Source: Pyropia haitanensis
Taxonomy: Eukaryota; Rhodophyta; Bangiophyceae; Bangiales; Bangiaceae
Direction: 5' to 3'
Length of the DNA stretch: 64,000 nucleotides
Assembly (NCBI GenBank): GCA_008729055.1
Contig: SDUX01000004.1
Span: forward strand, 7,162,026-7,226,025
The position numbers and the translations under genes are program-made. A model generated the notes under the pieces. It was given only the letters and a program-made list of their open reading frames with translations, was not told the origin of the DNA and did not search any database. Shown piece after piece: positions 1-64,000 of this stretch; the first letter of the stretch is position 1; every line of letters starts with the position of its first letter.

Positions 1-2
1 AC

Positions 3-1333
3 CCGGACCGGGTGGCGTCCCTGGCCGCCTGTATCGGCAGCCGCCGCCGGCGGCTGCCGCGCGGCGTCGCGGCGGCCGACGGCGTGCTGTACGAAGTCTT
101 GGACGGGGTGCCCCTGCCGCGCGTCCTCCACGTGTCGGGGGTGGTCTCGCCCGCCGCGGTCGCCGCCGCCGACGCGGACCGTGCGGCGGGGGGGCGCGCG
201 ACGGCGCCCGCGCCGCCCGCCGCCGCCGTCGACGCGACCGACGGCCGCGGGCGGCGGCGGCGGGCAGACGCGCCGCTGCGGCCGCCCAAAGACGCGGCCG
301 CCGCCGCGGCCGCCGCCGCCACCGACGCGGCCGCCGCAGAGGCGGCCGCGGCGTCGCTCGGCAGCCTGCGCGCGGCCGCGGCACGGGCGGTGCTGGCGCT
401 GTCCGCCGCCGACATCCTGTCGCTGCCGTCTGCTGTGGACGTGGCCGACACGGGCGGCGACGCCGAGACGGGCCTCGCCGCCGCGCTGCACCGCGGCCAG
501 CCGTCGGTGGCGGTGGCGGTGGCGGCGGCGGCGGCGGCGCGCGCCGCGCGCGCCGCGGGCACGCTGCGGGTGCACCTGCGGCGCGGGGAGCTGGGCGTCC
601 GCCTCGCCGCGGCGACCGCGTCGGCGGCGGCCGAGGCGGCCGTCGCGCCGCGGCTGCTCGCCGCGTACGACGCGCGGCTGGCGGTGCTGGGGCGCCTCGG
701 CTACATCAACAATGAACCCGACGCGGGGGACGCTGCCGGTGGTGGCGGTGGCAGTGTTGGTGGTGGTGGCGGCGGCGGCGGCGGCGACGTGGACGCCGAC
801 GTGGCCGCCGACGATGACGCGGCGGTGGTGACGCTAAAGGGCCGCGCCGCGTGTGAGGTGGCGACGGTCGACTCGCTGCTGCTGACCGAGGTGCTCCTTG
901 ACAATACGCTCGCGGCGGTGGGGCCCGCCGAGACGGCGGCGCTGCTGTCGAGCTTTGTGTGCAAGCAGCGGGGGGAGGCGCAGCGGCCGGGCGCCGCGCC
1001 GGTGTCGCCGCCGGGGGGCGCGGGGGGGGGTGCGCGCGCCGCCGGCCGCACCCCGTCGCCGTCTCCCCCCGCCGCCGCCGCGGGCGCCGTCCCCCGCGGC
1101 AGTCCCGCCGGTACGCCCCCCCCCGACCCCGCGGTGGACATGACGTGGTCGGCGGCGGCGGGTGTGGCGGCGGCGCAGATGGAGCGCATTGTGCGGCGGC
1201 TGGGCGAGGTGCAGGTCGCGTGCGGGGTGGACCCGACGCTCGACGCGGCCGCCGCGCCCGCGGCGGGCCGCGCCCCGCGCTCCCGGGCTGGCGGCGGCAG
1301 CGCCGGCGCCGGTCGGGGTGGTGGTGGCCGGAC

Positions 1334-1378
<45 letters not shown>

Positions 1379-1682
1379 CGGCGATGCGGCCGCCGCGTTT
1401 GTCACCGCCAGCGTCCGGTGGGCGCTGGCCGACGTGGTCCTCGGCTGGGCGCGCGGCGCGCCGTTTGGGGCGGTCATGCGGTACAGCCCCGCCCCCGAGG
1501 GCGACGTGGTGCTCTGCATCAAGCGCCTATCCGAGCTGCTCCGCGAGGCGCGCGACGTGGCGCGGGCGGTGGGCAACCACGAGCTGCAGGCGCAGCTGGC
1601 GGCGGCGGCGGATGCCATCCGCCGGGACATTGTGTTCCAGGCGAGCCTCTACCTCTCGCCAGCCGGACACGCCGGCGCGTGA
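3..1682 (+). CDS. SKI2: Ski2-type DExH RNA helicase, C-terminal part (5' end outside window)
   Basis: The frame is open from the window edge to a TGA at 1680-1682, so only the C-terminal part is present. The stretch holding LGYINNEPD (about 696-723), then VTLKGRAACEV and LLLTEVLLDN (about 829-903), and the ending GNHELQ...RRDIVFQASLYL match the C-terminal (DSHCT) region of Ski2/SKIV2L. The family end typically reads RRDIVFAASLY. In the family, Ski2 is the helicase of the cytoplasmic Ski complex that feeds mRNA to the exosome for 3'-5' decay. Gly- and Ala-rich inserts (about 735-790 and 1315-1380) interrupt the domain, as in other genes here. The helicase core lies upstream of the window. Mtr4 is the main alternative, but the C-terminal motif favours Ski2. 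Confidence 0.85.
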
Positions 1683-1883
1683 CGTCCTGGCGCGGCGTGC
1701 GGCCACGCGCGCCGCGCCTCGCGTGCGCGTGCAGTCTGCGCGCACGGGCCGAGGCGGCAGCCGTCCACCGGCCGCGCGCGTACGCGCGCGGTCCGGGGGG
1801 GGTCTGGGCGCGCCAAAGGGGGATGGGTGTGGGGGGGCATGCGCGTGTGGCGTGGAGGGTGACGACAAGGTCAGGCAACCTTT

Positions 1884-1918
<35 letters not shown>

Positions 1919-2210
1919 GCTGTCGGTGGCGGCGGAGGGCGAGAGCAGGGCAGGCCGCGTATACCTCGCGGTGACCCGCGCTGGGCGGCGGTGCCCCGAG
2001 CGCCCGCGGGCGGCTCGCGGGGACCACGGCGCGCGTGGCAATGGCGGGTGGGCGTCCGCCTCGGCCGCCCCCTCCGCGCCACGTGCGGTTGTGCCACCGC
2101 CGTGGGCGGCAGAGCAAAACCGGGGGTCGCGCCGCCGCGCCGCGTGCCAACACCACCGGCTCTGCGGCGTCACCTCCCCCCCCCCCCCCCCCCCCCACCC
2201 CCCCCCTCCC
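1683..2210. other. Convergent intergenic region with T31 run
   Basis: This lies between the Ski2 stop and the end of the minus-strand CCZ1-like gene. It holds an uninterrupted T31 at 1887-1917 and a C-rich run near 2167-2186. No gene is supported; the antisense frames are low-complexity shadows. Confidence 0.6.
1887..1917. repeat. T31 homopolymer
   Basis: Uninterrupted run of 31 T about 205 bp after the Ski2 stop codon. Confidence 0.95.
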
Positions 2211-2649
2211 TCAGTCGCCGCCGTCGTCATCCCTCCCATTGTCCGCCCACCACCCCCCCCCCAGCAGCCACGCCAGCCGCTCCCGCGCCACCCGCCCGTG
2301 GTGCGCCGCCCGCGCGTGGACCTTGCCCCCAAACGCCGCCGCCGCGGCCGGAAACGCCGGGTCCGCCACCACCCCGCCCGCCGTCCGCAGCGCCGCGACC
2401 AGCCGCACGACGGCGGCGGCGTAGGCCGACGCGGACGGCAGCGTCGCGGCAAGGTCGCCGACGGTTCCACCCCCGCCACCCCCGCCGCCGCCACCCCCGC
2501 CGCCGACGCCGCCGCCGCTGCCGCTACTCGTACTGCCCGACACGCCCGTGCCACGGCCGCCGAGGCCACCGAGGCCGCCGCCCGTCGAGTCCCCCAAGCC
2601 AGTCCCACCGCCAACATTCCGTGGGGGTGGCTCCCCGCCGGCGGCACCG

Positions 2650-2680
<31 letters not shown>

Positions 2681-3097
2681 ACCCGTCGTGATGCTCACCC
2701 CAAACCACCGCCCCCCAATCCAAATCCCCGCGTGGCGCGTCACCTCCGCCGCCCCCTCCCCGTCGGCGGCACCCGCGGCGGCCGCCGCGGCGGGCCCGCC
2801 GCCCACCCCCGCCGCCCGGTCGGCGGCGGCGATCGCGGCCGCCGCCGCCGCCGCCGCCGCGCGCGTCGCGGCGGCAGCGTCCCCGCCGCCCGCCTCGAGG
2901 GGCACCGCCAGCACCTCCACCGTCGGGTCCCGGCCGGCCGCCGCGGCGGCGGCGCCCCGCCAGCGGCCGCCCGCGGCGGCGCCCCCACTCGCGGCGGCGG
3001 CGGCGGCGGCGGCGCGCTCCACCGCCAAGACGCCGCCGGCAATGGTCGGCGGGGACGCGTCGCGGCAGCCGAGGTACGCGTCGAGGGCGGCGCGGCA

Positions 3098-3142
<45 letters not shown>

Positions 3143-3371
3143 GGGTGCCCCCGCCCCACGGCGGGAGAGGCACGCGCGGAGCGCCTCCACCCCCGCCGCG
3201 CAGGCCGGGGTCGCCACGCCGGCGGCGAGCGCGCGGCGGAGGTCCGCCTCGTCCGCCGCGTCGGCGGCGGCAGTCGCGGCCGCCGCCGCGGCGGGCGGGA
3301 CGCCGGGCAGGCCCGCCGGCAGCCCGGCCGCCGCGGCCCCACCCGTGGCACCCGTCGCGCGGCCGCCCCTC

Positions 3372-3402
<31 letters not shown>

Positions 3403-3690
3403 GGACGGGGGGAAACGGAAAGCCCGGCGCGGCGTCTGGCCACCCGCCGCCCCCCGCCAGGCTGCCGCCGCCGCCCGCACCCCCCCCGCCGTCACGGCTG
3501 GGTGCCGCCGTTTCGCCGACCGCCGCAGGCACACGTCCACCAGCCCCGTGGCGGCGGCAAATGGGGGTGTGCGCCGGCCGGGCGAGCGCTGCAGCGTCAG
3601 CGCGAGCCAGATGTGGGGCTCACACGGGCACGCCGACAGGGCGGCGCGGTCGGCCGCGGAGAGCTTATCAAGGGGGGAGGTGGGGGGAGG
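2211..3690 (-). CDS. Possible CCZ1-like vesicle-traffic protein, frame-broken, 5' end unresolved
   Basis: Three minus-strand frames join end to end. The first holds LDKLSAADRAALSACPCEPH followed by IWLALTLQR (about 3680-3600), then FAAATGLVDVCLRR. The second holds ALDAYLGCRDASPPTIAGG, DPTVEVLAVPLEAGG and GIWIGGRWFGVSITT. The third ends after AFGGKVHARAAHH and WLL. Breaks fall in C runs at about 3480-3487 and 2656-2680, each consistent with one missing base. EPHIWLALTL resembles EPDIWMVxxV of the CCZ1 longin domain, and the order of later blocks also fits. CCZ1 with MON1 is the guanine-exchange factor for Rab7 on late endosomes. The similarity is weak and judged by eye. Exons upstream of 3690 are likely but not placed. 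It could instead be an unrelated orphan. Confidence 0.35.
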
Positions 3691-4743
3691 GGGGGGGTGG
3701 GGGACGCTGGTCGCGGCGGTGGCGTGGGGGGGGGGGGGGGGGGGGCGTCGGCCGGGAGCGCGGGAGGGGGGATCCCCACCGCCGCCATGGCGGACGCGGG
3801 AGGCACAGACGGAGTGCGGAGATGGAAACACCGACCAGGGCCGCAGACTCGACCAGCACGGAAGGAGCGGCAGTGGCTGGAATGGAGCGGGGTAGCGAGG
3901 GTCCGAGGCAGCGGGCAAAGACCGCGGCGGGGGGGTCTCGCGCAGAGGCTGTCGGGGCGGGCCGAGCTGCCGCAGCAGCAGCGGCAGCGGCAGCGGCGGC
4001 GGCTGGAACAGCACGATCGTCGAAAGCGCGTCGATGAAGCAGGGTGGCACCAAGAGGGAAAGTGGGTGGCGTAGGCAGGAAGGCCGATGGCGGCGGCAGC
4101 AGCGGCAGCGGGGACGGGGGAGCAGAGCGCGACCCAGAACCACCCGCTGACCCCCTCCACGTACACAAAGCCTTGCCGGCAAGGTCCGTCTCGCTTCTCC
4201 GTCGAGGCCTGTCCGTGCAGAGATGCAGGTCGTCGAGATTGTTCACATCTGAAACACGCGCTCGTTTCCTGCCAGATTCGAAATTTTCGTACATGCATTT
4301 CTGTTCAATCCAAAAATTTAGAATAATACTTGAGCGGGTGTTTCAACAATTCATCGCTGGACGTCAATAGCGGAGCACTGGGCGGACCTGCTTACAGGCA
4401 ACTGATCGCGCCAGCAGATTCCACTCATCCAAGCCAAGGTCGTCTTGTTCATCGTTGATGCTGCCGTCAGCGGCACCAGCGGATGGGTGGCGGCGCCCAA
4501 CCGGCGGCGCAGGCCCGACTGGGGGTGCGTCCTCCGCTTGGCCAGCCCCGCTGCCTTGCCGTCTCTGTCGCTCTATCCTGAAAGCACCAACTCACGGGCT
4601 GCTGCGGTCGTGCCCATCGGCCAAGTCCTGGCGCCGCCCCCGTTGCTTCGACCTGGGCGCCCCGTCACCACCCGCTCGTCCGTCTGCTCTTTTTGACGTC
4701 CGCCGCCCGCTGGCATCCGCGGTTCCCTTCCGCACAAGGCGTC
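3691..4743. other. Divergent region between CCZ1-like gene and BCKDH E2
   Basis: Probably holds the unresolved 5' exons of the minus-strand gene (a frame with FIDALSTIVLFQPPP lies near 4000-4060) and the E2 promoter. From about 4230 to 4450 the GC content falls sharply. No ATG-led ORF is convincing. Confidence 0.4.
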
Positions 4744-6579
4744 ATGGCATCCCGGGGGCTCTCCACCTTCCGCGCCGCCGCTGCGGCTGCGGTGGCTGGC
4801 CCCCCTCGGCTGCCGTCTTCCCCGTCCGCGCCTGTGTCCGCCACCGCCCGCCACCAGCGCCTGGCACGCGGCGGCGGCCCGGCCGCCGCGGCCGCCGCGG
4901 CGGCGCTGCCAGCGGCTTCCATCTGGCGGGCGGCCGCCGGGGGCGTCGCGTCCCCCTTCGCCCCCCCCGCCCGGCGGGGGAGCGCCGCCCCCCCGCCGCG
5001 CGTCTCGGCTCTGCCCGGCCGGCCGCGGCAGCCGCTCTGCCCAGTTGGTGGCTCCCCCCCCGCCCCTTCCGCCGCCTGCCGCCGTTGCCTCTCTGCCGCC
5101 GCGGCGGCGCCCCCCCCCTCCTCTGGCGACCCGCCGCGCGGCAAGCCCTTCCTCCTCGCCGACATTGGCGAAGGCATCACGACGGTCACGCTGTCGTCGT
5201 GGAAGGTGGCGGTGGGCGACACGGTCGCGGCGTTTGACCCGGTCTCAGAGGTCGCGTCGGATAAGGCGAGCGTCGAGATTACCGCGCCGTGGGGGGGGGT
5301 CATCCGTGGGCTGGCCGTCGCCGAGGGCGAGACCGCCCACGTCGGCAAGCCGCTCTGCTGGATTGACCCGGAGGGGGAAGGGGGGGAGGCGGCTGGCGGC
5401 AACGGCGACCACGGCGGCGGTGGCCTGGCCACCGCCATAGCGGTGCCGAATGGCGGCGACAGCGGCGGCGGGGGTGGCGCGCCCGCGCCGGCGGTCGACG
5501 CCCCTGTGGCGGTGACGGCCGCCGCTGCGGCGGCCGGCCGTGGCCGCGTCCTGGCGGCACCCGCGGTGCGGGCACGTGCGCGCGAGGCGGGGGTAGACCT
5601 GACGCGCGTCGACGGTACCGGCCCGGCCGGGCGGGTGCTGGCGGCGGACGTGGCGCGCGTGGCGGCGGCGGCGGCGGCGCCGCCGCGCGGCAGCCGCAAC
5701 GGCGGTGACGGCACCCCCCCGGTGGCCGCTGTGGCCACGGCGGGCCAGCGCGAGGCAGACGTGATGCGGGTGCCCCTCACGCCCGTCCGGTCGGCGATGG
5801 TGCGCACGATGACCGACGCGGCGGCGATTCCGCACCTCCGCCTTGTCACCCCCGTGGACGTGACGGCGCTGGTGGGCCTGCGGCGACGGCTCAACGCGTC
5901 GCTGGCGGCGACCCCCCCCCTGTCCGCGGCGGCGGCAGCCGCGGCGACGGCCGGAGATGACCCCGCCGCCGCCGCGCCCGTCAAGCTGACGTACCTCCCC
6001 TTCTTCCTCCGCGCCACGTCCATGGCGCTGACCGCGCACCCCGCCCTCAACGCGACCTTCCCCCCCCCCCACGACGCGGTGCACGTGCACGCGGGCCACC
6101 ACATCTCGGTGGCGGTCGACACGCCGGGCGGCCTGCACGTGCCGACCGTCCGCGACGCGGCGGGCCAGCCCGTCACGGCGCTCGCCGCCGAGGTCGCCCG
6201 CCTGGCGCGCGCCGCTGCGGCGGGGCGCCTGGGCGTCGCGGAGGTGTCGGGCGGCACGGTGGGGCTGTCCAACATTGGCGCCCTGGGCGGCGGCCGGCCG
6301 CCGCCGGCCGTCCCGGCCGACGGCGACGGGCCGCCGCCCGCGGCGGGCGGGATGATTGGGCTGCCGCTGCTGCTGCCGCCACAGGTGCTCATCGGGGCGG
6401 TGGGGGACATTGTGTGGGAGCCGCGGCTGGCCGCCGACGGCGGCGTGGCGCGGCGGGCGGTGGTGCAGGTGTGCTGGGCGGCGGACCACCGGGTGGTGGA
6501 GGGGGGGGCCGTCGCGCGGTACGCCGCTACGTGGCGGTCGTTGGTTGAGTGCCCAGAGCGACTGCTGCTGGGGGAGTGA
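4744..6579 (+). CDS. DBT: Branched-chain alpha-keto acid dehydrogenase E2 (dihydrolipoyl acyltransferase)
   Basis: A 611-residue intronless gene starting at the first ATG of the frame. The N-terminal ~130 residues are Ala/Arg/Pro-rich, as in a mitochondrial presequence. A lipoyl domain follows (about 132-210: LADIGEGI, with SDKAS carrying the lipoyl Lys at residue 174). Next come a peripheral subunit-binding domain (about 268-305: APAVRARAREAGVDL...GTGPAGRVL) and the acyltransferase domain to the end. The DIGEGI...FDPVSEVASDKASV pattern is closer to the branched-chain E2 than to pyruvate or 2-oxoglutarate E2. In the family this core moves branched acyl groups from E1 to CoA in Leu/Ile/Val breakdown. 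Oddity: the catalytic HxxxD motif reads DHRVVEG, with His 582 kept and the Asp replaced by Glu 586. Confidence 0.92.
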   Translation: MASRGLSTFRAAAAAAVAGPPRLPSSPSAPVSATARHQRLARGGGPAAAAAAAALPAASIWRAAAGGVASPFAPPARRGSAAPPPRVSALPGRPRQPLCPVGGSPPAPSAACRRCLSAAAAAPPPSSGDPPRGKPFLLADIGEGITTVTLSSWKVAVGDTVAAFDPVSEVASDKASVEITAPWGGVIRGLAVAEGETAHVGKPLCWIDPEGEGGEAAGGNGDHGGGGLATAIAVPNGGDSGGGGGAPAPAVDAPVAVTAAAAAAGRGRVLAAPAVRARAREAGVDLTRVDGTGPAGRVLAADVARVAAAAAAPPRGSRNGGDGTPPVAAVATAGQREADVMRVPLTPVRSAMVRTMTDAAAIPHLRLVTPVDVTALVGLRRRLNASLAATPPLSAAAAAAATAGDDPAAAAPVKLTYLPFFLRATSMALTAHPALNATFPPPHDAVHVHAGHHISVAVDTPGGLHVPTVRDAAGQPVTALAAEVARLARAAAAGRLGVAEVSGGTVGLSNIGALGGGRPPPAVPADGDGPPPAAGGMIGLPLLLPPQVLIGAVGDIVWEPRLAADGGVARRAVVQVCWAADHRVVEGGAVARYAATWRSLVECPERLLLGE

Positions 6580-7651
6580 GGGCCGGTGGTGAAGGGGGGG
6601 TGAGACAGGGGGGCAAGGGGGGGGGGGGGGTCCGAGGGAAGGCCGAAGGAGCATCGATGGGGCAAACATAAGCCGTTACGTCGCCGTTACGTCGGCGCCA
6701 TGGGTGCTCGCGTACGCACACGAGTATGGGGCAGTCTGGGCAGGCTAGGGGCGGCCATAGACACCACTCACCAATGCGGTAAACGCAGAGGACTGCCCCT
6801 GTCTTGGAGCAGGCTGACTGGCGTGCAGACGGTGTCTCCAGCCGTTGTTAGCCCAGTCAAACCAGAACAGCTCCGACGGTCATGAGAAGAAATTGGTTTG
6901 GCATAGGACCCGAGCGCAAGATGGTCGAAATGGGCCGTTACTGCAGGGTAGGGATGAATCACCATCAGCGGGACATGGAAGAAGGCCTCCAAAGCAGAGT
7001 TGTCTCGATGCGGAACCTGAAAAACGACAACACGACGGACCTGGACCTGGAAGTGCCTGCACAGGAGGTGGCCGGTTGTTTGGACAAGGACGACATGGCC
7101 CCGTGTACTTCGCCAGAAACGAGGTCGTGCACACCACGACGTATGAACACAGTATACACACAAAATGTCACTCAACACACAGAGAAGACGGAGATACATT
7201 CACAACACGACGGGCGAACAAGTGAACAGGGAGTCTGGACAGAGGAGGAAAGAGAGATAGACAAGGAAAACAAAGAGCGGTCGGAAAGGACAACGCGGTG
7301 ACCACGGCGCGTGGTGCAAGAGAGAGATGTCTACATCAAGCAGGAAGGGGGCGAAATTAAGAGTGGGCCGCGGTGTGCCCTCCAACGACGGGTAACCCCA
7401 CGCGCCGCCAGGCCGCAACACGCCTCTACCAAACGCACACGAAGAACACACTGCCGGGTAGCCACCATCACGGAGGCCACCTTCGGGTGTCCCGCAACCC
7501 TCTACACACAGAGTGCGCGGAAGACAAAGTCGCTGATGCCCCGCCAAGTGGAAGAACTTGCGGCGTCAAGCAAGCCATCCAGTCGCTCCCCAGCGCAGCG
7601 ACGCTGTCAGCCACGCCACCATCTCCATGGACACAAGCCGAGCAGCCGCGC
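6580..7651. other. Convergent intergenic region, lower GC
   Basis: This lies between the 3' ends of the E2 and first CK2 alpha genes. GC is lower than in the genes. A short direct repeat (CCGTTACGTCG twice, 6673-6694) sits just after the E2 gene. Frames of up to about 240 residues occur but show no domain and no codon bias. I see no gene. Confidence 0.6.
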
Positions 7652-9221
7652 TCAGGCAGACGCAACGCTCATCGAATCCGGATTGGCAGCGGTCGTTGCC
7701 GCCCCTGCTGCTCCGCTGCCGCCACCCGCTCCTCCAGACGAGCCATAGGCGCCGGCAGCCCCTTGTGGTTGGCCATCGTCATGCGCCACGTCCCGAACAG
7801 CGTCAAAGAAGCGGTGCTGCATCGCTTCCTTCGCCGTAATCCGCTCCTGAGGGTCATACCGCAGCATCGAGCGCAACAGGTCCAGCCCGTCATCCACCAC
7901 CAGGTGCCTGTTCTCCGAATTCACAAACCGGCTGAACTCCTTCGGCGCGTGCGACCCGATGGCGGCCGAGAGCTCGGGGGCCAGCCGCAGCCCATACTTG
8001 CGCAGGTACGCGTGGAGCTCGTCCGTGCCGAGCACCCGCGCAATCTTCACCAGCTGGTCGGCGTTGTCGCGCCCGTGGAAGAGCGGCTCGCGCCGTAGCG
8101 TCATGCCGCCAAACACGCAGCCGAGCGACCACAGGTCCAGCGAGTAGTCATAGTCCGTCTGGTCACAGAGCAGCTCGGGGCCCTTGAAGTACCGCGATGC
8201 CACCCGCACGTTGTACTCCTTGTTCGGGTGGTAAAACTCCGCGAGGCCCCAATCAATCAGCCGCAGCTTCCGCGCGGCGTGGTCAATCATGATATTGTGC
8301 GCTTTCACGTCCCGGTGCATGACCCCGTTGCGATGGGCAAAGTCCAACGCGCGCAGAATCTGGAACATGTAGTACTGCACATCGTAGAGGGTGAACGTGG
8401 GGTAGAGAGTCTTGAACTCCGTGTTGTCAACGTGCTCAAACACCAGCGACGGCACCTTGGACGCCGAGTCCCGCACAATGTCCATCAACTGGATGACGTT
8501 GGTGCCGCCGGCCAGGCTCTGCAGGATTTTGATCTCCCGCTTGATCTTCTTCTTCTTCACGGGCTTCAAAATCTTAATGACGACGGGGGAGTCGGACGTC
8601 ACGTCGACGCCCTGGAACACGTCGCTGTACTTGCCCCGCCCCACCTTCCGCACAATTTCGTAGCGGTCTTGCTCACTTCTGGAAAGGCAGATACAAAGAA
8701 GAGGGGAACACAGAAAGCAAGACAGTTCCACAAGCAGAACACAGCAAGGAAGTCAGTACAGCAACACATAAGCGCTTGCAGAGGTCATGCCTCGGTGTCC
8801 ACACAGAGTCACCACGGACCACGCACAAGGGATGACCGAGCAGAAAATGAAAAAAGAAAAGCGTGCAGATGACCGCGCCAGCCGGCGAGGAAACAGCCAG
8901 GGTCGCAGCACCGCACGCCACACGGTCAGATCCTACCACGGCTCAACACACAACGCAGCCCGCCCACCCAGCGACGCCAACGTACCCCCAGTGAATGTTC
9001 ATGGAGTCATAGTCCCAATAGGACGGCGGCCGCTCCACGTTGACGTTGGCATACACCTTGGAGACAGAGAAGACACCCCCGCGCTCCTGCCGGCTGCGCC
9101 GTGCAGCCGACGGAGGCCCCGCAGGGCCCGCCCCCCCCGGGTCATACCGCGGCATCGCGGTAACTTCAGGCGGTGCGCCCGGCACGGCGTTGCCTGTCCC
9201 CGCCCCCCCCGTCGCTTGCAT
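7652..9221 (-). CDS. CKA: Casein kinase 2 alpha catalytic subunit, copy 1 (two exons)
   Basis: Exon 1 runs 9221-8986 and exon 2 runs 8675-7652. The 310-nt intron is phase 2 with donor GTACGT and acceptor CAGAAG. The protein is 419 residues from the ATG at 9221, or 397 from the ATG at 9155, which also fits. CK2 alpha hallmarks are clear: [20 protein letters not shown], the Gly loop GRGKYS, the basic cluster [23 protein letters not shown], the CK2-specific DWG in place of DFG, and [12 protein letters not shown]2 is a constitutive acidophilic Ser/Thr kinase of nucleus and cytosol. The tail after about residue 355 is a low-complexity Gly/Ala extension. HRDVKAHN replaces the usual HRDVKPHN. A divergent paralogue starts about 750 bp away. 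Confidence 0.93.
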
Positions 9222-9967
9222 CGCGCCGCCGCGGCGCGGGTCTCCCACCGGCGGCAGCAGCAGCGACAGCAAGAGGGCGAGCGACGGCCGAATCAGCCAC
9301 CGCCACCGCCGGCCAGGGCCGGCCGACGCAGCCGTGGCGATGGTGACCGGCGGACCAGCGGCGTTGGCAGCGTCGGGCACGGGAATGACGGCAGCAGCAG
9401 GCGAGTAGGGGCGAACGGTGGGGGCGGGGGAGGGCGCTCGTGACGCGCCGCGCGCCGCGCCGGCGACCGCACGCGACCCGCGCCAACGCGTCGGCGGCCG
9501 CGTCACGAAGGCGCCGTCCGTGGGACAGGCGCTGACGAATTGTGGGCCCGCGCGCACCCAAGTCGCAGGGAGCGCCAGACGAAGGGGCGGGACCACCCCG
9601 ACTCCCGATCAAGTCCGTCAGCAGAAATTGTGCGGGATCTCTCACAGCCGTTGACAGACATCGGGGTTGACGAGGGTGGGGTGCTACAACTTGCCGCTGT
9701 CGCGTGACGCAACTCGGCTTTGGCTTCGCGGCGTCGCTTGCCGGCCGGCCTGCGATACGCCAGAGACCATCCAGCGGGCAGGCGGTGACTCTGGGTGAGG
9801 GCGGTCACGGTGTCTCTGGGGGTCGCCGGTGGGTCGCCCGTGTCGTCCGTGTGCTACCGCATGATCTGTCCCGATCCCGCGGACGAGTGTCGGGCTCGCC
9901 GCACGGACCACGGCGGTGCGGCTTGTCGGGTGCGCGAGGCGGGCGCGCTGCTGCCGGGGGCGCTGCC
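9222..9967. promoter_or_regulatory. Shared divergent promoter region of the two CK2 alpha genes
   Basis: This 746-bp gap separates the two divergent ATGs. Both 5' UTRs and both promoters must lie here or close by. I see no clear TATA box. The assignment rests on gene arrangement only. Confidence 0.5.
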
Positions 9968-11977
9968 ATGTCTGCCTATGGTGGGCCGGCGGCGCCGCCA
10001 GAGCCGCCCCGGCGGTACGACCCGGCCGGCGCGGGCCCCGCGGGGCCCCCTTCGGCGGCCATGCGTGCCCGCCTGGACCGAGGCGGCTGTGTGTCTGTCT
10101 CTGCTGTCTACGCAGACATCAATGTCCATCGGCCGCCAGCCTACTGGGACTATGACATGATGTCCGTGCCATGGGGGTCCGTTTCGCAGCGCCGCTCGCC
10201 TTCTGTGTGTGTCTGGTCGGGCGGGGTGGGGGAGGTGCTGCAGGTTGACGTGCTGCGACTCGGCCTGGCTTGCCGTGCGTTGGACGCTGGCTTTCCGGCA
10301 CCAGTCGGTCGTTGGTGCTGTTGTCATCCGCTTTGGTTCAGTTTCATTTAAAGCACTGCCTCGCGTTCCGCTGGGAGATGCCCGTCTTATCCAGGCGATG
10401 TAGGTGGAGCTGGCGCACTGGTGGATGGTTTTGGGCTGCGTGTGTTCTCCTTCAAGGCGTGCTCGTGTCCAGCCGCCGTGCACCGCGCGAGTGTCGTTTA
10501 CGTTTTGCCATGGCGGCGTTCTCTGACGGCTGTGCGTTTCTCTGGCTCATGCTTGTGTACCTTGGCAACTTTCGCACCTGCTTGGCTGCATGCCTTTTAT
10601 TTGCCTGGTTGGTGCGGACTTGGACCTCGGCATTGGGCTGTGCTTCTCCTTGCGGTCCCGTGGACGTGCTGGTCGCTGTCAATTTTGCCGCTCTGCCCAC
10701 TTTTGGTCTACCGCATCAACGGTTACCGGCTCTGGTACTGGTCGTGCATCTGTCTGTCTGTGCTCCCCTCTTTTTCGTCTTGCCCGCGCAGGGACCAGGA
10801 GAGATACGTCATTGTGCGGAAAATCGGCCGCGGAAAGTACAGCGACGTGTTTGAAGGCGTGAACGTGATGGCCGGCGCGCCGTGTGTCGTCAAGATCCTC
10901 AAACCCGTCAAAAAGAAGAAGATTAAGAGGGAGATCCGCATTCTCCAGGCGCTCGCGGGCGGCACCAACGTCATCCAGCTGTTGGATGTGGTCCGGGATA
11001 CGGCCTCCAAGGTGCCGTCGCTGGTGTTTGAGTACGTAAACAACTCTGATTTCAAGACGCTCTACCCCACCCTCTCCCTCGACGACATCCGGTACTATGT
11101 GTACCAGATTCTGCAGGCGCTCGACTACGCCCATCGCAACGGGGTCATGCACCGGGACGTCAAGGCCCACAACATCGTCATCGACCCCGCATTCCGCAAG
11201 GCAAGGCTGATTGACTGGGGCCTCGCGGAGTTTTACCACCCCAAGAAGGAGTACAACGTGCGGGTGGCGTCCCGTCACTTCAAGGGCCCCGAGCTGCTCT
11301 GTGACCAGACGGACTATGACTACTCGCTGGACCTGTGGTCGCTCGGCTGCGTGTTTGGCGGCATGACGCTACGGCGCGAGCCGCTCTTCCACGGGCGCGA
11401 CAACGCCGACCAGCTGGTGAAGATTGCGCGGGTGCTCGGCACGGACGAGCTGTTTGTGTACTTGCGCAAGTACGGCCTGCGCATGTCAGCGGAGCTAGCC
11501 GCGGCGGTCGGCTCGCAGCCGCGACGGCCGTGGCATCGGTTTGTCAGCGCGGAGAACCAGCACCTGGTAGTCCCGGACGGGCTGGACCTGCTCGACCGCA
11601 TGCTGCGGTACGACCCCGCGGAGCGCATCACGGCAGCCGAGGCGATGCAGCACCCCTTTTTTGACTCGGTCCGGCCCGCGGCGGAGGGCGGGGCGCGCGC
11701 GCGCGAAGGCGACGACCTGTCGGACGGTGACGGTGGGTCTGGCGTCGACCACAGCCACGGGGGCGACCAGGTGGACGGCAACGGGCCGCCGGACGGGTCT
11801 GCTGGGGGCGACCAGCGTGGTGGCGGCGGCGCTCCAGTCGGTGGCGGAATCCAGCAGCGAGGCGAGCCCGGCGGCGGGCAACCGATGGCGAGTGCCCGTG
11901 CGGGCCAAGGCGGCCCAGCTGAGGATGGGAGCTTGATGCAATGTGGCGGCGGGAGTCTAGAGGTTGCGGTTGCATAG
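9968..11977 (+). CDS. CKA: Casein kinase 2 alpha catalytic subunit, copy 2 (two exons)
   Basis: Exon 1 runs 9968-10176 and exon 2 runs 10792-11977, giving 464 residues. The 615-nt intron interrupts the same WG codon, in the same phase, as in copy 1, so the duplication copied an intron-bearing gene. Motifs are [60 protein letters not shown] and [10 protein letters not shown] (His where Tyr is usual). The C-terminal tail, about 100 residues rich in Gly, Asp and Gln, is unlike that of copy 1. The kinase role is as for copy 1; different tails suggest different partners (inference). Bases 11277-11451 are identical to 8190-8016 of copy 1. Confidence 0.93.
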
Positions 11978-12387
11978 CTAATGGCAGAGGTCTTAGGCTT
12001 GCGTCGTTCTCCCCTCTTCCCCTTTTTTCGCTTTCTATTATGTCTCTGCTTCTCGTGGGTCCCACCTTGTCCCCCTACCCCACGCGCCCCCCCCTAGTCG
12101 TGAACATACTGGACGAGCGGTCGCCCGCGACACCAGCGACGTCCCGAGACAGCGAACCCAATAGACCCACCGACAGACACGACGGCGTCGACCGTGGCGA
12201 CTCGCGGGCGGTCGTACAGCCCGAGGCACAGCGGCGGCAAAAGGCGCCGCCCACAGTGCTGCTCCCCGCAGCGCGGTCGCGCCGACTGCCGACAATCACC
12301 GCAGGCCTCGAGCCTGCACCGCTCAGGACGACACGGCACCACCCCCTCTGTCCCAGTCGCAGGCGCCCGCAGTTGCGGCGCGCACGG
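11978..12387. other. Convergent intergenic region
   Basis: This lies between the ends of CK2 alpha copy 2 and the RRM gene. No gene or distinctive element seen. Confidence 0.5.
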
Positions 12388-13824
12388 TCAGGGCTCGGCC
12401 GACTCTTGCCGCCCGCCCGGCTCCAGCCGCCCGCCCGGCGACGGCAGCGCCTCCCCTCGGCGGGGCGTCCCCCGTCGACTCCCCCCGGGGGCGGGCGCCT
12501 GCGGCGGGCGGCGCTGTGGGGTGCCCCCCCCCCTGCCCCCCCCAACGGGCGCCCCCCCCCCGCTCGCCCGCCCCCCCCCCCCCCCCCCCTCATCCCCCCC
12601 CTGCAGCGGCGTCATCCACGAGCTCCACGTCGCGAGCACCGACCGCACCCCCTCATTCTCCAGCGCCGTCGCGGCGGCCACCCGCGCGCGCGCCGATACG
12701 TTCCACGTCTCGTCCACCTCGCCCGCGATCTTGCGCGTCGCCCCCCCCACCGACGTTGCGATCGCCGACAGGCCCGACGTGACGCCCAGCGACGCGTCCA
12801 GGTCGCCCGCCCCGCGCCGCAGCACCGACACCGCGTCGCCGACGCGCTCGCGCACGTGCAGCTGCGCGTCGACGGACGCGGCGGTCTCGCCGGCGGCGGC
12901 GGTCGCCGCGGCCACCCGGTCCGTGACGTGGTACTCGGCGTCGACGCCCGCCCACGCGCGGCGCGTGGCCGCGGCCGCGTCGGCGGCCGACGCGGCGGCA
13001 GCGCGGGCGAGGCGGGCGGCCTGCAGGCGGTCGGCGAGCTTGCGGCTCTCTTCGCCGACCGCCGCCACGGAGCGGCGGAGGGCGGCCTGCATGTTGGCCG
13101 CGGCCGCCGCCGACGACGCCGGGTCGGCGGGGGTGGCGGCCGAGGCGCCGGCGGCCAGGGCCGTCCGGTGCTGCCGCACCAGGCCGGGGAGCGCCGCGAG
13201 CGCCGCCGCGGCCGTCGGCGCCGCCGCGGCGCCGCGCTCCCGCACGACCGACAGGGTGCGGCCCTGGAAGCGGGAGCCGTCGAGCGTCAGCGCCGCGTCG
13301 ACCGCCTCGGGCTCGTCAAAGAGGGCCATCCCCACCAGCGTGCCGTCGTCGAGGCGCTCAAACGCCGAGCCGACGAGCGCGCCGCAGCAGGCCAGGATCT
13401 CGAGCAGCTCCTCCGTGTGCGCGTCGCCAGCCACGTTGCTCACCACCACCCCGTGTAGGCCCGATCCGGGGGGGGGGGACGCCGGGTGTGGCGCCGCCGC
13501 CCCGTCGGCGGGCGCCGCTGCCGCCGCCGCCGCCGCGTCGCCGTCGCCTGCCGGCTCCTTCCGCGTGCTGCCGTTGGCGTCGCCAGCCGACGCGGCCGTG
13601 GTGGCACCCGGAGCCGCCGCCGCCTTGGCCGCCGCCGTCGTCGTACCGCCGCCGCCGCCGCCGCCGACCGCGTCGGTAGCGCCCGCCACCGCCGGCCGGC
13701 CGACGCCGCCGCTGGCGACGGCACCGGTCGCGCCAAACGCGACCAGCTCCTCATCCGCCTCGTTGAGGCCCTCGTCCAGCACAAACGCGTCGTCGTCGTC
13801 GGCTACCCGTTGGGTCGTCGCCAT
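12388..13824 (-). CDS. RRM protein of the BPA1 (binding partner of ACD11) / Vip1 type
   Basis: A 478-residue intronless gene from the ATG at 13824 (MATTQRVADDDDAFVLDEGL). After an Ala/Gly-rich segment there is one RRM at about 120-190: GVVVSNVAGDAHTEELLEIL (RNP2-like), then LVGMALFDEPEAVDAAL and FQGRTLSVV. The rest is helical and Ala-rich (VDAEYHVTDRV, VDAQLHVRERV, LDASLGVTSGLSAIATS, IAGEVDETWNVSARARV). That layout, one RRM followed by repeated VDxxxxVxxR helices, resembles plant BPA1-like proteins and fission yeast Vip1. In plants, BPA1 binds the lipid-transfer protein ACD11 and has no firm RNA target. The RRM assignment is firm and the subfamily is inference. The tail is Gly/Pro/Arg-rich. 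Confidence 0.75.
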   Translation of the reverse strand: MATTQRVADDDDAFVLDEGLNEADEELVAFGATGAVASGGVGRPAVAGATDAVGGGGGGGTTTAAAKAAAAPGATTAASAGDANGSTRKEPAGDGDAAAAAAAAPADGAAAPHPASPPPGSGLHGVVVSNVAGDAHTEELLEILACCGALVGSAFERLDDGTLVGMALFDEPEAVDAALTLDGSRFQGRTLSVVRERGAAAAPTAAAALAALPGLVRQHRTALAAGASAATPADPASSAAAAANMQAALRRSVAAVGEESRKLADRLQAARLARAAAASAADAAAATRRAWAGVDAEYHVTDRVAAATAAAGETAASVDAQLHVRERVGDAVSVLRRGAGDLDASLGVTSGLSAIATSVGGATRKIAGEVDETWNVSARARVAAATALENEGVRSVLATWSSWMTPLQGGDEGGGGGGRASGGGAPVGGGRGGGTPQRRPPQAPAPGGSRRGTPRRGEALPSPGGRLEPGGRQESAEP

Positions 13825-14573
13825 GGCTGCAGCAGCGGCGTCCGCCCGACGGCGACGGGCAGGGAGCAGGAGGCGGGCGGCACTCACCTGACAACCGCCA
13901 ACCGGCTGCGGCACACCCGCCCAGACGCCGGACGTACCTGCACACCGCGATGGACGGCGCCGTGCAGGGGGCGTCTGGCAGCTCGTGGCGCCGTGCTGCG
14001 GATGACGACGCTCCCGGCACCCAGACACAGCGGACGCACGACTTGCCGTTGAGGTGCGCTTGCGTCGGCGCGCGTTGAGGCGGGGAAGCGGGGGGGGCTG
14101 GTCGTCAGCTGCGCGGTGCCGCAGTGCCAAGCGCCACGCACATGGCACACGTGATGGGTCACCCCGCATGGCTCTGTCGTGCCCGATTCGTGACGGACCT
14201 GTGGTCGTCGCGTGCAGACGATGCGCGGAGGACAGCGGGTCGCTTTGAGTCACAGCCAGTGGCCAGCGGATTGACTGTGCGACAATTTCGGCCAGAGGGT
14301 TGACTGCGGGACAATTTCGGCTAGCGAAAACGCCTGCCACGGGTCGGCCACCGACTTGGCGGTACCAAGCCGCCATGCCACGGCCGTGGGCGTTTGCAAA
14401 CCGGCGGGAGCATGCTATGAAAGGCAGCGGACAACACCGCCCTTCCCACCTCGTTCCCTTTCACGTGGATGCCCTTTCTTATCCACCAGTCCCCGAGCGA
14501 GACAAACTTCCGGCCGCTCGCCCGGCCACCTCCGCGCCCCATCCTCCCCCCCCCCACCCGCCGACGCCAGCCC
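13825..14573. other. Intergenic region upstream of the RRM gene
   Basis: Holds the 5' flank of the RRM gene and the 3' flank of OST3, both on the minus strand. It includes a 29-bp-spaced direct repeat at 14271-14321. No gene supported. Confidence 0.5.
14271..14321. repeat. Two-copy direct repeat, period 29
   Basis: Two 22-bp copies, starting TTGACTG and ending GACAATTTCGGC, begin at 14271 and 14300 and differ at two positions. They lie about 450-500 bp upstream of the RRM gene ATG and could be paired promoter elements. Confidence 0.6.
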
Positions 14574-15677
14574 CTACTGCGCCGTGTAGGTCAAGTAGCC
14601 CGGCATCTTGGTCTGGTACAGCCCGACCAGCGCCGTCCAGCCAAACCAGATTGCCAGCGCCGCCGCCCACGACGCGGCGCGGCTGAGCGCCCCCCCCCCC
14701 TGGCCCAGCCAGGCGGGCAGCTCGTGGACCACCACCCACAGGCCGCCCATCAGCACGCAGCCCATCGCGGTCGCCACCCCCTCCGCCCCGTACTGCGAGC
14801 GGCTGCCGTCCGCCACGTACCGCGTCACGCCCGCCGCGTCCACCACCGCCCACGGCACGCCGTGGATCCACGCGTAGTGCCCACCAGCCAGCGAAAACGC
14901 GTATACACCCAGGAGGCCCGCAAAGTAGAGCCACGGCGACCGCCACGCGCCCGTCCAGCCGACCGCGCCCGCGGCGGCAACGGCGGCGGCGCCGAGCAGC
15001 GGGGACATGGCCTTGAGGACCGGCACAAACGGGATCGCGTAGCTGGCGCGCGGCAGCGACAGCCGCGTGCCGAGCCGCCCGTTGAGCCACCCCCGCACGG
15101 ACGCGTCGGTGAGGCCCGCCCCCCCCGACGGCAGGTCATCCGCCCCCCCCTGCATGACGACCGGCCAGCGCACCGTCGGCGACAGGTGGTACACCTTGGG
15201 CACGTGCGTCACGCGGGTGGCGGAGAGGAACTCGGCGTCGGCCGACGAGACGGTGACGCCCGCAAAGAGGACGGGCGTCCGCGGGCGGGCGGCGGCGGGC
15301 GCGGCGGCGAGCTCCTTGGCCGCGGAGACGAGGATCTTGGCCGCCGCGTCACACGCGACGCACCCGTCGGCGAGGAGGGTGATGACCAGCGAGAAGGGGC
15401 GCGGCGTGATGGCCAGCGCGCGCATCAGGCGGGGCGCGTCGAGCGGCAGCAGCCGCGGCGCGGCCTGCGCCGCCTGGGCCTGGAGGGACGCGAGGAAGGC
15501 GGCGTCGTTGGCAGAAGGCGCCGCCGCCACACTAGGGGGGGGGGAGACCACCGCCGCGGCGAGGAGCACGGCCGCTGCCGCGGCGGCCAGGCGCACCAAC
15601 CGCGCCGCAGCGGGGTGGGGGGGGGAGGGGGCGCCGCGGCGCCGGCGGCCGCCAGGGGGGGGTACGCCGGTCGCCAT
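14574..15677 (-). CDS. OST3: Oligosaccharyltransferase OST3/OST6 subunit
   Basis: A 367-residue intronless gene from the ATG at 15677. After a basic N-terminus comes a hydrophobic signal segment (about 28-50), then a lumenal thioredoxin-like domain (about 55-200). Its CVAC redox motif is at Cys106/Cys109, within LLADGCVACDAAAKILVSAA, followed by RPRTPVLFAGVTVSSADAEF. The C-terminal half holds four membrane segments (about 220-365), including GGHYAWIHGVP before the third. This is the OST3/OST6/MagT1/TUSC3 layout. In the ER, the subunit uses its CxxC to hold substrate cysteines so that the oligosaccharyltransferase can N-glycosylate nearby Asn sites. The length matches the family (about 330-350 residues). 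Confidence 0.88.
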   Translation of the reverse strand: MATGVPPPGGRRRRGAPSPPHPAAARLVRLAAAAAAVLLAAAVVSPPPSVAAAPSANDAAFLASLQAQAAQAAPRLLPLDAPRLMRALAITPRPFSLVITLLADGCVACDAAAKILVSAAKELAAAPAAARPRTPVLFAGVTVSSADAEFLSATRVTHVPKVYHLSPTVRWPVVMQGGADDLPSGGAGLTDASVRGWLNGRLGTRLSLPRASYAIPFVPVLKAMSPLLGAAAVAAAGAVGWTGAWRSPWLYFAGLLGVYAFSLAGGHYAWIHGVPWAVVDAAGVTRYVADGSRSQYGAEGVATAMGCVLMGGLWVVVHELPAWLGQGGGALSRAASWAAALAIWFGWTALVGLYQTKMPGYLTYTAQ

Positions 15678-16342
15678 GGCGCTTCCAGCCGTGGGTAGGG
15701 GAGGCCCCAAAAACAGAAAAAGAGCAGCTGCGGTGGAGGCAGGAGCGCAAGAAGGGCCAGCGGGGTAGCGTGGCCGGGTGGGCCTGGTGGTGGGCGAGGC
15801 GGCCTCGTTGGCCGCGCGCGCGACACCCGCCATCGACGACGCCGCGCCGCCCACACCCTCTCCGTGTGGGATCAAAGGCCACAGTCAGCAGTCGGGGTGA
15901 CCGCGCCCGTGACCGTAAAAGCGCTAGAAGCAGTCGAACATTCGGCTCGATACCGAAAAGCGGACGTCAACCTTCGTGGGCGCAACCGCCCGGGTGGCGG
16001 CCCGCGCCACCCTGCATTGTCAGCGGCGGGAGCTGCCAAGTCCTCACACGGACGGCGGGCGGGCGCCGAGGTGGCCGTGCTCCCCGGTCCGCGCCGCCAC
16101 CGTCGTGGCCGCTGCTGCCGCACCTCCTTTCGTCACCCTCGTCTATTGCGAAACGGGTGGTGTCCCTACGAGCCCCACCGGCGGCCTCATCGGCAGTTTC
16201 TTCTTCTCTCTTCCTGTTGTTGCTGTTTTTTTTTGTTGTTGGTGTACTTCCTTCCACCCCGCGCCCTGCGCCGCGGTCTCGACCTCCCCTTCCCCCCCCC
16301 CCCACCCCACTTTTTTCCCTGTCTGTCGACAGAGTGGTGGCG
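15678..16342. other. Divergent intergenic region between OST3 and VPS51
   Basis: Both promoters should lie here. A pyrimidine-rich tract ending in CAG (about 16311-16331) sits just before the VPS51 ATG and looks like a splice acceptor, so a 5' UTR intron is possible. No ORF is convincing. Confidence 0.5.
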
Positions 16343-18572
16343 ATGGCACAGCCATCGGCGGCCGTGTCTGGGGCGCTGCCGCCCCGCAAGTCCCGCCTGA
16401 CCGACTACTACTCCCTCGACGCGCCGCCCGGAGGCGGCGGCGGCGACGGCGGCGGCGGGCCTGATGGGTCGCCCGCGCCGCGGGGCGGCGGGGCCACCCC
16501 CCCGGCTGGCCGGTGGCCGGCGGGAGCCTCCCCCCCCCCCACCGGCGGGCTCCCCTCCTCCCCCCTGCCCTCGACGTCGGCCCCCTCTGCTGCCGCCACC
16601 GCTGCCCCGGCGGGCGCCGCGTCCGCCACGTCCGCCGCGGCGGTAGACGCGGCCGGCTCGACGGTGGCGGCGGCGGCTGGGCGCCCCCCTCCCCCCACCG
16701 CCACCGCCGCCGCCGCCGCCCTCATCCGTACGGTCCCCCTGTCCCGCCTCCTCACCACCTCCGCCTCCCTCCGCCGCGAGGCGCGTGCCGGCGAGGCCGG
16801 CCTCCACACCGCCGTCCGTGACCTCTACGCCCTCCTCTCCGCCGCCGCCACCGAGGCCGCCCGTGCCGCCGACGCTGCCGATGGCCTCATCGCCGACGCT
16901 GCCGACGGCGCCGTCGCGGGCGTTGCCGGCGCCGCCGCCGCGACCGCCGCGGTCGCGGCGCGCCTCGGCGCGGCGCGCGGGGAGCTGGCGGGGCTCGACG
17001 CGCGGCGGCGAGCGGGCGCGCTGTTGGCGGCGCTGCGGCGGCTGCCGCGGGCGCTCCGGTCGAGGGGGGGGCGCGCCGCGGCTGCCGCGCGCTACGCCGC
17101 CGTCCGGGGGGTCGCCGCCCGGCTGGCCGTCGCGGGGGGTGGCGTCGCGGCCGCGTTGGATGAGGCGGATGAGGCGGCTTCGGAGGTGCGGGCGGAATTG
17201 GCGGCGGAGATGGAGGACCGGCTGCTGGGGGGTGGTGGGGGTGGTGGCGGGGGGGGGTGGGGGAGGATGGGGGTGGTGACGGCGGCGGTGGTGGTGGTGG
17301 TGGTGGTGGTGGTGGTGCCGGTGGGGGTGCCGACGCGGATGAGGGGGACGGCTGGGTCGAGGAGACGTGCCGGCTGCGGCTGCTCCTCGGCGACGACCCG
17401 CGGGCGGTGGCGGACGCGTTTTTGGGCGCCGCGCACGTCGGGCTCGCCCGCCTGGGCGCCACCCCCGGTGTGGGCGGCGGCGGGGGGAGCGGTGGCGGCG
17501 TCGGCGACGACGCTGGCGACGCCGCTGCCGCTGCCGCCGTCGCGGCATCCGCCGTGGACGTACTGCAGGCGGCCGTAGAGGGCACCCTCCCCCGCGTCGC
17601 CCGCCTCGTCGACGCGTACGCCCGCCTCTTTTCCTCGGGCGGGCCCACCGCGGCGGCGGCAGCCGCCGCCGCCGCCGCCGCCTCCCCGTCCGCCGGCGTT
17701 GGCATGGCCGGCGGTGGGGCGTCGTCCCCAGCCGCCGCCGCTGTCGCCGCGGCCGGGCCGCTGCCCGCCCCGCAGGCCGCCGCCCTTCGCGACTGGGCGG
17801 CGGTCGCCCTCGACGCGGCCGTCGCGGCGCCGCTGCACGTGGCGCTGGAGGCCGAGGCGGGCGGTAGCGGTGGTAGCGGCGGTAGCGGCGGCCGGGCCGG
17901 CGGTGGTGGTGGTGGCGGTGGGAGTGGTGGTGGCGCGCGGCGGCAGCCCCCACCGCCGCCGCCGCCGCCACGGCCGACGCCCGAGGCGGCCGCCGCGGCG
18001 GCCGCGGCGCTCCATCGATCGCTGGGCGGCTTTGTCGCGGCCGCCCGGCGGGCGGCCGCGGGCGGGGGGGGATGGCCGCCGCGGGGCTGGGCGAGCTGGC
18101 CGCCTCGCTCGCCGCGGACGCGGCGGTGAGCGGCCGCCGGGGGGGGGGGGGGGCGGCGCGTGCGCGCCTGCGCGCGCTGCTGCTCGAGATGGATGCGGTG
18201 GCGGCGGCCAAGGCGGAGGGCCGCCGCGACGGCGACGGCGACGACGCCGACGGCCACAACGACGCTGGCGACGACGACGACGACGATGACGATGACTATG
18301 AGGAGGACGAGGAGGAGGATGAGTACAGCGATGGCGACGGCGGGGAGCGGGAGGAGGCACGCGCGCGCGCCGCCGCCCGCGCGACGGCGCGGCGGCTGCG
18401 TCGGCAGGCGCGCGTGCGGGCGGCGGTGGCGGCGCGGCTCGTCGACGCCGTCGCCGCCGAGGCGGCCGTCCTCGTCGCCGCGGGCCGCGTCTACGCCGAG
18501 CGGGCCGGGGACTTTGGTGGCGCCCCTGCTGAGGGCGGCGGCGGTGGCGGCGGCCATCATCCGCACGCCCTC

Positions 18573-18604
<32 letters not shown>

Positions 18605-19525
18605 GGACGGCGACGATGCCGACGGGCCGGCGCGCGCGGTGGCGCGGCTGTGGGGGTGGGTGCTCGCCGACCTGGGCACCCCCGCCGGCACCGCCGGTGG
18701 GGCAGAGGCGGACGCCCCCGCCGGTCACCTGCTGCGCACCGCCGCCTCGGCGACCGCCCTGGCATCGGCGGTCGGCACCGCCGCGGACCGGGCGGCGGCT
18801 ACCGCCGCGGGCGGGCCCGCCACGGACGGGGCGGCGGCCGCCGCCGCCGCTGCCGCCTTCCCTGCCGACGTTGTGGCGGGCGCGGCCGCGGCCGCCGCGG
18901 CCGCCGCGACGCGGCTGCGCCACGCGTACGTGGCGGGCCGCGGCGACGCGATCGCCGCGGCGGCCGTCGCCGGTCGGTCGGCCGAGGCGGCCGCGCTGGT
19001 CGCCGCCGTCATTGACGACGCGGCGCGCGTGGACGGGTCGCCGGGGCCTGCCGAAGGCGGCGGCAGCGGCGGCGGCGGTGGTGGCGGTGGTGGTGGTAGT
19101 GGTGGGGGGGGAGGAGGGGGGGCGGCAGCGACGGCGCCCGGTGGTGGGGGGACCGCCGCCACGGGCGGCCGCCGCCCCCCCGGCGGCGCGGTGCCCGCCG
19201 CGGTGGCGCGCCGCGTGGCGGCAACGTGGACGGAGCTGCTCCGCCGGTCGGCGGTCGCGACCGCCGCCGACGTGCGGGCGGTGGTGGACGAGGTGCGGGG
19301 GGTGGCCGACGCGTTTGCCGCGGCGGGCGTGGACGGTGGCGCGGAGGGGGGGGGGGGGGGGGGGGGGGGGTTGCTGCCGGCGTTGGTGCCGCCGCCGCCG
19401 GCGACGCGGACGCGCCGGGGGGGGGGGTCTGGGCGCGTGTCATCAAGGTCGCCGTCGACCGGTGCGCGGTGGACCCGGGGGGGATGGGGGGGGGGGGGGG
19501 AGGGTTGGGGCAGACGCTGATGTAG
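16343..19525 (+). CDS. VPS51: VPS51 (GARP/EARP tethering complex subunit), three frame breaks
   Basis: The start MAQPSAAVSGALPPRKSRLT-DYYSLD carries the RxLxDYYxLD motif of Vps51 N-termini. A helical region follows (about residues 130-300): PLSRLLTTSASLRREARAGE, then ELAGLDARRRAGALLAALRR and DEADEAASEV. The Vps51/Exo84 family has this layout. Reading continues in three further frames with breaks near G runs at 17239-17247, 18064-18071 and 19346-19370. Each is consistent with one missing base. The last frame ends VWARVIKVAVDRCAVDPG and a TAG at 19523-19525. An acidic segment lies at about 18255-18345. The restored protein would be about 1060 residues against about 700-800 usually; the excess is Gly/Ala inserts. 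In the family, VPS51 joins VPS52-54 to tether endosome-derived vesicles at the trans-Golgi. Confidence 0.65.
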
Positions 19526-20029
19526 GGGATGACGGGGGGGGGGGTGGTACTGAGGCGGGGGGGGGGCGGCGGGAGGCGGCCGGCCGTGCTGTGTCCCACA
19601 CGCCGCCGCGTCGACCGGCGAGCATCCCGCACGCCACCCGCTCGGCGGCCGACGCGGCGGCGTGTGGGACCACGCGCCGCCGCCCGCCCGGCTGGCATCG
19701 CGGCCGCCACGGCCGTCGGCCGCCCGTGTCCTGGCGCGTCTCCGTCTCCGCTCGGGGTCCGCGGAGAAAAAAGAAACCCGGGCCGCTACCCCCGCCGCCC
19801 GTCCAAGCCACGGGGGCGCGCCGATGCGCACGAGCAAGCGGGGTAGCGCGCACAATAGGCTCATACACACAGAACAACAAAAAAAAAGAAGGGCGCACCA
19901 ACAAGCCCACCCAACAGGCCTGCCCGCCGCGCTTGATCGCGCGGGTGGGGGCAAGTAGGCGGGGGATGGGGGGGTGGAGCCCGGCCGCCACACGCACGGT
20001 GACCTGTTCCCCCTCCCGCCCATGCCGCC
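19526..20029. other. Convergent intergenic region
   Basis: This lies between the ends of VPS51 and ARMC1. It holds a G-rich tract (19529-19570), an A9 near 19878 and no supported gene. Confidence 0.55.
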
Positions 20030-20686
20030 CTACCAAATGCGCCAAAACCCCCCCCCCGACGCCGCGGTCGTTGCGGCGGGCGCGCCGCTCCCCACGCCGC
20101 GGCCGACGCGCTCGAGCAGCCGCTCCTGCTTGGCGCGCTTGCGCGCCTCGGCCTTGCGCTGCTCGTCGAGCCGCGCCGCGAGCGACGACGCCCCCGCGTT
20201 GACCGCCTTCTTCTTCTTCCGCGCCCGCCGCTCCGCGTCTTTGAGGCGCTGGCCCCCTTCGTCCAGGTAACCACTGCCGGGCGTCGCGGCGGCGGCGGCG
20301 GACGCGGGGGGGGCGCCGCCGCCGCCTGCCGCGGCTGTCGCCGCCGAGGTGCCACCACCACCGGCGGTGGGCGCCGCGGCGGCCGCGGCGGCGGCGGCCG
20401 CCGCCGGCACGGCGGGTGCGCGCCCCTCCTCCACCTCGTCATCCTCCTCTGGCGGGAGGAGCGCCACGCCCCCCCCGGCCATCTTGCGGAGCCAGCTGGC
20501 GGTCGCGTCCGCGGGCGAGCGGCCAAACACGACCGCAGTCTCGGTGCCGAGCTCAAAGCCGACCGAATAGACGCCGGGCAGCCGGAGGAGGAGGCCCTCG
20601 ATGCGCGCCCGCGACGCGTCGTCGGCGGCCACGCCGTCGACGCGCAGGCGCGTCGTCACGGGGCGGGGGAGCAGGGGGGGGGACGC

Positions 20687-20717
<31 letters not shown>

Positions 20718-20834
20718 GCCGTCGCCGCCGCTGCTGCTGTTGCCGACGGGGGGGTGGCGGCGGCGGCGGCGGCGGCGGCACCCGCCGACGCCACACCGCC
20801 ATGGCTAAACCGGTCGACGATGGTGGTCGCGGGT

Positions 20835-20866
<32 letters not shown>

Positions 20867-21710
20867 GCGCGGGGACCCCTCTGCCAACCCCGCCGCGACG
20901 GTCAGAGCGTGGAGTTCGGTCACCTCCTCCCCATCGTCATCGTCGACGAGCTCCTCCAGGATGGTCAGCACCGACCGCCGCAGCGGCACCGGCGACGCGT
21001 CATCGACAATGAGGGTGTGGAGGGCGGCAAAGAGGTCCCCCTCGTCGCGCAGCAGCTCCCGGTTGGACGGGTGGGAGGAGAGGGAGACGAGCGCGTCCAC
21101 CGCCACCGTCGCGAGCGTCAGCGTGGCGGGCACCAGGAAGGAGATGAGCGCGGGGAGGCACCTGGGCGGGTCGTGACGGGGGAAAGAACAGACAGACTCA
21201 AGAGGCAGCAAAGCGAGCCGTCAGTTGGCTGCCAGCACGTCCCAGTGCGCCGGCAGGGGGACGGGCCCACACCAGATCGGCGCGCCCCACCGGCAGGGTG
21301 AGGCTAGCGGCGGCCGCCGCGCCACCCCCCCCGCCCCCCGCGCGCGCCTCCTGGGCAGCCTCCCCGCCCCACCCCCTTCGTACAGGTCCCACCGCCGACC
21401 GCCGCCACGAGCACCCTCCCCCACTCGCCGCCCGCCCCCTCCCCACCGCACGCATGCCCCCCCCACCCCCCCACCGCCGCCGCCACCCCCACCTGCGCCA
21501 CCGCCACCCCTCACCCCACAAAGCCCACCCCACCCCCTGCAACCCCTCCCCCCCCCCCCCCCCACCCCCGCGCGCAAAAAAAAAAAACACGTACCCATCC
21601 TCCCGCGCCACAATCGGCTGGTTCTCCCGCGACGCCGCCAGCGTCCGAATCTGCTCCGCGACGGCCAGCACGGCGGGGTCCACGCCGCCGCCGTCACCAG
21701 CGTCGGCCAT
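20030..21710 (-). CDS. ARMC1: ARMC1-like protein (armadillo plus HMA-like domain), two exons
   Basis: Exon 1 runs 21710-21595 and exon 2 runs 21161-20030. The donor is GTACGT, the acceptor CCCAG, the phase 2 and the intron 433 nt, for a 415-residue protein. Joining the exons gives VAREDG-CLPALISFLV, matching ARMC1 (family: IVQDQGCLPGLILFM). Armadillo-type helices span about 10-120 (ALVSLSSHPSNRELLRDEGD, LRRSVLTILEELV). After poly-Ala linkers comes an HMA-like fold (about 200-260: TTRLRVDGV, SRARIEGLLLRLPGVYSVGF, TAVVFG). A charged coiled segment (RRARKKKKAVN..RKRAKQERLLE) and an aromatic end GGGFWRIW follow. Vertebrate ARMC1 is a cytosol/mitochondrial outer membrane protein linked to the MICOS-MIB complex and mitochondrial distribution; transfer to algae is inference. 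Confidence 0.85.
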
Positions 21711-22731
21711 GGCGCACCCGCGCCCGCCCGGCGGGGGTGGCGGCCACCCCCCCCCCCGCCCACCCGCTCACGCTCCCCCCCACCACCACCCCGCCCCCCA
21801 ACAGGCAGCCTCCCCCCCCGCGGGGGCAGGGCGCGGGGGAAAAGGGGCGGGGGGGGGGGAAACGAGCAGTCCCTCGCGGGGTGTGGTGGCGGCGACGGCG
21901 GCGGCGGCAGTGACGGCGGCGGCGGCAGCGGCGTTGGATGATGCACGAGTCCTGCCCCCCCCCCCCCCCCCCCCACCACCCCCACCCCCACCGCCACCAA
22001 ATCGCCACCGCCGCACCCCCCCACCGCCGCCACCGCCACCACCACCGCCGGTGTCTGCCCACAGGTGTAGGAAGGTTGCGGGGGGCGTCGAACGCCGGTG
22101 GCGGCGGGAGATGGGGAGGGTGGGGGGACGAGGGGGGGGCGGTGGGGGCGGGCGGGGGGGGGGGGGCGCGGTCACGACGCGCCGTGCGAGCGTGACGAGG
22201 GCGTGCCTCACGCTGACGACGTGCACGGGAGGGGCGGCACGCCGCTGCCAGCTGCTGGCTGGCTGTCGCGCCGAGCCACGCGCCCCCGCGCGCACGAAGG
22301 TGTGGGTGTGTGCGGAGCAGGTGAGGAAGAGAGGTCGCCGCCCCGCGTATATTTAAATGAACGGAGCTGCTCACCCGACCGTGCTGCTTTTCGCTTTGCA
22401 ATCGTTCAAACTGTTCGAAAGCAGGAAAAGGAGTTTATCGACCGAGGTGGACAAGCCAAGTGCTTTGTCACTACTGGAGCCAAGGGAGTCCAAGTCTTCC
22501 ATTTTTTTCATGGCGATCAGACGAGGTTCAGAATTACTCGAACCGCGACGGGTCTACCAAGTCGCGGCGGCAGCTCTCTCGCTTGCCGTTGTACGCTCTC
22601 CTTGTCGGGCACCGCCTTGCGCGGCCGGCCGGTGGTGACGCTCCGCCTCCCCATGAGGGCTGGGGCGGCCGCACCTCGGCGGGGTGCCCCCTGTTCTCAC
22701 CCCGCCACGCCCAACATTGCCGCCACCGGAC
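21711..22731. other. Upstream region of ARMC1
   Basis: The first ~500 bp is C/G-rich with several homopolymers. From about 22300 GC drops, including TATATTTAAA at 22347-22356. No gene is seen on either strand. Confidence 0.5.
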
Positions 22732-23160
22732 ATGAGTATTGGCACTGGGCTGGCGGCAGCGGCGGCGGCGGTGGCGGTGGTGCAGACGGCTGGTCTGGGC
22801 GGCCACCCGAGGACCGCGACCGGGCACAGGGCCGACCGCCGCCGCCGCCGCGACGCCCGTAGCGGTTGCTGCCAACCCCCACGGCGGGCGGCGGCCGCAT
22901 CCACGGCGGCCGCTCTTCCATCGGCAGCGTCGCCGCGGCCGCCCCCCGCGGCCGCCGCGGTGGCCGCCGCGGACACACCCGCGGCGCGGCCCGCCGCCGC
23001 GCCCCCCCCCCCCGCATTCCCGCCGCGTCGGTCACGCCTCGCCGCGGGCGCTACCGCCGCCGCACCCGCGGCGCGGGCGGCCGCCGCCCTGCTGGGCGGC
23101 CGGCCGTGGCCGGCAGCGGCGGCGGCTGCCGGTCCCCCCCCCTCGTCAGTTCCCACCTAA
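22732..23160 (+). CDS. Small hypothetical protein (weak)
   Basis: A 142-codon frame with an ATG in good context (GAC ATG AG) after a lower-GC flank that could be a promoter. The product starts MSIGTGLAAAAAAVAVVQTA, which reads like a signal or membrane segment, then becomes Ala/Arg/Pro-rich with no domain. An opposite-strand frame covers the same bases and is equally unsupported. The stop lies at the edge of the GATGGG hairpin cluster. It could easily be chance in GC-rich DNA. Confidence 0.25.
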   Translation: MSIGTGLAAAAAAVAVVQTAGLGGHPRTATGHRADRRRRRDARSGCCQPPRRAAAASTAAALPSAASPRPPPAAAAVAAADTPAARPAAAPPPPAFPPRRSRLAAGATAAAPAARAAAALLGGRPWPAAAAAAGPPPSSVPT

Positions 23161-23330
23161 ACCCCTTCGAGTTCCCATCCAACCCCATCCACCCCCATCG
23201 GCCCATCGAAGGCCCGTTTCGATGGGCGTTTCCAGCCCATCCAAAAGCCCATCGAAAGCGCACTTTGGATGGGACTCTCGACGGGGCCGGGCCCGAAGCG
23301 AACACAGCGTTCGATGGGCTTTTGTCTCAC
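23161..23330. repeat. Hairpin cluster A with CCCATCSAA/TTSGATGGG motifs
   Basis: The motifs CCCATCGAA, CCCATCCAA and their complements recur about every 10-20 bp and form hairpins. Examples are CCCATCGAA (23202-23210) with TTCGATGGG (23218-23226), and CCCATCCAAA (23236-23245) with TTTGGATGGG (23264-23273). The same motif set recurs at 24340-24500. Confidence 0.75.
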
Positions 23331-24339
23331 GTGCCCCGCAAAAGTCTTGGGACACCGCAAGAGGCGCGAGATCCACGCTGCTAGACGCTCTCTGATTGGA
23401 TGGATCAACAACCTCACAAGGACTCCTCCAGAAATGTTGAATCAACGGCCACTTCCAGCCAGGTTGGAGCAAACAATGACATGTGTTGCGACAGCGGCGC
23501 GCCGTTGTCCGCACAGGGGACCTCCCTGAGCATCTCGGCGCGAAAAGGCTGAGGTCACGAACCTCGATTGGACGTTTCATTGATTTCATGTTCTGTAAGA
23601 AGCGACGAACGCGCATGGAGTCGCACCTTCGCGCGGAGTCGGCGTCAGGGCGAAAACGATCTTCCTTCGTCCTTCGGACCCTGGAACAAGCCTGCTCTCG
23701 GCACCATGCATGCTCCTGGTCTTTTACCAGAAAGAGGCTCCGGCGCACTCGGTGTCTCTCTGGTGCGATGAGTATGCTCAGAGTCAGATCTGGTACGCCA
23801 AAGGCACCGACAGAGACAGCGATAGAACATGTGGCTGAGGTCGCGGCAAGACCGAGTTACAGCGACAGTCAACTTCGTGGGCCGCTTCCACAGAAAGACA
23901 GGAGCAACAGTTTTGAAGAGGATCAGCAAAGAGCGACCATGCCGTAGCGTACCGCGGCACTTCTACGCCGCTCAACACAATAACGGGTACTTCAATCGCA
24001 GTGTATAGTAAGAGTATATATGATCCAAAAGCCATGCCGTGCGAGAGAAAACTAATGCGAGTGGCAGTGTAGTGGTTCATTGAGCGGGTGTGCAGCGGGT
24101 GTCTGACAGCGAAGATGATCAATATTACCGGGTGGCGCAAGATCGACATGCCTATGAATATTTAAAACTTTCAGTCTTTTGACTCAATCACGCCGTCTAT
24201 TGGCTGATGAGACACTGTCACCAGAGTTTATAAGCCAATGACACGTGCAGAAGGAAAGGCAGCAGTCTTTTCGTGGAAACGTCACATTTGTGCTCGAGAT
24301 AGCTCAATAAATGTAGCCTGTTGGCCAGTTCTCTCGAGT
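23331..24339. other. Lower-GC core between the hairpin clusters
   Basis: About 1 kb of clearly lower GC than the genes. Frames of up to about 200 codons exist but no known domain is recognisable. It could be the inside of a foldback-type element or ordinary intergenic DNA. Confidence 0.4.
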
Positions 24340-24500
24340 CTTTTGCTCGATGGGAAATCCCATCGAGCCCATCCAAGTGAGTCCCCATCGAGATGCCATC
24401 GAAGGCTCATCGAAAAGGCGCTTCGATGGGGCTTCTGAGGCCCATCCAGTTCCCATCCAGGTCCCATCCAAATCAGGCTTTGGATGGGCTTTCATGGGCA
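24340..24500. repeat. Hairpin cluster B with CCCATCSAA/TTSGATGGG motifs
   Basis: Contains a perfect palindrome CTCGATGGGA-AA-TCCCATCGAG (24346-24367), and a stem of CCCATCCAAA (24463-24472) with TTTGGATGGG (24479-24488), plus further single motifs. It is the same family as cluster A, about 1 kb away. Confidence 0.75.
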
Positions 24501-25082
24501 GCTGACGCTCCCAGACCGGCCCCGACAGGGGCGGCCGGCATGGCCACGGCCGCCACCCGACCCGCCCACCCCCACCGCCGCCGCGCCGTAGTGGTGGCAG
24601 CGGCGACGGCGGCGGTGCCGCCGCCAATGGCTGCGGCGGCGGCTCGCCCCAAAGCCGCGGCCGCGACGGACGCGCGGGCGCGACCCCGTCGGCGGCCGCG
24701 ACACGCCCGCCGCGGGCGGCGGCGAGCAAGGCGGCGGCGGCGGCGGCAATGGCCGGGCCGGCGGCACCCCCCCCCCCCACCCCCCCCTCCCCTCCCCCTC
24801 TGAGCGCTGGGACGGCCGCCGCCACCACGGCGAGTGCGGGGCCCCCATAGTCGGCCACCAGGGCGGTGTGCCCGCCGGCCGACAGCGGCGGCGGAGCGGC
24901 CGTACACACGCGGCGGCTGGCGTCTGGGCGAGGACGGCGCGGCGGCGGGCGGCGGCGGCGCCCGCGTCGACGCGCGGCGGCGGGGCGGCGGGTCACCCAC
25001 GCCTCCCCCCCTCCCCGCCTTACCCACGCGCGTCCCACCCCGCCGTTTGTCCGCCGCGGCGGCCGCGGCGGCCGCAGCGACG

Positions 25083-25138
25083 GCGGCGGCCTGCCGGGAA
25101 GGGAGCGCCGGCGGCGGCCTGCCGGGAAGGGAGCGCCG
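25083..25138. repeat. Tandem duplication, two 28-bp units
   Basis: The unit containing GGCCTGCCGGGAAGGGAGCG occurs twice back to back, with a partial third start. Confidence 0.8.
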
Positions 25139-25274
25139 GCGGCGGCCGGCCCCGCGTGCGGTGGCCGGGGCGGGGCGGCCGCCCGCGCCACGGTGGGGGT
25201 GGGGGCGGCGGCGTGCCGCCCCACCGCGCGGCCGCCGCCGCCACCAGCCGCCGCCGCCGCCGTCTGCACGCGGC

Positions 25275-25327
25275 GGGGCGGGCGGGCGGGCGGGTGGGCG
25301 GGCGGGCGGGCGGGCGGGCGGGCGGGG
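25275..25327. repeat. (GGCG)n microsatellite
   Basis: About twelve GGCG units with one GGTG variant. Confidence 0.85.
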
Positions 25328-25374
25328 CGCCGCCGCTGCCCCTCGCGTGCGCCGGCGGCGGCCACGTCGCGTCG

Positions 25375-25407
<33 letters not shown>

Positions 25408-25708
25408 GCGGCGCGGCGGACGGTGCGTCGCCGCCGGCGGTGGGCGCCGCCGGCTGACGTGGCGCGCCGTGGCGGCGGCGGCGTGGCGGCGGCCGCCGCC
25501 GCGGCAGCGTCGCCAACCCCCCCCCCCCGCCCCCCCCGGCTCGTCTCTGCTCCCCCCCCTCTCCCCCCCCCGTGGCCGCGTCGGGCGGACGCGCCGTGGG
25601 CGGTCCCCCCGGCCACGTCAGCGCCACCGCCGCGCCGCCGCCACCGTCAGCGTGGCGGCCGCCGCGGGCGCGCCGCCGCCGTGCCGCGGCGGCGCCATGC
25701 CGCCCCGC

Positions 25709-25739
<31 letters not shown>

Positions 25740-27202
25740 CGCCGCCACGCCTCCGCCCCCTCTTCCCCCCCCCCCCCGATCCACCCCACGGCCTCCCGCC
25801 CGGGGTCGCGACCGCCCCGCCCCCGTCCCCCGCCGCCGGCCGGGCGCCACGCCGGCGGCATGGCCATCCCCCCCCTCCCGCCGCCTCCTCCCCCCCCCCA
25901 CCCCCCCGGGGCTGTTGTCCCCTACGTCCCCCCCTGCGACGCCCACCACCCCACGCCGCCCACCGCGGCCGTCGCGCGCCGCCACCGCCGCGGCGGGCCA
26001 CCGCCGCCGCCGCGGCACAGCGCGCAACGGCCGCCGCGGCAGCGGCGGCGCCGCGGCGGTGCCGCCGCGCGCCGCGCCTCGTCGCGGCGGGCGCCACGCC
26101 CCATCGCGGCGGGTGTCCGCGCCAGCGCCGGCCGCTCTCCCGCCGGGAGGGGGGGCCACCGCCCGGGGGGGGGGGAAGCGCCGCGGCGCCGCCGCCGCCG
26201 GTTGTCCCGCGGCCGCGCCGCGGCGTGTGGCGCCGCGAGGGGGCGGGGGGGGGGTGGCCGGCGGGGGAGGGTAGGCGGCCGAGCCGCGCGGCACGGTGCG
26301 GGAGGGGGGCAAGCCGCCGCGGCGAGCCGCCGCCGCCCGCGGGCGGCACGCGCACCACGGCGGCGGCCGGTACGTCGGGTGGTGGCTGCCGCCCCGCGGG
26401 TCGGCTGGGGGGGGGGGGGGGAGGCGCGCGCGCCGCCATAGCCGCTGCACGCGGGAGGGGGCGCGGCGGTCGCGGTCGCCCCTTGCGCGGCGGTGCCGCC
26501 GCTCGCCGCGGCCGTCCCGCCCGGGGGGGGGTGCTCATGGGGACCGCCGCCGCGCGTGGCGCGCGGGGGTGTGCCCCGCGCGGCGGGTGCGCGTGGGCGG
26601 CACGGCCGGCAGGGCCGCGGGGGGTGCGCCGCTCCGTCGCGCTTTTTTTTTTTTTTCTTTTTTTCTCTGCTGTCTGTTTTTTTGTGTTTTTTTTTTTTTT
26701 TTGTGCGCCATGCCCGCGTTGCAACCGCAGCGTTGGGTGGCGGTGGGGGTGGGAGTGGGGGTGGGGGTGGTGGGATATGGAAGAGAGACGACGGAGGAGG
26801 AGAGGATGGAGGTGTCTGGGGGGGGGGGGGGGGGGCACGCCCGCCGCGGCTGGTGCCGCCGCCACCGCCACGGTCCGTGGCGGTGGCGTCGTCCACCGGC
26901 GGCGGTGCGGTGGCGCGTGCCGGCGTGGCCACCGCGCGGGGCGGCCGCCTGGGCGGCCGCGCCCGCCAGCCGCGATTGCCGGCAGCCACCGCGGCGGCGG
27001 GCGGACGGTGCAAGAGGGGAGTGGGGGGGGGGGAGGGGGCACCCACGGCGTGCGAGCGGTGACTGCACGTGAGGCCGCGGGGGTGGGGGGGGGGGGGGGG
27101 GGTAGGGAGGGGGGTGCCGCCCGCCGCCGCCGCCCCCCCCGCGCACGGCGGCGGAGATGGGGACCCGGCGGTGGGGATGGCCGCAGCGGTGGTGGCGGCG
27201 GC

Positions 27203-27233
<31 letters not shown>

Positions 27234-27470
27234 CCCACCGACGGTGGGGGGGTGCGCGCTGGCGGTGGCGGTTGTGGTCTGGGGGCGGGGGGGGGGTGGG
27301 GGGGGGGAGTGGGGTGCCGCCAGCACGCGCCGGCCGCCTGCGTACGCGCGTGAGGGGGCGCGCGGCGGGGGATGGGGTGGTGGTGCGCCGGGGGGGGGGG
27401 TGGGGGGGGGCGGGGGGGCGCGTGCGGGGGGCGATGCGCCCGCGGGGCGCCCGCTGCTGGCGGCGGTGGG

Positions 27471-27476
27471 TATAAG
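27471..27476 (+). promoter_or_regulatory. TATA-like box
   Basis: TATAAG in a GC-rich flank, about 290 bp upstream of the ATG of the secreted HDHG-motif gene. Placement is the only support. Confidence 0.3.
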
Positions 27477-27764
27477 GGCGCCGCCCGCTGGGCGGTGGTG
27501 TGGTACCAGCGCCCGCGGTCATCCCGGCACCGACGGCGCGCGCACGACCGAGCGTACCCGCGGCGGCAGCTCGGCTGGGACCGACGCTGCACTGGCGGTC
27601 TCCCGCTGGTCCGCTTTCTCCCCTGTGCGTCGGCTCGGTCGGCGTGGACGCGGCTTCCCTTCCTCCCCGCTGCCCCTGTGCGTCGGGTGACTCGGACTTG
27701 GCATCCCCCCCCTCCCCTCTCCTCCGCCTTGCCAGGGCGGCGCGGCCGCGGCGGGCAAAGCGGC

Positions 27765-29881
27765 ATGGCGCGCCCGCGGCGGGCATCGTGGCCAGCCCGG
27801 CTGGCCCGTCGGGCCACCCCGGTGGCCGCCGCCGCCGCCGCCGCCGCCGCGGTGGCGGCGGCGGCCGTTACCGCCGTGGCGGGCAAGACCATCAACAGCG
27901 CGTCCGCGTCGGACTTTGACGTGTACCGGCACCACCCGCTGTGGGCGGGCGGGGACGGCCCCGAGCCGGTCCTCCTCAAGTGGTACGAGGTGAAGCTCAA
28001 CAGCAAGCAGACGACCCAGCCGAGTACCCGCTCCTGCCGCTACATCCCCGGCGGCGCGCCCTACATCATGAGCGAGGACGCGTACCCCAACGCGCCGCTC
28101 AACGATACGGCCGCGGCGGGCCGGTACCGCGGGTGGGACCTGCTCAAGCTCCCCTACTATGGCCCCAACGTGGACGACTGGCTGCGGTTCGCGGTCAACC
28201 GGGACGCGCGGGTGTGCCTGACGCTCGGGTGGCAGCTGGACGAGGACCTCACCCTCCCCGGCGGCTGGACGCGGTCGGGGGTGGGGGTGGCCGCGGACGG
28301 CGCGGCCGTCGACCTCAATGACGACATGCCGCAGCCGGAAAAGGCGGGCGTCTTTTGTCGCGACGTGGCCGCGGGCGTCGTCACCATCCCGCGGGCGAAG
28401 CTGCTGTCGCGGCGCGCTTTTGGCTACGACCTCCTCCTCGGCGAGGCGGACGGCTCGGCGCCGCCACGGCCGGCGGCGCCGCCGGGCCAGCCAGAGGTGT
28501 GGCCCAACTCGCGGTGCCCGTCGCACCTCCACGACCTGTGGGTGACGCCGTCGCACGACGCGGCCGACGCCGACACGGCGGGCAAGATGTGGCGCACGTG
28601 GCACCCGCAGGTGGACCCGGTCTACTGGTGCTACTACTCGCACGACCACGGCAGCGCGCCGCACTTTATGGGCGGCTGGGCGCCCAAGTGGCACTACACG
28701 GCGTGGAAGAATGAGCGCCAGTCCGAGAGCCACATTGGGTTCAAGGGGTATGGCCTCCGCTCCGCGGGGGCGGACTGGTACTTTAGCGCGCACGCGAGCA
28801 CGTCGGATATGCGGCGCGTCCACGAGCGCTTCCACACCGTCACGATGACGGCGGCGGTGGCGGGCGAGGTGGTCGCGGACATTAGCTGCAAGGGCGACTT
28901 TGGGTTTAGCTTCACGCTGAACAAGGACTTTATGCGCAACGTACGTGCGGACGCCCGGGCGGCGGGTGGGGGGCGAGGGCTCTCTGCTGCGCGGCCATTG
29001 GTGGCGGCGCTGGTCGTCGTCGCTCTGGTCGGTGCGGCGCTGCGTTTCGTTTTTTGTTTTTTATATTGTTTGCTGTTGGTCCTCTCTGTTGGTGGGGGTG
29101 GTGGATGGGTGCGGACGCTGACGACCGCCTCTGTGTGCTTGCCTCCTGGCTCGTCCTGTCCCCGTTTTCACCACCGTTGTGGTCCTCTGCCTGCTGATTT
29201 TGGTTGTGTCTCTTCTTGCTGGCGCCGTCCTCACAGTTTACACGAATTGTGGTGGGCGGCCCCGCGCAGCAGGCCATCGCGGACGAGTTTGAGGCCATCG
29301 ACTACCGGGTGCGCCCCAAAAACACCAAGCGCGTCAACGTGTGGGACGGGGCGGACCCGCCCGGCGACACGTCGGTGGACACGGAGGACCTGCCCCGCGG
29401 GCGTTACGAGGAGTGGCAGGGCGGCCTCGGCCTGTGCACGGCGTCGGCCAACCACCGGGGCATGACGGTGGACATCAAGGACCCGTTCACCGCGTGCCGG
29501 GACGTGACGTGCGCGTTCCAGTCGCCGCTGACGCACCTCGCGACGGTCGAGGACCACGCCAAGGAGGTGTTCCACAAGGCCCGCGGCGTTCGCCGGACGC
29601 TCCGCTTTGACGACGTCACCGTCGGCCGGGACCACTGCGCCGCCGACGGCATGGACGGCGTGCAGGGCGACGTGTTTTACACCAACGCGTTTTGCACGCG
29701 CGTCCTCGACGGGCCGGGCCCGGGCGCGGTGCGGCAGGTGATGAAGGCGGGGTGGCGCGGCTCGGTGGACGGCAAGTTCCACTCGTCCGAGTCGTGGTAC
29801 GGCATGTACGTGGCGACCGACGATGACGACGAGTCGGGCGGCTTTGAGACCATTGAGGATGGGCTGAGCGTGGGCAACTGA
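27765..29881 (+). CDS. Secreted HDHG-motif protein of unknown function (two exons)
   Basis: Exon 1 runs 27765-28940 and exon 2 runs 29237-29881, giving 606 residues. The 296-nt intron is phase 0 (donor GTACGT, acceptor CACAG). An N-terminal basic stretch and a ~20-residue Ala/Val core (about 15-40, ending VTAVAG) look like a signal peptide. The mature part is not low-complexity: it is rich in Trp, Tyr, His, Asp and Cys (SCRYIPGGAPYIMSEDAYP, WPNSRCPSHLHDLWVTPSHD, MWRTWHPQVDPVYWCYYSHD followed by HGSAPHFMGGW). The YYSHDHG segment recalls a WHPxxDP...HEHG pattern of some bacterial secreted proteins and could bind metal. Exon 2 has six Cys, which may pair. I recognise no named family. An extracellular or wall-associated binding protein or enzyme is likely. 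Confidence 0.8.
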
Positions 29882-30717
29882 GGGGGGCGGGGGTGGCGAC
29901 CCGGTCGTCCCGCGGGTGGGGAGCGAGAGGGGGGGGTGCAAGCAGATGATGGGTGGGGATCGGGTGAGAGGTGGGAGGGTGTGGGTGGGCGTCGTGGGGC
30001 GGAGTGGAGTTTTTTCGGGACGGGCAGTGGGATAGCCACGGTTTTTTTTTTTTTTGGTTTGGTGGGGGGGAGGGGGGGGAGAGCGAGTGGAGGGGGCGGT
30101 GGCGGCTTGACACGGCGGCGTGCCGCGTCGGGCCACCTCGCCAAGATGGGGAGAGCGCAGCGGGTTGCTGCCAGCCGCCGCGGCTGGTAGCCGGCGACCG
30201 CCGTGCGGTCGCTGCACGGCCCCGGGACGACGAACAAAAAGATAGGCCCGCAGGGCACGCGAGTCTCTTTGTTTTTTTTTTCCGGTGCCGCCGCGGGTGC
30301 CGCGACGCCCTCCCGCCGTCGTGCCTCGGCTGAGGTGCGGGAGAGAGAGCGCGCGGCAAGAGGAGGGGGGGGGACGGAAAGGCGGGAGTTTCCGCGCCCC
30401 CCCCCCCGCCCGACCCCCCCCGCGCGGCGGCCCGACGTGCCAGGCGTGCGCGCCGTGGGGCGGCCGCCGCGCCATGCGCGGTCGGCCGAGCCGCGGCGGC
30501 GGCCGCGTCCCAGCCGTCAGCACCACGGTCGAGCGGGAGTGGGGGAGGCCAACCGCCCGCGGTGGCCGCGGAGTGGTATCGTTCCGCTCTCCGCCTTGCA
30601 CGTGTGGGTGGGTGGGTGGGTGGGTGGGTCCATGCGCGTGAGGGTGGAGGGGAGGAGGGAACGGGCCGACGGGGCGGGGACGAGCGGCGGTAGCCGCCGC
30701 CTCGGTGAGCGCCCGCC

Positions 30718-30718
<1 letters not shown>

Positions 30719-30750
<32 letters not shown>
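30719..30750. repeat. T32 homopolymer
   Basis: Uninterrupted run of 32 T. Confidence 0.95.
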
Positions 30751-30752
<2 letters not shown>

Positions 30753-31121
30753 GCGCGCCCGCCAGCTCGCCTGTCGGTCGGCAACGGCCGCACGTCGGCT
30801 GCGCGCCGCGCGGACAGCGGCGCTTGGCGCCGCCGCCCGCGCCGCGACGCCGCGCCCGCGCCGCGCCGCCGCCGGCGGGCGGTGCCGCCCACGCACAGCG
30901 GCCGCCGCATCGTGGCGCGGGCGTCTGCGCTCGTGGCGGACCACCGCACGTCTGGCCATCATCGTGCCTTGGCGGCAGAGGCAAAGCGCCGCCCGCGGCC
31001 GCCGCCGTCCCGCGGCGGGCGCGTGCGGGGACGGTGCGTTTGTCGCTCTGCTCGGGCGCGGCCGGGATGCCCTGACCCTTCTTTTTTACACGGTCCGCCG
31101 TTTGGCACGCGGCGCGTGGTG

Positions 31122-31130
31122 TATATATTA
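31122..31130 (+). promoter_or_regulatory. TATA-like box of the SSB gene
   Basis: TATATATTA about 250 bp upstream of the SSB ATG, an isolated AT-rich site in GC-rich DNA. Confidence 0.4.
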
Positions 31131-31380
31131 ATAGCGACGGTGCCACGTTGGCCAGGCGGTGCTGCCCCGTTGATCTGCAGCGGCGGCCGCGGCGGCGACT
31201 CATCTGCGCGACGAGCCATCATCTCGCGTCCCCGCCCACGCGGCCGTGGCAGCGCGGCGGCCATCGCCCCCGTCCCCGGCCCGCTCCCCACCCTCCCCGT
31301 CTCGTTTCTCCCCCCCGCCCCTCCCTCCTTGGTTTGGCGAGGTCCCCGCGATCTCGCGGCCGCGCCACACGCGCAACACC

Positions 31381-32504
31381 ATGCCCGCCGCCGCCTTCCT
31401 CCCCGTCGCCCCCCCCCACGGGCGGCCCGCCCGCCCCGCCGCGCGGTCCCGCCGCGTCGGACGGCGGCGGCGGGTGGCGGTCGGCGCGCCCGCCGCGGGC
31501 GGGCGGCGTGCCCCCCTGCCGCTGGCGCCCCTCCTCGCATGGCGCGGCGGCAGCGGCGGCAGCGGCGGCGGCCGCCTGCCCGCCCACCGCCCGCGCGTGA
31601 CCGCGTCGGCGGCGGGGGACCGCGGCGGCGGCGGCGGCGTGGCCGCCAGCGGCGGCTTTCACTATGACGCTGACGATGGCGTCGGCGGCAGTGACGGCGA
31701 CGACGACGACAACGATGATGAGGAGGCCGTCATGGAAGACTACATCCCCGACAATGACCTCATCGATGGTGGCGGCGACGCCGGCGGCGGCGGCGGCGGC
31801 AGCAGCCTCGACGACCGCCTCGCGGCTGCCGAGGCCGAGGCGGCTGCCGCGCTCGCGGCTGGCATCCCCCCCCTGCTGGCCGGCATGGACATTGCCACGC
31901 TAGACGGCTTTGAGTTTGACGCGTCGGACGAGGCCGACGACGACGCCGACGACGCGGACCTCCCCCCCTGGGACGACACCGTCCCCGCCCTCAACTCGGT
32001 CTTGCTCACCGGCCGCGCCGGCAAGGACCCCGTCACCCGCTCGTTCCCGTCGGGCGCCCGCCTCGCGTCGTTTACGCTCGCCGTGCCACGCGACAACTAC
32101 GCGCAGGCGGCGGCCGAGGCGGGCGGCTCGGCGGCAACGTGGCGCGCCGTTGCCGACACGACCGACTGGTTTGACGTGGACGCGTGGGGGCGCCTCGCCG
32201 AGCGCGTCGAGGCGGTCGTGCGCAAGGGCGGGCGCCTGGCGGTGGCGGGGCAGCTCGACATCCAAGAGTGGGTGGACGGCGCGACGGGGGAGCTCCGCTC
32301 CCGGCCGATCGTGGTGCTGTCTGAGGTGGAGGCGCTCGACGGGCGGGGCGGGGGGGGGTGGGGGGGGGGGGGGGCAGGAGCAGGCCTCGTGGTTGGGGGC
32401 GTCGGCCGGCGGCGGCGGCGGCTATAGCGGCGGCGGCCGCGGCGGCAGCGGCGGCTATGGCGGCGGCGGGGGTGGCTACAGCGGCGGCGGCGGTGGTGGC
32501 TATG

Positions 32505-32535
<31 letters not shown>

Positions 32536-32761
32536 CTATGGGCAGCCATCCACGGGGTGGCGGTCGGCAGGGGCGCCGCCACCGCCGCGGCGGACGTATG
32601 GCGCGGCGGGCGGCGCGGCGCCCGCCGCCGCCCCCCCCGGCTGGTCGAGCCCGCCGCCGCCGCCGCCGCCGCCGCCGGCCGACGCGCCGTCCGCGGCGGA
32701 GGGAGGCGGCTTTGGTGGCCTCCGCCGGCGGCAGCCGGGCGCGGACGTGCCGCCGTTTTGA
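31381..32761 (+). CDS. SSB: Organellar single-stranded DNA-binding protein, one frame break
   Basis: The ATG at 31381 opens a basic, Arg/Ala/Pro-rich presequence (about 1-80) typical of plastid or mitochondrial targeting, then an acidic linker (DADDGVGGSDGDDDDNDDEE). The OB fold lies at about 200-320: LNSVLLTGRAGKDPVTRSFP, LASFTLAVPRDN, WFDVDAWGRLAERVEAVVRK and GGRLAVAGQLDIQEW. That is a bacterial-type SSB domain. At a G15 run (32360-32374) the frame shifts. The other frame gives a Gly/Tyr-rich tail and ends GADVPPF, recalling the acidic DIPF tip with which SSBs recruit partners. I therefore take the stop at 32759-32761 as the true end. In the family, SSB coats single-stranded DNA in organelle replication and repair. 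Confidence 0.82.
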
Positions 32762-32986
32762 CGCCCCCCCCGCCACGCACGCCCACACGCGTGCGGTGGG
32801 GATGTGGGCGGAGGCGGGGGGGGGGGGGGGGGGGGGGGAGGGCGGAGGGTAGGACGCAACGCGACGCGGCGGACGCGCCGCTCGCCGCCGTGGCGGGGAG
32901 CGGGTCCCCGTTGGGATGGTATTTTTTTTTTGTTGTTGGCCCGTTGCTGGGGGCGGGCCCCGCGCGCGCGTCCCGGTCGGCTGGCC

Positions 32987-33034
<48 letters not shown>

Positions 33035-33347
33035 GCGGAAGCCCGCGGCGTGCCGGCGTCGCGCGCGTCCCGCCGCGGTTGGCTACCACGATGCCGCGGG
33101 GCGGCAGCCGCCGCCGCCGTCTCCCGCTCCGCGGCGCGCGCTGGCCGCGTGCTGTGGCGCGCCCCCAGAGACGGCGGGTTCCGTTGTCCCGGAGCGGCGC
33201 GCCCGCCATGCCGGCGCGCCCACCGCGTGGTGCTTGGTCCTGTCGCCCGCCCCGCACCCGCCCGCCGTCGGCTGGCCGTCGCCCCGCCCGCCGCGGCGCG
33301 CCCCGTGCGGGTGGGCTTTTTGCCCCGCGGGGGCCCCGCGGCGCCCC
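32762..33347. other. Convergent intergenic region
   Basis: This lies between the SSB gene and the large minus-strand gene. It has a long G-rich tract (about 32815-32840), a T9 near 32922 and a GGC microsatellite (about 32993-33035). No gene. Confidence 0.55.
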
Positions 33348-33639
33348 CTACGCGTCGTCGGCGGGGGAGCCGCCACGGCCATCCTCGGCCGGGGTGCTCA
33401 GCAGGATCTCCTCGCACGGCGGCGATGGCGGCGGGGTGCCCCCCGCCGTCCCCCCCCCGTCGCTCCCCGCGCCGGCCGCCGCCACCGCCGTCGCGTCCCC
33501 CCCGGCGCCGCCCGCGGCGTCGGCCGCCACCGCCGCCGCCGCGCGCAGCAGCGCCGCCGCCCGCGCCGCCGACCGCGCCACCGCTGGCGCTGCGCGGCCG
33601 CCGGCGGCCGCCGCGGCGGCGGCCGCCGCCGTCGCCGCC

Positions 33640-33670
<31 letters not shown>

Positions 33671-35343
33671 TGCCGGCCACCGCCGCCGCCGCGGCGGCGG
33701 CCGCCACGCCCACCGCCTGCGCGTGGAGGTCCGCCCAGCGGGCGGCCGGCGGCGGCGGCGGCGACGGCGGCACGCCGCCGCCCGTGGCGGCCGCGGCCGC
33801 CGCGTCCCCACACAGGGCGGCCAGCGCGGCGGCCTCGCGCCGCGCCAGGCCCCACTCGTCGTCGGTGACGAGCACCGCGGGCGCACCGCCGCCGTCGACG
33901 ACGCCGACGCCGTCGCCGACGCCGTCGCCGTTGCCGCCACCGTCGCGCGTGCCGCCGGCGGCGGCAGCCGCCAGGTCCCGCGACCGCTCCCACACCAGCT
34001 CCCGCACCTCGAGCGGGAGGAGGGCGAGGCAGGCGGCCCACCCCCCCCCTCCCTCTGCCTCCTCCGCCTCGCCGGCCGCCGCCGCAGCGGCCGCCACCGC
34101 CGCGACCGCGTCGAGGGCGGCGACGGACAGCACCGCCGCGGCCGCGGCGGAGGCGTCCCCCCCCGCCGCCGGCAGGCACAGCAACAAGCGCCGCACCAGC
34201 TCTGCCAGCAGCGGGGTGGCGGGCCCGCCAGGGGGGGCGCCGCCCGTGGCGGCGGCCGCAGACGCGCCGGCGGTGGGCCCGGTGGGTACGCCCGCCACGG
34301 CGGCAGGGGGAGGCCCCCACGTGCGGACGACGCGGCCGAGAAAGGCCGCGGCGGACACCCACGCGGCAGCGTCGGCGGCCACGACCGCCGTGACGAGCTG
34401 CACCGCGCGGGGGAGGAGGTGTGCCGACGGTGGGGGCGCCGGGGGGGGGCGGCGGTCGCCGGCCGCCGGCGGCACGGGGTAGAGGGCGTCCATGGCCGCC
34501 GACCGCAGCGCCGACGCGGCGGCGTCGTGCGGCGGCTCGTCGTCGTCGGCTGTGCCGTCGGTGGCCGAGCCGCCACTGCCACCGCCGCCGCCACCGCCGC
34601 CGCCGCCGCCGCTGCCGTCGTCAGCAGCGGGTGCCGGCGGGAGGAGCCGCTCGAGGAGGTCCAATCCGACTCCCGTGGCCGCCTCGGGCGGCAGCGCCAC
34701 CGCCGCGAGGCGGACGGCGGCAGCGACCGCCTCGGCATCCCCCTCACCGGCCGGGTCTTGGCGCAGCACCGCGTGGACGAGCGCCGCCGCGTCGGCCCGG
34801 TGGGCGGGCGGCAGCACCGCCGCCGGGTCGCCGCCCGCCACCACGCACAGGTGGGTGAGGACGCGCACGCCGACCACGTCCACCGCCCAGCCGCCGCCGC
34901 CGCCACCACCACCACCACCACCAGCGCCACCAATCCCGCCGCCGCCACCGTCACCGCCGTCGCCACCACCACCACCACCACCACCGCCACCACCACCACC
35001 ACCGCACGGCCCGCGACGCACGGCGAGAACGCCGGGCAGGGCGGCGGCGAGGAGCCCCTCCAGGCGCGCCGCCGACGGTGCCGCCACCACCGCCGCCACC
35101 ACCGCCGCCGTACGGGCGGCGGCGTCCGCGGCGGCGCGTCCCCCCCCCCCACCCCCACCCCCCCGGCCGCCCACGCCGGCGGCGCCGCCGCGTCGGCGAG
35201 CCGCGCGACCGCGACGAGCGCGGCGGCCAGCGCCGCGCCGCCCGCCGCGTCACGGCCGCGCGCGACCGCGACGAGGCCGTGCGTGGCGAGCCGCTGCACC
35301 AGCGGGTGCGGCGACACGGCAGCCGCCGCGAGGTCCACGTCCA

Positions 35344-35389
<46 letters not shown>

Positions 35390-36224
35390 CCGCCCTTCGC
35401 GTGCCGCCGCGTCGACGGCCGCGGCGGTCGTCGCGACGGCCGCGGCGAGCAGCTCCACCGCGGGCGGGTGCCCGGCGGGCGAGCCCGGCAGCGGCGCGAG
35501 GAGGCCCACACTGCAGCACCGCGCGGCCGCCAGCAGGCCGCCCACCACCGCCCGCCCCGGCTGCGGCAGGCCCCGCGCGGGCGCGCCCGCCGCCGGCGGC
35601 ACCGCGGCCACGACGACCGGAAACGCGCCGGCGTGCTGCCCCCGCGCCAGCCGCAGGAGCGTCAGCAGGCGCGCAAAGAGCGCGTCCTCGTCCCCGCCGT
35701 CGGCGCCGCCGGCGGCGGCGGCTCCCCCCCCGCTGCCCTCCCCCCCGCCACCGCCGCCGCCCTGGGCACCCGCGGGAAACGCCGCGACCGCCGCCGCCGT
35801 GGCGGCGGCCGTCGCCGGCGCCGCGGCGAGCGCGTCGAGCGCGGCGGTCGCCAGCGGCAGCGACCGGCCGGCCAGCTCGGCGCGCACCGGCGGCGGCAGC
35901 GCGGCGGCGGCGGCGCCGAGCGTCGCCGCCCGCAGCGCGAGCGCCACCCCCACCACCGCGGTGACCGCGTAGGGCGCCAGCGGCGCCGCCGCCGGCGCGT
36001 GCGGCGGCGGCGGCGGCGGCGGCGGCGGGAGGAGCGCGCCGACGAGCCGCGCGAGCGTGCCCACGTGGCCCCGCAGGACGCGCAGCAGCCGCACCGCGCC
36101 GAGCAGCCGCCCGCGGTCCGCGGGCGCCGCCACCGACGCGGCCGCGGCGCGGAGGAGGCGGCGGCAGATCTCGGCCGCCGCCGCGACGAGCGCCGACGCG
36201 GCCGCGGGCGGCACCCGCGGTGGG

Positions 36225-36260
<36 letters not shown>

Positions 36261-36388
36261 ACCGCGGTCACGGTCGCGGCCGTCACGCCGCCGCCGCCGC
36301 CGCCGTCCACCGGCGGTGGTGGGGGGCACGCCCCGGCAGCGTCGCCCGCCAACGGCCGCGGCGACGACGACGGCCGTGGCGGCGACGA

Positions 36389-36429
<41 letters not shown>

Positions 36430-37274
36430 ACAGCGGCAGGGTGGCCTTCCAGATGGCGGTGGACACGTCGAGGAGCTCGGGCGACGCCGCCGGGTCCCCC
36501 CCGAGGCGGCGCGGCACGCCGCCGCGGCCGCCACCAGCAGCCGCGAGCGGGTGGCGGCCGCCCCCGGCGGCGGCGGCGCCGCCGCCACCGCCGCCGCCGT
36601 CGACGGGGCGAGCGCGGCCAGCGCGGCGGCCGCCGCGGCCGCCGCGCGGGCGGCCAAGCCGGCGGGTAGGGGTGGCGCGGCGGCCGCCGCGGCGGCCGCC
36701 GCCGCCGCCGCCGCCGCCGCGCCGACCGCGACGCGGACCAGGTCGAGGGCGGCGGTGAGGGCGGCGTCGCCGGCGGGCGTGCCGTGCCGCACCGCCCCCG
36801 CCGCGGTGGCGGCCCTGTGGGGGTGCCAGACGCGGGCGGTTGGGGGAGGAGGGCGGAGGCGCAAGGCCGACACGACGGCACTCGACGCAGCGGCGGTCAG
36901 TGACAGACGGCCCGCGTGGCGGGACAGCCCCCGCTCCCTTCCGCCCACCCTGCCCTCCCCCCCCCCCCGCGCACGCGCGCACCCACCACCACCACCACCG
37001 CCCGCCGGTTGGCAACCGAGCCTCAGCGACAGCGCCGCCGCCGCGGCGGCGCCACGCGTGCACCCGCCCCCGCCCGCCCCCCCCCCCCCCCCCGACGGCT
37101 TTGCTGCAGCAAGACGTACAGGAACGTGTCCAGCGCAGCGACGGCGGCGGCAGCCGCGGCGGCAGCCGCCCCCCCCGCCGGCGCGGCGACTACACCCCCC
37201 GCCGCGGCCACGAGCGCCTCAGCGGCGGCAAGCGACCGCGCGTCCCGGTCGGCCGCGTCGGCCGCCGCCGCCAT
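33348..37274 (-). CDS. Large helical protein of unknown function, two exons, at least two frame breaks
   Basis: Exon 1 (37274-37120) starts MAAAADAADRDARSLAAAEA and ends ALDTFL. A GTACGT donor and a CCCCCACAG acceptor (exon 2 from 36814) join it in frame to AATAAGAVRHGTPAGDAALT. Downstream the reading passes through two further frames, with breaks between about 36600 and 36430 and at a C11 run at 35140-35150. Each is consistent with one missing base. The restored product would be about 1,200 residues of amphipathic Ala/Leu helices (ELLDVSTAIWKATLPLLL, ARLLTLLRLARGQHAGAF, VRVLTHLCVVAGGDPAAVLP, LALLPLEVRELVWERSRDLA). That looks like an alpha-solenoid (HEAT/ARM-like). No family is recognisable. 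Gly, Pro and Ala homopolymers interrupt it. Gene-level confidence is fair; function is unknown. Confidence 0.55.
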
Positions 37275-37410
37275 CGCCGCGGCTGCCACCCGGCACGCCC
37301 GCCGCCGCCGCCGCCGCCACCACCACCACCACCACCACCACCACCAACGCAACCACCTCCACTCTCACCCCCACCACCCCCACCACCACCCCCACCACCC
37401 CCACCACCAC

Positions 37411-37473
<63 letters not shown>

Positions 37474-40154
37474 GGCGGGCGCGCATGGCCAAGCGCGGCA
37501 GCGGCGCCCCCCCCCCCCCCTCGGCCAGAGCGGCGCGACAAGCCCGCCACGCGGCAGCGACCGGCGGCCGGCGGCGGCGGCGCGGTGGGCGGCGGCCGGC
37601 ACGCCGCGCGGCCGGGGGGGGGGGGCGGGGGCGGCGGGGGGAGCGACGCGGCGGTTGCGGGCGGCGGCTGGACGTGGCGGCGAGAGGGAAACCAGGCGGG
37701 CGGGCGGGCGCACAAGGCCAAGCAGAGGGGGAGGGGGAGGGAGGAGGGCGGTTGGCCAGGGGGGGTGGGGGAAGCACCGGGGGGAGGGGAGGGGGGGGCT
37801 GTGGGGGATACGACAGACTGGGAGCAGCGGCGTCGCGGCGGCGCGGCGGCGCCGCACAGCACCCCGTTTCGAAACTAGCGGGGTAAAAGAATACACGATT
37901 TTGACAAATATACCACCATAGGGTTGTGTTGCGACGCTTTTTCCTCTTCACACGATAGATTCCACTCCATCACCTGTACCGCACGCAGTCGCCGGTTGGT
38001 GGTCAGCATGTTGAGTCGCACTCAATAATTGGCACCCCTCATTTCCTGAGAATCGAGAATGCTGCGGTGCAAGTGGTCGCTTGCACGTCGCTTCCCACCT
38101 TGGGTCGTCCCAGTGCAAGCCGACCGCCCCGAATCCCCAACCATCCCGCCCTTGCCATCCTGCCCCCCCCCTCCCACCCCCTCTCGTGCGCCTCTCCACT
38201 GCCTCCCCCTCGCCTGCTCGCCATGGGCTCAGTCCCACCACTCCCACCCTTCTACTTCACCCCTCCCTCTGCTTTGTGCGCTGCACTGTCCGTCCCGCCT
38301 GGACGCGTGCGGCGGGATCGAAGGCGCCGGTGCACGACGTGGGCCGTTCGCTTGGCAAGGCCACTCTTGGCGGTAAGCTGGGGTGGGACGGAGGGGGAGC
38401 GGGAGAGTGAAAGGAGGCAGGATGGGGGAAGGGTCAGGAGGGAAGGTGCAGGGATGGGCGAGGTGTACTATCCTCTCGCGGCGCACCACCGCCGGTGTCT
38501 CTGCCGCCTCTGTCGCCATCGTCTCCGCCTCTGTTTCCGTTGCCGCTGCTTGCACCGCCGCCGCGAGCCCACTCCGCGTCTCTGTGGAGAGCGGCTCCCC
38601 GTGTGGGGGCGCCTGCGGACATGCGACGCGGCCATGATACTGACGCCTACATCGAGCCTTGCGTGTCTCATGGGTGCTGCGGGCCCACATTCCCTGTCCC
38701 TTCTCCCCTTCACGCCCCTCCCCGTCCCGCGCCCTCCCCATCTCACCCTTCTCCTCCCCTCCCTTTCCCCTCCTCCCCCTCTCTTGACCCCGCCGCACCT
38801 CACTCTTCACACTACCTTCTCATCCACCTCGGCGCGTACCCCGCTCTCACTTCCGCCTTTCCCCATTCCCTTGTCTCGGGCGCCGTCTACGTGCCACCGT
38901 TGCCGCCTCCCTCTGGCCGCCCTCTGGGTTGTGGGTCATTGTCGACCCGCAAGAGCGGATTGATTGCCCCGCGCAAGTGCACCCGCAAGGCGGCGGTGGT
39001 AGCCTTCACCTGCAGCGGCGGCCGCAGTGACATCGGTGGCGACTGCGGCAGTGGTGGCGGCAGTGGCAGTGGCGGCGTGCCCGACTGGGCTGCAGCCCAC
39101 GCCGCGAGAGGTGCGTGGGCCAAAGTCTCCTCGCGGACGCTAGCGGAAGGGGGAGGACATCGAGGGGGGAATGCCGCGGGAGGGGCGGGCGGCCATCGGG
39201 GGGGGAGAGGGTGGGCGCTCGGTCTAACGATCGCCGCACCGCTGGCGATGCGGGATGTGCTTACTCATGCTGCGAGCATCCTCTGTGCTGAGATGGTGTG
39301 CTGACACTGACTGACCTTATCCATCCCTCTCGCGTCGCTTGGATGTATGCTCGCTCCATCTTGGTCTCGCTGCTGTTGTCACCTTGCCGTGTTCGTCTGC
39401 TTCCTTTTTCTTTTGTTGCACCAGATGTGCTTGGCGGTCGGGGAGGGCAGGGCGATGCTGCAGATAGCAATTAAACACATCTTGCAGGAAAAAACCACAA
39501 AAGACGCTTGAGACACAAGATCGGAAGTATGCTTGCGTGCATGTACCCGCATTGTCCATGCCAAACAGTATTGTTCATGCATAGTCACAACTACCCACTC
39601 TCGACACATGCTCAGCTTTAAATTCTAGATCACAAACGTCTACACAGAAGAAGTGTGCTTTCGACTCAAGGAAGATACTTTCGGGAATATGTATTTGGCT
39701 ACCCCGTCGTGTCAACTTCTGGGGCGCCGTGCGGCGTGGGCGCGGCCGCGCCGCCGCGGCCCAATCCCGCCGGCCGAAAAGCGCCGCGCGTGTGCACGCC
39801 CCCCCGTATTCAAATTTCAAAAGGCCGGACAACCTGGGATGCGATCTCGGACGCGCCCGGTCTGCGGCACGGCCAAGCCGACGAAAACGGCATCGTCTGC
39901 TCACCGTCGCGGGATCCGTGCCGCGGCCACCCCCACCCAGCCCGGGCCGCTCGCCGCCTGCCTCCGCGCGCGCCCCCGCCGCGGCGCGCACCTCCCGCCC
40001 GCCCCTCCGCCGCCCCCCACCACCGCCTCCACGTCCACCCCCGCTGTCGCCGCGGCCTGTCTGGAAAAGTTTCCCCCCCCCCCCCCCCCCACCCCGCCCC
40101 TCCCCTACGCTTGCCTTCCCCACCCCCGTCGTCCCTGTCGTCCACTCTCGAACG
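37275..40154. other. 2.9-kb divergent intergenic region
   Basis: The first 200 bp holds CCA/ACC then CCG microsatellites (about 37317-37470). From about 37860 GC drops. Pyrimidine-rich stretches (38140-38280, 38690-38800) and a possible donor GGTAAGCT near 38370 occur. A frame at about 38935-39303 ends in a plausible but unidentified peptide (IAPRKCTRKAAVVAFTCSGG). I do not call a gene. It may hold promoter and 5' UTR exons of both flanking genes. Confidence 0.4.
37317..37470. repeat. (CCA)n and (CCG)n microsatellites
   Basis: A CCA/CCCCA-type repeat is followed by about 20 units of CCG, just upstream of the ATG at 37274 of the minus-strand gene. Confidence 0.85.
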
Positions 40155-40388
40155 ATGGCGCCCCCGACGGCGGCGCCGCGCCCGCCGCCAGCCGCGTTTG
40201 TGCCGCCCGCCGCGGCCGCGGCGACCCCGACCGCCGCCGCCGCCACCACCACCACCACCACCACCACCGCCGCCGCCACCGCCGCGGCGGGGCGCTGCGT
40301 GCGGCGACACCCGCCGCGACCGCCCGTCGGCGGTGCGGGCGTGGCGCTGTCGACGCCCGTGCGGCGGCGGCGGGCGGCGGTGGGCGGC

Positions 40389-40428
<40 letters not shown>

Positions 40429-40551
40429 GCGTACCGGGCGCGTCGGTCACCGGCGCGCCCACCCGCCGTGAGGGGCTGTCGTGCCCCCGGCGACCGCCGC
40501 CGCGGCCTGCCGCCGCGGCTGGCGCGACCGCCGCGGTGCGCCCCGGCGGGG

Positions 40552-40582
<31 letters not shown>

Positions 40583-40778
40583 GGACGACCATGGCGACGG
40601 CGACGGCCTGCTGGCGCGGCTGCAGGCCAAGGCGGCGGCCACGTACGAGGCGCTCGACGGTGGCCAGCAGGCCTACGTGCAGGCCCTGTACGTGGCGCTC
40701 GTCGTGTCGGCGTTTGTGTCGGCGTCCGCGGCGATGGTGCGCCTGTACCGCGCGTGGGGGCTGCCGCCGTTTGGGTGA
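40155..40778 (+). CDS. Small tail-anchored or organellar membrane protein, unknown
   Basis: A 207-residue intronless frame starting MAPPTAAPRPPPAAFVPPA. The first ~140 residues are Ala/Pro/Thr/Arg-rich, have almost no acidic residues, and resemble a plastid or mitochondrial transit region. After a Gly run and an acidic patch comes an ordered C-terminus: LLARLQAKAAATYEALDGGQ, then a membrane helix (about 175-195, ALYVALVVSAFVSASAAMV) and a short basic-aromatic end RLYRAWGLPPFG. One helix near the C-terminus suggests tail anchoring or an organelle inner-membrane subunit. I know no family with this ending. Confidence 0.6.
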
Positions 40779-41086
40779 CCCGCCGCGCGCCGCCGCCGCC
40801 GACCTCCCGCCCACCGCTTTTCCCGGGGGGGGAGGCGGGCCACGGCGGGAACACAAACACAGAGAAAAACAGAAAGAAAAAAGAGTTGCGGACTGCATCA
40901 GCCCCTGTTGGACAGGCTTGCAGCGAGCAGGGGGGGGGGGGGGGGGTCTCCCCGCCTCCTCGCACGTCATCCCCTCACGGGTGCGGCGTGCGTCGTTCGC
41001 CTTCCCCACCGCCCCCCCCCCCCCCCCCCCCCCCGCTCCAACCCACCCCTTCGCGTCCCCCACCCCACCCCACCAACCTCGTTGGG
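40779..41086. other. Convergent intergenic region
   Basis: 308 bp with G and C homopolymer runs (40931-40946, 41010-41034). Nothing else seen. Confidence 0.5.
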
Positions 41087-44000
41087 TTATGGGAGCCCCC
41101 CCGCCTCCCCGCCCCCCCCCCGCCCCTCGTATGCCGCCTCGGCGTCCCGCCGCGCCGCCGCGGCGTCGGCCGCGTCCAGGCACCCGCGCACGCGGTAGCT
41201 CAGCGCCTCGTCCGCGCCATCAGTGAAGAGCGCCACGTTGGCCGCGCCCAGCCGACGGATGACGCGCGCAAAGGTGGCGAGCTCGTCCACCTCGTCGAGT
41301 GCGTAAAACATCAGCGCGTCCGTGTCGCTGTCGTCGCTGCCAACGCGGCCGCCGTCGGCGGCGCCGCCGTCGCTCGAACCGCCACCCCGGCTGCCGTTGC
41401 CGCCACCCCCACCGACGCCGCCACGACCGCCGCCACCGCCGCCACCGCCACTGCTACCGCCACCGCCACCGCCATCGCTGCTGCCGCCGTCGCTCTGGCC
41501 CTTGGCAGCGGCCGGGGGGCCGTTGCGGGCGGCGCCGCGCCCGTCAGCGGAACGGAACGGCAGGCCCGCCGCGTTGACAACCGGGGCCGCCAGCGTAACC
41601 CCAGACGCCCACCGCTGCTGGATGACCTTGTCCACCTCCGAGTCGCTGCCCGCGCCGCCCGCGCCACCCGCCCCCCCACCCCCCTCCGAGTCATCATCAT
41701 CATCCGCCTCCTCATAATCCTCGTCATCGTCATCGTCGGCTGGCCGCGAGGCGCCGCCCGGGGCGCCCCCGCCGCCGCTGCCACCACGGCCGCCGCCGCC
41801 CTTTGCCTCTGCTCTCCCCCTGCCGGCGCCGTCTCGGCCACCCGTCCTGCCACCCTCCCCGCCCGCCAGCCCATCGAGCAGCACCACAACCGCGTCCACG
41901 AGCGCCACGTACCCCCCCCGCTGGGTGAGCGTCGGCGGCAACGCCTCCGCGGGCAGGTCGATGAGCGCACAAAAGGCCAACGCCGCCGTCTTGCGGTCGT
42001 GCCGCCGGCGTAACCGGTGGCCGCGCACGGCACGCACCCACGCACCATACACTGCGTCGCTGCAGCGGGCGCGCTCCAGCGCCGCCACCGTCGCGCCCGC
42101 CGTGTGGATGACGCACAGGCCCAGCGTGCGGAGGATGGCCAGGGACACCGCGTCCGAGGCGGTCAGCAGCGCGTGCGCTGCCTGGGTCACAATGTAGGCA
42201 ATTTCGGGGTCCATGGACACGCCCGTCAGGGGGCCCCCGCCGGGTGCCGTCGCCGGGGCGCCCCCCGGCAGACGGACGCCCAGCGCAGACGGGTCGTCAG
42301 CGGTGCCGGGACCACCGCCGCCGCCGCCGCCGCCGCTGATGCCGGCCCCCCCATTCCCGCGTCGGTCGCCCATGCCAATCGACCGAGCGCGGCGCTCAAA
42401 GGCAACCAGGTCGCCCGGCCGCTCAGCCCGCCCACAGTGGAGGATAAGGAGCGACGTCACCCGCGCGGCCGCGACGCCCGCCTCGTCGTCCACGTCCGCA
42501 TCGGGCTCCCACAGGTGTACCACTGCTTGGAGTAGCTTGTGTAGCAGAGGGGTGGTGGGTGGCATCGGCGCTGCGGCGGAACCCAGCGTACCGCTACCCA
42601 CATGGGGGATGACCACCAGGTTGGAACGGCTGAGCAGCGCCTCGGCGCCGCGGTGGAGGAACGCATCAATAACGCTGACGTAGCTGCTCGCATAGTCGCC
42701 CGCCCAGGTGGTCAAGACTCCAATGGCCCGGGGAAGCAGCGACCACAGGTAGGGGGAGATGAGCTGGGCGGCCACCGCCGTCGTGTCGCCGCCGCCGCCA
42801 TTGCCACCGCCACCGCCACCGCCGCCGGCAATCGCGGCGGGCGGTACGACCAGCTCGCCCTCAAAAGCCGCGCCCTTTGCCGCGACCGACGCTTCCGCGG
42901 AAAAGTACACGAGGGAGCCGAGGAGGTGGAGGGACTCTTCAAAAAACTCAATCCGCTCCTCATCAAACAGGTGGTCCAGAACCGGACGCAGGACGCGCTC
43001 CGCATCGGCAAACGCGGCCACCTTCTCAGCGCGCGCCACCGGGTCATTGACGGGGCCGCTATCGTGGTCGGGCGTGTCGCCGGCAACGCCGGCCGCGGCC
43101 GCCGTCACGTCCGCAGCGACGCCGCCACCGTCGCCCCCGTCGACGTTCGACACAATGCCGCTCTGCGAGAGGGACGTCAGGATGCTCTCAATCGTCTGAA
43201 TACACTGCGTGGCCGCAAACGACGACTCGTCATCCTCCGACGAGGCCGCGGCCGCCCGCTCAAACGCCGACACCAGCTGCTCACACAGCAGCACAGCCAG
43301 CGGGGCGACGTCGTTTGGGAAAGCCGCCACCAGCTGCTCCACCGACGCCACGATATCCGTATTGTCTACATCGTCCATGAGGCGGAGGAGCGCCTCGAGC
43401 AGCCGCGGCAGTTCCGGCCGAAGCGCCTGCGCCGCGGACGGCGAGGAGAGAAAGTGCCGCAGGTCCACCGCCGCCTGCACGCGCACCGGGAACTGGTCAT
43501 CTGAGAGGCAGCACACGAGGCCGCTCAGCGATGGGAGGACGACCGCCGGCGGCAGCGCGTTGGCCGCCGCCACCTGCCCAAACAGCCAGCACGCGCGGGA
43601 ACGGAGGAAGGGGTGCGCGGACGACAGATCCCCGAGGGTGTAGTCAGTCAGCACCGTGTTGAGGCTGACGCGAAGTTCCTCCCGCGACAGCAGTTTGTCC
43701 TTGACGTGCCCAATCGCCAGCAGGGCGCCATCCTTGCGCACCGCGTGTGGGTGCGTCGGCGACGCGGCGTACTGCTCGAGGACGGCGCCGAGAAAGATCA
43801 GGAAGGGGATGACCGACCCGCGTGGGCGCAGCTTGGACAGCGTAAAGAGGAGGGAGCACGCCGCCGCCCGCGGGGAGTAGTAGTCCTCCATCACGTCGTG
43901 CGACCGCCGTACGTACTCGATCGGCTCTTCCGCCCACTGGGTCAGGTCCTCCGCGTCGAGGCAGAGGTAGGGGAAGAGCACCTTGGTCAGGAACGCCTCC

Positions 44001-45321
44001 ATCGACGGCCGCAGTACATCGTACGTGGCGGCGTGCGGCACGCCCGCCTCGAGCAGGTTCAGCGCCAGGTTGGCCACCCGCGGCGACAGGTGACACGACG
44101 GCCACTGCAGCGCCGCCGCGGCGGCGCCGGTGAGGGCGGGAAGATAGCGAGCGCGGAGGGTGGCCTTGAACGCGCGCACCGACGCGTGCGACAAGCCCCG
44201 TACCGGGGAGCCCGCCAGCGCCACCACCGAGTCATCCGCGCGCTGGAAGAGCTTGGCGCCCACCGCCAGCACCCACTGCTTGGCCTTCCACTGGGGCAGC
44301 GCCTTGCGCGACGCGGCGTCGAGGCGCCGCCACCCGAGCGGCACACCCTCGCCCGCCCCGCCAAGTGCCCCACTCGCCGCCGTCGCCGCGGCCGCGCCCC
44401 CGTCGGCGGCGGCGGCCGCGCCCCCACCGGAGGGGTTACCCCCCTCCGCGCCCCCCCCCCCCCCGCCCCCCGCACCCGCCGCCACGCGCACGGTGGTCAC
44501 CGCGTCCGGCACGGGCCGGGTGAGGACAACTGTAAACGCCTCCATCCACTCGGCCAGGTGGGCGGGCTCCCGCACCAGCAGCGCCGGCACGGACCCCGCG
44601 AGCGCCGAGTGGAAGCACTTGCAGATGAGCTTTTGGAGGTGGTGCGGCTCGGGGGAGCTCACCCCGCGCGCGTCCCCGTCCCGGATCGTCCGCTCCAATG
44701 CCCACAGTAGCGACAGGAGCTGCGGAAAGAGCGCGTCGACGACCTGATCCAGCGGCTCGGCCGCGACGCCACCCACCGTCGCTGCGGCGGCCGCGGCGGC
44801 GGTCGCGGCGCCGCCACCGGCGGGCCCGGTGGGCGCGCCGCCTGGCCCCACCCCGTCCGCCTCGCCTCCCCCGCCGTCGCCGCCGCCAGCAACCCCAACG
44901 GCGCCCACCCCACCCCCCCCCCCCTCCCCCCCCCCCCCAATGAGCCCCCCCCCCCCCTCCATCCCCCCCCCGCCCCCCGCCACTCCCCCGAACCCCTCGC
45001 TCCCGCCCCTCCCTGCCAGCGCCGAAACTCAAAAATCTTGGTCGTACACCGCGCCGCGAGGAGCCCCGCCGCGAGCCGCGCCGGCACCGGCGACGCGAGG
45101 TAGGCGCCGATTTGGGGCAGCAGCGCCGGGTAGCGGGCGGGGAAGTCGGCGAGCACGATGCACTCGAGCGCCTCGGCCAGCTGCGACCGCACCGGCGGGC
45201 GGGAGCGCGCCATCGCCTCGACGAGCGCCTCGCGCACGGCGTTGCGCTCAGCGGGGTGGAGGCCCCCACCGCCAATGGGGCCGCCGCCACCCGCGCCGCC
45301 ACCGCCGTCGGCGCCACCACC

Positions 45322-45359
<38 letters not shown>

Positions 45360-45804
45360 CGCTATCAACGACGCCGCCACCATCACCACCAGCACCACCA
45401 CCATTCCCACCACCGCCACCACCGCCACCGCCGCCGCCGGGCTGACCTGCACCGCCGCCGCCGCCAGCCACGTCAGCGCCTGACGGGTGAGCATGCTGGC
45501 CATCCCCTCCGCCTGCACCCCCCCCTGCCCCCCCCCCCCCTCCGTCGCCGTACCCCCCTCCACCCCCCCCGCCACCCCCGCCCCGCGCCCCCACCGGCCA
45601 CTCCCGGCGGACCAAATTCTTGAGCGCCACCGCCGCGGCCTGGCTAACATGCGCGCTCACGCCCGGGCTCGCCGCGGCAATCGTAAACAGCGTGGTCAGG
45701 TAGCCATGCTGGTGCTCCACCGACCGGAGCGCCGCCTCGGCCGCCTCGCGGGTGTGCGCGTCGGGCTGCAGCGTCGCCGCCAGCAACGCCGCCACGTCGG
45801 TCAT
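41087..45804 (-). CDS. IPO7: Importin-beta family transport receptor (importin-7/8, SAD2 type), one frame break
   Basis: The ATG at 45804 opens an importin-beta N-terminus: LAATLQPDAHTREAAEAALR, QAAAVALKNLVRREWP and LAEALECIVLADFPARYPAL-LPQI. After CTTKIFEFRRW the frame breaks among C runs at about 44985-44910 (one missing base fits). It resumes through HEAT repeats matching importin-7/8: PQWKAKQWVLAV, TKVLFPYLCLDAEDLTQW, YVRRSHDVMEDYYSPRAAAC, RSRACWLFGQVAAAN, and an acidic segment DDDDDEDYEEADDDDD near the C-terminus. The restored length of about 1,570 residues exceeds the usual ~1,040 because of Gly/Ala inserts. In the family the receptor carries ribosomal proteins, histones and signalling proteins into the nucleus with Ran-GTP. 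Confidence 0.85.
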
Positions 45805-47459
45805 GGTGGTGGCACCGTGCCGACGAAGGACACCACCACCACCTCACACGGTCAGATGCCTTTGGTCCCCCCCCCCCCCCCCGCCCCCGCGCCGGCCCGC
45901 GCGGGGGGGGCGCGCACACAGAGGGCAAGGGAAAGCGGCAGGGAAGAAGGGGGGGGAGGGGGAGGAGTGGGCGGTCGGGGTGGGGGTCGGGGCCGGGGGG
46001 GAGGGGGACGCACACGCCCGAGCAGACGCCCGCGCACACGCCCCAGCACCACGCCAAGACCACGCAACCGGCAGCGCGGCCACGACTACTGCGGGTGCGC
46101 CTGCGTGGGCATGGAGGGGGGGCCACGGGCAGGTGCGGGTGGGGGGGGGGGCGGAAGCGAGGGTGCGTCGGACCGTCCCACCGCCGGTGCTGGCACGGGC
46201 GGCCGCCCGCGGGTGTGGTGCGCACAGCGGTGCGCGCTCAGCGCGCCCGGCGCACGGCGCTGAGGGTACACCACTAAAAAACGGCAGAGAAATTGTGCAC
46301 GTGTTTGGTGAGACACAGGGCTTTGACTGTCCAACACGAGCCACAAGCATGACTCATGATGTTCCACGTGGAGAGATTGTACAGTAGTTTGAAATCGACT
46401 CACCACCCAAGGCATGCTGTCCATTGGCTGGATCCATGAGTGATGGCAGCTGGGTGGCGCTCCTATGCCGTCTTGTGGGAGCTCGCGTGTTCGAAAGATA
46501 GAATTTGTGTGAGTACTCTTTTTGTTTTCGGCACAGTGTTTGCGAGGAGGACGCTTTTTGCTTCAATCAAGGCGCACCCTCTCTCCCAGCGGCCAGTCTA
46601 TAATTGGCTTGAGGAGTGTGCACCGGGCGTGCCGCTCTGGAGACGAGGTGTGCAGACGCTTACACCGCCTTGGCGAGGCCGCGTAGCGAACTGATCCCGT
46701 ACAGGCTGGAACCACAAAGTAGTCCCCGCTGGCTGCGTGTGTGACCCGCGGGCGTGGCCGGTCAGCGGGTCTGCTGACGCGGGGACCAGGACCCGAGACA
46801 CCCGCCCCATCCCCACCGACGGCAGCCGCTTCCCCCACCCTGCCCGCCCGCTACGCCGCCCCCGCGGTCTCGCTCTCTTTTCCCGGGGAGACCGGCTGGC
46901 CGCCACCCCCCCCTCCCCTTCCTCCCCATCGTTCCGCGCACGAGCCGGGTGCCCTGCACCGGTAGACCTTTCCTCGCTCGCTGGCACATGCGTTGGCTCG
47001 GTGCGACGCCGGTCTGCGTGTCCCCCCCTCCGCGCGACCCGTGCGACGGGCTTGGCCCCGGCTCTCTCGCCCGTCACACCCCCGCGGTCGGTGCCGGCGA
47101 CCACGGCCCATCGGGCAGCTGCTGCTCTCCCGCCGTGGGGATACCTTTTGTGTATCTCCCGTCCCTCTTTGTTCCCCCCGGCCTTCAATCGCTCCCGCAT
47201 TCATGTCCCGGCCTGCTGCGGCTGCTGCTGCTGCTGCTGCCGCCGCCGCCGCAGCCGCCGCCGCTGCCGCCGCCTGTTCCCCCTGTTTGACGCGCCACCC
47301 CAGCGTCTTCCTGCCCCTGTCCACGGCCATCGACGGTGGTCCCTTCCTCCTCGTTTGAGTCCGGTCCCCCCCGCGTGCTGCAGCCGATCACTATTTAGTC
47401 CCCCCCCCGCCGCGACCTGTGTTTTTTTCCCCCCCCTCCCCCCCTCTCGGCTCGCAACG
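45805..47459. other. Divergent intergenic region between importin and TLDc genes
   Basis: Promoters of both genes should lie here. GC drops at about 46270-46700. Frames reach about 210-300 codons but are low-complexity. Some 5' UTR of the TLDc gene probably lies at 47150-47459. Confidence 0.5.
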
Positions 47460-49867
47460 ATGGGCGATGGGGACCCGCCAAAGACTCTGCCCGCCGCGAT
47501 GGAGCGGCTGGCCACCCTCCGCACCACGGCCAACCGGCTGCGCAAAGAGCTGGCCGCCCTCTCCGTCTCGTTGACCGCGTCCAAGGCGGAAATGGAGGAG
47601 CTGGCGCGTTCCGGAGAGGTGTCGTCGCCGGTGGGGGGCCCGTTGGGAGGGGGGGGGTAGGGGCAGGGAGGGGGGGGCAGGCGGATCCCCCGTCATTTGT
47701 GCTGGGCGCGCCTGGGACGCGGACGGCCCAGCGGGTAACCACCCCCCCCGCCCCGTCCGCTGCTGCTGTCGATGGGGACGGCGATGGGCGGGGCGGCGGC
47801 GGTGGCCAAGGCGGGGCCCTACGCGGCCGGCTCGACGCGGCGCGACGAGAGCTGGCAGCTCTCATCCGCCGCCGTGACGAGCTGTCTGTTGCCGCCGCCG
47901 CGGCGGCGGCCGCCCCCGGCGGAGCCACAGCTGCCGACCCGCCGCCTCCGCCGCCGCTGCCGTCGCCGCCGCTGTCGTCGGCAGGCGGCGGCGTGTCCCT
48001 GGGGGGCGCGGTGGCCCGCGACGGGGCGGCCGGCGTAGGTGTGGCTAATGGCGTTGGCGGTGGTGGGTTGGACGGCGGCGGCAGCGCGGGAGACGACTGG
48101 GAGGACCTGGCGGGCCTCACCGCGTACCTCTCCCGGGTGACCCTGGCGGCTGCCGACCGGCGGGCTAGCAGCCAGGCGGCGGCGGGCGCGGCCAATGGGG
48201 CGGCGGCGGCGACGGCTTCCGCGGGCGGTTCCGCGGATGCTGCGGCGGCCCGCGCCGCCCCCGCCGCCGCTGCCGCACCCCCCGATGCTGCCGCACCCCC
48301 TGCACCTGCCGGCGCTGCGGCGGGTGCGCCCGCCGCCGTCGCCGCCGCCGCCGCCACCCCCGTGACGCCTGGCGGGAGCACCCTGGCGCCCCCCCCGCAC
48401 CCGTCGCCTGTGAAGGCCCTGACCGTCGGGGCCGTCATTGAACGCTACTTTGAGAGCCGACTCTCGTTTGTACCAGAGCCGTCGCCCGTCGTTGGTGGCG
48501 GGGGTCCTGTCGGCCTCGCCGCCTCTGCCTCTGCTCCCGCTGCTGTGACTGTTGGTAGGGATGGTGGTGGCGGCGGCAGCGGCGGCGGCAGCAGCAGCAG
48601 AAGTGCCGGCGGCGGCGGCGGTAGCGGTGGCCGCAGGCGGTCCCGCCCGCGGGAGACGGTCCTCGGCGCCGTGTGCCCAGCGCCGACGGTGCCCTTCCCG
48701 GCTGACGCGGCGTCGCTGACAACCCTGGCCGCCGCGTACGCGGCGCTGGTAGTGCGGATGCCCGCGACGGGGCTGGAGGTGGAGGTCGTTGCCACGGCAC
48801 CCGCGGTGGCGCGCCTGCGAGCAGAGCTGGAGGTGCGGACGGAGGCGGCGGCCGCTGCGGCTGCCGCTGAGGCGGTGTCGATGGCAAGCCCCCCAGCGGC
48901 TGCTGCCGTTCCTGTGTCGGCGAGCGGGTCGTCCCGGCGGGCAGACGCCGGCGGTGGGACGCCGGCGGTTCGCGGCGGCGGTGGTGGCGGTGGCGGCGGC
49001 ATCCAGCCGGGATCCTACCCCCGCCCCGCCGTGGCCAACCCCTCCCCGCTCCCCGCCCACCCCGCCGCCGCCGTCGCCGACGCTGCCGCCGCCTCCATTG
49101 CCGCTGCCGCGGACCGCCTCCGCCTGGCCGCGGCGGCGGCGGCGGCGCCTGCACGCTCCCACTCCTCCCACGTCCTCACCGCCGCGACGTTTGCGCGGCT
49201 GGTCGCGGCTGTCCCCGCGCGGTTTCGCTCTTCCGACCTCCAGCGCCTGTACGCGACGACCGCCCACGGCACGTCGCTGCGCTCCCTCTACGCCGCCGTC
49301 GCGGGGCGGCCGCGGATGGCGAGTGCGGCGAGCCTGCTCGCCCTCCGCACCACGGGGGGCGCGGTCGTCGGCGCGTTTGTGACCGCGCCGTGGGCGCCGG
49401 CGCCCCGGTTTTTCGGAGGGGGGGAGGCGTTTTTGTGGCGCGCCGACCCGTGGGTGGTCTACCGGTGGGCGGGACTGGGCGGCGGCGCGCCCGCAGACGG
49501 GGGTGCTGGGGGGGGCGGCCGTGACCAAGCGGCGGCCGCCGGCATGCCGCCCGCGGCGGCGGCCGTGTTGTCGGCCGCCGCCGCCACGCCTGCCGGTGGC
49601 GGTGGCGGCGGCGGCGGCGGCAGCAGCGCCCTCTTTCAGTACGCGGCCAAGGAGTTTTTGGCCGTCGGCGGCGGCGGCGGCTTTGGCTTGTGGATGGACG
49701 ACGAGCTGGACCACGCGTCGACGGCGGCGTGCGCGACGTTTGGCTCCCCACCACTGATTGGGGGGGGCGAGGGGGGAGAGGGGAAGGTCGACTTTCGTAT
49801 TGTCGCGGCCGAGGTGTGGGCGTGGGTGCCCCCAGGACACGTCGTTGCCGAGCCGGGAGAGGATTGA
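47460..49867 (+). CDS. TLDc-domain protein (two exons)
   Basis: Exon 1 runs 47460-47618 and exon 2 runs 47681-49867, giving 781 residues. The 62-nt intron (GTGTCG...GGCAG, phase 0) joins ARSGE to ADPPSFVL. A coiled-coil start (MERLATLRTTANRLRKELAA) is followed by a long Ala/Gly-rich region. The TLDc domain fills about residues 535-775: SHVLTAATFARLVAAVPARF, LQRLYATTAHGTSLRSLYAA, GAVVGAFVTAPW, FFGGGEAFLWR, GGGGGFGLWMDDELDHASTA and CATFGSPPL. That is the full TLDc signature, GFGLWxDxxLxxGxS...CxTFGNxPL, with small changes. TLDc proteins (OXR1, NCOA7, TBC1D24) protect against oxidative stress and in several cases bind and regulate the V-ATPase. The subfamily is not clear. Confidence 0.85.
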
Positions 49868-50488
49868 GGAAGGGCCGCGCGCCGGCGTGGGGCGGCATGC
49901 CCTGTCAGGCTTTTCTTTTTTTTTTTGGTGGGGCTGCGGACGAGTGTGTTCGTTGACCTGGTATCGATGTGCGTAGACGCGAGTCACGGCAATGACGACT
50001 GAGGCCGGGCTACTGTACCTAGAGCTGGTGGGCGCACGTTTTCTCTATTGCTCCCTTTGACTCGTCCCCCTGAGCGTCGACGTGACCCTTTTCCATGCAC
50101 GGCAGTGGCGGCGATGGCCGACACTGCCTGCGCCCGTGGGTGGCCCGTGGCGGTCACCGCTGAGTGGCTAGGTTCCCCGTACTGCCGACTCACATCCCCA
50201 GGCGTCCGGCGCCACAACGCGTGCCCCCATGTCACCCGAAAAGCGCGCACGGGCAACCGTGCGGGCCGCACCCCGGGCCTCCCGGCAAGCACTCCCGCCT
50301 TGCTTCACTCGAAAAAGTACAACGCAGGACGATGGTCGCAGCGCGACATACTTTGCTTCAATTGCTTCTGTTCATCGATACGGTGCGCGTATGCACGCAA
50401 GCGGGCATTCCAAACGAGAGGCGATAGAGACAGGGTGAAACACGCACGTAGCAGGTACCGACAGCCATTCTGATTGACCCCCACCGCC
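49868..50488. other. Convergent intergenic region
   Basis: 3' flanks of the TLDc and nucleolin-like genes, with a T14 run at 49913-49926. No gene. Confidence 0.55.
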
Positions 50489-52141
50489 TCAGTCAAACGT
50501 GATCTTGGTCGGCTTGGCCGCGGACGCCCCAAAGCCGCCACCGCCCCCACGGCCGCCGCCAAAGCCCCCACGGTCACCCCCCCCGCGGCCGCCGCGGAAG
50601 CCACCGCGGCCACCGCCGCGGAAGCCACCGCGGCCGCCGCCACGGCCGCCACGGTCACCGCCGCCGCCGCGGCCGCCGCGGAAACCACCGCGGCCACCGC
50701 CGCGGAAGCCACCGCGGCCGCCGCCACGGCCGCCACGGTCCCCACCACCAGACGGCTTGCCGCCCGCGACGTTCACGTGGATGGTGCGGCCCTGCAGCTC
50801 TGAGCCGTCCAGCTCGGCCACCGCCTTGGCCGCCTCCGCCGGGTCCCCAAACGTCACAAACGCAAAGCCACGCGGCCGCTCCGTCTCGCGGTCCATGGGG
50901 ATGAAGCAGTCCTGTACAACACCAGCAGGGGAAAAGTGCTCGGCCAGTTCGTCCTGGGTGAGGTTGAAGGGGAGGTTGCCCACAAAGAGGCGGCACTCGT
51001 TGACGGCGGGATCGGACGCTGCGTGCCGCTTGGCGTCGGCACCGTCATCACCAGCGTCGGCGGCACGCTTGACGCCCCCGTTGGCAGAGCCGGGCGTCTT
51101 GATGACCATCTCATCGTCATCGGCCGGCGTGGCCGCATCATCGTCCGACGACGACGACGACGACGAGTCGCCACCCGAGGCAGCGGCAGCAGGCGCCTCG
51201 GCCTCAGAGTCGGAAGAAGAGTCCGACCCAGAGGAGGAATCGTCAGCCTTGGCAGCCGCGGCAGCCGCGGCTCCATTCGTAGCCCCGGCCGCTTCCTCCG
51301 ACGAGGAGGACGACTCAGAGTCCGAGTCGGACGAGACCACCTTGGCGGCAGCCACCGAGCCCGGCGCAGGCCCAGCCGCATCCGACTCGGAGCTCGAGTC
51401 GTCCGAAGACGACTCAGACTTGGCCGCGCCCTTGGCCGTCGCCGCGGCCTTGGCCTCCGCGGCAGCCTTGGCCTCCGCGGCAGCCTTGGCCTCCGCGGCG
51501 GCCTTGGCCTCCGCGGCGGCCTTGGCCTCCGCGGCAGCCTTGGCCTCCGCGGCGGCCTTGGCCTCCGCGGCGGCCTTGGCCTCCGCGGCGGCCTTGGCGG
51601 CCGCTGCCTTGGCGCCCTTGGCGCCCTTGGCCGGCGTCGCGGCCTTGGCCGGCGTCGCGGCCTTGGCCGGCGTCGCGGCCTTGGCCGGCGTCGCGGCCTT
51701 GGCCGGCGTCGCAGCCTTGGCCGGCGGCGCCTCGTCCTCACTCGAGGACGCGTCCGACGAGTCGCTGTCCTCCATGGCGGCCTTGGCGGCGGCCGTGTCG
51801 CCCTGCGCCTCGGCGTCGCTGTCGCTGTCGCTGTCGCTGCCGCTGTCGCTGCCGCTGTCCGCCTTGGCCGCGGCCGCCTTCTTGGCGCTCCCCTTCTTGG
51901 CAGGCGTCGCCTTCTTGGCTGGCGGCGTCTTGGCCGCCTTCCTGGCAGCAGCCTTCTCCTTCTTGGCCTTCTTCTTGGCCGCCCTGGCCTCCAGCTTGCG
52001 GGCCTTCTTGGACATCACTTTGGTAGCCTTGGCCGCCTTGGCAATGGCCTTGGACGCGGGCAGGGCCGCGGCGCCAGGCGAGGCCGCGCCGGCCTTGGGG
52101 GACTTGGCGACGGCCCCCTTCTTGGCGGACTTCTTGGCCAT
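50489..52141 (-). CDS. Nucleolin-like protein (NSR1/gar2/NUC-L type)
   Basis: 550 residues, intronless, from the ATG at 52141. The N-terminal ~100 residues are Lys/Ala-rich with nuclear-signal clusters (MSKKARKLEARAAKKKAKKE). Next come Ser/Asp acidic tracts (DSGSDSGSDSDSDSD), then two tandem hexapeptide arrays: ATPAKA about five times and AAEAKA about eight times (each an 18-bp unit at about 51730-51630 and 51595-51445). More Ser-acidic blocks follow. One RRM lies at about 383-458 (RLFVGNLPF as RNP2, RGFAFVTF as RNP1). An RGG/GAR domain closes the protein (RGGFRGG repeats, about 463-538). This is the nucleolin architecture, with one RRM rather than two. Nucleolins act in pre-rRNA transcription and processing; the Ser-acidic blocks would suit CK2, encoded by two genes here. 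Confidence 0.88.
   Translation of the reverse strand: MAKKSAKKGAVAKSPKAGAASPGAAALPASKAIAKAAKATKVMSKKARKLEARAAKKKAKKEKAAARKAAKTPPAKKATPAKKGSAKKAAAAKADSGSDSGSDSDSDSDAEAQGDTAAAKAAMEDSDSSDASSSEDEAPPAKAATPAKAATPAKAATPAKAATPAKAATPAKGAKGAKAAAAKAAAEAKAAAEAKAAAEAKAAAEAKAAAEAKAAAEAKAAAEAKAAAEAKAAATAKGAAKSESSSDDSSSESDAAGPAPGSVAAAKVVSSDSDSESSSSSEEAAGATNGAAAAAAAKADDSSSGSDSSSDSEAEAPAAAASGGDSSSSSSSDDDAATPADDDEMVIKTPGSANGGVKRAADAGDDGADAKRHAASDPAVNECRLFVGNLPFNLTQDELAEHFSPAGVVQDCFIPMDRETERPRGFAFVTFGDPAEAAKAVAELDGSELQGRTIHVNVAGGKPSGGGDRGGRGGGRGGFRGGGRGGFRGGRGGGGDRGGRGGGRGGFRGGGRGGFRGGRGGGDRGGFGGGRGGGGGFGASAAKPTKITFD
51445..51730. repeat. 18-bp tandem coding repeats in the nucleolin-like gene
   Basis: About eight copies of an AAEAKA-coding unit, then about five copies of an ATPAKA-coding unit, both of 18 bp with near-identical codons. 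Confidence 0.85.
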
Positions 52142-53206
52142 GGTGGGCGGGGTGAGGGGGGGGGTGGGAGAGGGTCAGGTGGGAGCGCGGGTGAATGTGG
52201 TGGGGAAAGTAGCGTACGGCGGGGCCCGCCGAGCGAATGAGAGTGGGTGACGGGAGGTGGGGGTACCTCCAGCGGTACCGGGAGGCGGGGGGGCGGGTCG
52301 AGGTGTGCAAGAGTCAGCAAGAGGCGGTCCCCGCAGGTCAGCTCCTACGACGGCGGCGGCGGGAAAGTACGCCAAGCCCAAAAACGGCCGACGGCGCCTG
52401 TTTGCCGACGAGAGTGGTGTGTCCGCACGCGCGCCCCCCGCGATTGGGCAGTCGTTACACGCGGCGGGCGGCGGCGGGCGTGGGCCGCGGCTGCGTGCGA
52501 GCCCTCCTCGTCGCCGTGCCCGTCGTCGTCTCGGCGCCGCGCCGCCGTCGACTCAAGATCTAATCTTGTGGCCCCCTTGGGTGTTGGACGCGAGGCCCTG
52601 CTCGTGTCTGAGAACCAATTGCAGATAATTCTGGGACTTTCCGTAACTCACATCAGGCACCATATATTTGCCGCAGGAAAGAGATGCGCTCCTCCCATCC
52701 TCACTCGTCCGCCCCCCTCACGAGGCACCTCGGTCGCAGCCAGTACATAAGTACCCTGTGCTCCCACCACCGCGGCCATCCTGCGTATCGCCTCAAGACG
52801 CCTGTCACCGACCGTGGCGCGACAGGCGGTGGCGTCCGACGCTGTGTGCAGATACATGGTGGGAGGTGTGCAAGCGGTCAATGTTTGGACAACGCCGTCC
52901 CTCGTGCGTGCGAACGGACTCTCCTCACCTGCAGGGCCCACACCGGCAGGTTCGTGGCTGTGAAGTCGACGACGCCCGACAGGGGTGCGCAGTCAAAACG
53001 GCGAAAACAGATGAGGCGTGCACGCGACGAGCTCCTGCCGGCGGCGTACCACCCGTACAAGGTCAGCTACCTGTGCGTCGTTCCTGTCCGACCACCGCCC
53101 AACGACACAGGCGCGTCGCGATCCCCGAAAGCAGTGAATCTACTGCTGACAAACGCCACAGCTGTCCTCCGTTCCCCCAATACCCGCCACGGACTTGCCT
53201 TCCCTC
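52142..53206. other. Intergenic region upstream of the nucleolin-like gene
   Basis: The GC-rich first 400 bp should hold the nucleolin-like gene promoter. From about 52560 to 53200 GC is lower, with frames of up to 204 codons and no domain. No gene called. Confidence 0.5.
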
Positions 53207-54115
53207 TCACACGTACCCCCCCGCACTGCGCTTGACCCCCCCCGGCAACGGCCCACCCACCCGCCCACTCGGGGTGCGGTAGAAGCTGTGGAACGCGTCT
53301 GGACGGTTGACGCCTCCCGAGTCATCCGCCGCCTCTCCCCTACCCCCCCCGCCTCCGGCCGCCACCCCCTCCCCGGCGCGTGCTCGCCCGCCACCCTCCG
53401 CGTCCAGGCAGTCGCGGCTGGGCTTGGTGCCATGCAGCGACGGCAGAGACCGCCGGCGGCGGTCCACCCCCGCGGGCTGGCCCGGAACCGCAGCTGCTGC
53501 CGCACCTGCTGCGGCTGCGGTCCCCCCTGCTCCCCCCCACCCCCCAAAGCTGCTGCCGCCGCCGCCGCCGCGACAAACGGCCGACGCCACTGACGAGGAC
53601 CGCGAGCGGTGACGCGCACCGCCCCCCCGCCCCGGCCCGCCGGCGGCGCCACCGCGAGGGTGCGGCGGCGGCGGCACCCGGTCCGTGCCAACCTCATCGA
53701 CGACCAGGGAACGACCATTCCACCGGGGGGGGACGAGCGGCGCGCCGCTGCCCAGCCGCCGGAGGGCGTCTGGGGTGAGGTCCAGGGCGGTCGTCGGGCC
53801 GGTAAGGGTGTCGGTCCCGGGTGTGGCGGCGGCGGCGGCGGCAGCGGGGGGAGCGGCGGCGGCGGGGGCAGCGGCAGCGGCGGGGGCAGCAGCGGAGGTA
53901 GCGTCCGGCGCCGCGGGCGCCTCGGGGGTGGACCGCGACGCCGCCGTGGCACCGTCCGTGTTCGCATCAATGCCGCTCCCGTCGTCGCAGCCCGAGGGAG
54001 ATTCGCCCGCTGGTAGCCGACTGGCCGAGGGGGCTGGCGCGTCAGAAAACCGGATCCCCGACACACGGCCGCGGCGAGTGTGGAGGAGCGTCGACGGGGC
54101 CGTAACACGGTCCAT
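53207..54115 (-). CDS. Hypothetical protein, 302 residues
   Basis: An ATG-led intronless frame. The start MDRVTAPSTLLHTRRGRVSG and segments TALDLTPDALRRLGSGAPLV, PRWNGRSLVVDEVGTDRV and RPDAFHSFYRTPSGRVGGPL look like ordered coding sequence. Between them are Ala and Gly runs. No signal peptide, membrane segment or known domain is seen. Basic N- and C-termini would fit a nuclear or scaffold protein, but that is a guess. Confidence 0.55.
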   Translation of the reverse strand: MDRVTAPSTLLHTRRGRVSGIRFSDAPAPSASRLPAGESPSGCDDGSGIDANTDGATAASRSTPEAPAAPDATSAAAPAAAAAPAAAAPPAAAAAAATPGTDTLTGPTTALDLTPDALRRLGSGAPLVPPRWNGRSLVVDEVGTDRVPPPPHPRGGAAGGPGRGGGARHRSRSSSVASAVCRGGGGGSSFGGWGGAGGTAAAAGAAAAAVPGQPAGVDRRRRSLPSLHGTKPSRDCLDAEGGGRARAGEGVAAGGGGGRGEAADDSGGVNRPDAFHSFYRTPSGRVGGPLPGGVKRSAGGYV

Positions 54116-54825
54116 GGTGGAGGAGAGGCAAGGAGGAAAAAGGGTAAAGAGGGTAAGGGGGAAGAGCGGAAGGGGAGACAGGAGAAGGAGAGGGGGGGAG
54201 CGTGGGATTCAACAGCGCGCCTGCGAGCGGGCGTGGGTGGGTAGGGGAGTACCGGTAGCTCACAGGGGCGTGACTGCCGACGGCTCCACCGCGGGGAAAA
54301 GAGGTGAACTGCAGTAGTGCAACGTCCCTAGCCCACTGGAATGGAACAGCAGTCTGGCCGGCCGCAGCATGGTCGGCATCCCGAGATGTGGGAAAGAAGC
54401 CTGGCGGCCGCGGGTGGTCGACGCAGAGCGGCCAGGCAACCAGCGAGGACATGCTGACCAAGTAGCCGCAGGCGGCGCGCCTGTCAGTCGACGGGACGAC
54501 ATCGGTCGACATCCAGGGCCGCTGGCGCGAGGTGGAATTCTGGTCTCCAACACACACGTGTATGCGAGCTTTTGCTATTGAGGAAATTACGAGTGTCGAA
54601 GTGCAAGGAACTGATTAAACTGTTCTGATCGTGACTTTCGTAGTTGCGGTCAATGTAGTGCATGCTCTGCACGGGACGAGTCCCAATGTGTGCGACTCGC
54701 GCGGCGGATCAGTCGTTCAAGGACTCCATTGGGGGCGAACTTGTCCGCGAACGTGACATAGCGTGAAACTTTTGCTCGTTCCGGAGGGAGTTCGCGCTCG
54801 AGTCACATGCCAACACCTTACCGCT
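54116..54825. other. Lower-GC flank left of the Fanzor element
   Basis: Upstream flank of the hypothetical gene, then a low-GC stretch (54540-54800) bordering the putative Fanzor element. No gene. Confidence 0.5.
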
Positions 54826-54850
54826 GTGGGGGGACCGACCCCTTGGTAAA
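54817..54850. repeat. Left terminal hairpin of the putative Fanzor element
   Basis: TTACC and GGTAA flank GTGGGGGGACCG (from 54826) with a nearby CCCC, so the block can fold. The same GTGGGGGGACCG motif, inverted, ends the repeat block at 58574, so the two may be the element's terminal inverted repeats. No target-site duplication is evident. Confidence 0.45.
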
Positions 54851-54996
54851 AACCCTCGCACTCGCAAAGATTCTCACCCACAGTGATAATGAACATCCGA
54901 CGATTGCCCGCGTTGCGGCTCGTCGGAGAGGGAGGGGCCGCTGCAACGGCCAGCCGCGGGGGGCGCCCCGCGTGAGTACCGCGGTGTTAAACCGTC
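54826..54996 (-). ncRNA. Candidate omega-RNA (fRNA) region of the Fanzor element
   Basis: In TnpB and Fanzor loci the guide-scaffold RNA lies at the 3' end of the ORF and runs to the element's end. This ORF reads leftward and stops at 54997, so the stretch to the left hairpin is where such an RNA would be expected. Placement is inference; no structure was computed. Confidence 0.3.
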
Positions 54997-56463
54997 TCAC
55001 GCGTGGGGTGCCTCCCCGCCACCAGCCGCCGCCGCGCCGCCCCCCTCCCCGCTCGCCGCGACCAGCGGGTCCGCCGCTGCCCCGCCCGCGCCGCGCCCAT
55101 CCGCCGCCCCGCCCGTGCGGCCGTTCCAGTCGATCCGCGGCCACCGTACGTGGGCCGCGGTCCGGAACGGGTGGCACGGGCGCCCGCGTATCCACTGCCA
55201 CGTGCGCCAGCCGAGGTTGGCCGCCGCCGTCACGTCGCGGTTCACCATCCCTCGGGCACACGTCGGCTCCACGCAAACCTTGACGCACCACACCACCGCC
55301 TTGCGGTCCGCCCGAAAGACCGGGCCCGCGTGCGGCCGCGGGTGTGCAGCCGCCCGTGCCGTCGCGGCGTTCTCCGCCTCGGCGCGGCACGCCGCCCGCC
55401 GGCGGGCGTACCGCACCGGCGCGCTGCGGTCCCACCACCCGCGCTGCACGCCGCTCGGCCGGCCGGTGCGGCCGCGCACGCCACGGCGCCGCCCGCACAC
55501 GCGCGTGCCGCGGGGCACTTGCGGCGGAGACGCGGGCGTCGGGAACACCAGCGCCAGCCGCGTGTGGCAGCCGTCGCAAGCTGCACTCGTGTTGCGCTCG
55601 GGCACGTCCACCGTCCAGCACAGGTGGCGCAGGCGACGCGTCAGGTGCAACGCCCCGCCGCGCGTCGCAGCGTCGCCAATCGCCACCGCCACGACAGCCC
55701 CATCCACCACACGGCGTAAGCGGCCGCCGGTCAGTTCGCGCGCCACCTGCGCAGCAAACCTCCCGCGCTGCAGCACTGCGTGCAGCCGCGCCGTACGCAG
55801 ACCGCGCGTTCCCTCCGCGCCCCACAGGTCTCCGTACAGCGCCTGAGTGCGGGCGGCCAGCCACGCGCGCGACGCGACGCGCACCGCTTCTGGGTCTGCC
55901 ACGGAAATCGAAGCGTGCTCGGTCACTTGCTCGGGCGTCCGCACGCCCGCAGTGTCACCCAGCTGCGTGATGCGCTCCACAGCCGCCGCGCGATGGGCTG
56001 CCACCGCGCGCGCCGTCATGCCATTGCCACACGCCTCATGATACCGGCCCCGTGACAGTGTGTACACGGCGCCCGCAGGGGGGGGGGCACCGTGCCCGCG
56101 ACTGGCGTGCGTCGCCGCGCGTACGCGGCCGGCCAGGCCACGCAGCGCAGCCGCGTACGCCTCCGCCGCAGTGCAGTCAGCCTCCATGGCGCCCGCACGG
56201 TCCACTCGGTACGCCTCCAAGGGCGCGCGGCCGCCGTCGACGTCGGCCGCCACGACCCCGCGCGTCGACCGCGGCAGGCACGCCCTTGCCACGCGCACCG
56301 CCGCGTGCCGAGGCACGCGCCACCGGCGGCGCCCGGTCGCCGCCAGCAGTCCGCCCACGGCGGCGCAGAGCTCGACGCGGCCGTCTCGCCGTGCACGCCG
56401 CGCGGGGCCACGCACGCGGCGCACACAGCGGCGCGTTGCGTGCCTCTCGTCAGCGACCGCCAT
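54997..56463 (-). CDS. Fanzor-type RNA-guided nuclease (eukaryotic TnpB homologue)
   Basis: 488 residues from the ATG at 56463; the frame stays open upstream, and a frame near 57222-57100 (FPPKCTVRMRLAAG) could be a lost N-terminus. The RuvC parts are in order: AVAIGDAA (Asp 264, motif I), VPERNTSAACDGC (Glu 289, motif II, zinc Cys 296 and 299), then Cys 397 and 402 and MVNRDVTAAANL (Asp 410, motif III). Before motif I the helical stretch AARTQALYGDLWG..RLHAVLQRGRFAAQV fits Fanzors. All three acidic residues are kept. The second Cys pair is CVEPTC, wider than CxxC. In the family, an omega-RNA guides DNA cutting that favours element persistence. Codon use resembles that of host genes. A host-domesticated or decaying copy is possible. 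Confidence 0.72.
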   Translation of the reverse strand: MAVADERHATRRCVRRVRGPARRARRDGRVELCAAVGGLLAATGRRRWRVPRHAAVRVARACLPRSTRGVVAADVDGGRAPLEAYRVDRAGAMEADCTAAEAYAAALRGLAGRVRAATHASRGHGAPPPAGAVYTLSRGRYHEACGNGMTARAVAAHRAAAVERITQLGDTAGVRTPEQVTEHASISVADPEAVRVASRAWLAARTQALYGDLWGAEGTRGLRTARLHAVLQRGRFAAQVARELTGGRLRRVVDGAVVAVAIGDAATRGGALHLTRRLRHLCWTVDVPERNTSAACDGCHTRLALVFPTPASPPQVPRGTRVCGRRRGVRGRTGRPSGVQRGWWDRSAPVRYARRRAACRAEAENAATARAAAHPRPHAGPVFRADRKAVVWCVKVCVEPTCARGMVNRDVTAAANLGWRTWQWIRGRPCHPFRTAAHVRWPRIDWNGRTGGAADGRGAGGAAADPLVAASGEGGGAAAAGGGEAPHA

Positions 56464-57250
56464 CGCGCCGGGCGCTGCGGGCGCGGACGGGCTGCCCCGA
56501 CTGCCGGGCGATCGTGCGGTACGCGCTGCCGCAGTCGCTTGCGACGCAGCCGCACTGCCGTCGCGGGTCGTCCCGCCCCCAGCCCCCGCCACCTCTTCGA
56601 CACGCCGCCGCTGAGCTGAGGGTGATCGCGCACCCGTGTCTTCTCCCGCCCTCGGCCGCGTACGGCGCTTTCCAGTGCGCCCGCGGGGTGCCTGCAGCGG
56701 TACCACCGTGCCGCCACCGCCATCGCCGCCGTCGCCGCCACCGCCGCCGCCGCGGCCGCCGCCGCTACCGCCGCCGCTTGAACTGCGGCACCGACGCCGG
56801 CCGCGCGCCCGCCCCCGCCCGGCGGCTCATCGCCACTCCACGGCGGCGACGGAGGCGGCGACGGCGGCGGCGGCGGTGGCTGCGGCAGCGGCTCGTGGTT
56901 GCGCCGCGGCAGCAGCATGCCGGGCGGGCACGCCTGGCGCCGCCGCCGCCGCCGCTGCGGCGCCTGCTGCAGGGGGGGACATTCCCCGGCCAGCGCCGCC
57001 CGCCGCCGCGGGCGCGTCGCCGGCCGCCGCCAGGTGTCTCCCGGCGGCGGCGTCCTCCCCCCCCCCCAAGCGGGCTTCCGCCGCTTCCCCCCCCCCGTCC
57101 GCCCGAAGGACGGCAACGACGACGGGCACAAGCGACGGCACTACGTCGGAGCGGCAGCCGGCAGCCAGTCTCATCCGCACGGTGCACTTCGGAGGGAACA
57201 GCAGGCCGCAACTTGTTCTCATAATTTCCGATGCGGCAGTCCGCGTTAGC
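56464..57250. other. Region upstream of the Fanzor ATG
   Basis: Upstream frames remain open to about 56706 and beyond, with Pro/Arg/Ala strings, a C run at 57057-57067, and a possible N-terminal exon at about 57222-57100. GC falls towards 57250, where the nested elements begin. Confidence 0.4.
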
Positions 57251-57281
57251 TATGGCACGTCCGCTAAAAATGGGACACTCA

Positions 57282-57838
57282 GGGCACGTCCACCAATGTC
57301 GATATTCGCCGATATTCGTGCCACGTAGGAAAAACGTGGCGCGTCGGGCCAAACGTGGCACTGATGCGGTCGTTCATCAATGTCAACGAGCTATTCCGGC
57401 CTAAAACGAACCCCCCTCAGCGAATAGACTTGATATAAGTGACGACATAACTTCCTCTCCGTACCCTGACGTCTGTTAGCTCCAGAGCTATCGCCGGGCC
57501 AAAACAGGGTGTTTTGGCCGAGCGATAGCCCTGGAGCCAACAGACCTTACCAATTGCCAGGGCGATGATTGGCTGAGAGCGTGCCACGTGTGGGCATCAT
57601 TTCGACAGTGTGATAGTGGAGAGTTGTCAACACCACCGGCCTGGAACGAAGACGACGAACGGACCCGTGGTTTGGAAGGTAGCCTGTTGGTAGCCCCCGT
57701 CTCCACCGTAAGTCCACTTCACGTGCTTCGCCTGATAGCTCGCCGATAGCCCGACCACCCAGACGCTGCCACGTATGTACACGTGGCGTCTTAAAACCAC
57801 TCATTTAAGACTGATAGCCGACATTGGTGGACGTGCCC
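57282..57838. mobile_element. Nested MITE with perfect 20-bp TIRs and TCA target duplication
   Basis: The left end GGGCACGTCCACCAATGTCG (57282-57301) is repeated exactly in inverted form at 57819-57838. TCA flanks both ends (57279-57281 and 57839-57841). A 3-bp duplication and GG-starting ends fit the PIF/Harbinger group. The 557-bp element has no coding frame and carries a long hairpin (57472-57544). Confidence 0.65.
57472..57544. repeat. Long imperfect palindrome inside the nested MITE
   Basis: Arms 57472-57506 and 57510-57544 pair at 31 of 35 positions around a GGG loop. The centre is a perfect GGCCAAAACA/TGTTTTGGCC stem. Confidence 0.85.
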
Positions 57839-58493
57839 TCAGAGTTTCCTACGACAATCTTTGCCCCAGTGAACTCGCGACGTCAGGCACCCAATCAATT
57901 CTCTGAGGGACGAGCTGCGCTGATCTCCAGATCGAATGATCAGCGCCACGGGAACCTTGGGTGGTCCGATTTGGGACCGGTGTCGGTCCTTCGGACAATC
58001 GATCATCGAGACCAGTCAGATCAAGGTCGATTCCTGTTTGTCAAGCCAATGAGATGCGTCCACGCTGCGCTGTTAGCCTCGCTACTGATTCTGTGTTCAG
58101 AAACAGGCGCCACGTTGGCCACTCGACCGCAATAGTTTATGAAAAGAATGGCCTCCAGAGCCCTCGATAATGAGCCAGAGTGTGGCGACCCGCCCCCACG
58201 GCCTCTATTCGGGCTCCCCTAGCTCGTCTAGCAAATTGTTTCTCAAAAGTTTGACTCCAAGACTAAAAGCACACCCGAGCCGACCCCTGAGAGGCACGTC
58301 AGGCGCCCTTTGGACGTCAAATTAGGGTCAGTCGGTGTCGTGATCGCACTCGAGTTGGCCGACCAGAGCAGAAGTTTGATTTCATGCATCGATTGCACCA
58401 CTCAGATGGGATGGGAGTTTCCCAGACAAACACCGCGTGTCCCATTTTTGGCGGACGTGCCATAATAAACTCTTACGGTCGTTTCGAAACTTT

Positions 58494-58574
58494 GTGGGGG
58501 GACCGGGCTAATCCTGGGGGGACCGGGGGGACCCCTCTCAAATGAGCATTCCAGAGGGGTGCCGGTCCCCCCAC
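58494..58574. repeat. Right terminal palindromic repeat block
   Basis: Begins GTGGGGGGACCGG and ends CCGGTCCCCCCAC, with inner arms GGGGACCCCTCT-like/AGAGGGGT and a second direct GGGGGGACCGG. It shares GTGGGGGGACCG with the left hairpin at 54826, so it may be the right end of the Fanzor element. Confidence 0.55.
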
Positions 58575-58671
58575 GTCGAACGAGTGTAGCTTCTCGCCCG
58601 CGCCTTGCTAGCCTGTACTTTCTTATCCACCCCCCCCTACCGTCCATCCTTCCTCACCGCCAAATGTCAGC

Positions 58672-60024
58672 ATGACGGTCCGCAGCGCCCTCACCCACCT
58701 GGTGACCACCTTCCCGACGGCGGCGGCGCTGGCGTGCGCCTCCCGCCTGCCACGATCCGCCACCACCCGGCTGTCGGCGCTACTGCTCGTTCGCGCCACC
58801 TTATCGGCCGTGCCGACGCCGTCGCCCACCGTGTCGGCGCTGCTTTCCACGGTGGCCTACTCGGTGCAGGGCGCGCTCCTCGCCGCGGCGGTCTCGTCTT
58901 CCATCCGCGCCTTCCTGCCCGAATGGCTGCTCACCGTCCTTGACTGGGTGTGGGCGCCCGCCTCGACGCACGCCAAGGGGCCCCTGTGGGCCGCCGGCGT
59001 GGTGCTCCCGGCGTCACATGCGCCACCGCCTGGCACCCCCGGGGATGTCACGGGCGGCCTGGACACGGTGGTCGCCGTGTACGAGGTGCTCCTCGTTGCC
59101 GCCGCGCAGGTGGCGTCCATCTTTGAGGTCCCTGTCCTGGTGCACGGCGTCATGGCCACCACCCGCGCGGGCGTGGCGGCCATGCACGGCGCGTCCACCC
59201 GCGCGGGGGGGGCGGCGGCCAAGGCGGGGCTCCTCTGCGTTGCGATGGCCGCGTACGCGCTGACCGCCGCGGGGCTGGCCGGCCTCGCCGCCGCGCCCGT
59301 GCCGGCCGCCGTGCTGACGGGCTTGGCGACCATTGCTGCCGCCTTGACCGCGGCGAGCCTGGGGGTGGGCGTCGGCAACGTTGTCGACGGGGCGGTCCTG
59401 TCGACGTACGTGGTCGCCCTCGCCGCGGCGGCGGTGGTGGAGGAAGGGGCGCTCCGCCCGCGCCCGTCGACGGCGTACGCTCTCCTTGCCCGCGCGGGGG
59501 GGGGCGTGGAGTGGCTGTCCGAGTGGGGGTGGGCGGGGCGGGGGGTGCCCTTTTGGGGGGGGGGGGGGCGCCAGTGGCTGCTTCTAGTCAGCCTCCTCGC
59601 CGCCGCCGCGACCGCCGCCCACGCGCCGGTGCTGGTGGCGGCCGTGTTTGACAACGACGCCGAGCCCGGCGCTGCCCGCTCACCATCCGAGCGCGTGGAC
59701 GCCGGCGGCAGTGACGGTGGCGCCGGCAGCGACGGTGGCGCCGACCGCCCGTCACGGGGTTGGGGTGACGTCGGCCTCTCTGCATACGGGGTGGTAGTGC
59801 TGACGTTCCGGGTGCTCGCTTGGCAAGCCGCGCTCCGCCGCTCGGAGTACGTACCGACGGCGGTGCGGGCGGCGCAGGTGGTGGGGGTGGTCATCCTCTA
59901 CTTCCTCTTCCTGGCGATTGAGGCGCGGGAGGAGGCGGCCGAGGCGGCCGTCGCCGAGGCACGGGAGCGGGCGGCCGCCACGGCGGCCGCGGCGGACCGG
60001 AAACGGCGGGAAGAGTTTTTTTGA
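58672..60024 (+). CDS. Multispanning membrane protein of unknown function
   Basis: 450 residues, intronless, from the ATG at 58672. Hydrophobic segments lie at about 60-80, 130-165, 185-215, 215-240, 245-265, 300-330 and 385-415, so roughly six to eight membrane helices. Clear pieces are VPTPSPTVSALLSTVAYSVQ, VVAVYEVLLVAAAQVASIFE, LTGLATIAAALTAASLGVGV and VVGVVILYFLFLAI. The charged C-terminus (EAREEAAEAAVAEARERAAA...RKRREEFF) would form a cytosolic coiled helix. No signal peptide cleavage or catalytic motif is evident. The family is not recognised; an ER or plasma-membrane protein is likely. Confidence 0.65.
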   Translation: MTVRSALTHLVTTFPTAAALACASRLPRSATTRLSALLLVRATLSAVPTPSPTVSALLSTVAYSVQGALLAAAVSSSIRAFLPEWLLTVLDWVWAPASTHAKGPLWAAGVVLPASHAPPPGTPGDVTGGLDTVVAVYEVLLVAAAQVASIFEVPVLVHGVMATTRAGVAAMHGASTRAGGAAAKAGLLCVAMAAYALTAAGLAGLAAAPVPAAVLTGLATIAAALTAASLGVGVGNVVDGAVLSTYVVALAAAAVVEEGALRPRPSTAYALLARAGGGVEWLSEWGWAGRGVPFWGGGGRQWLLLVSLLAAAATAAHAPVLVAAVFDNDAEPGAARSPSERVDAGGSDGGAGSDGGADRPSRGWGDVGLSAYGVVVLTFRVLAWQAALRRSEYVPTAVRAAQVVGVVILYFLFLAIEAREEAAEAAVAEARERAAATAAAADRKRREEFF

Positions 60025-60549
60025 GGCCCCGCCGCCGCCGGTAGGTGGACGGGGGGCGGCGTATCGTGTGTGCCCGTGGCCTGCGGGAGCTGACGGCGGG
60101 GCACCACGATGCGCGCCGGCAGCCGAGAGGGGGAGGGGGAGGGCAGGGCAGGGGGCGGCGCTGCCGCCCTCGCTGCGTTGGCACAGGCGCCGTCGCTGTC
60201 ACGCCGGGAGCGGCTGCCTAGCCGGCGGGCTGCTGCCACCCGCGCTCGCCGGCGGCGGCTGGTGGCCCACCCCCGCACGTGTCGCAAGGTCGAAAGCACG
60301 CCTGCGGCTGACGCCTGCAAGGACCCGTGTGTTGCGTGCGGGCGCCGCGCGCGGCGGGCGCCGGGCGTGCTGGCACCGGTCGCGTCGGACAACCACGCGC
60401 GCGCATTGCAGTGGTTTGCCTGCGCACCGCACAACCGGCCGGGGCCGGGCGTGCGCGTTGCGGGCAGGCACGCAAGGGAGGAAGAGGAGCTAGAGACGCA
60501 CCGCTGCACATGCAAAAAAAAAAAAAAAGAAACCCCACCACGTCAGGGT
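60025..60549. other. Convergent intergenic region
   Basis: 3' flanks of the membrane protein and the transporter. An A15 run lies at 60514-60528. No gene. Confidence 0.55.
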
Positions 60550-61794
60550 CTATTGCTTTGGTACAGGTGGTACCGAAAAGGGAACGGCACCTCGTGGTGG
60601 CGGCGGCCGTCCATAGCTCGCCGGCGGCGCGAACGCGCGGCCCGCGACGGACGGGGAGCCCGCCGTCGACGATGCGAGAGACCCCCCCGGTGAGACCACG
60701 TCGGTAAACGCATCGTCCGGGTCCCCCCCCCCCCCACGGCGGCCGCCGCCGTCGCCCACCCCCAGATCCATCAGTGGCACGCCAACGGTCGCGGCGTCGC
60801 CGTCGGGACGGAGCGCCGTCGGCAGCGACCCGCCGTCACCGTCCCCCCCCCGCCGGCCGGACCGGAGGTAGACATAGTACGCAATGCCGACGTGGCAGAG
60901 GAGGAAGCCCGCCACATTGAGCGTCGACAGCGAGTCGTGGAAGAAGAGCACCGCGCCGCCAATGGTGAGGAGCTCCTTGAACACCGCCGCCACCGACAGC
61001 GCGAGGGAGCTCGTATCCCGCACCAGTGAGTACTCGCTAATGAGGAGGAGGAAGACAAACGACGCGACGAGCGCCAGCACCCCCCCAATGCGCGCCACAT
61101 CGGCCGGGTCGGTGGTGGCCACGTACGTTGCCAGGTGGCGGCCCTCAAAGGCCGCCGCAAACGGCAGCACAAACAGAGCCGTCGCGGGGGCGGTGTAGAG
61201 GGTGGCGGTGAGTGGTGGCATCGGCGCCGCGCCGCCCCCGTGGAGCAGCACGTGCGTCAGCGCGAGGCGGAAGCCGCCCAGCGCCGTCGCGGACAGCTGC
61301 AGGAGGAACCCGACGAGCACAAAGTCCACCTCCCCCGCCGCGGCCATGCCCACCCCCGCCGAGATGACGACGAGCGAGCAAAACAACGGGAATGTAAACA
61401 CCTCCACCCCAAACAGGAGCCCCCATAGCATCACAAACACCGGGGAGGCGCCCTTGAGGATGGTCCCAAACGAGACGGTCAGCAGCTTGAGCGCGATATT
61501 CGAAAAGCCAATCTCCATCGCCGTGCACAGCCCAATGGGGATGACGTAGTTCTTCAGCTGCGCCCGCGTCAGCGGCTCGGGGCGGAAGTGCGGGTGTCGG
61601 GTCACCGCCACTGCCCAGCCCGTCGTGATGGTGTTGCTGACGAGGAGGATGGTGAGGGGGAAGGGGAAGCCGCCCGCCCCAGACAGCGCCCACTTGAGAA
61701 TGAGGATGACCGACGCGGAGAGGGTGTAGTAGAGGCCCAGCACCGCCACGGTTCGCCACAGGGGGGGGGGGGTCTGCGGGGTCATGCCAGGCAT
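60550..61794 (-). CDS. NST/TPT-family (SLC35C2-like) nucleotide-sugar or sugar-phosphate transporter
   Basis: 414 residues, intronless, from the ATG at 61794. Ten hydrophobic helices fill about residues 12-320, the drug/metabolite transporter layout. Diagnostic pieces are VILILKWALSGAGGFPFPLT, IGFSNIALKLLTVSFGTILK, GASPVFVMLWGLLFGVEVF, ALGGFRLALTHVLL, LVRDTSSLALSVAAVFKELL and LSTLNVAGFLLCHVGIAYY. These match the TPT domain, with SLC35C2 and its plant and fungal relatives the nearest by eye. Members sit in the Golgi/ER or plastid envelope and exchange nucleotide sugars or sugar phosphates. The C-terminal ~90 residues are a disordered Gly/Pro/Asp tail. Substrate cannot be told from sequence. 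Confidence 0.82.
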   Translation of the reverse strand: MPGMTPQTPPPLWRTVAVLGLYYTLSASVILILKWALSGAGGFPFPLTILLVSNTITTGWAVAVTRHPHFRPEPLTRAQLKNYVIPIGLCTAMEIGFSNIALKLLTVSFGTILKGASPVFVMLWGLLFGVEVFTFPLFCSLVVISAGVGMAAAGEVDFVLVGFLLQLSATALGGFRLALTHVLLHGGGAAPMPPLTATLYTAPATALFVLPFAAAFEGRHLATYVATTDPADVARIGGVLALVASFVFLLLISEYSLVRDTSSLALSVAAVFKELLTIGGAVLFFHDSLSTLNVAGFLLCHVGIAYYVYLRSGRRGGDGDGGSLPTALRPDGDAATVGVPLMDLGVGDGGGRRGGGGDPDDAFTDVVSPGGSLASSTAGSPSVAGRAFAPPASYGRPPPPRGAVPFSVPPVPKQ

Positions 61795-62783
61795 CTACGC
61801 GGGCGGCGCGGGCCGCCGCTACCCGCGCCCCCCCCCCTCCTCCCACCCCACCGCTACCGGCAGGTCGCCCCGCGTCGCACGCTCGCCCACCGCCGTCACT
61901 GCATTCGGCAGGGGCGAGTAAGGCACAGGAAGCACAGGGGAAGGCGGCGGAGGGGACCAGACGAACAAGCAAGCAAAAAAAAAAAAGAGGAGGGAGAGAG
62001 AGGAGGATGGGCCGAGGGGGGGCAGCGAGGAGGCGGTCGCCGCGGGCGGGCGGCAGCTAGCCACAACAGAGATGACAGGCGCGAGAGGGTGGGCGCGCCA
62101 CGCCCGACCCGCGGCACTCCCAGCGACCGGGAATGCGCAGCGACGCTGGGGAGCGGCCGGGCTCGTCGCGGGCGGGAGTGCCAGCGCGGAATGACGACCA
62201 GCCCGGCCAGCCGGCCGCTCCCACCGTGCCGGTCGCGCCGCGGCGCGGCGGCCTGGTCGCGCCGCGACCGCTGCCGATGCGGGCCGGCGGGGGCGGGCGT
62301 CTGGGAGAGAGAGGCTGGCAGCGCGTGCGGCCCCCGAGCAAGCCGGCGTGCCGCTGGCGGAAAACGACGCTGACCGCCACGCACCGACACCGCCTCTAAT
62401 CAATGTGGCCCCCCCTGTGAGTACCGTACAAACCTACTGCGACCCAAGACTGATAAAGTACTTATTCGAATACGATTTACGTGGTGGTTGTGGCGCCCGT
62501 TTATTGGTTGAAACGCGCCCCCGACTGGCGATGCGTTCCACTAGCAACCTGTCATGGCTGTATCAAGTGGTGTAATGGAACCCCTCCTAGCACACCCGCC
62601 CAGGCGGTCAACGGCGCGTGCCCCTGCGGTATCGGTTCGAGCGGGGCCCGTTGCGCCACGCCCCATTCCCGTGCCACCGTCGCCGTCCGTGCCAGTGACT
62701 GGCCCACCGCGGCGCTGACGTGGGGCACCCGCGCCCCGAGTCGGGTGGCGGACCCACCGGCGGCTCCGCTGGGGACCCCCGCT

Positions 62784-62815
<32 letters not shown>

Positions 62816-63353
62816 TTGGTCCCCACAGTGGCGCCGCGGCGCGCGGGTGACAGTCGCCGCCAGCAGCCATCGACGGGCACGCGCCGCGGTTTGCGTGCCC
62901 GCGCGCGGCGGGTGCGGCGGCGGCCGCCGCGGCGGGCGCGCCGCGCCCAGCCGGCTGCGCAGCGTCTCGCCGCCGAGCCACGCCGTGTGTGCATTGTTCC
63001 CGACGCCGCCGCCGGCCGCTGCCGCGGTGGCGCAGTAGGGCTTGTGCGCGTCCCCGTCCCTCCACCGTCCGTTCCCCCGCACGTCGACGGCGCTGCTGTC
63101 ACCCCACGCTGCTTGTCCCTGACCCCGACTGGCCTGCCCCGCGACTGCCACGCTGCCGCCACTGCCGTTTGGCCGTCGCCGTCCCCGTGCGTCGCGCGTC
63201 GTCCCTGTCGTCGGCAACCCCCCCCCCCCCCCCCCTCCTCACTCCACTCTCCCCTCCCAAATCAACACCTTTCCCCTCCTCCCCCCCCCTTCCCCAACAC
63301 ACTCGCCGCTCACCCCCGTTCTTTCCACCTCCGCCCCCCTCCACCCGACCACC
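61795..63353. other. Divergent intergenic region
   Basis: Promoters of the transporter and of the secreted protein. It includes A14 at 61975-61988, C-rich runs at about 62786-62812 and 63219-63235, and a lower-GC window 62400-62600. No gene or convincing RNA gene. Confidence 0.5.
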
Positions 63354-64000
63354 ATGGCACGCAGTGGTCGGCGGCCGGCGTGCCGTCTGGCGCTCCTCCT
63401 CGCCACTGCCACCGCCGCCGCCGTGCTGGCTGCTGTCGCGGCGCGGGCGGGCGCGGCCGGCGGTGTGCGGCCTGACGCCGCTGCAGACGCCGCCGACGTT
63501 GCTGATGCGGTCGGCGGTGTGGCTCCCCCCCTGTCCCTGGTGGCCCCCGCGTTGACACGCCAGACCGAAGACGACGACGCCGCCGCCGCCGCCGCCGCGG
63601 AAGACGCGGCAGACGCGGACGACGCGGACGACGCGGACGACGCGGCGACGCCGACGCCCACCCCCACCCCCACCCCCACCCCCGAGGAGACCCCGATCGT
63701 CGAAGCCGCTGCCGTCGACGGCGCCGACGGCGAGGAGCCGACGCCGACGCCCGTCGACGCGGACGCGGAGCCTTCGCCCGACGCGGCGCTCGTGTCGCCG
63801 ACGCCCGACGCGGCGCTCGTGTCGCCGACGCCCGACGCGGCGCTCGTATCGCCGACGCCCGCCGCCGAGGCAGACGCCGACGCGGCGCCGCCGCCGACGG
63901 CCGGCGACCTGCGCGGCACCGTCGAAGGGGAGCCCGCCACGGACGCGCCGGTGGTGGACGAGAAGGACGGCGGCGGCGGTGGGGGCGGCTTCATCAAGTT
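63354..64000 (+). CDS. Secreted Thr/Pro-repeat protein, 5' part (3' end outside window)
   Basis: An ATG in CACC context opens 215 codons without a stop to the window end. The N-terminus (RRPACRLALLLATATAAAVLA AVAARAGAAGG) is a typical signal peptide of about 35 residues. The mature part is acidic (EDAADADDADDADDA) with TP repeats (ATPTPTPTPTPTPEET) and three exact or near-exact copies of PDAALVSPT. Thr/Pro repeats of this kind are seen in cell-wall or extracellular matrix proteins, where they are often O-glycosylated (inference). A Gly run and FIK are the last residues seen, so a folded domain may follow outside the window. Confidence 0.65.
   Translation, partial: MARSGRRPACRLALLLATATAAAVLAAVAARAGAAGGVRPDAAADAADVADAVGGVAPPLSLVAPALTRQTEDDDAAAAAAAEDAADADDADDADDAATPTPTPTPTPTPEETPIVEAAAVDGADGEEPTPTPVDADAEPSPDAALVSPTPDAALVSPTPDAALVSPTPAAEADADAAPPPTAGDLRGTVEGEPATDAPVVDEKDGGGGGGGFIK
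63777..63857. repeat. 27-bp tandem coding repeat, three copies
   Basis: Encodes PDAALVSPT three times. The third copy differs by one base (GTG to GTA). Confidence 0.9.

Follow-up and report, generated by a model that had tools for sequence, protein, structure and literature searches.

A probably nuclease-defective, internally deleted copy of a mobile element carrying a large Fanzor1-type gene in a bangialean red alga

The window analysed here, a stretch of 64,000 nucleotides from contig SDUX01000004.1 of the bangialean red alga Pyropia haitanensis, very probably holds a copy of a mobile element with a gene for a large Fanzor1-type protein, a copy that has suffered an internal deletion and is nuclease-defective. 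The copy belongs to a family of related sequences, has lost an internal part that included the RuvC-I motif, and retains a conserved RNA fold at its right end; the element itself is present in multiple copies with common ends.

The gene is represented in the window by a truncated minus-strand ORF (54997..56706), open for 569 codons from a GTG and with an in-frame ATG at 56463. By arithmetic on alignments to full-length copies, it makes up the last 569 codons of a multicopy gene that has approximately 1,394, and in the full-length reading it spans residues 826-1394. Reading of the minus-strand frame bore out the ORF and the motifs noticed in a sequence-only reading of the same DNA: IGDAA, PERNTS-x2-CDGC, CVEPTC and NRDVTAAAN are all found, and the residues numbered there as Asp264, Glu289 and Asp410 are ORF residues 345, 370 and 491, respectively. 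The window is GC-rich (64-84% per 2 kb). The ORF is not a product of chance, since it has 48 matches at E <= 0.001 in its own genome and two diverged families, A and C, have the frame in common with a dN/dS of 0.47 over 1,262 codons; the gene is thus under purifying selection.

The whole element copy occupies positions 54817..58593 on the minus strand, with the left end at 58593 and the right end at 54817, as delineated by alignment to two other loci (L032 and L036) and by sharp shared ends. The left terminal sequence, GAAGCTACACTC...GACGTGGGGGGACCGGC (58561..58593, minus strand), has the same start in 12 of the 13 distinct left ends examined, where the flanks are unrelated; only L055 is without the exact motif. 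The left ends start GAAGCTACACTC...GACGTGGGGGGACCGG, and among the first 13 left-end matches listed 11 begin at query positions 54-56 and one at position 51, the remaining one being the query itself. The right terminal sequence, GGTCGGTCCCCCCACAGCGGTAAG (54817..54840, minus strand), is common to the right ends of the A and B copies and the sequence beyond it differs. Its core, GTGGGGGGACCG, is also found, inverted, at the left end.

A copy on C11, in which the ends lie approximately 14.7 kb apart, can be aligned at both of its ends with the window copy, which is missing approximately 11.4 kb in between (both lengths are arithmetic on pairwise alignments). The deletion junction (56706..56762, minus strand) consists of GC-rich repeat sequence aligning to both sides: in W numbering, position 3739 onward matches L032 and the sequence up to 3795 matches L036. 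A nested MITE-like insertion of 555 bp is located at 57283..57837 (minus strand); its inverted ends, GGCACGTCCACCAATGTCG, are 19 bp long, and it is accompanied by a duplication of CTGAG. The C6 copy has a near-identical insertion at a different site (L035 258-816). The C11 element in turn contains a stretch of approximately 2.5-3 kb with 89% GC and very long low-complexity open frames (L036:3969-7184), which has no Pfam match and is possibly captured host sequence. Other elements of approximately 6 kb (L060 and the places matching query positions 57-155) share the left terminal sequence at approximately 92% and have no recognisable Fanzor gene; in the sister element L060 no gene of any kind could be recognised by eye.

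The protein search of the assembly from which the window comes (52.9 Mb, 136 contigs) returned 53 six-frame matches at E <= 10, which we grouped into 38 loci. Six copies, that of the window included, are at least 96% identical over most of the query, and further families are approximately 72% (L010-L013), 51% (L015-L023) and 39-43% (family D) identical to it. The copies of family C are 99.7-100% identical to each other over 1.1-3.3 kb, which therefore points to recent movement or duplication. Families A and B are approximately 72% identical overall, and in one pair (L010:1317-2100, minus strand, and L003) the last 200 codons are identical at 601/603 bases and the right end at 180/182; such a near-identical 3' part suggests recent recombination or conversion. 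Outside the genome seven proteins were matched, three of them from Pyropia yezoensis, in agreement with the red-algal host that had been guessed from the letters of the DNA. One P. yezoensis protein (P0004) is 82-84% identical to the closest P. haitanensis copies. Another protein, P0003, from an 8.2-kb contig named Pyropia yezoensis, matches the window with 100% identity across 49% of the query, in contrast to the P. yezoensis family C proteins with their 82-84% identity; horizontal movement and contamination or misnaming of the contig are alternative explanations for it.

Common ends, differing flanks and near-identical copies are the signs by which a eukaryotic transposable element is recognised, and all three are seen here. 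The element flanks compared showed no consistent target-site duplication. In the search for a transposase, 10 open frames (of 53 with at least 90 codons) in the left portion of the C11 copy had no Pfam match at E <= 0.1, and in that for an empty site the right flank of the window copy matched only itself. The comparison of flanks among loci yielded one repeat match, which we took for the beginning of a different repeat and not for an empty site. Truncation of the 5' end in the LINE manner was first suggested by the common right end and varying left ends, but a common left end exists. Three loci (L015, L022 and L027) carry one common upstream sequence with an open frame read as a gypsy-type Pol, and as this sequence was taken to represent nested insertions, LINE-type truncation was dropped.

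Helitron2 elements are characterized by a RepHel protein and by insertion after a T-rich motif without target-site duplication. A carrier of the Helitron type, which would affect only the class to which the transposon is assigned, would agree with the lack of a recognised target duplication, with the published finding that Fanzor1 in Chlamydomonas rides Helitron2, and with a Pif1 match at C11:3615301 between two terminal-motif matches 18 kb apart. It is nevertheless unlikely, as none of the 19 Pif1 matches could be placed inside a Fanzor copy, the C11:3615301 match has copies of equal score at a distance from any terminal motif, and no T-rich target is seen in the flanks. The region enclosing this helicase match (G000:C11:3600589-3618475) may itself represent either an autonomous relative or an insertion nested there. 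We prefer to regard the carrier of the Fanzor-like gene as a mobile element of unassigned class.

Between the stop codon and the right end of the window copy lies a candidate omegaRNA/reRNA scaffold (54817..54999, minus strand; covarying core 54817-54927), and the sequence just outside the right end (54797..54816, minus strand) would, by analogy with published Fanzor1 systems, be a putative guide flank if the RNA is made. The stretch from stop codon to element end folds with a z of -2.91 in the window (2 of 200 shuffles as good), and the same stretch of a family C copy with a z of -2.81 (1 of 200). Base pairing was counted in eight representatives of the sequence types, picked from the 26 right-end entries, which come from 25 places. 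Standard pairs make up 94.1% against 88.9% in shuffles, nine pairs are changed on both sides against 2.4 in shuffles and five in the best slid control, and covariation is 0.218 against 0.124, with 0 of 500 shuffles as good in each case; the shuffle control keeps the relatedness among rows in. In the long hairpin the alignment row of family C is displaced by a single column, a shift that tells against the structure, and of the four helices one is invariant. A covariance model built from the representatives gave 28 matches in 35 sources, some of which overlap, and 27 of them are right ends of the A, B or C type. The 28th is located approximately 70 nt downstream of a family D frame (L057; 28.5 bits, E 1.1e-4). 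The next best score among L057-L060, obtained with filters off, was 11.1 bits, and L058, L059 and L060 gave no convincing match. Folded alone, the L057 stretch forms a hairpin and then a terminal stem enclosing two hairpins, i.e., the same layout (z -2.88, 2 of 200 shuffles as good). Two sub-threshold Rfam matches were judged irrelevant.

Published Fanzor1 reRNAs are described as having three stems, the TIR within the scaffold and a double-stranded terminal stem. On structure and covariation, a candidate structured reRNA/omegaRNA that includes the TIR is found at the right end, and the fold, conserved, covarying and found in a distant sister family too, appears from these comparisons to be of the Fanzor1 type. 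A DNA hairpin serving transposition might look much the same: the fold stops exactly at the element border and takes in the terminal inverted core, Helitron2 elements have hairpin ends according to their published descriptions, and the left end likewise holds inverted GGGGGGACC/GGTCCCCCC stretches. We consider it improbable that the fold is such a hairpin instead of a guide-RNA scaffold, given that several conserved G-U pairs favour an RNA in the sense of the ORF, that the hairpin following the frame recurs in family D and that Fanzor1 reRNAs are themselves reported with the TIR in the scaffold. For this last reason the two roles may both hold, and the scaffold reading is kept in what follows.

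The Fanzor fingerprint, as given in PMC10711439, demands a Glu six residues before the first Cys of the zinc ribbon, and the window ORF has this alternative Glu in E-RNTSAA-C. The published Fanzor1 pattern further comprises a [TS][TS]xx-C4 zinc finger followed within 5-50 residues by RD; the window reads TSAACDGC ... CVEPTC with RD after it. Profile comparison places the Glu on that of SpuFz1 and PpFz1 (E 1.8e-4, probability 49%, 27 columns), and the full-length profile comparison reaches E 0.004 with a probability of only 8.5%. The profile search proposed from the sequence-only reading does not decide the matter. In single-sequence searches the window ORF had no match in Pfam or PDB, searches of NCBIfam and PHROGs returned nothing relevant, and the PF07282 model matched nothing in the window's own genome. 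In relatives PF07282 was weakly matched at the expected places in four of seven and absent in three, the best score being 19.6 bits against a curated cut-off of 26.3, which the intact relatives do not reach; it was also matched in three of six alignment members. No Fanzor came up when the PDB was searched with profiles; the C-terminal alignment (A3) gave 11 matches at E 0.2-0.71, none of them a Fanzor. An AlphaFold model of the relative P0002, made from an alignment of 10 rows, had a mean pLDDT of 37.6 and a pTM of 0.26 and is uninformative on the RuvC fold and on clustering of the triad.

The distance from the Asp of the DPG motif to the Glu is 449 residues in family A, 415 in family C and 410 in P0002, and the intact relatives thus fall outside the published Fanzor spacing, D-X(125,275)-[TS][TS] or DPG-x(120-160)-E in the sources cited (PMC10711439 among them). 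Because of this spacing and the unreached PF07282 cut-off we place the family as a variant of Fanzor1 and not as a standard member. The reading from the first chosen Met is 1,394 codons long in family A and 1,322 in family C, with start codons that are inferred. In the N-terminal region (L032:2771-6952, minus strand) the motifs CARC, CAACG and NPHxYDRGEDP, at residues approximately 228-420, are conserved in P0009 as well as between families A and C. A protein of double the normal size, with long inserts and no significant whole-family match, might be another zinc-ribbon protein, unrelated to Fanzor and with motifs arisen by chance; we regard this as very unlikely, as DPG, the alternative Glu, TSxxC, C-x4-C and NRD co-occur beside a Fanzor1-like right end. 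The kinship with Fanzors proposed from the motifs consequently holds at the level of the family, through the published fingerprint residues and the Fanzor1-type right-end RNA fold.

The same cannot be said of the catalytic triad. The sequence-only reading saw all three RuvC acidic residues, and hence an intact triad, in the window copy. It was right about two of them, the alternative RuvC-II Glu (55597..55599, minus strand), six residues ahead of the first Cys, and the RuvC-III Asp of the NRD motif (55234..55236, minus strand); the third, the Asp of IGDAA (55672..55674, minus strand), appears by comparison of the copies not to be catalytic, and RuvC-I proper is deleted. In intact copies of the same genome the RuvC-I motif, VSADPG, lies upstream, and TIVSADPGVRAVLTAV is found in full-length copies upstream of the part that the window retains. 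Six-frame translation of the whole window contains no ADPG. DPG, the alternative Glu and NRD are united within one open frame in 11 of the 30 fetched loci, and the window is not among these. That the window ORF is nevertheless an intact Fanzor with Asp264, Glu289 and Asp410 as its triad is hardly credible, plausible as the order of the motifs is with all three letters acidic, since a distinct ADPG is present upstream in 18 of the 30 loci (taken with flanks of 1.5 kb only), among the 25 loci with the Glu motif found (L009 and L030 being one place) 15 have D and 10 have Q in the Asp264 column, where family D has N, and its place aligns by eye near GDWS and GNWS in the printed PDB segments of SpuFz1 and PpFz1, whereas the metal-binding and active-site residues listed for SpuFz1 are E541, D383, N385 and D606 (PMC10432273). 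The case demonstrates that the wrong RuvC-I Asp can be chosen by motif reading alone. The Glu column reads Lys in L002 and L058, and further copies besides that of the window are therefore damaged.

Compared with known systems, the P. haitanensis family resembles SpuFz1 (PDB 8gkh) and PpFz1 (PDB 9cf0) in the alternative Glu ahead of a TSxxC zinc ribbon, in DPG and RD (in the intact relatives), in carriage by a mobile element and in the right-end RNA fold. The second Cys pair, CVEPTC, had been singled out as unusual, but the printed segments of both proteins have C-x4-C as well. The family differs from them in its length, approximately 1,322-1,394 residues against the 600-700 given for most Fz1 proteins (PMC11423790), in the approximately 100 residues between the two Cys pairs and, in the window copy, in the absence of RuvC-I; the 410-450 residues from the DPG Asp to the Glu compare with 158 in SpuFz1 (D383 to E541; PMC10432273). 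PpFz1 is described as having an insertion in RuvC, the FRI domain, of approximately 100 residues (PMC11423790). The present family likewise has an extra stretch inside RuvC, of more than 250 residues relative to SpuFz1, the comparison being one of size and place.

A red-algal copy with an intact triad was expected from the sequence-only reading to add to a sparsely described group; red-algal Fanzor1 has, however, been known since 2013 from CMe-1A of Cyanidioschyzon merolae (Bao and Jurka, 2013), described as an element of approximately 3 kb with approximately 150 copies and no TIR. Both are multicopy Fanzor1 elements of unassigned class from red algae; going by the description of CMe-1A, the present one differs in its length (approximately 14.7 kb on C11) and in its inverted terminal core. 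Literature searches on Fanzor with Porphyra and with Pyropia found no paper. In the Spu-1 ghost loci reported from Spizellomyces punctatus the guide-RNA region is kept and the nuclease lost (PMC10432273). With its conserved right-end fold and crippled nuclease the window locus therefore resembles a published ghost locus, while it differs from those of Spu-1, as described, in retaining a 569-codon open fragment and two of the three catalytic residues.

In known Fanzors the right-end RNA, in which the flank serves as guide, directs the cutting of DNA that bears a TAM (PMC10432273 among the sources), and the best reading, by analogy, is that the intact copies here work in the same way. In these a single frame, from a presumed start codon, would encode the N-terminal region, RuvC-I with DPG, the long insert, RuvC-II with the alternative Glu, the zinc ribbon and RuvC-III with NRD. 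A transcript of the sense strand that extends to the right end would be processed and fold into the guide-RNA scaffold, with the host sequence just beyond the right end serving as guide. The complex might then recognise a TAM and cut matching DNA, e.g., the empty site on a sister chromosome, and repair would copy the element back, to the element's presumed benefit. The window copy should not cut, because it is without RuvC-I; having kept the RNA part, it could at most supply guide RNA in trans.

We propose tentatively, as a possibility against which the balance still lies, that bangialean algae host a distinct giant branch of Fanzor1, with proteins of approximately 1,300-1,400 residues that have a conserved N-terminal region containing Cys and, from RuvC-I to RuvC-II, over 250 additional residues. 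Their carriers would be large elements, mobile until recently, in which no transposase of their own is recognised, and deleted ghost copies would keep the omegaRNA and feed guides to the proteins of intact copies. If this is true, the range of RNA-guided Fanzor nucleases comes to include nori-type seaweeds, where the protein is much larger, and a single genome with intact and ghost copies that are nearly identical would provide a test set for whether Fanzors help transposons to spread in trans.
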